Source: Halieaceae bacterium (GTDB lineage Bacteria > Pseudomonadota > Gammaproteobacteria > Pseudomonadales > Halieaceae). Taken from it: 40,791 bases of DNA. Where the stretch lies: NCBI GenBank assembly GCA_028282105.1, contig JANQIO010000211.1:1-40791 (forward strand), read 5' to 3'. The notes under the pieces were generated by a model. That model had not been told where the DNA came from. It saw nothing but the letters and a program-made list of their open reading frames with translations, and made no database searches. A program made the translations under genes and the position numbers. Positions 1-40,791 of the stretch are shown here, in pieces; within the stretch, counting starts at the first letter, position 1, and every line of letters begins with the position of its first letter.

Positions 1-1
1 T

Positions 2-136
2 GAGGCACTCACGTTCCGGTTGCAAATCAAGAACCTTACGAACGAAGAGTTCGCTTACGAGCGGGATGGGGTCAAGATCGAAGTCTTCGAAGAAGGCACT
101 TCGGTCTCCGCGAGCTTCACCTACGAATTTCTATAA
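2..136 (+). CDS. TonB-dependent outer-membrane receptor, C-terminal fragment
   Basis: This is the last 44 codons of a gene that begins before the window. The translation starts EALTFRLQIKNLTNEEF and ends SFTYEFL. An xLxIxNLTNExF stretch followed by a final amphipathic strand ending in an aromatic/aliphatic residue is the usual end of a 22-stranded TonB-dependent receptor barrel. That family imports siderophores, cobalamin, sugars or other ligands across the outer membrane using TonB energy. Only the last strand or two are visible, so the substrate cannot be judged. The lipoprotein gene starts 22 bp downstream with its own AGGAAGAG ribosome site, so the two are probably co-transcribed. Another outer-membrane beta-barrel protein is possible but less likely. 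Confidence 0.7.
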   Translation, partial: EALTFRLQIKNLTNEEFAYERDGVKIEVFEEGTSVSASFTYEFL

Positions 137-158
137 CCGATAACCTAGGAAGAGTCCT

Positions 159-2999
159 ATGTTGCACAAAAAACTCATACTCTCACTCCTGGCGGCTGCT
201 TCGCTGACTCTGGTCGGATGCAGTGACGGCGACCAGGGCGACAATGTCACGATCACTAACGAGATCGGCGGCGGTGATCCCGGTCCAGGACCGGGTCCTG
301 ATCCGGGCGAGGGTGATTGCGAAGGCTTCGTTACTACTGACTTCGCCACCTGCTCCGAGCTGTCCGGCGGCGGTGCTGCCGGTACTCTGACCGGCACTGT
401 CGATCAGAACTACACGCTGAACAGTGAACTGCAGTGGCGCCTGAGCGGTACGGTGACTGTTGGTACCGGCAACCAGGAAGTTCAGACCGATGCTGACGTG
501 CAGGCCATCAAGGATGCCGGCGTGATACTGACCATCGAGGCCGGCACTGATGTTCGCGCCTTCGATGACGGCTCACTGCTGGTGACTCGTGGCTCCCAGA
601 TTATTGCTGACGGCACGGCCTCAAGCCCGATCACCTTCTCCAGCCTGGACGCCAACTTCGACGGCCTGGGCGAGTGGGGCGGCCTGATCATCCAGGGTTT
701 TGCACCGCAGTACGGTGCCGGCGGCACCGGCGCCTGCTTCGGCGCTGGCACCGTCTGTAACGTAGAGGGTGAGGGCGGTACCGAGATCTCTGTATATGGT
801 GGTAACGAGCCCGACGACAACAGCGGCATCCTGCGCTATGTGCGCGTCGCTGAAGGTGGTCTGGTGGCTGGCCCCAACAATGAGATCAACGGTATCACCA
901 TGCAGGGCGTCGGTTACGGCACCACCATGGAATATGTCCAGGTGCACAACAACCTCGACGACGGCCTCGAGTGGTTCGGCGGCACGGTTAGCGTTCGCTA
1001 CGCGGTCCTGACCGGCAACGACGATGACGATATCGACTTCGACGAAGGTTTCCAGGGCAACATCCAGTACGCCCTGGTGGTCAAGTCTGACAACGCGGCG
1101 CCGGTAGGCAGCAACGATCCGCGCGCCATCGAAGCCAACTCCTCTGACGACGAGTACGTGCCTGAAACCGAAGCGGTTATCGCCAACGTCACCATCCTGG
1201 GTGGTGATGTGAATAACTCAGACGCCGGCCAGCAGCCTGGCATGCGTCTGCGCGGTGCGGTCACCACGGATATCTACAACACGGCGGTTCGCGAGTTCGA
1301 TCGCGGTTGTATCCGTATCGATGACGCCGACACCGACGGCGCCGGCACCATCGTGCCTTCCGTGGTTAACCTGACCAACATCCTCAATGACTGTGACAGC
1401 GGCATCTACGACAGTTCTTCCCGCGGCCCTGCCGACTCCGAAGATAACGTTGTGATTGCACCGTTCACCGTGAGCAGCACCTACGCTATCAACGAAGATG
1501 AAGCGGTACTCGACAGCGCCCCGACCATCGACGCTGTCGACAACGGCGACAGCTTCGTATTCGACCAGACGGCATACGTCGGTGCGGTTGACCCCGCCGC
1601 CGCCACCGGCTGGTGGGAAGGCTGGATCATCCCGGGTTCTCTCGAAAGCACCCCGCCGGATGAGACGCCTGACTTTGTCTCCTGCGACCTGGATGCGACG
1701 GTACCGAACTGCACCATCACCGGCACCATCGATGAAGACTATACCTTCGTTCGCGGCGTGCAGTACCGCCTCGACGGTGAAGTCATTGTCGGCGACGGCA
1801 ACCAGTTCATCGGCAGCCAGTCTGACTACGACCGCGTGGTTGAAAACGGTGTCACCCTGACCATCGAGCCGGGCGTAGACGTTCGCGCCTTCGATGACGG
1901 TTCACTGCTGGTAACTCGTGCCTCCAAGCTGATGGCAGTGGGTACCGCAGCCAGCCCGATCACCTTCTCCAGCCTGACTGACGAAGACTTCGACGGCCTC
2001 GGTGAGTGGGGTGGCGTGATCATCCAGGGCTTCGCCCCGCAGTACGGTGCTGGCGGTACTGGCGCCTGCTTCAACCCGGGCGAGATCTGGTGCAACGTTG
2101 AAGGTGAAGGCGGTACCGTGATTGGCCGTTACGGCGGCAACGTGCCCGATGACGACAGCGGTATGGTTCGCTATGTGCGCATCGCCGAAGGCGGCCTGGT
2201 CGCTGGTCCGAACAACGAGATCAACGGCCTGACCATGCAGGGCGTTGGCCACGGCACCACCGTTGAGTATGTGCAGATCCACAACAACCTTGACGACGGC
2301 CTCGAGTGGTTCGGCGGCACGGTGAACGCTCGCTACGTGGTCCTGACCGGCAACGACGATGACGATATCGACTTCGACGAAGGCTATCAGGGCAACATCC
2401 AGTTCGGCATTGTGGTGAAGTCCAACAATTCTGCACCGGTAGGCAGCAACGATCCGCGCGCTATTGAAGCCAACTCTTCTGACGACGAGTATGTGCCGGA
2501 AACCGAAGGCGCTCTGGCCAACATCCTGATCATCGGCGGCGAAGTTAACAACGCCGGCGACGGCCAGCCTGGCATGCGTCTGCGCGGCGCCCTGACCACG
2601 CGTATCTACAACACCTCGGTGTCCATGTTCGACACCCGCGGTTGTGTACGCATCGACGACGCCGACACTGACGGCCTCGGCACCATCGTGGTATCGGTGG
2701 TCGAGCTGTACAACGTGCTTGGTGACTGTGCTGCCGGCTACTACGACGGTTCTTCCCGCGGCCCGGCTGATGTGGAAGACAACGCTGGTGATCCCGATGG
2801 TGTGGTGATGCCGCTGACGGTTGATGCCGCCTACGCGCTGACCCAGGCCGAAGCCAATGTAGCGGTACCCCCGTTCCAGGCTGTGAACAACGGCTCTGGC
2901 TTCACCTTCGAAGCCACCGACTACGTCGGAGCGGTTGAGCCCGGCACGGCCGCTGCCGACGCCTGGTGGGCCGGCTGGATCATCCCCGGTTCGCTGTAA
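159..2999 (+). CDS. Large outer-membrane lipoprotein with two tandem ~440-residue homologous halves
   Basis: Predicted lipoprotein of 946 residues. A lysine-rich N-terminus and hydrophobic core lead to the lipobox LVGC with Cys21. Ser22-Asp23 follow, which does not match the Asp+2 inner-membrane retention rule, so outer-membrane sorting is expected. A Gly/Pro/Asp linker (about 38-57) precedes two homologous halves, about 56-495 and 507-946. Both carry VRAFDDGSLLVTR, GEWGG, AGPNNEING, DGLEWFGGTV and the acidic run DDDDIDFDEG (288-297 and 733-742), and both end in WIIPGSL. Cysteine pairs recur at matching places: 193/200 and 637/645, then 384/412 and 829/857. The NNEING and EWFGGT motifs resemble uncharacterised, probably right-handed beta-helix, secreted proteins that I recall from Bacteroidetes and marine gammaproteobacteria. 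The acidic run could bind calcium. Its place directly after a TonB receptor suggests a surface ligand-capture partner; that role is inference. A strong terminator follows. Confidence 0.85.
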   Translation: MLHKKLILSLLAAASLTLVGCSDGDQGDNVTITNEIGGGDPGPGPGPDPGEGDCEGFVTTDFATCSELSGGGAAGTLTGTVDQNYTLNSELQWRLSGTVTVGTGNQEVQTDADVQAIKDAGVILTIEAGTDVRAFDDGSLLVTRGSQIIADGTASSPITFSSLDANFDGLGEWGGLIIQGFAPQYGAGGTGACFGAGTVCNVEGEGGTEISVYGGNEPDDNSGILRYVRVAEGGLVAGPNNEINGITMQGVGYGTTMEYVQVHNNLDDGLEWFGGTVSVRYAVLTGNDDDDIDFDEGFQGNIQYALVVKSDNAAPVGSNDPRAIEANSSDDEYVPETEAVIANVTILGGDVNNSDAGQQPGMRLRGAVTTDIYNTAVREFDRGCIRIDDADTDGAGTIVPSVVNLTNILNDCDSGIYDSSSRGPADSEDNVVIAPFTVSSTYAINEDEAVLDSAPTIDAVDNGDSFVFDQTAYVGAVDPAAATGWWEGWIIPGSLESTPPDETPDFVSCDLDATVPNCTITGTIDEDYTFVRGVQYRLDGEVIVGDGNQFIGSQSDYDRVVENGVTLTIEPGVDVRAFDDGSLLVTRASKLMAVGTAASPITFSSLTDEDFDGLGEWGGVIIQGFAPQYGAGGTGACFNPGEIWCNVEGEGGTVIGRYGGNVPDDDSGMVRYVRIAEGGLVAGPNNEINGLTMQGVGHGTTVEYVQIHNNLDDGLEWFGGTVNARYVVLTGNDDDDIDFDEGYQGNIQFGIVVKSNNSAPVGSNDPRAIEANSSDDEYVPETEGALANILIIGGEVNNAGDGQPGMRLRGALTTRIYNTSVSMFDTRGCVRIDDADTDGLGTIVVSVVELYNVLGDCAAGYYDGSSRGPADVEDNAGDPDGVVMPLTVDAAYALTQAEANVAVPPFQAVNNGSGFTFEATDYVGAVEPGTAAADAWWAGWIIPGSL

Positions 3000-3080
3000 G
3001 CTCTGCGCGTCCCGCCTTGTGGCGGGGCGCAACACCAGACCGCTGCCAGCGGTAATAGATTATTTGGTGTGTCCTCTGTG

Positions 3081-3105
3081 ACCCCGGCCCCGGCCGGGGT
3101 TTTTT
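3081..3105 (+). terminator. Intrinsic terminator after the lipoprotein gene
   Basis: A perfect 8-bp GC-rich stem (ACCCCGGC at 3081-3088 pairing with GCCGGGGT at 3093-3100) has a 4-nt loop and is followed by a run of T ending at 3105. This is a textbook rho-independent terminator for the plus-strand receptor/lipoprotein unit. The T run overlaps the stop codon of the convergent DUF1853 gene (3104-3106). The opposite strand has no U tail, so it works in one direction. A smaller hairpin, CCCGCC-TTGT-GGCGGG, lies at 3011-3026. Confidence 0.85.
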
Positions 3106-4003
3106 ATGCCTGCGATTCAGGCGGCGGGGCATGGTCGGGCCAGTTATCCGGAGTAATAAAGCAGCGGCGCTGTTCCCGCCCCGAAGCGTCGCAGGCGGCC
3201 AGTTGCACGGGTCTCGAGCCGTGCCCAAGCCGGCTCGCCAGCAACTCCGCCATGGCCTCCGTCCCGCGCCGTTGACCATCGTTTACTGAGTAGGCCGACA
3301 GCCAGCGGCGGCGTGGGATTTTCTGCCAGCCCTGCCAGCTCTCCGGCAGCGGATCAAGTTCCCTGAACTGGCTCCAGGTGTACCAGGTTCGCAACGGGTT
3401 GGCCGGATTGTGGTATTCCGGCGCGCTGGCGCCCGCCATGGGCGCGAACAGGTAGCCCTTGATATCCACGACACTGATACAGTCCTGTATGCCCAGCTTG
3501 TTCAGTACGGCGCGGGCCGCTGGGTGCTGGGAGAGGCGACTCTGGCGAGCGGTGAGATGATGCAGCTTCTGGTCCAGGCGATCGTGCTGTCCCGGCCCCA
3601 GCCACAGCTCCGTCCCCGCTATGCCGAGGTAGAACTTCACCGCCAGCTCGAGGTGCACGTGCTTCTCCCGGCGCCGGCACCAGTAGATACAGTCGAATTC
3701 ACCGACAGTGCGGTGTCCGTCCCGCACTGCCAGGTTATGGGCCAGCAGTTCGGTGTCGGGGTCGTATTCCAGCAAGTAGTGCCATAGCCGCTCGTAGTAG
3801 AGGCCCAGGCGGCCACCGGGTGTATCGCCCAGGAATTCCCGCAACGGCGTAGCGTCGCGATCCAGCTCCGCCAGGTGGCGGCGCCACGCGTCGGTCAGCT
3901 CAAGGCCGGCGCCGGCAAGGCCCGGACCGTGGATCAATAGCGGGGAAAACCCGGCCCAGGCCAGGTCGCGCACCAGAGGGTCAGTGTAGAAATGGCCGGG
4001 CAT
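3104..4003 (-). CDS. DUF1853 family protein
   Basis: A 299-residue protein with the DUF1853 pattern: FYTDPLVRDLAWAGFSP near the N-terminus (5-21), LGLYYERLWHYLL (66-78), GEFDCIYW (101-108) and HLELAVKFYLG (117-127). The function is unknown. I recall the family being linked to the PD-(D/E)XK nuclease-like fold. The acidic residues Glu102 and Asp104, followed by Glu119 and Lys123, are at plausible positions, but spacing does not give a strict ExK motif, so nuclease activity is unproven. It is monocistronic, convergent with the lipoprotein and divergent from nadK. Its ATG (4001-4003) is 37 bp from the nadK start, so the two promoters must overlap. Confidence 0.8.
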   Translation of the reverse strand: MPGHFYTDPLVRDLAWAGFSPLLIHGPGLAGAGLELTDAWRRHLAELDRDATPLREFLGDTPGGRLGLYYERLWHYLLEYDPDTELLAHNLAVRDGHRTVGEFDCIYWCRRREKHVHLELAVKFYLGIAGTELWLGPGQHDRLDQKLHHLTARQSRLSQHPAARAVLNKLGIQDCISVVDIKGYLFAPMAGASAPEYHNPANPLRTWYTWSQFRELDPLPESWQGWQKIPRRRWLSAYSVNDGQRRGTEAMAELLASRLGHGSRPVQLAACDASGREQRRCFITPDNWPDHAPPPESQA

Positions 4004-4041
4004 TGAGACTCTCCGCCGGATGACTGCGTATAATAGGCGGA
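4003..4041 (+). promoter_or_regulatory. nadK promoter with consensus -10 placed for a leaderless mRNA
   Basis: A perfect TATAAT hexamer sits at 4029-4034, only 6 bases before the preferred nadK ATG at 4041. Transcription normally starts about 7 bases after the -10 box, which is the A of that ATG. The best -35 match is TTGAGA at 4003-4008 with a 20-bp spacer, longer than ideal. AGGCGG directly abuts the ATG, too close for normal Shine-Dalgarno pairing. The reading as a leaderless promoter is inference. Confidence 0.5.
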
Positions 4042-4925
4042 TGTCAAACAGCTTTTCAAAGATCGGTCTTATTGGTCGCGGCCGTCACGAGAGTTCGCGC
4101 GAAACCCTGCAGAGCCTGCTGGCGCTGCTGGCGGGCCGCGGCCTGCAGGCCTATATCGAGCCGCGCCTGGCCAAGCTTTGCCCGGACTGCGCCGCGACCG
4201 AGGCCGGCCGCGATGAGATCGGTGAACACTGCGACCTGGTGATTGTGGTAGGCGGCGACGGCAGCATGCTGAGCGCAGCGCGCACCATGGCGCGGCACAA
4301 CACACCGCTGCTCGGGGTCAACCGCGGTCGGCTGGGTTTCCTCACCGATATTTCCCCGGATGAGATCGACCTCAAGGTGGCAGAAGTGCTGGATGGCAAC
4401 TACGACGCGGAAGAACGCTTTCTGCTGGACGTGGTGGTGCTGCGGGATGACGAGGTGATTGGCCGTGCGGACGCGCTGAATGATGTGGTGGTGAACTCCG
4501 GCACTTCGGCGCAGATGATCGAGTTCGACCTGTATATTGACGACACCTTTGTCTACCGCCAGCGCGCTGACGGTCTGATTATATCGACCCCGACGGGCTC
4601 TACGGCCTACTCCTTGTCAGGCGGCGGTCCGATCATGCACCCCTCGCTGGACGCGCTGGTGCTGGTACCCATGTTCCCCCATACCCTCAGCAGCCGGCCG
4701 ATCGTGGTGGACGGCGACAGCCGGCTGCGACTGTCCATTGCCGAGGACAACAGCATCCACCCGCCGGTGACCTGCGATGGTCAGGTCAATATGACTGCGC
4801 GCCCTGGCGACACGGTGGAGGTGTACAAAAAGCCGCACCGCATGACGCTGATTCACCCGGTAGATCACAGCTTCTACGCCAGCTGCCGCGACAAGCTCCG
4901 CTGGGGTAACCCGCTGGTGGAGTGA
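4041..4925 (+). CDS. nadK: NAD kinase
   Basis: ATP-dependent NAD+ kinase, the cytoplasmic enzyme that makes NADP+. The product is 294 residues from the ATG at 4041, beginning MSNSFSKIGLIGR, the usual N-terminus and length. An in-frame ATG at 4020 would add seven residues and lies upstream of the TATAAT box. The catalytic GGDGS motif is at 71-75 with Asp73. The NAD-binding segment (ALNDVVV, then DGLIISTPTGSTAYSLSGGG) is intact, as is the C-terminal CDGQ element. The rhomboid gene follows after 46 bp and is probably read from the same transcript. Nothing looks damaged. Confidence 0.96.
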   Translation: MSNSFSKIGLIGRGRHESSRETLQSLLALLAGRGLQAYIEPRLAKLCPDCAATEAGRDEIGEHCDLVIVVGGDGSMLSAARTMARHNTPLLGVNRGRLGFLTDISPDEIDLKVAEVLDGNYDAEERFLLDVVVLRDDEVIGRADALNDVVVNSGTSAQMIEFDLYIDDTFVYRQRADGLIISTPTGSTAYSLSGGGPIMHPSLDALVLVPMFPHTLSSRPIVVDGDSRLRLSIAEDNSIHPPVTCDGQVNMTARPGDTVEVYKKPHRMTLIHPVDHSFYASCRDKLRWGNPLVE

Positions 4926-4971
4926 CCGCCACACCAGGCTCGCCCAACAGGATACGACCTAGCCCAAGCAC

Positions 4972-5637
4972 GTGCCCCATACCTTTAACAGCCCCCGCGA
5001 ACTGCTGAGAACAGTGCCGGTGACGCTCGCCCTTATTGTGCTGAGTGTCTGTGGCTTTCTGCTCTACTACCTGGGCGCGCCCCTGTCGTGGATTGCCGCA
5101 TTCACCTACCAGGAGTTCAGCGTTGAGGGGCGCCAGGTTGTGTTCCAGTCCAGCCCCGGCGAGTACTGGCGCATCATCACGCCGATCTTTCTGCACTTTG
5201 GCTGGTTACATATCACCTTCAACAGCCTGTGGCTGTGGGAATTGGGCGCGCTGATTGAACAGCGGCTTGGAGGCGTATACCTGGTGGCACTGGTGCTGTT
5301 GTGCGGTGGTGGGTCCAACATCGCCCAGGCGGCCTACAGCGGCCCTTCGCTGTTCGGAGGCATGTCCGGTGTGGTCTATGCCTTGCTGGGATTCTGCTGG
5401 GTGTACAATGCGCTGCTGCCAAACGGGCGGCTCTGGGTGCCGCGCGCCATTATCATTTTTATGCTGGTGTGGCTGGTGTTCTGCATGGTGGCGCCCACCG
5501 AGCTGCTGGGTATCGGCAGCATCGCCAATGCGGCCCACCTGGGCGGCTTGTTGCTGGGTTGCCTGCTGGCCCTGCCGCTGGCGCTGCGGCACCGGCAGCA
5601 GGGCCCGCTACGCCCGATGGACAAAGAGGACGACTGA
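4972..5637 (+). CDS. Rhomboid family intramembrane serine protease
   Basis: An integral-membrane protease of 221 residues with about six hydrophobic segments. The GlpG-like signature HITFNSLWLWELG gives His80 and Asn84 (oxyanion site). The nucleophile is Ser132 in GGMSG, and the catalytic His189 lies in ANAAHLGG, so the Ser-His dyad is complete. GlpG's N-terminal cytoplasmic domain is absent, giving a minimal rhomboid core. It would cleave transmembrane segments of inner-membrane substrates; none can be named from sequence. A GTG start at 4972 is used here. The nearby ribosome site is weak (AGGATA, about 18 bases upstream), so the exact start is uncertain. It is followed after 1 bp by the YeaC-like gene. 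Confidence 0.92.
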   Translation: MPHTFNSPRELLRTVPVTLALIVLSVCGFLLYYLGAPLSWIAAFTYQEFSVEGRQVVFQSSPGEYWRIITPIFLHFGWLHITFNSLWLWELGALIEQRLGGVYLVALVLLCGGGSNIAQAAYSGPSLFGGMSGVVYALLGFCWVYNALLPNGRLWVPRAIIIFMLVWLVFCMVAPTELLGIGSIANAAHLGGLLLGCLLALPLALRHRQQGPLRPMDKEDD

Positions 5638-5638
5638 C

Positions 5639-5905
5639 GTGAACTACCAGGACCTGGTGGAGCAGATCACACCCGAGCTATACACGGCCTTCAAGCGTGC
5701 CCTGGAGCTGGGGCGCTGGCCAGATGGGCGGGCGATGACCGCTGAGCAACGGGCGCACTGTCTTGACGCGGTGATTGCCTACGACCAGCTGCACCTCAGC
5801 GAGGAGGAGCGGGTCGGCTATATCGATCGCAGCCGCAAGCCGGCCGGGGAGGCCGAGCAATTGCTGCGCTTCGCCGACGATGCCGCTGGAGACACCGGGG
5901 AATGA
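5639..5905 (+). CDS. YeaC-like DUF1315 protein
   Basis: A small 88-residue cytoplasmic protein of unknown function. WPDGRAMTAEQRAHCLDAVI followed by AYDQLHL matches the DUF1315 (YeaC) pattern, in which a DGR/LT-E-Q-x-x-x-C-L-Q/D-A-V-I-AYD block is conserved. The GTG start at 5639 lies just after the rhomboid stop and has AGAGGA about 8 bases upstream. The stop overlaps the ATG of the next gene (ATGA), indicating translational coupling. The acidic C-terminus carries no recognisable domain. Confidence 0.85.
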   Translation: MNYQDLVEQITPELYTAFKRALELGRWPDGRAMTAEQRAHCLDAVIAYDQLHLSEEERVGYIDRSRKPAGEAEQLLRFADDAAGDTGE

Positions 5906-6735
5906 GTGGCCAGCTTGGCGAAGGTCAGCTTCGCAAGATGGTCACCGATCACCAGCAGCCGGTGCACTACGCCATGCCCCTGGGTGAGGCTGATGTGCCG
6001 ATGAATGCCCTGATCGGCGAGCGCCTGGCGCTGGACTACCTCGGTAAAATCAGCTGCGTGCACTGCGGGCGCGACACCAGGAAGAGTTTCAACCAGGGCT
6101 ATTGCTACCCCTGTTTTACCCGGCTGGCGCAGTGCGATAGCTGTATCGTCAGCCCGGAGAAATGCCACTACGACGCCGGCACCTGCCGGGAACCGGAGTG
6201 GGGTGAAGCGAACTGCATGATCGACCATGTGGTGTACCTGGCCAACACCTCCGGGCTAAAGATCGGCATCACCCGCACAACCCAGGTGCCCACCCGCTGG
6301 ATGGACCAGGGTGCGGTGCAGGCCCTGCCTATTTTCCGGGTGCAAACCCGGCACCAATCCGGCCTGGTCGAGGTGCTGTTCAAGGATCACGTCAACGATC
6401 GCACCAACTGGCGAGCCATGCTCAAGGGCGAGGTGGAGGACATGGCGCTGGCCGCGGAGCGGGATCGACTGTTCGATGTCACGGCCGCAGGCATTGACGC
6501 TTTGCAGTCCCAGTTCGGCCTGCAGGCGATCACCCGGCTGGAAAACGACCAGGATTACGAGTTTCTCTACCCGGTGTCGGAATACCCCACCAAGGTCAGC
6601 TCCTTCAATCTCGACAAGGCGCCCCGCGTGGAAGGGGTGTTGAATGGCATCAAGGGTCAGTACCTGATCTTTGATAGCGGAGTCATCAATATGCGCAAGT
6701 ACGGCGGCTACCATCTCGCCCTGCACGCGCTGTAA
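5902..6735 (+). CDS. DUF2797 protein: cysteine-rich zinc-ribbon region plus GIY-YIG-like segment
   Basis: A 277-residue protein matching the DUF2797 layout. The N-terminal part holds nine cysteines: C52-x2-C55, C68-x2-C71, C78-x2-C81, then C88, C95 and C105, consistent with one or two structural zinc sites. The segment after it reads VVYLANTSGLKIGITR (110-125), then Arg132 in TRW, Glu157 in LVEVLF and Asn169. This order (VYL, KIG, Arg, Glu, Asn) recalls the GIY-YIG nuclease core. That fold assignment is my inference; the family is annotated only as unknown function. The gene overlaps yeaC by 4 bp and precedes pepN by 15 bp. Confidence 0.82.
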   Translation: MSGQLGEGQLRKMVTDHQQPVHYAMPLGEADVPMNALIGERLALDYLGKISCVHCGRDTRKSFNQGYCYPCFTRLAQCDSCIVSPEKCHYDAGTCREPEWGEANCMIDHVVYLANTSGLKIGITRTTQVPTRWMDQGAVQALPIFRVQTRHQSGLVEVLFKDHVNDRTNWRAMLKGEVEDMALAAERDRLFDVTAAGIDALQSQFGLQAITRLENDQDYEFLYPVSEYPTKVSSFNLDKAPRVEGVLNGIKGQYLIFDSGVINMRKYGGYHLALHAL

Positions 6736-6750
6736 TAGCGGAACTTCATC

Positions 6751-9378
6751 ATGCGCGACGCACAACCCAACGCCATTTACCTTAAGGACTACCAGCCACC
6801 GGCTTACCTGATCGATGAAACGCGGCTCGATTTCCAGCTCGGCGAAGAGGAAACCCTGGTGGACGCGCGGCTCAAGCTGCGCCGCAATCCCGACGCTGCG
6901 GCTGGTGGCGTGCTGGAGCTGGACGGTGCTGAACTGGAGCTGCTGGACATCGAAATCGATGGCGAGGCGCTGGCGCCGGACGCCTATACGCTCACCGACG
7001 AGAAGCTGCACCTGCTGGCGCCGCCGGAGCAGTTCGAGCTGCGCTGCCGGACTCGTATCGCCCCGCAGAACAACACCTCCCTGGAGGGCCTGTACAAGTC
7101 CCGCACCATGTTCTGCACCCAGTGTGAGGCCGAGGGCTTTCGCAAAATTACCTACTACCTGGATCGCCCGGATGTCATGAGTGTGTTTACCGTGCGGGTA
7201 GAGGCGGATGCCCAGCGCTATCCGGTGCTGCTCAGCAATGGCAATCTGGTCGACAGCGGCGGCGACGGCGCCCGCCACTGGACCCTCTGGAACGACCCCT
7301 TTCCCAAGCCTTCCTATCTGTTCGCCCTGGTGGCCGGTGAGTTGGACAAGGTCAGCGACAGCTTCGTCACAGCCGGCGGCCGCGAAGTCGCCCTGCACAT
7401 TTTTGTGGAGGCCAAGGACCTGGACAAGTGCGACCACGCCATGCGCTCCCTCAAGCAGTCCATGCGCTGGGACGAGGAGGTGTTTGGCCGCGAGTACGAC
7501 CTGGACGTGTTCAACATCGTCGCGGTAGATGACTTCAACATGGGGGCGATGGAAAACAAGAGCCTCAATATCTTCAACACCTCCTGCGTGCTCGCCCACC
7601 CGGACACCACCACAGACCAGGCCTTCCAACGCGTGGAAGCGGTGGTGGCCCACGAGTATTTTCACAATTGGTCCGGCAACCGGGTGACCTGCCGGGACTG
7701 GTTCCAGCTCAGTCTCAAGGAGGGCTTCACCGTATTTCGCGATGCGGAGTTCTCCGCGGATATGGGCTCGCGGGCGGTCAAACGGGTGGAGGACGCCACG
7801 GTATTACGCAGCATCCAGTTTGCCGAAGATGCCGGGCCCATGGCCCACCCGGTGCGGCCGGACTCCTATATTGAGATATCCAACTTTTACACCGTCACTA
7901 TCTACGAGAAGGGCGCCGAGGTCGTGCGGATGATTCACACCCTGCTCGGTGCGGCGGACTTCCGCCGCGGCTCCGACCTCTATTTCCAGCGCCACGATGG
8001 CCAGGCCGTTACCTGTGAAGACTTCGTGGCCGCCATGGAGGCGGCCAGCGGCCGCGACCTGAGCCAGTTCCGGCGCTGGTACAGCCAGGCGGGCACCCCG
8101 GAGCTTACCGTCAGCGACGCCTGGGATGAGGAAGAGGGCCGCTACACGCTCACCGTCTCACAGCATTGCCCGCCGACACCGGGCCAGTCCGAGAAAGCGC
8201 CGTTCCATATTCCCCTGGAAATGGGCCTGCTGGGAGATGCCGGCAGCTTGCGCCTGCAGCTCGAAGGCGAAGTGGCCGACGCGGAAACGGAAGACAACAC
8301 CACGCGGGTACTGGAGCTGACGGAGGACACGCAGCGCTTTGTCTTTACCGGCCTGCCGGAACGCCCGGTGCCGTCACTGCTGCGCGGCTTTTCAGCGCCG
8401 GTGAAGCTTGCCTATCCCTACACCCGTGAGCAGTTGGCATTCATCATGAGCCGGGATAGCGACGGCTTCAGTCGCTGGGACGCCAGCCAGCAGTTGGCCA
8501 TCCAGGTGATTGAACAAAGCCAGTCGGGACCGGTCGATCCGCTGCTGTTGGATGCTTTTCGCGAGCTGCTGGCCGACGACAGCCTGGATCCGGCAATGGT
8601 CGCAGAGGCCCTGCGCATGCCCAGTGAAAACTACCTTGCTGATCTGGCTGAGGTCGTGGATGTGGAAGCCATCCACCGCGGCCGGCAGACGGTGCGAACC
8701 GAGATCGGCAGCCAGCTCGGCGAGTTGCTGACTACGCGTTATCACGGCCTGGCCTCCGCGCGGGAATACCGGCCGGACTCCGGGCAGCTTGCCGCACGCA
8801 GCCTGCGCAACACCTGCCTGGCCTACCTGGCGCTGGCAGGGGAGGAGGGTGTGGCGCTGGCCATGACCCAGTATCGTGAGGCGAGCAATATGACCGATCG
8901 CCAGGCGGCACTTACCACGGTGGTGAACTGTGGCAGCGACGCCCAGCGCCAGGAGTTGCTGGAAGACTTCTACCAGGCCTACCAGCACGAATCCCTGGTG
9001 GTGAACCAGTGGTTCCAGGTCCAGGCCCTGTGTCCGCAGCCCGGTAACCTGGAGAGGGTGCGAGAGCTTATGGCCCACCCGGCCTTTTCGCTTCGCAACC
9101 CCAACAAGGTGCGCTCACTGGTGGGTGCGTTCTGTTCCGCCAACCCGGTTAACTTCCACCGTGCCGATGGCGCCGGTTACGAGCTGTTGGTGGATGTGGT
9201 AACGGAACTCAATACCGCCAACCCGCAGATTGCAGCGCGCCTGTTGACGCCCCTGACCCGCTGGCGCCGATACGGCGAACGCAGTGAACAGATGCGCCAG
9301 GCCCTGGAGTCGATCAAGGCGCTGCCCGAGCTGTCCAAGGACGTCTACGAGGTGGTCAGCAAGTCCCTGGCGGGCTGA
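6751..9378 (+). CDS. pepN: Aminopeptidase N (M1 family)
   Basis: A cytoplasmic zinc metallo-aminopeptidase of 875 residues that removes N-terminal amino acids from peptides late in protein turnover. The exopeptidase motif GAMEN is at 265-269. The zinc site is HEYFH (301-305), with the third ligand Glu324 eighteen residues later in LSLKEGFTVFRD. The transition-state tyrosine region (TVTIYEKGAEVVRM) follows. Length and spacing match the proteobacterial PepN type closely. The C-terminal half is the helical DUF3458-like region. The gene starts 15 bp after the DUF2797 gene with only a weak ribosome site. A 60-bp gap separates it from gdhB. Confidence 0.97.
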   Translation: MRDAQPNAIYLKDYQPPAYLIDETRLDFQLGEEETLVDARLKLRRNPDAAAGGVLELDGAELELLDIEIDGEALAPDAYTLTDEKLHLLAPPEQFELRCRTRIAPQNNTSLEGLYKSRTMFCTQCEAEGFRKITYYLDRPDVMSVFTVRVEADAQRYPVLLSNGNLVDSGGDGARHWTLWNDPFPKPSYLFALVAGELDKVSDSFVTAGGREVALHIFVEAKDLDKCDHAMRSLKQSMRWDEEVFGREYDLDVFNIVAVDDFNMGAMENKSLNIFNTSCVLAHPDTTTDQAFQRVEAVVAHEYFHNWSGNRVTCRDWFQLSLKEGFTVFRDAEFSADMGSRAVKRVEDATVLRSIQFAEDAGPMAHPVRPDSYIEISNFYTVTIYEKGAEVVRMIHTLLGAADFRRGSDLYFQRHDGQAVTCEDFVAAMEAASGRDLSQFRRWYSQAGTPELTVSDAWDEEEGRYTLTVSQHCPPTPGQSEKAPFHIPLEMGLLGDAGSLRLQLEGEVADAETEDNTTRVLELTEDTQRFVFTGLPERPVPSLLRGFSAPVKLAYPYTREQLAFIMSRDSDGFSRWDASQQLAIQVIEQSQSGPVDPLLLDAFRELLADDSLDPAMVAEALRMPSENYLADLAEVVDVEAIHRGRQTVRTEIGSQLGELLTTRYHGLASAREYRPDSGQLAARSLRNTCLAYLALAGEEGVALAMTQYREASNMTDRQAALTTVVNCGSDAQRQELLEDFYQAYQHESLVVNQWFQVQALCPQPGNLERVRELMAHPAFSLRNPNKVRSLVGAFCSANPVNFHRADGAGYELLVDVVTELNTANPQIAARLLTPLTRWRRYGERSEQMRQALESIKALPELSKDVYEVVSKSLAG

Positions 9379-9438
9379 ACACCGGGGCTCCGATACGGGG
9401 TCTACACTATCCTTAGTCCATTGATCCGGGGGGAATAA

Positions 9439-12400
9439 ATGAGCTGGGACAAGGGCAAGAAAAAGCTGCTGCACGAACTCAAGCAGATGATCGCCAGCCG
9501 GGCGGAACCGGCCCACGCGGTGGCGCTGGATGCGCTGGCCAGGACGTTTTTCCGCAGTTTTCCCGCCGAAGACCTGCGCGATGCGGACGTAGATAATCTC
9601 TACGGCTTCATTTACGGCGCTTTTCGCTCCCTGCAGCAGTGGGACGACAGCGGCTCGCGCGTCAGCATCTTCAGTCCCGATCTCGAGAAACACGGCTGGG
9701 AGAGCAACCACACCGCGGTAGTGATCCTGTCACGGGATATGCCCTTCCTGCTGGACTCCGCCCGCGGTGAGCTCAATCGTCGCAACGCCAATATCCACAA
9801 GCTGCACGGCCAGAATTTCGGCGTGGAGCGGGACGAGGAGGGCCATCTCACCGGTATTCTCAGCGAGCGCGAGGGCCGGGTGGTCAGTCTCATCTACTTC
9901 GAGATAGACCGCAGCACTGATCCAGCGGAAATCGAGGATACCCGCACCGCACTGCTGGAAATCCTCTCGGAAGTGGCCTGCGTGGTGGACGACTTCAGCG
10001 CCATGCGTGAAAAGCTCGCTGAGGTCACGGCCATGGTGGCTGCCGACAGCCAGGCGGACAAGAAACAGCGCAAGGAGCACGAGGCCTTCCTGCGCTGGAT
10101 CGATGACAACCACATGACCATGTTGGGCTACGAATGCCTGGGTGTGCAATACAGCGGCGACCAGCACAATGTGGTGGATATCCAGGACACCCGGCTCGGG
10201 CTGTTGAAGCTGCGCGGTACCAGTGGCCGCCATGATCTGGCCCTGGACCTGGAGGCGGCCAGCCGCGACGGAGGCGATATCCTGGGCCGGCAGATCAGCT
10301 TCTCCAAGTCGCGTATCCGTTCCCGGGTCCACCGTTTCGCCTATCCGGACTACATTGAGATCAACCAGTACGACGAAAGCGGCAAGGTGATCCTGCAGCA
10401 CCGCTTCATGGGCCTGTACACCTTTTCGGTGTACAGCGAGAGCCCCACCCTGATTCCCATGGTGCGGCTCAAGGTGGAGCAGGTGATGGCGATGTCCGGC
10501 CTGGACATGAGCAACCATGAGGGCCGTGAGCTGGCCCGGGTGCTGGAGATGTTCCCGCGGGACGAGCTGTTCCAGGGCACGGTGGAAGAGCTGTATCGCA
10601 TGTCCACTGCGGTTAACCAGCTCCAGGAACGGCGCATGATCCGGTTGTTCGCGCGGCCTGACGTGCATCGCAAGTTCGTCAGCTGCATGGTGTACATGCC
10701 GCGGGACCGCTACACCACGGAAAAGCGCATCGCCATCCAGACCCTGCTACTGGAAACCCTGGGCGGTATCGAATGTGAATTCACTACCTTCTTCACCGAA
10801 TCGGTGCTGGTGCGCATTCACTTTGTGCTGCTGCTGGATCCCGACAAACGCCTGGACTACGACCTGGCGGAGCTGGAGGCGGGCATTATCGAGACTACCC
10901 AGGACTGGGTTGACCGGCTGCGTGACCGGCTGATTGAAGAGTACGGCGAAGAGCACGGCGCCGAGCACGCCGACCGCTTTGGCCCGGGCTTCCCGGCGGG
11001 CTACCGCGACCAGTTCGACCCCCGTGTGGCGGTGATGGACCTGGGGCGAATCCTCTCGGTGTGTGCCGGCCGGCGCCTGGAAATGAGCTTTTACCGCATG
11101 GTGGACGAGGACGACAGCCACCTGCGCTTCCGCCTGTTCCGCCACGGCAAGGCGCTGCCGCTATCCGATGTGCTGCCGATTCTGGAAAACCTGGGGCTGC
11201 GGGTGATCGCCGAGAACCCCTACGAGGTGCGCGACAAGGACGGCGAGGTGTTCTGGATCCAGGACTTCAGCCTGATGTATGCGCTCGGTGGCGCGGTAGA
11301 TATCGACGCGGTGCGCGATGAGTTTACCGATGCTTTCGAGCGTATCTGGTTTGGTGAGGCGGAAAGCGACGCCTTCAATCGCCTGTTGCTTGGCACGCGG
11401 ATGAACTGGCGGGAAATCGCCGTGCTGCGGGCCTACGCCAAGTATCTCAAGCAGATCAACTTCCAGTTCAGCACCGACTACATCGCCGACACCCTGGAGG
11501 AACACCTGCACATTACCGGTGCTATTGTGGAGCTGTTCCTGACCCGCTTCGATCCGGATCTCGAGGGCGACGATGAATGGCGCCAGACCCGGGAAAACGA
11601 AGTCATCAACCGGGTTATCCAGTCGCTGGACCAGGTGCCGAACCTGGGCCAGGACCGCATCATCCGCCAGTACCTGGCGCTGATCCAGGCGACCCTACGC
11701 ACCAACTTTTTCCAGCGCGACGAGGCCGGCAAGCCCCGCAACTACATCTCCCTCAAGATGCAGCCCGGTGACGTGCCCGATATGCCGAAACCGGTGCCGG
11801 CCTACGAGATTTTTGTTTACTCACCCCAGGTGGAAGGGGTGCACCTGCGCGGCGGCAAGGTGGCGCGCGGCGGCCTGCGCTGGTCCGACCGCCACGAGGA
11901 CTTCCGCACCGAGGTGCTGGGCCTGGTGAAGGCCCAGCAGGTCAAGAATGCGGTCATCGTGCCGGTGGGCGCCAAGGGCGGCTTCGTCGCCAAGCGCGCG
12001 ATGCCCAAAGCCAGCCGCGAGGAAATACAGGCCGAGGGTATAGCCTGCTACCAGACTTTTATCCGCGGTCTGCTGGATATCACCGACAATCTGGTGGACG
12101 GCGCTATCCAGCCGCCGCTGCGGGTGATCCGCAAGGACGAGGACGACCCCTACCTGGTGGTGGCGGCCGATAAGGGCACCGCCACCTTCAGTGATATTGC
12201 CAACGCTATCTCGGCGGAGTACGGGCACTGGCTCGGGGATGCCTTTGCGTCCGGCGGCAGCGCCGGCTACGACCACAAGAAGATGGGCATCACGGCGCGG
12301 GGGGCCTGGGTGTCGGTGCAGCGCCATTTTCGTGAGATGGGTATCAACTGCCAGGACACCGAGTTCACGGTGGTGGGTATCGGCGATATGGGCGGCGACG

Positions 12401-14271
12401 TGTTCGGCAATGGCATGCTGTTGTCGGAGACCATCCAGTTGGTGGCGGCATTCAATCACCTGCACATCTTTATCGACCCCAACCCGGACCCGGCGGCGAC
12501 CTTTGCCGAGCGTCAGCGGCTGTTTGCCCTGGAACGCTCGACCTGGGAAGACTTTAGCCGCGAACTGATCTCGGAAGGCGGTGGCGTATTCTCCCGCAGT
12601 GCCAAATCGGTGCCGATCAGTCCGCAGATGCAGGCGCGATTTGGTATAGACGCCCAGACCCTTACGCCCAATGAGCTGATCACGGCCTGTCTCAAGGCGC
12701 CGGTGGATCTACTCTGGAACGGTGGCATTGGCACCTATGTGAAAGCCAGCAGCGAGCAGCACGCGGATGTGGGCGACAAGGCCAACGACGGCCTGCGTGT
12801 CAACGGCTCCGAGCTGCGCTGCCGGGTGGTGGGTGAGGGCGGCAACCTGGGTCTGACGCAATTGGGGCGGGTGGAATACGCCCGCAATGGCGGCCGCTGC
12901 AATAGCGACTTCATCGATAACGCCGGCGGCGTCGACTGCTCTGACCATGAGGTGAATATCAAGATCCTGCTCAACAGCGTGGTTGAGCGGGGCGACCTGA
13001 CCGCCAAGCATCGCAATCGCCTGCTGGAAGACATGACCGACAGCGTGACCGATCTGGTGCTGGAAAATAACTACCGGCAGACCCAGGCCATCAGCCTGGC
13101 GGAGAGCGAATCCGCCCGCCGCATCGGCGAGTACCGGCGCTTTATCCAGCGCCTGGAAGACAATGGCCGCCTGGATCGCGCGCTGGAATTCCTGCCCAGC
13201 GACGAAGAGCTGGTGGAACGCCGCGCTGATGGCCTCGGCCTGACCCGGCCCGAGCTGTCAGTGCTGGTCTCCTATAGCAAGGCCATCCTCAAGGAGCAGC
13301 TCGGCGCCTCTGACGTGCACACCGACAGCTACCTGGCGCGGGCCATGGAAGGCGCCTTTCCGCCGCGAATCCTGGAGGAGTACGGCGAGGAGATTCACGG
13401 CCACGGCCTGCGTCGCGAGATTATCGCCACCCAGATTGCCAACGATATGATCAACCGGGTGGGTGTGAGCTTTGTAGGCCGACTGGTGGTGTCTACCGGA
13501 GCCACCACGCCGGAGGTGGCGCGCGCCTACGTCACTGCGCGGGACATATTCGGCCTGCAGCGCCAGTGGCAGGCCATCGAAGCCCTCGATTACGAGGTCA
13601 ACAGTGAAGTACAGAGCGACATCATGGCCGAACTGGTGCGGCTGATGCGCCGCGCCAGCCGCTGGCTGCTGCGCAACCGGCGCACCCAGCTCGACCCGGC
13701 CCAGGCCATCGCCGAGTTCCAGCCCGGGGTGGAAGAATTGGAATCGGCCCTACCGGGCCTGCTGACGGGCGGCGCCGAAGAGGCGGTGAGGACGCGCTAC
13801 CAGCAGCTCACCGCAGCGAACGTCAGCAGCGAACTGGCGCAGTTCGCAGCGGGCAGCCAATACCTCTATGCCGCCATGGGTATTATCGAGGCGTCGCGGG
13901 GCACTGAGGCCACGGCCATGGAGGTGGCCGAGCTGTACTTCCGCCTCGGTGAGAAGCTGGACCTGGATTGGTTTGCGGCCCAGGTGATGGCCACCAAGGT
14001 GGAAAACGAGTGGCAGGCCCTGGCCCGGGATACCTACCTGGAAGACCTGGAGTGGCAGCAGCGCTCGCTGGCGGTAGGGGCGCTAAAACATATTTGCGAA
14101 AAACGCGATGCCGAGCTCTGTATCGGCCGCTGGATGGAGCAGGAGTCGGTGCTGATCCAGCGCTGGCAGAACATGCTGACCGAGTTGCATGCGGCACCGG
14201 CGCCGGATTTTGCCATGTTTGCCGTGGCAAACCGGGAGTTGCTGGACCTGGCCCAGAGCAGCTTGCACTAG
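9439..14271 (+). CDS. gdhB: NAD-specific glutamate dehydrogenase, large (180-kDa) class
   Basis: Oxidises glutamate to 2-oxoglutarate and ammonia with NAD+, serving catabolism of glutamate and arginine. At 1610 residues it has the length of the large bacterial class found in Pseudomonas. A long N-terminal regulatory region (about 1-700) precedes the catalytic core. The core contains VPVGAKGGFVAKR with Lys846, then the dinucleotide-binding stretch VGIGDMGGDVFGNG (about 979-992). A C-terminal extension of more than 300 residues follows. The start is well supported: GGGGGGAA lies just before ATAAATG. No clear terminator follows the stop; the next gene, rmf, is convergent. Confidence 0.96.
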   Translation: MSWDKGKKKLLHELKQMIASRAEPAHAVALDALARTFFRSFPAEDLRDADVDNLYGFIYGAFRSLQQWDDSGSRVSIFSPDLEKHGWESNHTAVVILSRDMPFLLDSARGELNRRNANIHKLHGQNFGVERDEEGHLTGILSEREGRVVSLIYFEIDRSTDPAEIEDTRTALLEILSEVACVVDDFSAMREKLAEVTAMVAADSQADKKQRKEHEAFLRWIDDNHMTMLGYECLGVQYSGDQHNVVDIQDTRLGLLKLRGTSGRHDLALDLEAASRDGGDILGRQISFSKSRIRSRVHRFAYPDYIEINQYDESGKVILQHRFMGLYTFSVYSESPTLIPMVRLKVEQVMAMSGLDMSNHEGRELARVLEMFPRDELFQGTVEELYRMSTAVNQLQERRMIRLFARPDVHRKFVSCMVYMPRDRYTTEKRIAIQTLLLETLGGIECEFTTFFTESVLVRIHFVLLLDPDKRLDYDLAELEAGIIETTQDWVDRLRDRLIEEYGEEHGAEHADRFGPGFPAGYRDQFDPRVAVMDLGRILSVCAGRRLEMSFYRMVDEDDSHLRFRLFRHGKALPLSDVLPILENLGLRVIAENPYEVRDKDGEVFWIQDFSLMYALGGAVDIDAVRDEFTDAFERIWFGEAESDAFNRLLLGTRMNWREIAVLRAYAKYLKQINFQFSTDYIADTLEEHLHITGAIVELFLTRFDPDLEGDDEWRQTRENEVINRVIQSLDQVPNLGQDRIIRQYLALIQATLRTNFFQRDEAGKPRNYISLKMQPGDVPDMPKPVPAYEIFVYSPQVEGVHLRGGKVARGGLRWSDRHEDFRTEVLGLVKAQQVKNAVIVPVGAKGGFVAKRAMPKASREEIQAEGIACYQTFIRGLLDITDNLVDGAIQPPLRVIRKDEDDPYLVVAADKGTATFSDIANAISAEYGHWLGDAFASGGSAGYDHKKMGITARGAWVSVQRHFREMGINCQDTEFTVVGIGDMGGDVFGNGMLLSETIQLVAAFNHLHIFIDPNPDPAATFAERQRLFALERSTWEDFSRELISEGGGVFSRSAKSVPISPQMQARFGIDAQTLTPNELITACLKAPVDLLWNGGIGTYVKASSEQHADVGDKANDGLRVNGSELRCRVVGEGGNLGLTQLGRVEYARNGGRCNSDFIDNAGGVDCSDHEVNIKILLNSVVERGDLTAKHRNRLLEDMTDSVTDLVLENNYRQTQAISLAESESARRIGEYRRFIQRLEDNGRLDRALEFLPSDEELVERRADGLGLTRPELSVLVSYSKAILKEQLGASDVHTDSYLARAMEGAFPPRILEEYGEEIHGHGLRREIIATQIANDMINRVGVSFVGRLVVSTGATTPEVARAYVTARDIFGLQRQWQAIEALDYEVNSEVQSDIMAELVRLMRRASRWLLRNRRTQLDPAQAIAEFQPGVEELESALPGLLTGGAEEAVRTRYQQLTAANVSSELAQFAAGSQYLYAAMGIIEASRGTEATAMEVAELYFRLGEKLDLDWFAAQVMATKVENEWQALARDTYLEDLEWQQRSLAVGALKHICEKRDAELCIGRWMEQESVLIQRWQNMLTELHAAPAPDFAMFAVANRELLDLAQSSLH

Positions 14272-14293
14272 GGTGGAACCGGCGCCGCTGTTC

Positions 14294-14317
14294 CGGGAGC
14301 TATGCCGGGAGCTATGC
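14294..14317. repeat. Two copies of a 12-bp direct repeat between gdhB and rmf
   Basis: CGGGAGCTATGC occurs twice in tandem (14294-14305 and 14306-14317), with a partial third copy (CAGGAGC). It lies in the 90-bp space between the convergent ends of gdhB and rmf. No role is evident. Confidence 0.7.
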
Positions 14318-14361
14318 CAGGAGCAGATCAGTCTGTGGGGCCGCGGACCCCGGACGACTCC

Positions 14362-14565
14362 TTATTGCTGAAATTCGCGATGTACGCCAGAGACGCCGGT
14401 AAACCCGTCGCGGTTATCGCTGCGGCCTTCGCGCCAGCCGGATAACCAGTATTGTCGTGCCTGTTCGGCATTGTGGGGGCAAGTGTCCATGGATCGCCCG
14501 ACCAGGCCCGCCTGGTATCCCCTGTGGTACGCCCGGTCGTTCATGTCCCTTTTGCGTCGCTTCAT
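14362..14565 (-). CDS. rmf: Ribosome modulation factor
   Basis: A small basic protein of 67 residues that drives formation of inactive 100S ribosome dimers in stationary phase or stress. MKRRKRD starts it, followed by AYHRGYQAGLVGRS, the TCPH region and WLSGWREGRSDNRDGF, which match the RMF family almost throughout. The C-terminal tail GFTGVSGVHR resembles the longer Pseudomonas type rather than the 55-residue E. coli form. I chose the ATG at 14565 over an in-frame ATG 45 bp upstream because homologues begin MKR and an AGGAGGG ribosome site (14577-14583) lies 11 bases before it. It is divergent from rlmKL, as I recall in Pseudomonas. Confidence 0.93.
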   Translation of the reverse strand: MKRRKRDMNDRAYHRGYQAGLVGRSMDTCPHNAEQARQYWLSGWREGRSDNRDGFTGVSGVHREFQQ

Positions 14566-14692
14566 AGTCGCTCGCGCCCTCCTGATCGGTGGTCGATTAC
14601 CCTGTGTCACATCGCCCTAATCTACCCAAAGCGGCCAGCCAGCTTCCAACATTGTTTTGTTATAAACACTCGAGGACTTATATTTCCATAAG

Positions 14693-16867
14693 ATGAAAAC
14701 TCAACCCTGGTTCGCTTCATGCCCCCGCGGCCTCGAATCCCTGCTGCTCGATGAGCTGCGCCAGCTGGGTGCGGACAGCGCCCGCGAAACCGTCGCCGGC
14801 TGCAGCTTTGAGGCGCCGCTGGCCGTGGCCTATCGGGTCGCTCTGTGGAGTCGCCTGGCCAATCGCCTGTCGCTGTCCCTGGGCGACTATCCGCTGGCGG
14901 ACAATGGCGACGTCTACGCTGCGCTGGCTGAATTGTCCTGGGAGGAATGGCTGCCGGGAGGGTTGAGCTTCGTGGTGGATTTCCATGGCGAAAACCGGGC
15001 GATACGCAACACCCAGTTCGGCGCCCAACGGGTCAAGGACGCGATTGTCGATCGCTTCCGTAAACGTGGGCTGGCGCGGCCCTCGGTGGCTCGCAAGGGC
15101 GCCGATGTGCGCTTCCAGGCGCGACTGCATCGCGGCCGGGTGGCGCTGAGCCTCGATTTCGTTGGTGCCAGCCTGCACCAGCGCGGCTATCGGCGTGAAA
15201 CCGGCCGGGCGCCGTTGAAGGAAAACCTGGCGGCAGCCCTGTTGCTGCGCGCGGACTGGCCGGGGATAGCGGCCCGCGGCGGCAGCCTGATTGACCCGCT
15301 GTGTGGTTCCGGCACGCTGTTGATTGAGGCGGCCATGATGGTCGCGGATATTGCGCCGGGCCTCGCCCGCAAGCGCTGGGCTTTCGAAAAGCTACCCCTG
15401 CACAATCCCGACCAGTGGCGCGCCATACTCAGCGATGCCCGCGCTCGCGCCGAGCGCGGCAGAGCCCGGGAGCTGCCGGAAATACGCGGCTACGATGCCA
15501 GCCGGCCGGTGGTGGACAAGGCCCTGGGCAATATTCGCGAAGCGGGCCTTGAGGGTCTGGTGCGGGTGATATGCAAGCCGCTGGCGGCACTGAAGCGGCC
15601 CACCCACAAGCCGCTGACTCACGGGCTGGTGATCTCCAACCCGCCCTACGGTGAGCGCCTGGGCGATGTGGACAGCCTGCGCACGCTGTACCGCGATTGG
15701 GGTGACATCATGTTGCGGGAGTTCGAGGGCTGGTCGGCAGCACTGCTGACCAGCGAAAAGGAACTGGGGATGGCCACCGGGCTGCGCAGCCGCAAGCGTT
15801 ACAGCCTCTACAACGGCTCACTGGCCTGCACGCTGCTACTGTTCGACCTGGAGCCGGGCAGCCGCCTGCAGCCCCGTACGCCAGCGGAGTCCAGGCCCGC
15901 TGCGCCCGGGCATGGAGATATGTTTGCCAATCGCCTGCGCAAGAACCTCAAGCAGGCACGGCGCTGGGCCGAGCGCGAGGGCTATAGCTGCTACCGGGTC
16001 TACGATGCCGATATGCCCGAGTACGCGGTGGCCGTGGATCGCTACGATGGCCGTGTGCATGTATCCGAATACCAGGCGCCCCGTGGGGTGGACCCGGAGG
16101 CAGCGGAGCGGCGCATGGAGGAGATTCGCGCGGTACTGCCGGGCGTCATGGAAGTCCCCGAGAACCAGGTGTATTACAAACTGCGTCAGCGCCAGAAGGG
16201 CCGCAGCCAGTATCAGCGAAACGCCAGTGAAGGCGATGACTTTGAAGTGCGGGAGGGTCAGGCCCGGCTGCTGGTCAACCTGAGCGATTACCTGGACACC
16301 GGCCTGTTCCTCGATCACCGGCCCATGCGCCTGCGGGTGGCGGCGGAGGCGCGCGGCAAGGACGTACTCAATCTGTTCTGTTACACCGGCGCCGTGTCGG
16401 TGCATGCCGGCCTCGGCGGGGCGCGCTCCACCACCAGTGTCGACCTGTCGAATACCTATCTGGACTGGGCGCACCGCAACTTCGAGCTTAATGGGCTCAA
16501 TACTGAGCACCACCGGCTGCTGCGGGCGGACTGCCGAGACTGGCTGGTGCAGTGCAAGGACAGCTACGACCTGATTTTCCTGGACCCGCCGTCGTTCTCC
16601 AATTCCAAGCGGATGGAGGGCGATTTCGACGTGCAACGGGATCACCCGAGTCTGGTGCGAAGCTGTCTGGCCAGGCTGCGGCCCGGCGGGGTGCTGTATT
16701 TTTCCAACAACCTGCGCAGCTTTCGGCTCGACCCGGCGCTGGCGGAAGAGTTCGCGGCCACAGACATTACCGCCGAGACTATCGACTTCGATTTCCGCCG
16801 CCGACCGCGCATACACGCTTGCTGGCAGTTTATTGGAAAGGGCGAAGCCAGCCACGATGCCGCGTAG
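14693..16867 (+). CDS. rlmL: Bifunctional 23S rRNA methyltransferase RlmKL
   Basis: A 724-residue fusion of two SAM-dependent methyltransferases. The N-terminal part (THUMP domain about 45-155, then RlmL catalytic domain) would make m2G2445. The C-terminal RlmK part would make m7G2069 in 23S rRNA (E. coli numbering). Sequence support is NPPYGERLG at 316-324 (first catalytic loop), DPLCGSGTLLIEA as its SAM motif, then LNLFCYTGAVSVHAGLGG and LDPPSFSNSK (Asp631) in the second domain. Length matches the fused gammaproteobacterial form. An AT-rich upstream segment with TATAAA (14661-14666) may hold the promoter, but no good -35 is visible. Confidence 0.96.
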   Translation: MKTQPWFASCPRGLESLLLDELRQLGADSARETVAGCSFEAPLAVAYRVALWSRLANRLSLSLGDYPLADNGDVYAALAELSWEEWLPGGLSFVVDFHGENRAIRNTQFGAQRVKDAIVDRFRKRGLARPSVARKGADVRFQARLHRGRVALSLDFVGASLHQRGYRRETGRAPLKENLAAALLLRADWPGIAARGGSLIDPLCGSGTLLIEAAMMVADIAPGLARKRWAFEKLPLHNPDQWRAILSDARARAERGRARELPEIRGYDASRPVVDKALGNIREAGLEGLVRVICKPLAALKRPTHKPLTHGLVISNPPYGERLGDVDSLRTLYRDWGDIMLREFEGWSAALLTSEKELGMATGLRSRKRYSLYNGSLACTLLLFDLEPGSRLQPRTPAESRPAAPGHGDMFANRLRKNLKQARRWAEREGYSCYRVYDADMPEYAVAVDRYDGRVHVSEYQAPRGVDPEAAERRMEEIRAVLPGVMEVPENQVYYKLRQRQKGRSQYQRNASEGDDFEVREGQARLLVNLSDYLDTGLFLDHRPMRLRVAAEARGKDVLNLFCYTGAVSVHAGLGGARSTTSVDLSNTYLDWAHRNFELNGLNTEHHRLLRADCRDWLVQCKDSYDLIFLDPPSFSNSKRMEGDFDVQRDHPSLVRSCLARLRPGGVLYFSNNLRSFRLDPALAEEFAATDITAETIDFDFRRRPRIHACWQFIGKGEASHDAA

Positions 16868-16920
16868 CGCGAGAGCGCCCACTTACGCCCGGCGTCAAAT
16901 TTTATGCACACAGAGCGCGT

Positions 16921-16943
16921 AAACCCTTTTATTTAAGGGGTTT
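16921..16943 (+). terminator. Possible terminator hairpin after rlmKL
   Basis: AAACCCTTT (16921-16929) can pair with AAGGGGTTT (16935-16943) through 9 bp including one G-U, with a 5-nt loop. It lies 53 bp after the rlmKL stop. The tail after the stem is CCCGATG rather than a T run, so termination is only possible, not strongly supported. Confidence 0.3.
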
Positions 16944-17049
16944 CCCGATGTGCGGCTTCGAAAAACCCTATAAAAAAACGCTAAGTGACTGATTTTAAAT
17001 ATTTACCACTACTTAAAGTGAACTCTAGCTAGTTTTTGGTCGGCCATTT

Positions 17050-17078
17050 CCCTGGCGGCCCCTACGCTCCCGCCAGGG
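17050..17078. repeat. Perfect 9-bp inverted repeat in the rlmKL downstream spacer
   Basis: CCCTGGCGG (17050-17058) and CCGCCAGGG (17070-17078) are exact reverse complements separated by 11 bp. There is no T tract on either side that would make it a standard terminator. It ends 13 bp before the paired DnaA boxes. Confidence 0.75.
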
Positions 17079-17091
17079 ATCTGTCCACTAA

Positions 17092-17116
17092 CTTATCCAC
17101 AGATTTTGTGGATAAG
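17092..17116. promoter_or_regulatory. Inverted pair of perfect DnaA boxes
   Basis: TTATCCACA (17093-17101) and its reverse complement TGTGGATAA (17107-17115) lie 5 bp apart. With flanking bases they form a perfect 10-bp palindrome around GATTT. TTATCCACA is the strongest known DnaA-binding 9-mer. A third consensus match (TTATGCACA) is at 16902-16910. The site is 63 bp upstream of the flavodoxin-like gene. DnaA binding is predicted from sequence only. Confidence 0.55.
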
Positions 17117-17178
17117 GTTGTTGGCGATACCGCGCCGACCATGGCCAGGCTATCGGCCCCTGTGGTGAAATACGGGCC

Positions 17179-17637
17179 ATGCCGGCCTCCCTCCTGATCG
17201 TCTACCACTCCCAGAGCGGCGCCTCCTTTCGGCTGGCCGCCGCCGCCCGCCGCGGCGCGCTGTTGGAAGCCGATGTGAGCCTGGTCTGGCGCCGCGCCTG
17301 GGATGCCGGCATTGATGAACTGGCGGCCTGCAGCGGCTTGCTGCTGGTGGCGGCGGAGAATTCGGGCAGTCTGGCGGGCGGCATGAAGGACTTCCTGGAT
17401 CGCTGCTTTTACCCGGCCCAGCCGCTGCAGCTCAACCGGCCTTACGGACTGGTGGTGAGCTGCGGCAACGACGGTCGCAATACGGACAGCCAGGTGCAGC
17501 GCATTCTGCGCGGGGTGCCCATGAAACTGGTGGCGGAGCCACTGGTGTTGCGCGGTAAGCCCGGTCTTGAGCAGGATCGGGCCTGCGAAGAACTGGGCCA
17601 GGCCATGGCGGCCGGGCTGAGTATGGGGATTTACTGA
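17179..17637 (+). CDS. Flavodoxin-like FMN-dependent protein
   Basis: A 152-residue single-domain flavoprotein candidate. The N-terminal strand and phosphate-binding loop read LLIVYHSQSGAS (5-16), as in flavodoxins and NAD(P)H-dependent FMN reductases. AENSGSLAGGMKDFLDRCFY supplies the second FMN-contact loop and the helix typical of the flavodoxin_2/FMN_red group. GLVVSCGNDGRN forms the third loop. The likely role is a small cytoplasmic redox protein or quinone/FMN reductase; the partner is unknown. It is followed after 9 bp by the thioesterase gene, so the two are likely co-transcribed. Confidence 0.82.
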   Translation: MPASLLIVYHSQSGASFRLAAAARRGALLEADVSLVWRRAWDAGIDELAACSGLLLVAAENSGSLAGGMKDFLDRCFYPAQPLQLNRPYGLVVSCGNDGRNTDSQVQRILRGVPMKLVAEPLVLRGKPGLEQDRACEELGQAMAAGLSMGIY

Positions 17638-17646
17638 GGAGAGAGC

Positions 17647-18123
17647 ATGGACAGGGAAGTGCCGGAAGGCTTCCACAAACTTGAGGGCAAATTGGGGTTC
17701 ATTGACCAGTTGGCGCCGGTGTACCGGCGCGAGGGCAATCCTCCGACGATCGGTATGACGGTGCTGGACAAGCACACCAACCTGCTCAACATCTGCCACG
17801 GCGGGGTGCTGATGACCCTGGGGGACATGGCCGCCGCCTGGGCCGTCAACACCGAGCGCGGTGAACCGCTGCCGGCGCCTACCCTCAATCTCGGTTTTGA
17901 CTTCATGTCGGCCGCCCGCGAGGGCGACTGGCTGGAAGCCCGGGCGGATCAGGTCATGGTCAAGCGCCGGGTGGGCTTCGCCAGTGGCTTTATCCGCTGC
18001 GATGAGCGCCTGGTAAGCCGTTTCAGCGGCACCTTCTACCTGCCTGATCCCGGTGCCTTCGACGCCAACCAGGAACGTCTGGACAGCATGTTTTCCAACC
18101 TGGTCAAACCAGCTGGCGAATAA
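17647..18123 (+). CDS. PaaI-type hotdog-fold thioesterase
   Basis: A 158-residue hotdog protein. NICHGGVLMTLGDMAAAWA (49-67) is the PaaI/4HBT signature, with His51-Gly-Gly at the start of the central helix and Asp62 within it. TLNLGFDFMSAAREGDWLEA is the following strand pair. These enzymes hydrolyse acyl-CoA thioesters; the substrate cannot be read from sequence. A GGAGAGAG ribosome site immediately precedes the ATG. The last 20 bp overlap the 3' end of the convergent LysR gene. Confidence 0.88.
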   Translation: MDREVPEGFHKLEGKLGFIDQLAPVYRREGNPPTIGMTVLDKHTNLLNICHGGVLMTLGDMAAAWAVNTERGEPLPAPTLNLGFDFMSAAREGDWLEARADQVMVKRRVGFASGFIRCDERLVSRFSGTFYLPDPGAFDANQERLDSMFSNLVKPAGE

Positions 18124-18964
18124 ACGCCTCAGCGGCATTGCTGAGCCGCCGATTGCGGTGGTAGAGCAGGCCCAGCTGGCGTTGTGGAGCGACCCCGGGC
18201 ACCTTCAGGGGCACGAGGGGGTCCTGTAACATCGTCCTCGGCAGCAGCGTCCAGCCCAGCCCCACTGCCGCCATCATACGAATGGTTTCCAGATAGTTGG
18301 TGGACAGGGTGATGTCCAGCTTCAGGTCGCGGGCCTCGAATAGCTGGCGCACGATGCGGCCGGTAAACGTGCTGAGGCCCGGCAGAATCACCGGGTAATC
18401 GCACAGCGCGGCCAGTGACAGCTCGTCGCCCCGAGACAGTGGGTGTTCGGCGGTGGCCATGAAGTCGAGGGGGTCGTCCCAGACCGGGGTATAGACAATG
18501 TTGGGCTCCGGTTCGGGCGCCAGGGTGACTACCGCCAGTTCCACCTTGCAGCGCGTCAACTCATCGACGGCCTGTTCGGAATCCATGAAATCGATATCCA
18601 GCGCGACCTCGGGATAGGACTCGCTGTAACGCCGCAGTACCGGGGGAAGCCGGTGCAGACCGATGTGGTGACTGGTGCCCAGGCGCAGTCGTCCCGCCAC
18701 CTGGCCAGACAGGTCATCGATGGACTGGCGGGCCTGCAGCAGGTGGCCGCTGATGGCGCGTGCGTGGGGCAGCAGGGCATGACCTGCCTCGGTGAGGCTG
18801 ACCTGGCGTCCGATGCGATCAAACAGGCTGGTGCCCAGTTGCTGTTCCAGGGCGGCAATACGCTTGCTGACCGCAGGCTGGGTGATGTGCAGGGCCTCCG
18901 CGGCGGCGGAGAAGGAGGCGTTTTCCGCCACCTGCAGAAAGGCTTCAAGGCTCTGGGTATCCAT
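18104..18964 (-). CDS. LysR-type transcriptional regulator divergent from leuC
   Basis: A 286-residue LysR regulator. The winged helix-turn-helix is at about 3-60, with NASFSAAAEALHITQPAVSK and RIAALEQQLGTSLFDR. The co-inducer-binding domain runs from about residue 90 onward. I take the ATG at 18964 (MDTQSLEAFLQVAE) over an in-frame ATG 33 bp upstream because LysR proteins begin about there. It is transcribed away from leuC across a 125-bp spacer that contains a perfect palindrome with T-N11-A geometry, so control of leuCDB and of itself is likely. That is inference from position. A LysR gene next to leuC is also what I recall in Pseudomonas. Confidence 0.93.
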   Translation of the reverse strand: MDTQSLEAFLQVAENASFSAAAEALHITQPAVSKRIAALEQQLGTSLFDRIGRQVSLTEAGHALLPHARAISGHLLQARQSIDDLSGQVAGRLRLGTSHHIGLHRLPPVLRRYSESYPEVALDIDFMDSEQAVDELTRCKVELAVVTLAPEPEPNIVYTPVWDDPLDFMATAEHPLSRGDELSLAALCDYPVILPGLSTFTGRIVRQLFEARDLKLDITLSTNYLETIRMMAAVGLGWTLLPRTMLQDPLVPLKVPGVAPQRQLGLLYHRNRRLSNAAEAFIRQLV

Positions 18965-18993
18965 AAGCACAAAGGGTAGCCGGATACTTCTTG

Positions 18994-19012
18994 GCATTCC
19001 AGTTAGGAATGC
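18994..19012. promoter_or_regulatory. LysR-type operator palindrome between lysR and leuC
   Basis: GCATTCC-AGTTA-GGAATGC is a perfect 7-bp inverted repeat with a 5-bp spacer. Its core ATTCC-N5-GGAAT has the T-N11-A form bound by LysR proteins. It lies 30 bp from the LysR start codon and about 21 bp upstream of the putative leuC -35 box, the usual place for a regulator-binding site. Confidence 0.65.
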
Positions 19013-19016
19013 TATC

Positions 19017-19042
19017 GATAAAAAATATGAATTTGTTTTATC
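19017..19042. repeat. Second inverted repeat in the leuC promoter region
   Basis: GATAAAA (19017-19023) and TTTTATC (19036-19042) are exact reverse complements around a 12-bp A/T-rich centre. The right arm overlaps the putative leuC -35 box (19033-19038). This is a plausible second (activation) half of the LysR regulatory site. Confidence 0.5.
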
Positions 19043-19061
19043 AGTGGCCGGGTCCTAGACT
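19033..19061 (+). promoter_or_regulatory. Putative leuCDB-asd promoter
   Basis: TTGTTT (19033-19038) and TAGACT (19056-19061) are separated by exactly 17 bp, with expected transcription start near 19068 and a leader of about 22 nt before the leuC ATG. No leucine-rich leader peptide or attenuator is visible, which points to regulator-based rather than attenuation control. Confidence 0.6.
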
Positions 19062-19089
19062 AGCGCTCTTTTCCCCGGGGACCCAGCCC

Positions 19090-20538
19090 ATGACTGCACG
19101 CACCTTGTACGACAAGCTTTGGGAACGCCACCTGGTCGAGGAACTCGACGGCGGCTCTGCACTCATCTACATCGACCGCCACCTGTTGCACGAGGTGACC
19201 TCACCGCAGGCGTTTGAAGGCCTGCGAATCGCGGGCCGCGCACCGTGGCGGATCGATGCCAACCTGGCTACGCCAGACCACAACGTGCCCACCGCCAGCG
19301 ACGAGCGCAGTGGCGGGGTGGCCGGTATTGTCGATCCCGTGTCCCGCCTACAGGTGCAGACCCTGGATGAGAACTGCCGCGATTTCAATATTGTCGAGTT
19401 CGAGATCAATGACCGGCGCCAGGGCATCGTGCACGTCATCGGCCCGGAACTGGGCGCAACGCTGCCGGGGATGACCGTGGTCTGCGGCGACTCCCACACC
19501 GCCACCCACGGCGCCCTGGGCGCCATGGCCCAGGGTATCGGCACGTCGGAGGTTGAACATGTGCTCGCTACCCAGTGCCTGGTGCAGAAAAAGATGAAGA
19601 ACATGCGCGTCCAGGTAGACGGTGTGCTGCCGCTGGGGGTGACTGCAAAAGACGTTGTGCTGGCGGTGATTGGCAAGATTGGCACCGCTGGGGGTACCGG
19701 TCACGCCATCGAGTTTGCCGGTGAGGCGATTCGGGCCATGAGCATGGAAGGCCGCATGACGCTCTGCAATATGGCGATTGAAGCCGGCGCCAGGATTGGC
19801 CTGGTGGCGGTGGACGAGGTGACCCTGCACTACGTGCGCGGTAAGCCCTTCGCGCCCAGTGGCGAGCTCTGGGCGCTTGCTGAACAGGACTGGCGCGAGC
19901 TGCATTCAGACGCGGAGGCGCATTTCGACACCGTGGTGGAACTGCGCGCCGAGGACATCGCCCCGCAGGTGACCTGGGGCACCTCGCCGGAAATGGTGCT
20001 GCCGGTGAGCGGCCGCGTGCCGGACCCGGCCAGCATCGATGATGAAACCCGCCGCGGCGCCGTGGAGCGCGCCCTGGAATACATGGGCCTGGAAGCGGGC
20101 CAGGCGATCACCGCGATTCGCCCGGACCGGGTGTTTATCGGCTCCTGCACCAACTCCCGGATTGAGGACCTGCGCGCGGCGGCCGCCGTGGTGCGTGGCC
20201 GCCAGGTGGCGGACGGTGTAAAGCAGGCGTTGGTAGTGCCGGGCTCCGGCGCCGTCAAGGCCCAGGCAGAGGCGGAGGGTCTGGACCAGGTGTTCCTGGC
20301 GGCGGGGATGGAGTGGCGTGAGCCCGGCTGCTCGATGTGCCTGGCTATGAACGCGGACAAGCTCGGTCCCGGTGAGCACTGCGCCTCGACGTCGAACCGT
20401 AATTTCGAGGGCCGACAGGGCTTCGGAGGGCGCACCCATCTGGTGAGCCCGGCGATGGCCGCGGCGGCGGCGGTCACCGGTCACTTTGTGGATGTCAGGG
20501 AACTGGAGCTGCAACAGCCGGCGGGAGGTGAAGCATGA
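19090..20538 (+). CDS. leuC: 3-isopropylmalate dehydratase large subunit
   Basis: The catalytic large subunit of isopropylmalate isomerase, which with LeuD interconverts 2- and 3-isopropylmalate in leucine synthesis. The product is 482 residues from the ATG at 19090 ([14 protein letters not shown]), the standard N-terminus. An upstream in-frame ATG at 18991 lies inside the regulatory palindrome and is rejected. The 4Fe-4S ligands are visible: Cys353 in IGSCTNSR, and Cys414 and Cys417 in [25 protein letters not shown] and NRNFEGRQG are family signatures. The stop overlaps the leuD start by 4 bp. Confidence 0.97.
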
Positions 20539-21197
20539 AGCCGTTTACCGTACACACGGGCCTGGTGGCGCCCATGGATCGCGCCAATGTCGATACCGAC
20601 ATGATAATTCCCAAGCAGTTTCTCAAGTCGATCAAGCGCTCGGGTTTTGGGCCCAACCTGTTCGACGAACTGCGCTACCTGGATGAAGGCCAGCCTGGCC
20701 AGGATTGCAGTCAGCGTCCGCTCAACACCGAATTCCCCCTCAACTTGTCCCGCTACCGGGGTGCGTCGGTACTGCTGGCGCGGGAGAACTTCGGCTGTGG
20801 CTCCTCGCGCGAACATGCCCCCTGGGCTCTGGAGGACTACGGGTTCCGCTGCGTCATCGCCCCCAGCTTCGCGGATATCTTCTACAACAACTGCTTCAAG
20901 AACGGCGTGCTGCCGCTGGTGCTGGATGCGGCCAAGGTCGAGGAGCTGTTCCAGGCCCTGTACGCCGAAGAGGGGTATCAACTGACGGTCGACCTGCAGC
21001 GCCAGTGCCTGCTGGAAACGGATGGCACCGAAACGGCGTTTGAGGTGGAGGAATACCGGCGCTACCGGCTGCTCAACGGGCTGGACGATATCGGTATCAC
21101 CCTCGAGCACGCCGACAGTATCCGTGACTACGAAGCGCAGGCGCGGCGGGATCGCCCGTGGCTGTTCGACGCCGTGTCGGCGGAGCAGGGCGCATGA
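20535..21197 (+). CDS. leuD: 3-isopropylmalate dehydratase small subunit
   Basis: The small (swivelling) subunit of isopropylmalate isomerase, 220 residues. Signatures are [16 protein letters not shown] near the N-terminus and [15 protein letters not shown] with Cys88, which shape the substrate-binding side of the LeuCD active site. Its ATG overlaps the leuC stop (ATGA) and its stop overlaps the leuB ATG (ATGA), so translation of all three genes is coupled. It is slightly longer than the E. coli protein because of the C-terminal tail. Confidence 0.96.
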
Positions 21198-22294
21198 CGC
21201 GCCGGGTGTTGGTCCTGCCGGGGGATCATATCGGCCCGGAGGTGGTGCGCGAAGCGCGCCGGGTGCTGGAAGTCGTTGCCGCGGGCTTTGGGCTCGCGCT
21301 GGAACTGGATGAGGGTCTGATCGGTGGCGCTGCCCTGGAGGCCAGTGGAGAGCCGCTGCCCGCTGAAACCCTGGCCAGTGCGCGTCATGCGGATGCCATT
21401 CTGCTGGGCGCGGTCGGCGGGCCGGAGTGGGACCAGGTGGAGCGCGATCTCAGGCCGGAGCGGGGGCTGCTGAAGATACGGTCGGAACTGGGTCTGTTTG
21501 GCAACCTGCGCCCGGCTATTCTCTACCCGCAGCTGGCCGCGGCGTCCAGTCTGCGGCCAGAGGTCGTGGCGGGGCTGGACATTCTCATCGTGCGTGAACT
21601 GACAGGCGGCATTTATTTCGGTGAGCCGCGCGGTATCCGCACCCTCGAGAACGGTGAGCGAGAGGGTTACAACACCTATGTGTACAAGGAATCGGAGATA
21701 GAGCGAATCGGTCGCCTCGCCTTCGAGTCGGCTGCCAAGCGCGACGGCCGCCTGTGTTCAGTCGACAAGTCCAACGTGCTGGAAGTAACGGTGCTGTGGC
21801 GCGAAGTCATGGACCGGCTGGCCGCGGACTATCCCGACGTCGAGCTGTCCCATATGTATGTGGACAATGCGGCCATGCAACTGGTGCGCGCGCCCAAACA
21901 GTTCGACGTCGTCGTCACCGGCAATATGTTCGGCGACATCCTCTCTGATGCTGCCGCGATGCTGACTGGCTCGATCGGCATGCTGCCTTCGGCGTCCCTG
22001 GATGTGGCTTCCCGCGGGATGTACGAGCCCTGCCACGGCTCGGCCCCGGATATTTCCGGCCAGGGCCTGGCCAACCCCCTGGCCACTATCCTGTCGGTGG
22101 CCATGATGCTGCGCTACTCCCTGGATGCACCGGCGGCGGCCGCTGCCGTGGAAGCCGCGGTGAGCCGGGTGCTGGACGATGGCCTGCGCACGGCAGATAT
22201 CTGCACCAGCGCAGATCAACAGGTGAGCACCAGCGCCATGGGTGATGCGGTGGTGGCGGCACTGGAGGCGCAAATGCTGGAGGAGTCTGCCTGA
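21194..22294 (+). CDS. leuB: 3-isopropylmalate dehydrogenase
   Basis: NAD-dependent oxidative decarboxylation of 3-isopropylmalate, the third leucine-specific step. The product is 366 residues from the ATG at 21194 ([18 protein letters not shown]), which overlaps the leuD stop. Family features are [55 protein letters not shown], and the metal/NAD region [20 protein letters not shown]. One oddity is that the usual PGDGIGPE loop reads PGDHIGPE. The stop overlaps the asd ATG by one base (TGATG). Confidence 0.96.
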
Positions 22295-23313
22295 TGGACA
22301 AGGTCAATGTAGCGGTAGTAGGTGCCACCGGCGCGGTGGGCGAAGCCATGCTCGAGATACTTGAGGAGCGTGATTTCCCCGTGGATACCCTGTACCCCCT
22401 CGCCAGCAGCCGCTCGGCGGGCTCCACGGTCAATTTCCGCAACCGTGCACACACGGTGGAAGATCTGGCGAGCTTTGATTTTTCCAGGGCCACCATAGGC
22501 CTGTTCTCCGCCGGCGGCAGTGTCTCCGCCGAGCATGCGCCCCGGGCGGCGGCTGCGGGCTGCGTGGTCATCGACAATACCTCGCATTTTCGGCGCGAAG
22601 CCGATATCCCGCTGGTGGTGCCCGAGGTCAACGAGGCGGCGATTGCGGACTACCGGTCGCGTGGCATCATCGCCAACCCCAACTGCTCGACCATCCAGAT
22701 GCTGGTGGCGCTCAAGCCACTGCACGATGCCGCAGGCATTGAGCGCATTAATGTCTGTACCTACCAGGCGGTGTCCGGTACCGGTAAGTCAGCCATCGAG
22801 GAACTGGCGGGGCAGACGGCTCGCCTGCTCAACGGGCGGCCTGCGGAGGCCGACGTCTATCCGGTGCAGATCGCATTCAACGCCCTGCCGCATATCGACA
22901 GCTTCCAGGACAATGGTTACACCCGTGAAGAAATGAAGATGGTGTGGGAAACCCAGAAGATCCTTGGCGATGACAGTATTCAGGTCAATCCGACCTGTGT
23001 GCGGATTCCGGTGTTTTTCGGCCACTCCGAGGCGGTGCATATCGAAACCCGCGACAAACTCAGCGCTGAGGCGGCCCGCGCCCTGCTGGAGGCGGCCCCC
23101 GGGGTGACAGTGATTGATGATCACGAAGATGGCGGCTACCCGACGGCTGTCGGCGAGGCAGCGGGGTCTGATCCGGTATTCGTCGGACGCATTAGAGAAG
23201 ATATCTCGCACCCCCGCGGACTCGATCTGTGGGTCGTTTCCGATAACGTTCGCAAAGGCGCTGCACTCAACAGTGTGCAGATTGCCGAGTGCTTGCTAAA
23301 AACATATTTATAA
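22294..23313 (+). CDS. asd: Aspartate-semialdehyde dehydrogenase
   Basis: NADPH-dependent reduction of aspartyl phosphate to aspartate semialdehyde, the branch point to lysine, threonine, methionine and diaminopimelate. The product is 339 residues. The nucleotide-binding loop VGATGAVGEAML (9-20), active-site Cys131 in NPNCSTIQM, TYQAVSGTGKSAIEEL, and VRIPVFFGHSEAVHIE are all in place. It is the last gene of the leuCDB-asd block. A large non-coding spacer follows. Confidence 0.96.
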   Translation: MDKVNVAVVGATGAVGEAMLEILEERDFPVDTLYPLASSRSAGSTVNFRNRAHTVEDLASFDFSRATIGLFSAGGSVSAEHAPRAAAAGCVVIDNTSHFRREADIPLVVPEVNEAAIADYRSRGIIANPNCSTIQMLVALKPLHDAAGIERINVCTYQAVSGTGKSAIEELAGQTARLLNGRPAEADVYPVQIAFNALPHIDSFQDNGYTREEMKMVWETQKILGDDSIQVNPTCVRIPVFFGHSEAVHIETRDKLSAEAARALLEAAPGVTVIDDHEDGGYPTAVGEAAGSDPVFVGRIREDISHPRGLDLWVVSDNVRKGAALNSVQIAECLLKTYL

Positions 23314-23628
23314 AAGATACTTACGCCCGTAAGTGTAGGAATATTCTAGGTTTTGCGGTTTTTCGGCGAGGGAAACTATGCGCCGGTCGCGGCCCAAAAC
23401 CAAGGGTAACGGAAGGCAGCTTTCGGGCTGCTTAAACGTGCACCGGCAACTGAACGGCAATAACAAGCGCCGGAGATAACGCACAGATCGTCACATTTCG
23501 ACATTTTTAGCTCGCAGATCAAAAGGGGACTGAGTAAGCTGCGAATCAACTGACCGGTGGGATGCTTGTTTGCCTTGGGCAATACACAGCCAGAACTCAG
23601 GCAAGACAGCGTGCCAGGATCAGTGCAG

Positions 23629-23644
23629 GGCCGGCCAGCCGGCC
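23629..23644. repeat. GC-rich palindrome upstream of the 12-bp array
   Basis: GGCCGGC-CA-GCCGGCC is a perfect 7-bp inverted repeat with a 2-bp centre, ending 6 bp before the 12-bp repeat array. It has no T run after it. Confidence 0.7.
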
Positions 23645-23650
23645 AAACGA

Positions 23651-23686
23651 TAGACCAGGTAGTAGACCTGGTAACAGACCAGGTGG
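23651..23686. repeat. Three 12-bp repeats with alternating orientation of a 7-mer
   Basis: The units are TAGACCAGGTAG, TAGACCTGGTAA and CAGACCAGGTGG at 23651, 23663 and 23675. Within them ACCAGGT, ACCTGGT and ACCAGGT alternate in orientation at 12-bp steps, so adjacent units form inverted repeats roughly one helical turn apart. This is the geometry of a multi-dimer protein-binding site or of a folded RNA. Confidence 0.75.
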
Positions 23687-23705
23687 TAGCAGGAAGACGA
23701 CCGGC

Positions 23706-23727
23706 ATGCAGGGGATATGCAGGGGAT
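23706..23727. repeat. Two tandem 11-bp repeats containing AGGGGATA
   Basis: ATGCAGGGGAT occurs twice head to tail (23706-23716, 23717-23727). The AGGGGATA core (23710-23717 and 23721-23728) is the same core found in the 15-bp repeats 100 bp downstream. Confidence 0.75.
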
Positions 23728-23820
23728 AGTCAGTCGATACCAGGAGTGTGACTTCCTGGGCTTCCCGCGAGTTACCAGCAGTGCACCGGTACGCCGGAAT
23801 GCTGGTTCGGTGAAACGAGG

Positions 23821-23879
23821 CCGTTTTCTAGGGGATAGCTGTCTAGGGGATAGCTGTCCAGGGGATAGCGGTAAAACGG
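23821..23879. repeat. Three 15-bp repeats enclosed by a 7-bp inverted repeat
   Basis: CTAGGGGATAGCTGT occurs twice exactly (23828-23842, 23843-23857), followed by a variant, CCAGGGGATAGCGGT (23858-23872). The block is bounded exactly by CCGTTTT (23821-23827) and AAAACGG (23873-23879), which are reverse complements. It ends 24 bp before the fimV ATG, inside the expected promoter/leader. Confidence 0.8.
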
Positions 23880-23883
23880 TCAT

Positions 23884-23889
23884 TAGAAT
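23884..23889 (+). promoter_or_regulatory. Possible fimV -10 box
   Basis: TAGAAT (23884-23889) is a good -10 match 14 bp before the fimV ATG. No -35 match is seen at the right distance, where the third 15-bp repeat lies instead. If real, the promoter would probably depend on an activator, and the leader would be very short. Confidence 0.3.
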
Positions 23890-23903
23890 AATAAGGCGAC
23901 TTT

Positions 23904-26900
23904 ATGAAGCGTAAGTGTGCGTCAGTGCTTCTCATCCTCGGGTTGTTATACCCCGGGATCGTGGCCGCTTTGGGGCTGGGCGAACTCACACTGAAGTCCT
24001 ACCTCAATGAGCCTCTCGTCGCAGAGGTCAAGTTGCTGGAAATTGGTGAACTTGACCCAAGCCAGATTCGAGTCCGCCTTGCGACCCGCGAGGATTTTTC
24101 CCGCGCCGGCGTGGAGCGTGCCTATTTCCTGACCAGCCTGCGTTTTGAGGTGGTTGGCACGCCGTCCGGCGGTGCCGTCCTGCAGATACGCTCGTCCGAC
24201 CCGGTGCGCGAGCCGTACCTGGATTTCATCGTGGAAGCGCGCTGGCCCACCGGCCGCCTGCTGCGTGAGTACACCGTGCTGCTGGACCCGCCGATTTTCG
24301 CCGGTGACGAAAGCGGTATCACGGCGCGCGCCTCCGCGACACAACGCCCTGCCAGTCGTCCATCCTCTGGCCGTAGCGGCGCACCGAGCGCTGCGCCGGC
24401 GCAGACTGAGTCTTCCAGCGCCTACCGGCAGCCTGCCAGTCAGCGGCAGTACGATGCCGAGGCGACTGAACGGCCCATGAGCGGAGAGCAGTACCTGGTG
24501 CAGCGATCAGACACCCTGTGGAAGATCGCTGCCTCCGGCAGACCGACCGGTGCCAGCGTGCAGCAGACCATGTTGGACATCCAGCGCATGAATCCAGAGG
24601 CCTTCATCGGCGGCAACATTAACCAGTTGAAAGCGGGTTATGTGCTCAGGTTGCCCAGCGCCAGTGACATCACTCCCCAGAGTTTCGATGAAGCGGTGGC
24701 TGAGGTGCAGCGCCAGGCCCGGCGCTGGCAAAGCGGTGTCAGCGGTGTAGATCGGCTGGACGCCTCTGAGGGCCTTGATGTTTCCGGCGTCGCCGGCAGT
24801 GACAGCGGCGAAGGCCACCTGCAGATTGCGGGGGTAGATAGCGGCGATGACGCGCCCATGAGCGGCGATGTCAGTGCCCGTATGGAAGATCTGGACCGCG
24901 CCCGGCGCGAGAACATCGAACTCGGTACGCGGCTCTCGGCGATGGAAGACCAGATGGAGATGCAGGAGCGCCTGATCTCCCTCAAGGACGAACAAATAGC
25001 CGCGCTGCAGGACGCCCTGGAGCGCGCCGGCGGTGATGTTGAGGACGTGGCCGAGGTCCAGGAAGGTGTCATCGAGTCACTGGATTCCATGAGCGCTGAC
25101 GAGCCGGAGCCCGCGCCGCAGCAGCCCGCGGCCCAACAGCCTGAGCCCGAGCCGGCACCGCAGCCCGCTCCACAGCCGGTAAGACCGGCACCGCAGCCCA
25201 TGCCTCAGCCGGCGCCGACCGTGCTCGATATGGTCATGGAGAACATCATGTATGTGGCGGCCGGCGTGCTGGTACTGCTGCTACTGGTGGTTTATCTGCT
25301 GCGCAACAAGCTCAAGCTGTCCGTGCCCAAGCTGGGCCGCAAGAAGGACCAGGAGATGCCGGTGGCCGCGGCCGCGGTCGGCAGCGGGGGTGAAGATGAA
25401 TTTGCCGACGTCAGCCTCAGCGAGGACAGCCTGCTGGTCGACGAATTTGATGAGGACGAAGCCGGTGACGAAGCGGTAGAGGCGCCGGAGTCCGTCGGTG
25501 GCAGCTACAGCGCACCCGACGAGCAGGCCTACGCGGCCCAGTTCGAGTCCGGTGACGCCCTGGCAGAGGCGGATATCTATATTGCCTACGGCCGTTTCCC
25601 GCAGGCGGTAGATCTGCTGAAAGCGGCCATCGCGGTGGAGCCGGCCAATACCGACTACCGCATCAAGCTCATGGAAGCCTGTGTGGAAATGGTGGAGAGC
25701 GGCGAGTTCCAGCAACAGTACGCCGATCTGCAGGTTATTGGTGACGAGAACGTACTGCAGCGCGCCCGCTCCCTGCTGGAAGCGGTGGACGGCGGAGAGG
25801 TGTGGCTGGACGACCTACCGGATCCGACGATTTCCAGCGCCGATGTGGAAGCGGCACGGGCCAGCCAGGCCAGCAGCACCCCGGCAGCCACCGAGGCGGG
25901 CATGGACAGCGACCTGGGTGAGACCGTCGATCTCGGCCTCGATGCCGACCTCGACGACATGACCGCGGACAGCAGCGATGACGCCGGCCTCGATTTCGAC
26001 GAAGTCGAGCTGGGCGACCTTGATGATGGCGTTGAAGAGCTTGGCCTGGACCTCGAAGAGGACCTGGATAGCGATTTGGAAACCGATCTGGATGCCGGCA
26101 TCGAGATCGACCTCGACGACTCCGATGCGGAACTGGAGCTCGACACGGCTGACGCTGACGATCTCGGCCTCTCGCTGGAAGAGAGCGCTGCAGACGAGGA
26201 AGACGCCGGGCTCGAGTTCGAGATGGATATTGCGAGCGATGCGGAACCCGAGGCAGGCGATGCCGATGACAGCCTGGAGCTCGATGGCCTGAGTCTGGAA
26301 GACGACGAGGACCTGGCCGTCGACTTCACCGAGGCTGCTGAGCCGGAGCCCGCTAGCGATGCGGCGGATGAGCTTGACGCACTGAGTCTGGATCTCGCTG
26401 ATGAAGCCGAGGACCTTGGCGATATCGAACTTCCGGACCTCGAGCTCGATGGGCTCGAAGAGGACGTTGCCGCGCCTGCTGCGGAAGACGAGCTGCTGGA
26501 TGATCTCGAGGGCCTGGGAGCGGACCTCGGTGATGACGGCGACCTGGAAAGCATGAGCCTGTCCCTGGATGACGACGATGACGATCTGGCGGACCTGGCC
26601 GGCGGCCTGGATGACGGCGATTCGCCTGATCAGGGCCTGGACGACGGCCTCGACCTCGGTGCCGGACTGGATACTGGATCAGAGCTCGACGGCGTTGAGC
26701 TGGATCTTTCCGACGACGTCAGTGATACCGACCTCGCCGACCTGGAGCTCGACATGAGTTCCGACACGGACGATGACGATGGCCTGGTGTTTGCCGCTGA
26801 CGGCGACGAAATTGCCACCAAGCTGGACCTGGCCCGCGCCTATATCGACATGGGCGACCATGATGGCGCGCGCAGCATCCTGGAAGAAGTCGCGGAGGGT

Positions 26901-26954
26901 GGCAGCGAGGCCCAGCAGGGCGAGGCCCGCCAGCTGCTGGAGGGCATTGACTGA
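23904..26954 (+). CDS. fimV: FimV-type polar landmark / peptidoglycan-binding protein
   Basis: An inner-membrane protein of 1016 residues that in Pseudomonas organises the cell pole, type IV pilus assembly and twitching. Architecture: signal peptide (about 1-22), the FimV N-terminal domain (LGELTLKSYLNEPLVAEVKL), a LysM domain (about 194-252, starting EQYLVQRSDTLWKIA), a coiled-coil region (about 325-380), a Pro/Gln/Glu-rich linker, one transmembrane helix (about 449-468), a cytoplasmic TPR-like segment, a very acidic low-complexity stretch (about 660-960), and the FimV C-terminal motif (about 969-1016, ATKLDLARAYIDMGD). All landmarks of a full-length FimV are present. Its stop overlaps the truA reading frame. 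No pilus genes lie in this window. Confidence 0.95.
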   Translation: MKRKCASVLLILGLLYPGIVAALGLGELTLKSYLNEPLVAEVKLLEIGELDPSQIRVRLATREDFSRAGVERAYFLTSLRFEVVGTPSGGAVLQIRSSDPVREPYLDFIVEARWPTGRLLREYTVLLDPPIFAGDESGITARASATQRPASRPSSGRSGAPSAAPAQTESSSAYRQPASQRQYDAEATERPMSGEQYLVQRSDTLWKIAASGRPTGASVQQTMLDIQRMNPEAFIGGNINQLKAGYVLRLPSASDITPQSFDEAVAEVQRQARRWQSGVSGVDRLDASEGLDVSGVAGSDSGEGHLQIAGVDSGDDAPMSGDVSARMEDLDRARRENIELGTRLSAMEDQMEMQERLISLKDEQIAALQDALERAGGDVEDVAEVQEGVIESLDSMSADEPEPAPQQPAAQQPEPEPAPQPAPQPVRPAPQPMPQPAPTVLDMVMENIMYVAAGVLVLLLLVVYLLRNKLKLSVPKLGRKKDQEMPVAAAAVGSGGEDEFADVSLSEDSLLVDEFDEDEAGDEAVEAPESVGGSYSAPDEQAYAAQFESGDALAEADIYIAYGRFPQAVDLLKAAIAVEPANTDYRIKLMEACVEMVESGEFQQQYADLQVIGDENVLQRARSLLEAVDGGEVWLDDLPDPTISSADVEAARASQASSTPAATEAGMDSDLGETVDLGLDADLDDMTADSSDDAGLDFDEVELGDLDDGVEELGLDLEEDLDSDLETDLDAGIEIDLDDSDAELELDTADADDLGLSLEESAADEEDAGLEFEMDIASDAEPEAGDADDSLELDGLSLEDDEDLAVDFTEAAEPEPASDAADELDALSLDLADEAEDLGDIELPDLELDGLEEDVAAPAAEDELLDDLEGLGADLGDDGDLESMSLSLDDDDDDLADLAGGLDDGDSPDQGLDDGLDLGAGLDTGSELDGVELDLSDDVSDTDLADLELDMSSDTDDDDGLVFAADGDEIATKLDLARAYIDMGDHDGARSILEEVAEGGSEAQQGEARQLLEGID

Positions 26955-27789
26955 ACCAGCAGCGGAGGCATCCGCGCCCGGCCAGCGCGTCGCTCTCTGG
27001 GTCGAATATGACGGCACCCACTTCAGTGGCTGGCAGTTGCAGCGCGGCAGCGATGTCAGCAGCGTACAGGGTGCACTTGAACACGCCCTGGGCTTCGTCG
27101 CCAACCACCCCGTAAGACTGCACTGCGCCGGCCGTACCGATGCCGGTGTCCACGCCACCGCCCAATTGGTGCATTTCGATGCTGACAATCCCAGGCCTCT
27201 GCAGGCGTGGCTGCGCGGTGGCAACGCCAATCTGCCTACCACGGTCTCTGTACGCGGCGGCGCTGTTGTCGCTGAGGATTTCCATGCGCGTTTTTCCGCT
27301 GTCGCCAGGCGCTACCGCTACCTGATCTGTAACGAACCCGTCAGCCCGGCTATCGGCAACCAATACCTGGCCTGGGTACGCCAACCCCTGGATCACGAGC
27401 GCATGCATGAGGCGGCCCAGCAACTGCTGGGGGAGAGGGATTTCAGTTCCTTTCGCGCGGCGGCCTGCCAGTCCAGCACGCCCATGCGCAGAGTAGACTT
27501 TCTCAACGTGAGCCGGGAGGGCAGCCTGCTGCTCATAGACATCCAGGCCAACGCCTTCCTGCATCATATGGTGCGCAATATCGCCGGCGCGCTGATCAGC
27601 GTGGGCAGGGATGGCAGGGACCCCGACTGGTTGGCCCAGTTGCTGGCGCTGCGCGACCGCACCCAGGCACCGGATACCGCGCCACCGGGTGGCCTCTACC
27701 TGGTGGGTGTCGACTACCCGGAGCGCTTTGGCCTCGAGTCCCCTGCGCCTGGCCCCTGGTTTCTGCCGGGCGGCGCATCACCTGCATAG
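26947..27789 (+). CDS. truA: tRNA pseudouridine(38-40) synthase
   Basis: Isomerises uridines 38, 39 and 40 in the tRNA anticodon stem. The catalytic Asp65 lies in CAGRTDAGVHA. Other family features are WVEYDGTHFSGWQLQ near the N-terminus, FHARFSAVARRYRYLI, and FLHHMVRNIAGALI. The start is uncertain: the first suitable codon is the TTG at 26947 (giving 280 residues), which overlaps the fimV stop by 8 bp. No ATG or GTG lies in frame near there, and the GGAGGG just upstream is closer than usual. Overlap with fimV implies coupled translation, matching the fimV-truA order I recall in Pseudomonas. Confidence 0.94.
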   Translation: MTEPAAEASAPGQRVALWVEYDGTHFSGWQLQRGSDVSSVQGALEHALGFVANHPVRLHCAGRTDAGVHATAQLVHFDADNPRPLQAWLRGGNANLPTTVSVRGGAVVAEDFHARFSAVARRYRYLICNEPVSPAIGNQYLAWVRQPLDHERMHEAAQQLLGERDFSSFRAAACQSSTPMRRVDFLNVSREGSLLLIDIQANAFLHHMVRNIAGALISVGRDGRDPDWLAQLLALRDRTQAPDTAPPGGLYLVGVDYPERFGLESPAPGPWFLPGGASPA

Positions 27790-27837
27790 CCAGCCCCCAT
27801 CTGGTACTATCTCGCCCTTGCTGAATTGACCGTCGCC

Positions 27838-28491
27838 GTGGCTCGCACCCGAATCAAGATTTGTGGCATCACCCGTCTCCAGGACGCACAGGCTGCGGTA
27901 CGGGCCGGCGCTGACGCCATTGGGCTGGTGTTCTACGCCGACAGCCCGAGGGCCGTGAGTCTCGAGCAGGCACAGGGTATTGCCACCGCTGTGCCGGCCA
28001 TGGTGACCACCGTCGGGCTGTTTGTCGACGCCGACCCCGGTTGGGTGGCCGAGGTCAGCGACGAACTGTCACTGGGCCTGCTGCAGTTCCACGGCAACGA
28101 AGCGCCGGACTACTGTGAGGGATTCCGGCGGCCCTGGATGAAGGCGCTGCGAGTGGCTCCGGGCATGAACGTGGCGGCTGAGATTGATCGCTATAGCGGT
28201 GGGTCTGCTGTGCTGCTGGACACGTACAAAAAGGGAGTGCCGGGCGGCACCGGCGAGCGCTTTGACTGGGGGCTGGTGCCCTCGATGCCAGGCTTGCCGC
28301 TGGTACTCGCAGGCGGCCTAGACGCCGACAGTGTGCAGGATGCCATTGCCGCGACCACCCCATTTGCCGTCGATGTGTCTGGCGGTGTGGAGACGGCGCC
28401 GGGCATCAAGTCGGTGCAGCGGATCGAGGCATTTGTAAGCGCCGTGCGGCAGGCCGAGCCGGACCGGCGCGACGAGAAACCAGGGCAGTAA
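27838..28491 (+). CDS. trpF: Phosphoribosylanthranilate isomerase
   Basis: Converts phosphoribosylanthranilate to CdRP in tryptophan synthesis. The product is 217 residues from the GTG at 27838 ([13 protein letters not shown]). A TTG four codons upstream is possible but less likely. The general-base Cys9 in [25 protein letters not shown], the lysine-rich loop [19 protein letters not shown] and the phosphate-binding DVSGGVE are all intact. It stands 14 bp before trpB. As a separate single-domain TrpF (not fused to TrpC) it follows the Pseudomonas rather than the enterobacterial arrangement. Confidence 0.96.
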
Positions 28492-28505
28492 CACGAGAGA
28501 CAGAC

Positions 28506-29723
28506 ATGAACCAGATTACCACCGACCTGCTGGCTACCACGCCCGATGCTGCCGGACGCTTCGGCGATTACGGCGGTCGCTATGTGTCAGAAACGCTGAT
28601 TGCGGCGCTCGACGAGCTCGACAGCCTTTACAATCGCCTGTCCCAGGACCCGGATTTCCAGCGTGAGTTTGACGAGGACCTCGCTCACTATGTCGGCCGC
28701 CCGTCACCCCTTTATGAGGCGCGGCGCTGGTCGGAGAAGCTCGGTGGCGCGCGCATTTTCTTCAAGCGCGAGGACCTCAATCACACCGGCGCCCACAAGG
28801 TAAACAACACTGTGGGCCAGGCGCTGCTGGCCAAACACATGGGCAAGCAGCGCATTATTGCCGAAACCGGGGCCGGCCAGCACGGCGTGGCTTCGGCCAC
28901 GATCGCCGCCCGACTCGGCATGGAATGCCATGTGTTTATGGGTGAGGAAGATGTACACCGGCAGTCGCTGAATGTGTACCGGATGAAGCTGCTTGGCGCC
29001 GAGGTGGTGCCAGTGACCTCGGGGACGCGGACACTCAAGGACGCCATGAACGAGGCCATGCGCGACTGGGTCACCAACGTCGATAACACCTTTTACATCA
29101 TCGGCACGGTGGCTGGCCCGGCACCCTATCCACGGCTGGTCAGGGATTTCCAAAGCGTTATTGGCCGGGAGGCGCGCGCCCAGTCACTGGCCATGACCGG
29201 CAAACTACCCGACGCGCTGGTGGCCTGTGTGGGTGGCGGCTCCAATGCCATTGGCCTGTTCTATCCTTTTCTGTCGGACCAGGACGTTGCTATGTACGGG
29301 GTTGAGGCCGGTGGTGACGGCCTGGCCACCGGGCGCCACGCGGCACCCCTGTCGGCGGGCACGCCCGGCGTGCTGCACGGCAACAAGACCTACCTGATGC
29401 AGGACGAGGACGGCCAGATTCTGCACACACACTCTGTGTCGGCCGGTCTCGATTACCCTGGGGTTGGCCCGGAACACGCCTGGCTCAAGGACATGGGCCG
29501 GGTGGAGTACGTGGCGGCTGACGATGAGGAAACCCTGGCGGCCTTCCATGAAGTGACGCGCACTGAAGGCATTATGCCGGCCCTGGAAACCGCCCACGCG
29601 CTGGCTTATACCGCGCGGTTGGCGCCGACCATGGGGCGCGACCAGATCATCGTGGTAAACCTCAGCGGTCGCGGCGACAAGGACATCAATACCGTGGCGC
29701 GCCTCGACGGCATCGAGCTGTAA
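28506..29723 (+). CDS. trpB: Tryptophan synthase beta subunit
   Basis: PLP enzyme joining indole and serine to give tryptophan, working as an alpha2-beta2 complex with TrpA. The product is 405 residues. PLP Lys98 is in HTGAHKVNN, and the catalytic Glu follows in [23 protein letters not shown] is the phosphate-binding loop, and [12 protein letters not shown] and [10 protein letters not shown] complete the family set. A GAGAGACA ribosome site precedes the ATG. trpA follows after 9 bp. Confidence 0.97.
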
Positions 29724-29732
29724 GGACTCACC

Positions 29733-30629
29733 GTGACAGACAACAACGGACGTATCGCGCGGCGCTTTGCGGAACTTTCGGCCGCCGGCCGTCGCGCCGT
29801 TATTCCCTATCTGGTCGCCGGCGATCCACTGCGCGATATCAGCGTACCGCTGATGCACCGCCTGGTGGAGGCCGGTGCCGACATTATTGAACTGGGTGTG
29901 CCGTTCTCGGATCCGATGGCCGAGGGTCCTACCATCCAGCGCGGCCACGAGCGCGCGCTGGACAAGGGTGTGCGTTTGCGCGATGCACTGGCCATGGTGG
30001 CAGAGTTTCGCCGCAATGATGCAGACACCCCGGTACTGCTTATGGGCTACGCCAACCCGGTGGTGGGAATGGGATTTGATTGTTTCGCGGAGCGCGCCAG
30101 TGAGGCCGGCCTTGATGCGCTACTGACGGTGGATATGCCGCCGGAAGAAGTTGAAGCACTTAACACGCATCTCAAACGGGTGGGCCTGGACAATATTTTT
30201 CTGGTGGCCCCGACCACCCCGCCGGAGCGAGTGGAAAAAATCACAGAGGTCGCCACCGGCTTCGTTTATTATGTGTCGCTCAAAGGTGTCACGGGCGCAG
30301 GCCACCTGGATGTGGATAGTGTGACCGAACACGTGGCACTTATCCGGCGCTATACGACGCTACCGGTAGCCGTGGGCTTTGGTATCAAGGATGCCGAGAG
30401 TGCGGCAAAGGTGGCCCAAGCCGCCGATGGTGTGGTGGTGGGCAGTGCCCTGGTGCAACTGATGGCTGACCGCGCCGCGGCAGGGGATGGCGAGCAAGCC
30501 ATTCTCGACGCGGCGGCGGCGCTGGTGGCAGAGATTCGCAGCGGCGTCGATAGTGTCGGCGATAGTGTCGGCGATAGTGTCGGCGGCAGCGTCGCGGGCG
30601 CCGATGCCGACAAGGCCGGGACTGCATAG
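29733..30629 (+). CDS. trpA: Tryptophan synthase alpha subunit, with Asp-to-Glu change at a catalytic position and a repeat-built tail
   Basis: Cleaves indole-3-glycerol phosphate to indole, which is channelled to TrpB. The product is 298 residues from a GTG with AAGGA upstream; the usual length is near 268. The core is normal: Glu53 in IIELGVPF (equivalent to E. coli Glu49), the SLKGVTGAGH loop, GFGIKD and VVGSALVQL. In the SDPMAEGPTIQ loop, however, the residue matching catalytic Asp60 is Glu64. The extra C-terminal tail contains DSVG three times (273-284), encoded by an exact 12-bp tandem repeat. In Pseudomonas, as I recall, trpBA lie elsewhere; here they sit between trpF and accD. Confidence 0.95.
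   Translation: MTDNNGRIARRFAELSAAGRRAVIPYLVAGDPLRDISVPLMHRLVEAGADIIELGVPFSDPMAEGPTIQRGHERALDKGVRLRDALAMVAEFRRNDADTPVLLMGYANPVVGMGFDCFAERASEAGLDALLTVDMPPEEVEALNTHLKRVGLDNIFLVAPTTPPERVEKITEVATGFVYYVSLKGVTGAGHLDVDSVTEHVALIRRYTTLPVAVGFGIKDAESAAKVAQAADGVVVGSALVQLMADRAAAGDGEQAILDAAAALVAEIRSGVDSVGDSVGDSVGGSVAGADADKAGTA
30549..30584 (+). repeat. Three exact 12-bp tandem repeats in the trpA 3' end
   Basis: GATAGTGTCGGC is repeated three times without change (30549-30560, 30561-30572, 30573-30584), followed by a diverged GGCAGCGTCGCG. The period is a multiple of three, so copy number changes would lengthen or shorten the TrpA tail without breaking the frame. Confidence 0.9.
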
Positions 30630-30693
30630 TTTATGCATAGCCGATGTATAGCGTGCCGCATAGAGCGCTGCGAATAACAGGCGAGTAGATACG

Positions 30694-31569
30694 ATGAGCT
30701 GGTACGACAAGATTCTCCCCTCCGGGGTCCGCAAGCAGGCCGGCGAACGCCGTACTACGGTACCGGAAGGCCTGTGGAAGAAGTGCGTCAAGTGTGAGGC
30801 AGTGCTGTACCGCCCCGACCTGGAGCGCAACGGCGATGTCTGCCCCAAGTGCGATCACCATATGCGTATCGGCGCTCGCCAGCGTCTCGATATTTTCCTG
30901 GACCCTGAAGGGCGCGAAGAGGTGTTTGCTGACGTCGAGCCTGTTGATCGGCTCAAGTTCCGCGATACCAAGCGCTACCGTGACCGCCTGGCTGCAGCCC
31001 AGCGCAACACTGGCGAGAAAGATGCACTGGTGGCTATGCGCGGCAGCCTGCAGGGTATGCCCGTGGTGGTGGTGGCCTTCGATTTCAGCTTCCACGGTGG
31101 CTCCATGGGATACGCTGTGGGCGAAAAATTCACCCGCGCTGCCCAACTGGCCCTGGAAGAGCGTATGCCGCTGGTGTGCTTCAGCGCCTCGGGTGGTGCG
31201 CGGATGCAGGAAGCGCTGATTTCCCTGATGCAAATGGCCAAGACCAGCGCCGTGCTGGAACGGCTGAAGACTTCTTCGGTGCCCTACGTATCGGTGATGA
31301 CTGATCCGATCTACGGCGGTGTGTCAGCCAGCCTGGCGCTGCTCGGAGATGTCAATATTGCCGAGCCGGATGCCCGGGCCGGGTTCGCCGGTCCCAACGT
31401 CATCGAGCAGACCATTCGCCAGAAACTCCCCAAGGGCTTCCAGCGTAGCGAGTTCCTGCTCGATCACGGCGCTATCGATATGATCGTGCACCGCAATGAC
31501 ATGCGCGCCACTATCGGCCGACTGCTGTCCAAATTTACCGGACTAAACGCCCTCGCCGACGCCGTGTAA
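30694..31569 (+). CDS. accD: Acetyl-CoA carboxylase carboxyltransferase subunit beta
   Basis: The beta half of the carboxyltransferase that, with AccA, transfers CO2 from biotin to acetyl-CoA at the entry to fatty-acid synthesis. The product is 291 residues. The N-terminal zinc ribbon has Cys31, Cys34, Cys50 and Cys53 (CVKC and CPKC). The crotonase-like core shows [35 protein letters not shown] and [10 protein letters not shown]. It lies 64 bp after trpA; that gap contains three GCATAG motifs but no clear terminator. Its TAA overlaps the folC ATG by one base. Confidence 0.97.
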
Positions 31570-32771
31570 TGCCCCGTAGCACCCTGGGCGAATGGCTCGC
31601 CCACCTGGAACAACTCCATCCCAGCGCGATCGATCTCGGCCTGGAGCGGGTAAGCGCAGTGGCCGCCCGCCTGTCGCTGGATTCACCGCGGCCGCCGGTG
31701 GCAACCATCGCCGGCACCAACGGCAAGGGCTCTACCTGTGCCCTGCTGGAGGCGATTGCCCTCGATCAGGGCCAGCGGGTAGGGCTGTTCACCTCTCCGC
31801 ATCTGCTGCGCTACAACGAGCGCATCCGGCTCGACGGCAAACCGGTACCCGACGCCCAGATTATTGAAGCTTTTGAGGCCATCGACGCGGCCCGTGGCGA
31901 CATTTCGCTGACCTACTTCGAATTCGGCGCACTGGCGGCCCTGTGGGTGTTTTCCCGGCAGGAGCTCGATGTGGTGGTGCTGGAAGTCGGCCTGGGCGGC
32001 CGCCTTGATGCAGTCAACATCATCGACGCCACCGTGGCAGTGATTACGTCCATCAGCCTCGACCACGAGGCCTGGCTGGGCAGTGACCGTGAAACTATTG
32101 GCGGCGAGAAGGCCGGCATTCTAAGGCCGGGCATCGATGCGATTATCGCCGACGCGGATCCACCGCAGTCGGTGGTAGAGCGGGTCAGGAAGCTCGACTG
32201 TCGCGCCAGCTATTTCGACCCTGCGGCGCCGGCGCAGGCCGGTGCTATTCGCCCCGAAAACGTGTTTGCTGCCCGCAGCGCCGCTGCTTGCCTGGGGTTT
32301 CCCATCGACGATGCCCGGCTCGCGAGGGTGATGGCAACGCTGGTGTTGCCCGGGCGGCTGCAGCGCCTGGAGCACCAGGGGCGGGAGATTGTCCTCGATG
32401 TGGCGCATAATCCGGCAGCCGTCGACAACCTGCTCGCATGGCTCGATGAGCAGGTGCCGGGCCCCCGGGTGGCGCTGTTTGCTGTCCTGTCCGACAAGGA
32501 CATACATGCTATGATGCGGCCCTGCTCCACGGCCTTCGATCACTGGTACCTGCCGGCCCTGCCCGGTGTGGCGCGTGCCCTGGAGAGCACCGAGGTCGCC
32601 GCGGTGCTGGACGACATCGGCGCCTCGTCGCATACCCGCTGCGAGGATGTTGGCGACGCCTGGGCGCGCTTCGCGACAGCCCATCCGGGTGCAAGCCTGG
32701 TGGTGTTTGGTTCGTTCTACACGGTGGCAGGTTTCATGGGGCTCCTGGGGGAGGGGCACAGCAAGGCGTGA
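31569..32771 (+). CDS. folC: Bifunctional dihydrofolate synthase / folylpolyglutamate synthase
   Basis: Adds glutamate to dihydropteroate and extends polyglutamate tails on folates. The product is 400 residues of the Mur-ligase superfamily. The P-loop GTNGKGS is at 49-55 with Lys53. FTSPHLLRYNERIRLDG, LEVGLGGRLDAVNI, SISLDHEAWLG with GEKAGI, and LDVAHNPAAVDNLLAWL are family markers. Start and stop both overlap neighbours (accD by one base, the SPOR gene by four), so this is a tightly coupled operon segment. Confidence 0.96.
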   Translation: MPRSTLGEWLAHLEQLHPSAIDLGLERVSAVAARLSLDSPRPPVATIAGTNGKGSTCALLEAIALDQGQRVGLFTSPHLLRYNERIRLDGKPVPDAQIIEAFEAIDAARGDISLTYFEFGALAALWVFSRQELDVVVLEVGLGGRLDAVNIIDATVAVITSISLDHEAWLGSDRETIGGEKAGILRPGIDAIIADADPPQSVVERVRKLDCRASYFDPAAPAQAGAIRPENVFAARSAAACLGFPIDDARLARVMATLVLPGRLQRLEHQGREIVLDVAHNPAAVDNLLAWLDEQVPGPRVALFAVLSDKDIHAMMRPCSTAFDHWYLPALPGVARALESTEVAAVLDDIGASSHTRCEDVGDAWARFATAHPGASLVVFGSFYTVAGFMGLLGEGHSKA

Positions 32772-33460
32772 ACGATATTCTCAAACAGCGGCTGGTAGGC
32801 GCTTTGGTGCTGATTGCGCTGGGCGTTGTTTTCTGGCCGGTGCTTTTCGTGGAAAGTGAGCGCGGCAGCCTCGACCGCCAGTCCCAGATCGAGCCAATGC
32901 CCGCCCTTGAAGATGTCACCATTCCTGCCCCGCAACCGCTACCGGGTGTGGAGCCAGTGCGCCCGGCCCCGGAACCGACTGATGCGGAGCTTGCAGCGGC
33001 CGCAACGCCGCCCCCGCAAGCCAGCGAGGCGGCGGATACCGGCAGCTCGCCGTCGCAGGCCCCGGACAAGCCTGCGCCAGCTGCCGCTGCGGTACCGGAA
33101 TCCACTGCCAGGACAGCGCCGCCGGAGGCCGGACAGCAAGCCGCCGCTATTCCCGCGCTGCCGGCTAAAGCTGCAGCGCAGGTAGCGCCGGAGAGCCCGG
33201 CTCTGGACGACCAGGGCATTCCGATTGCCTGGGTCCTGCAGGTGGCGTCTGTCAGTACGCGAGACAAGGCCGACAAGCTGACGGCCGACCTCATCGCCAG
33301 GGACTACAAAGCCTATCACCGGGCCATTCGCCGCGATGACGTGGTGCTGTACCGGGTATTCATAGGCCCGGTGTTTGAGCGCGAGAAGCTGACGGCCGTC
33401 AAACACGAGGTCGATCAGCAGCTCCAGGTCAGTGCGATTATTGCGCGCTATGTGCCGTAA
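32768..33460 (+). CDS. SPOR-domain membrane protein (DedD-like)
   Basis: A bitopic inner-membrane protein of 230 residues. A short cytoplasmic N-terminus and one transmembrane helix (about 9-27) lead to a long Pro/Ala-rich periplasmic linker (about 45-150) and a C-terminal SPOR domain (about 153-229, with WVLQVASVSTRDKADKL and YRVFIGPVFEREKL). SPOR domains bind denuded glycan strands at the division septum, so a role in cell division like DedD is likely. Its place between folC and cvpA is the usual site of dedD. The GTG start overlaps the folC stop (GTGA). Confidence 0.9.
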   Translation: MNDILKQRLVGALVLIALGVVFWPVLFVESERGSLDRQSQIEPMPALEDVTIPAPQPLPGVEPVRPAPEPTDAELAAAATPPPQASEAADTGSSPSQAPDKPAPAAAAVPESTARTAPPEAGQQAAAIPALPAKAAAQVAPESPALDDQGIPIAWVLQVASVSTRDKADKLTADLIARDYKAYHRAIRRDDVVLYRVFIGPVFEREKLTAVKHEVDQQLQVSAIIARYVP

Positions 33461-33475
33461 CAGGTCGCCACAGTT

Positions 33476-33979
33476 GTGAGCTGGCTTGACTGGACAATCC
33501 TCGGCATTGTCGCCCTGTCGACGCTGGTCAGTCTCAAGCGCGGGTTCATAAAAGAGGCGCTGTCACTGGGCGCCTGGGTCGCAGCGTTCCTGATTTCGAC
33601 GGCCTTTGCGGCGCGCATGAGCCTGCTGTTGACGGACTACATCAGCAACGACGCGGTTCGGTACGCGGCTGGCTACGTGATACTCTTCATTTCGACGTTA
33701 ATGCTAGGTTCGCTGGTGAACACCTTGCTGGCCCAGGTGATCAAGGTCACTGGACTCAGTGGTGCGGACCGCGTGCTGGGCACGGTGTTCGGCTTTGCCC
33801 GAGGCCTGGTGCTGGTCATGGTGATGCTGTTTGTGTTGCAGGCGCTGCTACATCCTGAGGAGCAGGAGTTCATGCGGGAATCGCGGCTGTTGCCGCACCT
33901 GGCGATGGTCGAGCAGTGGGCGCGCGACACTTTCGCGGATGCCAGCCTCAGCGGCAAGCTGCCCTGGTCAGGGCGTTAG
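33476..33979 (+). CDS. cvpA: CvpA family membrane protein
   Basis: A 167-residue inner-membrane protein with four predicted hydrophobic helices. It opens WLDWTILGIVALSTLVSLKRGFIKEALSL, the characteristic CvpA N-terminus with its Arg-Gly pair after the first helix. The family is named for a colicin V production phenotype in E. coli; the molecular role is not settled. The start is GTG at 33476. It precedes purF, as in most gammaproteobacteria. A 7-T run (33990-33996) follows the stop after GC-rich sequence and could mark a weak attenuator. Confidence 0.93.
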   Translation: MSWLDWTILGIVALSTLVSLKRGFIKEALSLGAWVAAFLISTAFAARMSLLLTDYISNDAVRYAAGYVILFISTLMLGSLVNTLLAQVIKVTGLSGADRVLGTVFGFARGLVLVMVMLFVLQALLHPEEQEFMRESRLLPHLAMVEQWARDTFADASLSGKLPWSGR

Positions 33980-34054
33980 CGGGCGCGGCTTTTTTTAGAC
34001 AAGGCCCCTGGAATATAGGCGCCACACGGTAGAACGGAGCGGAGACAGGTATAG

Positions 34055-35578
34055 ATGTGCGGACTGGTAGGCATTGTCGGCAGATCCAGCGTAAACCAGG
34101 CGATCTATGATGCGCTCACGGTGATGCAGCACCGCGGCCAGGATGCCGCGGGCATCATGACCTTTGCCGATGGCAATTTTCACCAGCGCAAAAGTGAAGG
34201 CCTGGTGCGCGACGTCTTTCAGCAGCACCATATGCAGCGCCTGCGCGGCAGAATCGGGGTAGGGCATGTGCGCTACCCGACCGCGGGTAGTTCGGGCGCG
34301 GCCTACGCCCAGCCGTTCTACGTCAATTCTCCCTACGGGATTTGCCTTGGTCACAACGGTAACCTGACCAACTCAGAGGCGCTCAGCGAAGAGCTGTACC
34401 AGACTGATCTGCGCCACCTCAATACCGACTCCGACTCTGAGCTGCTACTGAATGTATTCGCGCACGAGCTGCAGAAGCAGGGCAAGCTGAAGCCGACCGA
34501 AGAAGAAGTCTTTCACGCGGTGCGCGGTGTTCACCAGCGTTGCCGCGGTGGTTATGCGGCCGTGGCCCTGATTGCCGACTACGGCATGGTTGGCTTCCGC
34601 GACCCACACGGCATTCGCCCGCTGGTGGTGGGTAAGCGCGCAACCCCGGACGGCGACGAGTATATGCTTGCCTCCGAAAGCGTGGCCCTGGATGTGCTGG
34701 GCTTTGAACTGATTCGCGACGTACAGGCGGGCGAGGCCGTGTTTGTCTCCGCCGACGGTGAGCTGCACATGCGTCAGTGCGCCAATGACCCGGAGCTGCG
34801 GCCCTGCATCTTTGAGCACGTCTACTTCTCGCGGCCCGATTCGCTGATGGATGGTGTGTCGGTATACAAGACGCGCATGCGCCAGGGTGACTATCTGGCG
34901 CGCAAGATTCTGGCGCAGCGCCCGGACCATGATGTCGACGTGGTGATTCCGATACCTGATACCAGCCGCATCGCCGCGCAGTCCATGGCGCACGTGCTGG
35001 GCATCAAGTTCCGTGAGGGCCTGATGAAAAACCGCTACATCGGCCGCACTTTCATCATGCCCGGCCAGAGCCAGCGCAAGAAGTCTGTGAAGCAGAAGCT
35101 CAATGCCATTGGCCTCGAGTTCAAAGGCAAGAATGTGATGCTGGTGGATGACTCGATTGTGCGCGGCACGACCAGTAAACAGATTGTTGAAATGGCTCGC
35201 GACGCGGGCGCCAATAAGGTCTACTTCGCCTCCGCGGCGCCACCGGTGCGCTATCCCAACGTCTACGGCATTGATATGCCCTCGGCTTCGGAACTGGTAG
35301 CCCACGGCCGAGAGGAAGCGGAGATCTGCGAACTGATTGGCGCCGACTGGCTGGTCTATCAGGATCTTGACGATCTCATTGCCAGTAGCCATGAAGGCAA
35401 TCCCGATATCAAACACTTTGATTGTTCAGTGTTTGACGGCAATTACGTCACAGGTGATGTCGACCAGGGCTACCTGGACCGTGTCGAGGCGCTGCGCAAT
35501 GACGATGCCCAGGCCCGCCGTCGTGAAGCCGCCCGCGAAGAGGGTGCGGTAGTCGGCCTGCACAACGAAGTGTCCTGA
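34055..35578 (+). CDS. purF: Amidophosphoribosyltransferase
   Basis: First committed step of purine synthesis: transfers ammonia from glutamine to PRPP, giving phosphoribosylamine. The product is 507 residues. Cys2, exposed when Met1 is removed, is the glutaminase nucleophile (MCGLVGIVG). [18 protein letters not shown] and LGHNGNLTN belong to the Ntn domain. The PRPP-binding loop is [11 protein letters not shown] (from 364). No iron-sulfur cysteines or propeptide are evident, as in the E. coli type. A GGAG ribosome site lies 10 bases before the ATG. I could not find a PurR box. Confidence 0.97.
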
Positions 35579-35582
35579 CCCC

Positions 35583-36788
35583 ATGACTCGCGATACCGAT
35601 AAGGCCCTGGAGGATGCCAGGCTGGACACGCTTGCGGTGCGCGCCGGCCAGCGCCGCAGCATGGAGTCTGAGCACGCTGAGCCGATCTTCCTGACCTCAA
35701 GCTACGTCTTCGATGACGCTGCAGATGCCGCGGCGCGCTTTGCGGGTGACCGCGACGGCAACGTCTACTCGCGCTACACCAACCCCACGGTGCGCACCTT
35801 TGAAGAGCGCATTGCCGCACTTGAAGGTGGCGACGCCGCCGTCGCCACAGCGTCAGGCATGGCGGCAATTCTCAGCGTTTGCATGGCCCTGTTGAAGTCC
35901 GGCGACCACGTGGTGTGCTCGCGCAGCGTGTTCGGTACGACTACGGTGCTGTTCACCAAGTACATGACCCGGTTTGGTATTGAGACGAGCTTCGTTGATC
36001 TCACTGACCTGCAGCAGTGGCGTGACGCGGTGCAGAAAAACACCAGGATGTTGTTCCTTGAGACGCCGTCTAATCCGCTGTCGGATATTGCCGATATGGA
36101 GCAGCTCTCTGCACTGGCCCGGGAGACAGGCGCACTGCTGGTGGTAGACAACTGTTTTTGCACACCCGCGCTGCAAACGCCGCTGGCGCTGGGCGCGGAT
36201 ATTGTCACCCACTCGGCCACCAAATACCTGGACGGGCAGGGCCGCTGCGTGGGCGGCGCCGTAGTTGGGCCGGCGGTGCATATGGAGGAAGTACTCGGAT
36301 TCCTTCGCTCGGCCGGACCCACCATGAGTGCATTCAATGCCTGGGTGTTTCTGAAGGGCCTGGAAACCCTGCGCCTGCGCATGGACGCTCACAGCGCCAA
36401 TGCTATGGAGCTCGCCCACTGGCTGGAGCAACAGCCGGCGGTGGACACCGTGTTCTATGCCGGCCTGGACAGTCACCCGGGGCATGAACTGGCGGCCCGT
36501 CAGCAGCGCGCCTTTGGCGGTGTGCTGTCGTTTCGCGTCAAGGGGTCGCGTGAGCAGGCCTGGGCTTGCATCGACGCGACCCGCATGCTGTCGCTGACGG
36601 CCAACCTGGGGGATGCCAAAACCACTATCGTGCACCCCGCGACGACGACTCATGGCCGGCTCAGCGATGCCGAGCGCGATGCGGCGGGGGTCACAGAAAA
36701 CCTGATTCGTATTGCCGTCGGCCTCGAAGACGTGGACGATATCAAGGCGGACCTTGCGCGCGGGCTGGACGCAGCAACGAAACTGTAG
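35583..36788 (+). CDS. metZ: O-succinylhomoserine sulfhydrylase
   Basis: PLP enzyme that makes homocysteine directly from O-succinylhomoserine and sulfide, replacing the MetB/MetC route. The product is 401 residues of the Cys/Met metabolism PLP family. PLP Lys214 is in HSATKYLDGQGR. YSRYTNPTVRTFEERIAALEGG, ATASGMAAI and FLETPSNPLSDIAD are family markers. MetZ is favoured over MetB or MetC because of the purF-metZ gene order and the GQGRCVGGAVVG context, although substrate preference cannot be proven from sequence. It begins 4 bp after purF. Confidence 0.92.
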   Translation: MTRDTDKALEDARLDTLAVRAGQRRSMESEHAEPIFLTSSYVFDDAADAAARFAGDRDGNVYSRYTNPTVRTFEERIAALEGGDAAVATASGMAAILSVCMALLKSGDHVVCSRSVFGTTTVLFTKYMTRFGIETSFVDLTDLQQWRDAVQKNTRMLFLETPSNPLSDIADMEQLSALARETGALLVVDNCFCTPALQTPLALGADIVTHSATKYLDGQGRCVGGAVVGPAVHMEEVLGFLRSAGPTMSAFNAWVFLKGLETLRLRMDAHSANAMELAHWLEQQPAVDTVFYAGLDSHPGHELAARQQRAFGGVLSFRVKGSREQAWACIDATRMLSLTANLGDAKTTIVHPATTTHGRLSDAERDAAGVTENLIRIAVGLEDVDDIKADLARGLDAATKL

Positions 36789-36885
36789 CCCTGGCGCGGG
36801 GTCTGACCTGCTACCGTAATGAGTGCTTTGATTGATGAAAGGCGTACTGGATAACGCTGCCCTGGGCAGTGCTCGCGAGGTTCCC

Positions 36886-37806
36886 ATGAAAGACCTGGTA
36901 GATCAGGCCGCTGCGGAAGTGGGCAAGGTTCTGCTGGGGAAGGAGAGCCAGGTACGGCTGGCGCTGTGCTGCCTGTTGGCCCGTGGGCATCTGCTGATCG
37001 AAGACCTGCCGGGTATGGGCAAGACCACGCTGTCCCACGCGCTGGCCAGCGTGCTGGGGCTAAGCTATAACCGCATCCAGTTCACCAGCGACCTGCTGCC
37101 CGCCGACATTCTTGGGGTCTCGGTCTTTGATCAGGCCAGTAACGCTTTCAGTTTTCACCCGGGCCCCGTTTTCTCCCAACTGCTGCTGGCGGATGAAATC
37201 AATCGCACCACGCCACGCACCCAGAGCGCTCTGCTGGAGGCGATGGGCGAAGGGCAGGTTACCGTAGAAGGCGAAACCCGGGCCCTGCCAGAGCCGTTTT
37301 TTGTCATCGCCACGCAGAACCCCGTACATCAATCCGGCACTTATCCGCTGCCGGAGTCCCAGCTAGACCGCTTCCTGATGCGGCTGGAACTGGGCTATCC
37401 GGACCCCAGTGCCGAGCGACAGATGTTCCTGCGTGAAGGCTCTGCGCCACAGCCGGAAACACTACGGGCCTGCCTCAGTCTTGAGCAACTGGAGGCAATT
37501 CGCACCGCAGTGGATGAAGTGCATGCCTCGGACAACCTACTGGACTATCTTCAGCGCCTGGTAGCCTACACTCGCAATTCAGCGGAGTTTGCCTACGGTC
37601 TGTCACCGCGCGGCGCCCTGGCGCTGCTGCAATGCGCACGTACCTGGGCGCTGATGGAGGGCCGCAGCCACGTGGTGCCGGAAGACCTGCAAACCGTGTT
37701 GCCGGCAGTGGCGACCCACCGCCTGGTGCCCACCAGCGACTATGCCGGTGACGCCAGCGCCCTGGTGCATGACATCCTGCTCAACGTTGACGTGATTACG
37801 GGCTGA
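36886..37806 (+). CDS. MoxR-family AAA+ ATPase
   Basis: An AAA+ chaperone-like ATPase of 306 residues. Walker A is PGMGKTTLSHAL, Walker B LLADEINRTTPRTQSALLEAM, and sensor 1 lies near VIATQNPVHQSGTYPLPESQ. The C-terminal lid (LSPRGALALLQCARTWA) is typical of MoxR proteins. I prefer the ATG at 36886 (MKDLVDQ) because GAGG lies five bases upstream and homologues begin here. ATG 36835 and TTG 36832 are in-frame alternatives adding 17-18 residues. It is followed by DUF58 and transglutaminase genes, the standard MoxR-DUF58-TgpA module; MoxR proteins often act on partners encoded beside them. Confidence 0.93.
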   Translation: MKDLVDQAAAEVGKVLLGKESQVRLALCCLLARGHLLIEDLPGMGKTTLSHALASVLGLSYNRIQFTSDLLPADILGVSVFDQASNAFSFHPGPVFSQLLLADEINRTTPRTQSALLEAMGEGQVTVEGETRALPEPFFVIATQNPVHQSGTYPLPESQLDRFLMRLELGYPDPSAERQMFLREGSAPQPETLRACLSLEQLEAIRTAVDEVHASDNLLDYLQRLVAYTRNSAEFAYGLSPRGALALLQCARTWALMEGRSHVVPEDLQTVLPAVATHRLVPTSDYAGDASALVHDILLNVDVITG

Positions 37807-37822
37807 GGCCTCGAGTCCAGGC

Positions 37823-38842
37823 ATGGTACCCGCGGCATTGTCCGAATCCTGGCAGCGTTACCGGGAACGGGCGCAGCAGCGCTGGCGCCGCTGGCTGAAT
37901 CGCCGCATCCCGCCGGCCAAGACGGTGACGCTCGACCAGAAGCGTATATTTATCTTCCCAACGCGGATTGGCTTCTTCTTCCTGTTTACCCTGCTGGTCA
38001 TGCTGGTAGCCGCCATCAACTACCAGAACAACATGAGCTTTGCGCTGACCTTTCTGCTGGTCAACATTTTCGTGGTGACCGTTCTGCACACCTACGGCAA
38101 CCTGGCCGGACTGACGGTCCACGCGGTGCGCGCATCGCCCGTGTTTGCCGGCCAGCGCGCCGAGTTTGAAATCATGATATCCCGGGCCAGTCGCCGACAG
38201 TATTTCGGCTTGCACTTCGACTGGCTGGGCCAGGATTCCGCCATCATCAACCTGCAGGATCGCCAGGAGCAGCACGTCAAACTCTACCTGCGCACCGAGC
38301 GCCGCGGCTGGTACAAGCCGGAGCGCCTGCGACTGGAAACCGTCTACCCGCTCGGCCTGCTGCGGGCCTGGACCTGGCTGGACCTGGATATTCGTGCCCT
38401 GGTTTACCCGCGGCCACTGGCCAGCGGCGACCTGCCGGGCGTGAGTTCGGATCAGCCCGACGGGATGGCCGATCCGGTGCCGGGCAGTGATGACTTCTAC
38501 GGGTTGCGCGATTACCAGCGCGGCGATTCATTGCGCCATGTGTTCTGGAAGAGCGTTGCCAAGGGGCAGCCCCTGCAGAGCAAACACTACACGGCCTACG
38601 CCGATCGCAGCGTCTGGCTGGACTGGAACCTGTTCGAGGGCCTGCCGCCCGAGCAGCGCCTGTCACACCTGTGCTACTGGGTGCTGGAGTTCGACCGACG
38701 CAACGAGGAGTACGGCTTGCGCCTGCCGGGCGTCACCCTGGAACCTGACAGTGGCGAGAACCAGCGGCTGACGGCGCTGCGCCAGTTGGCCCTGTGGGGC
38801 GGCGCCACGGCGGTGGACACGCCGATGAAGGCGGCGGCATGA
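37823..38842 (+). CDS. DUF58 membrane protein
   Basis: A 339-residue protein with a basic N-terminus, two adjacent transmembrane segments (about 47-90: FFFLFTLLVMLVAAINY, then FALTFLLVNIFVVTVL) and a large C-terminal part. The DUF58 core is seen in GSDDFYGLRDYQRGDSLRHV, followed by FWKSVAKGQPLQSKHY. The family is a VWA-like domain commonly encoded between moxR and a transglutaminase gene. A function in assembling or regulating an envelope complex with MoxR is inferred from context only. It starts 16 bp after the MoxR gene, and its stop overlaps the next ATG (ATGA). Confidence 0.92.
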   Translation: MVPAALSESWQRYRERAQQRWRRWLNRRIPPAKTVTLDQKRIFIFPTRIGFFFLFTLLVMLVAAINYQNNMSFALTFLLVNIFVVTVLHTYGNLAGLTVHAVRASPVFAGQRAEFEIMISRASRRQYFGLHFDWLGQDSAIINLQDRQEQHVKLYLRTERRGWYKPERLRLETVYPLGLLRAWTWLDLDIRALVYPRPLASGDLPGVSSDQPDGMADPVPGSDDFYGLRDYQRGDSLRHVFWKSVAKGQPLQSKHYTAYADRSVWLDWNLFEGLPPEQRLSHLCYWVLEFDRRNEEYGLRLPGVTLEPDSGENQRLTALRQLALWGGATAVDTPMKAAA

Positions 38843-40791
38843 AGCTGGAAGAACAGGTTCCACGCAATGCGCTGGTGTGGATCATCGGTACCCAGTTCTT
38901 CCTGCTGCTGCCGCACCTGGCGCGGGTGCCGTGGTGGGTGTTGGTGCTGTACGTCGCGACCGCCATCTGGCGCAGCATGGTGCACACCGGCCGTTGGTCG
39001 TTTCCCGGCGCTTACCTGAAAGCCACGCTGACCATTGTCTTCTTCGGCAGTGTGGCGCTCAGCTATGGCACGATTATCGGGCTGGAGCCGACGGTCGCGC
39101 TGCTGCTGATAGCCTATGCGCTGAAACTGATAGAGCTCGCCAACCAGCGCGATGCCTATATGGTGATCTTTATCGCCTACTTTGTCTGCCTGACTGAGTT
39201 CCTGTTCAGCCAGGAGCTGCTGGTGACGCTGTATATGATCGTTGCCGTGCTGCTCAATACCACGTCGCTGGTGGCGCTGCACCAGCCGGGCCAGGATCGC
39301 TTCACTTCCAGCACCATTCGCCGGGCGGGCAGCATGATGTTGCAGGCCCTGCCGTTGATGATCCTGTTGTTTGTCGTGTTCCCACGGATAGGCCCGCTGT
39401 GGAACGTACCACTGAAAACCCACTCAGCGCGCAGTGGCATGAGCGATTTCATGAAGCCCGGCGACGTGGCCAGCCTGAGCCTGAGCGACGAGGTGGCCTT
39501 CCGGGTACAGTTCGAGGGTGAAGTTCCACAACGCCGTGATCTTTACTGGCGCGGCCTGGTGCTGAGCAAGCTTGAGGAGGGTGCCTGGCGCAGCCTGCGC
39601 TGGCGCGATGTGCCGGGTGACCAGCGTCGGGTCGCCCAGCCTGAGCTGATCGGAGCCTACAGCGACTACAGCATTATTATGGAGCCAACCCAGCAGAACT
39701 GGCTTTACGCGCTGCCCTACGCCACAACCCGGGATCGGGGCATTATCCGCAGCAACGACTTTCGGCTGGTCTCGCCGGTAGAAGTGCAGGACCAGAAGCG
39801 CTATCAGGTGCGCAGCTGGCTTGAAGTGCCGTTGGAAGACAACATCACCGACTGGCGACGGGACGTGGACACGGAGCTGCCAGCGCTGGAAAACCCGCAG
39901 ACCCGGGCCCTGGCGCTGCAAATGCTGGCCGACGCCGGCGGAGACGCCGAAGCCTATGCAAGCGCCGTCATGGATATGTTCCGGGAGCAGCCATTTTTCT
40001 ACACGCTACGGCCGCCCCTGCTGCAGGGTGAGAACCCTGTGGACCAGTTCCTGTTCGGTACCCGGCGTGGTTTCTGTGAGCACTACGCCTCCGCCTTCAC
40101 CTGGCTGATGCGATTCGCCGGGATTCCTGCGCGGGTGGTCGGGGGTTACCAGGGTGGAGAGGTGAATCCGGTCAATGGCACCGTCATCGTGCACCAGTTC
40201 GATGCTCATGCCTGGAATGAAATCTGGTTGCAGGGGCGGGGCTGGGTGCGCATGGATCCAACCTTTGCCATCGCACCGGCCAGAATCGAATACGGGCTGG
40301 AGCAGGCGTTGGCCGAGGAGGGCAGCTTCCTGGCCGAGACGCCGCTATCACCGCTGCGCTATCGTAATATTGGCTGGATCAACAGCCTGCGCCTGCAGCT
40401 CGATGCCATCAACTACCGCTGGCAGCTGTTTGTCATCAGCTACGACCAGGAGCAGCAATACCAGATTCTCAATCGCTGGCTGGGCAGTGTCGGCCAGAAG
40501 CAGCTGGTATTCCTGGTGGTCGGCGCCTGGGTGTTGCTGTTACTGCCGGTGATTATCACCATGGTATGGCGCAATCGCGGTCCGCGCCTGGATGCCGCGA
40601 CCCGCCACTACCTGGACTTCTGCCGGCGGCTGCGTCGCGCGGGCTTCGCGCGCTACGGCCATGAAGCGCCAGCAGCCTTCGCACAGCGCATTGCCGCCGA
40701 TCGGCCCGCCTGGGCAGAGGAGGTGGCAGCGATTACCCGCTGCTACGAAACCCTTGCCTATGCCGGCAATAGCGACCCGGCGGCGCTTGAT
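38839..40791 (+). CDS. tgpA: TgpA-like membrane transglutaminase, 3' end cut by the window
   Basis: The first 651 codons are present and open to the window end. The N-terminal ~190 residues hold several transmembrane helices. A periplasmic transglutaminase-like domain follows, with a complete Cys-His-Asp triad: Cys413 in RRGFCEHYAS, His457 in FDAHAWNE and Asp473 in WVRMDPTF. A further transmembrane helix lies at about 556-575, then a cytoplasmic DUF4129-like tail. This matches Pseudomonas TgpA (about 668 residues, reported as important for viability), so probably only a short piece is missing. It would act on the outer face of the inner membrane; the substrate is unknown. The start overlaps the DUF58 stop by 4 bp. 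Confidence 0.93.
   Translation, partial: MKLEEQVPRNALVWIIGTQFFLLLPHLARVPWWVLVLYVATAIWRSMVHTGRWSFPGAYLKATLTIVFFGSVALSYGTIIGLEPTVALLLIAYALKLIELANQRDAYMVIFIAYFVCLTEFLFSQELLVTLYMIVAVLLNTTSLVALHQPGQDRFTSSTIRRAGSMMLQALPLMILLFVVFPRIGPLWNVPLKTHSARSGMSDFMKPGDVASLSLSDEVAFRVQFEGEVPQRRDLYWRGLVLSKLEEGAWRSLRWRDVPGDQRRVAQPELIGAYSDYSIIMEPTQQNWLYALPYATTRDRGIIRSNDFRLVSPVEVQDQKRYQVRSWLEVPLEDNITDWRRDVDTELPALENPQTRALALQMLADAGGDAEAYASAVMDMFREQPFFYTLRPPLLQGENPVDQFLFGTRRGFCEHYASAFTWLMRFAGIPARVVGGYQGGEVNPVNGTVIVHQFDAHAWNEIWLQGRGWVRMDPTFAIAPARIEYGLEQALAEEGSFLAETPLSPLRYRNIGWINSLRLQLDAINYRWQLFVISYDQEQQYQILNRWLGSVGQKQLVFLVVGAWVLLLLPVIITMVWRNRGPRLDAATRHYLDFCRRLRRAGFARYGHEAPAAFAQRIAADRPAWAEEVAAITRCYETLAYAGNSDPAALD

Follow-up and report, generated by a model that had tools for sequence, protein, structure and literature searches.

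The reactivation of DnaA by DNA sites has so far been worked out in E. coli. In both of the sites described there, DARS1 and DARS2, DnaA box I is reported to face opposite to boxes II and III with equal spacing (PMC5742627), and DnaA molecules placed head to head at DARS are described as losing their ADP (PMC8682772; PMC5742627). DARS2 in addition requires IHF, and moving the IHF site by 5 or 10 bp is reported to reduce activity (PMC4245941). DARS1 and DARS2 are both located between ori and ter (PMC5742627). Double DnaA boxes have been described in DARS1 and DARS2 (Stringer et al., 2024; PMC11317965), in agreement with the spacing measured below. The core of DARS2 is called conserved among the relatives of E. 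coli (PMC4245941), one published comparison spans seven E. coli-proximal species (PMC8682772), and a review states that many proteobacteria have DARS-like sequences (PMC10380432).

Here we describe an intergenic region from a member of the Halieaceae, located downstream of rlmKL within a window of 40,791 nucleotides (the window being the whole stretch of DNA that was analysed). Its three-box arrangement is not a chance occurrence; it is a rigidly spaced element found in many gammaproteobacteria. Genomes, contigs, and loci are referred to by G, C, and L numbers; the loci analysed are the places that were fetched, e.g., a second place in G025 lies outside the sample. Offsets (−n) give the number of bp before box II.

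The DnaA boxes of the rlmKL spacer

A first-pass annotation of the window had reported three consensus DnaA boxes in this spacer, two of them as an inverted pair, and all three are present (Table 1). The A/T-rich stretch that it had placed between the first box and the pair was also recovered; GC content is 0.462 from the first box to the pair (16911–17092), and lower still in the tract given in Table 1, against 0.63 for the whole window. The pair has the 5-bp centre that had been described, but the "10-bp palindrome" had to be corrected, as each arm is a 9-bp box and the inverted repeat around the pair reaches an arm length of 15 nt with 87% complementarity. The weak analogue of box III occupies the position that box III has in the DARS, in the same orientation as box II, and matches five of the eight consensus letters. 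The nearest named relatives of the flanking RlmKL are from Halieaceae (Pseudohalioglobus, Parahaliea, Haliea) with 58–62% identity.

Table 1. Features of the candidate element and its flanking genes (coordinates within the window).
Feature	Position	Strand	Remarks
Whole DARS-like element (candidate)	16902..17115	+	214 bp, from upstream box to box I; 16902–17112 fits the layout pattern TTATNCACAN{160,184}TTATNCACANNNNNTGTGNA
Upstream DnaA box TTATGCACA	16902..16910	+	191 bp ahead of box II
AT-rich tract	16911..17040	.	GC 0.377
Putative IHF-type site AATCAGTCACTTA	16982..16994	-	1 mismatch to WATCAANNNNTTR; 111 bp ahead of box II
Weak box III analogue CTGTCCACT	17081..17089	+	3 mismatches of 8; 3 bp from box II
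DnaA box II TTATCCACA	17093..17101	+	Exact sequence match
Gap between boxes II and I	17102..17106	.	5 bp
DnaA box I TTATCCACA	17107..17115	-	Exact sequence match
Flanking gene rlmKL (23S rRNA methyltransferase)	14693..16867	+	Pfam UPF0020, RlmL_1st, THUMP, Methyltrans_SAM; conserved neighbour, outside the element
Flanking gene, NADPH-dependent FMN reductase-like	17179..17637	+	Pfam FMN_red; neighbour, outside the element

A GC-rich hairpin (CCCTGGCGG / CCGCCAGGG) is found at 17050–17078, between the IHF-type site and the pair, and is not classed as a terminator because it has no T-run. The only Rfam match in the spacer was a plant-virus pseudoknot with a score under the gathering threshold, and on this ground the spacer was rejected as an RNA element.

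The motif TTATNCACA occurs four times in the 40.8-kb window where 0.36 occurrences are expected, and none of 100 shuffles reached four, which bears out the earlier statement that a chance occurrence is unlikely. Throughout the genome (4.11 Mb in 247 contigs) the motif was found 36 times compared to 23 times for the reversed control pattern, i.e., the motif itself is only mildly enriched. What is rare is its arrangement: an exact inverted pair with a gap of up to 30 bp is found once in the genome, and not at all for the control pattern. Apart from this cluster, exact boxes come within about 200 bp of one another at just two places. On the contig that carries dnaA (C7) the distance between two boxes is 119 bp, and on C174 it is 189 bp; the C174 boxes represent a second copy of the layout. 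No second cluster of three boxes was present among the 36, and the spacer therefore comes out as an outlier in the genome-wide count that the annotation had suggested.

Comparison with DARS1, DARS2, and datA of E. coli

In E. coli MG1655 the boxes of DARS1 are located at 4108 (+), 4122 (−), and 4134 (−) of L169, and the core boxes of DARS2 at 2136 (+), 2150 (−), and 2162 (−) of L168, in both cases with gaps of 5 and 3 bp. The cores of DARS1 (bioD-uvrB) and DARS2 (mutH region) share their spacings with the window, i.e., 5 bp between the inverted boxes I and II and 3 bp between boxes II and III, box III of the window being weak. DARS2 is also intergenic. The suggestion that the spacer serves for the titration or reactivation of DnaA or for regulation, in the manner of datA or DARS, is supported, with core spacings that are those of DARS1 and DARS2 and not those of datA.

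Outside the core the similarity is less strict. Read in the orientation of the window, DARS2 has IHF matches at −83 and −99 and a consensus box at −197. This box, probably box V, is on the opposite strand relative to the upstream box of the window. The IHF site of the window is 12–28 bp off these two IHF matches, which are 3 bp apart as stated for IBS1–2 (PMC4245941). DARS2 also differs in its neighbour genes and in its chromosomal place. DARS1 has a box with one mismatch (L169:4331–4339, −) at a distance of 209 bp from its box II; in strand it agrees with the upstream box of the window. No IHF match with up to one mismatch was found in the 300 bp scanned (4000–4300 of L169), a scan that ends before this box. 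It is possible, judged from sequence, that the DARS2 box at 197 bp and the DARS1 box at 209 bp are counterparts of the upstream box. The double DnaA boxes described as 2–3 bp apart (PMC11317965) resemble boxes III and II of the window, which are 3 bp apart and in like orientation, but the window adds a facing inverted box and a distant partner, and its box III is weak.

A comparison with datA would lead to the opposite function, i.e., IHF would join ATP-DnaA on the upstream box to ATP-DnaA on the pair, with hydrolysis of ATP, and DnaA would be switched off. Along datA of E. coli, a (+) box is followed by a perfect (−) IHF site, by a (+) box 97 bp further on, and by an inverted (−) box, so that order and strands are those of the window and the IHF site stands between DnaA boxes in both. 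On the other hand, the inverted gap of datA is 3 bp compared to 5 bp in the window (and 8 bp in 33 of 38 rlmKL loci of the family), its distances are 162 and 97 bp compared to 191 and 111 bp, and its double box is found upstream of the IHF site and not at the pair. The gap of the DARS, in contrast, is that of the window, and among the matches listed it is found in 56 of the 67 places outside Halieaceae, with gaps of 3–12 bp allowed, a count read by eye from tables in which related genomes are not independent. We find a datA-like role rather unlikely; that it keeps some weight is due to the order of the sites, which resembles datA.

The second copy and the layout in the order and the class

The second copy in the genome of the window is located at G000:C174:16797–17008 (L022), so that there are two such sites at separate loci, the same count as in E. 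coli. It consists of TTATTCACA, followed 189 bp on by TTATCCACA-GATTC-TGTGGACAA, i.e., a pair with a 5-bp gap, and TTACCCACT is found 3 bp ahead of the pair. The copy is near genes for tRNA-Asp and tRNA-Val, L190 and L207 are likewise near tRNA genes, and a LysE-type gene that adjoins the copy is common to 14 loci (own included). A pair with a 5-bp gap (up to one mismatch) was found in 70 of 100 genomes of the family, while the reversed pattern occurred in 1 of 100. As judged by core sequence, most of the 5-bp pairs represent the second locus. In the set of 30 second-locus sites (29 fetched and our own, remaining places having been assigned from core sequence alone) a perfect DnaA box is present at −187 to −190 in all 30, and an IHF site (up to one mismatch) at −109 or −110 in 15. 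In the C174 copy itself there is no IHF match at −109 or −110, and the only match with one mismatch is on the other strand at −66.

Of 390 genomes of the order, 79 have a pair with a gap of 3–12 bp and 3 have the control, among the matches listed. The layout pattern, which consists of a box, 160–184 bp, box II, 5 bp, and most of box I, was built from Halieaceae and then applied elsewhere. It was matched in 109 of the 390 genomes of the order, which represent 22 of 47 families, and in 87 of 203 genomes of the class (own included), with none of the 390 and none of the 203 matching the reversed control, and none of the 203 matching when the box distance was reset to 134–163 bp (zero controls, family and copy counts, and gap and control counts of these scans were read by eye from tables). 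Exactly two copies were present in 34 class genomes and three copies in 3. The strict pattern was unmatched in 116 of the 203 class genomes and the scanned E. coli loci do not fit it; as the pattern demands consensus boxes, a genome without a match may still have the element.

The geometry was measured at 51 fetched sites (31 from the order and 20 from the class) with a search range of 169–193 bp. The distance between the upstream box and box II is 186–192 bp in 47 and 177–182 bp in 4 of these. Among the order sites, 30 of 31 have a box III (up to two mismatches) and 23 of 31 an IHF site near −110 (up to one mismatch); among the class sites the counts are 19 of 20 and 11 of 20, the other 9 being without an IHF match near −110. 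The neighbourhood is less constant. Within a family common neighbours occur, e.g., the six f8 loci (L160–L165) share one and the f47 loci fall into two groups, while loci from different families are mostly without common neighbours and the 5-bp pair adjoins other genes.

Two or three copies of the layout, close together or on the same contig, were seen in G052 (C61:41183–42737), G250 (C33:43073–44125), G268 (C1:2080009–2080515), and G300 (C12). The locus L166 (G382) is possibly an origin, with nine exact DnaA boxes in about 225 bp, two of which form an inverted pair 6 bp apart.

Pure titration, where high-affinity boxes merely soak up DnaA, would agree with the perfect consensus of the boxes and with the two or three copies in some genomes, some of them close together, and chromosomal titration of DnaA has been reported for E. 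coli (PMC12371093). However, titration alone needs no fixed spacing of 190 and 110 bp, no IHF site, and no inverted gap of 5 bp, all of which are conserved, and we regard it as quite improbable.

Conservation at the rlmKL locus of Halieaceae

The first-pass annotation had proposed conservation in relatives as a check, and the element was found to be kept in rlmKL loci of Halieaceae. In the family set, 38 rlmKL loci chosen for having the pair (L033–L053 and L218–L234, own included), the pair is located 228–410 bp past the last aligned residue of RlmKL in all 38. An upstream DnaA box (up to one mismatch, +) is present at −187 to −192 or −178 to −181 in 33 of the loci and missing in 5, and the IHF consensus (up to one mismatch, −) is present at −109 to −113 or −99 to −102 in 34, perfect in 22, and missing in 4. 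In 7,600 dinucleotide shuffles the frequency per sequence was 0.0043 for the box, 0.0058 for the IHF site, and 0.0008 for a perfect IHF site, with position windows that had been set after inspecting the loci. At about 179 and 189 bp, the two distance classes of the upstream box are roughly one helical turn apart, in keeping with a looped complex. Box III is found in 13 of the 38 loci with up to two mismatches and in all 38 with up to three.

The pair itself is less uniform. A 5-bp gap is confined to the four loci of the genus of the window plus L034, and the remaining 33 have 8 bp, i.e., the DARS spacing is not kept at the rlmKL locus in most of the family. A pair with an 8-bp gap was found in 50 of 100 family genomes compared to 1 of 100 for the control. 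Three of these places (L215–L217) have none of the five genes of the window that were tested, which makes them places other than the rlmKL locus, and they were left out of the set. Members of genus g12 (mostly small genomes) have no 5-bp pair, except G014, and no 8-bp pair (up to one mismatch); as G036 of this genus fits the layout pattern, divergence of the site instead of its loss is conceivable for some of g12. A half-box like box III is seen just past the pair on its far side in, e.g., L052 and L228, where it lengthens the palindrome. A symmetric 8-bp site with box III on both sides was considered and dropped, as box III is on the rlmKL side and the far-side half-box is clear in few loci.

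Among 80 named rlmKL loci, the named Halieaceae among them also standing outside the 38, a pair with up to two mismatches and a gap of 8 bp was found in 10 (L059–L062, L064–L066, L068, L069, and L072), which represent Halieaceae genera or gammaproteobacterial and proteobacterial MAGs of similar identity, L062 having two mismatches. There were two additional weak matches, L089 and L121, each with two mismatches and other gaps. Beyond Halieaceae and the similar MAGs, L121 was the only one of the 80 with a pair, a weak one, within the stretch visible, which is short (<600 bp) for L073 (269 bp), L115, and L119. With 10 of the 80 named loci having the 8-bp pair, an element of all rlmKL loci was rejected. 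Named Halieaceae without an exact pair have a degenerate or half site (L062, L063, L067, and L071) or single boxes (L089 and L118), and no boxes were seen in L070, L087, and L107.

The genes past the pair bear on whether DnaA acts from here on the transcription of the downstream FMN reductase or of rlmKL. DnaA does regulate promoters in E. coli (PMC11317965), and an FMN reductase match begins 43–178 bp after the pair on the same strand in 25 of the 38 loci (own included). In the other 13 loci, however, an oxidoreductase gene is convergent on the site, with 4–36 bp between its aligned end and the pair. The FMN reductase then lies more than 1.1 kb off (11 loci) or is not seen (2 loci), and still the element is retained, which makes it independent of the downstream gene. 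A simple sigma-70 scan gave no promoter, and in other families the 5-bp pair is found at other genes. Transcriptional control is very improbable, and a promoter of the next gene was rejected as unlikely given the convergent gene in 13 of 38 loci and the lack of a promoter-like site.

Chromosomal position

As the genome of the window is in 247 contigs, the position was read in relatives, where the terminus was located with a sequence pattern that we take to represent dif. In G035, a single contig, dnaA is at base 16, dif at 2,170,697, and the rlmKL site at 2,489,220, i.e., 319 kb from dif, with the second site at 2,761,071. The distance from the rlmKL site to dif is 225 kb in G020 and 200 kb in G033, and the site is ter-proximal in the relatives where it could be measured. 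Other families have sites near the origin: in G592 dnaA is at 22 and the sites at 171,513 and 2,827,820 of about 3.0 Mb, and in G595 dnaA is at 106 and the sites at 137,274 and 3,171,065 of about 3.2 Mb. Sites in G326 and G045 are 18–40 kb from dif. With positions near ori in some families and near dif in others, the chromosomal address is lineage-specific. No DnaA match was found within about 1.5 kb on each side of the order loci L139–L167 and L235–L264.

A replication origin or the relic of one, to which the combination of DnaA boxes, AT-rich DNA, and an IHF site as at oriC might point, is so improbable that it was rejected, as dnaA of this genome is on another contig (C7) with its own box-flanked AT-rich tract and the site in G035 is not at the origin end of the chromosome.

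Discussion

The core layout of the rlmKL spacer is that of the E. coli DARS, and the element is for this reason probably a switch that helps to time the copying of the chromosome. Judged from its sequence we consider it likely that the spacer is a DARS2-like site for the reactivation of DnaA. There are at least four observations against this. First, box III is weak in the window, with three mismatches of eight. Second, in relatives with a measurable position the site is close to ter, in contrast to the DARS of E. coli, which are located between ori and ter. Third, the upstream box is on the strand opposite to that of the distant consensus box of DARS2, and box, IHF site, and pair follow the order and strands of datA. 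Fourth, the gap is 8 bp in 33 of 38 loci, some Halieaceae are without the pair, and half of the second-locus sites have no IHF match near −110.

For a DARS2-like site, work on the E. coli DARS suggests the following course. ADP-DnaA would bind boxes I, II, and III, and since boxes I and II are in opposite orientation with 5 bp between them, the AAA+ domains of two DnaA molecules would be brought head to head. IHF would bend the AT-rich DNA about 110 bp upstream such that DnaA on the upstream box, 190 bp or about 18 helical turns away, could meet the core. ADP would then leave, and apo-DnaA would be released, take up ATP, and regain competence for initiation. DnaA is present in the genome of the window. 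A second, shorter DnaA-like frame of 237 aa (G000:C67), below the family cut-off, is probably Hda, a name that we infer.

It is conceivable, and we offer it tentatively, that the element is an old DnaA-IHF switch of the gammaproteobacteria as a class, with a fixed layout (a box, about 18 helical turns, and the core, with IHF in between), usually in one or two copies, the geometry being kept while the address shifts by family. DARS1 and DARS2 of E. coli would then be derived forms in which the distant box has been shifted or flipped, and in most genera of Halieaceae the core gap of the rlmKL copy would have widened to 8 bp, and its function may have changed as well, the 5-bp core being retained in the other copy. 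In the available text of the literature searched, we found no description of the layout of box, IHF site, and core outside enterics, or of the 8-bp form, and searches for rlmL with DnaA box, or for DARS with Pseudomonas, gave nothing on this layout. DARS sites as such are known, and within that literature the extended class-wide layout is apparently new.

Applied to 203 gammaproteobacterial genomes, the layout rule selects 87, each with one to three sites, and two controls give none. Such a rule makes it directly testable whether the recharging of ADP-DnaA is general in the class and whether the chromosomal place of the sites is important. Within a single family, the change from a 5-bp to an 8-bp gap provides a natural experiment on the head-to-head contact of DnaA.
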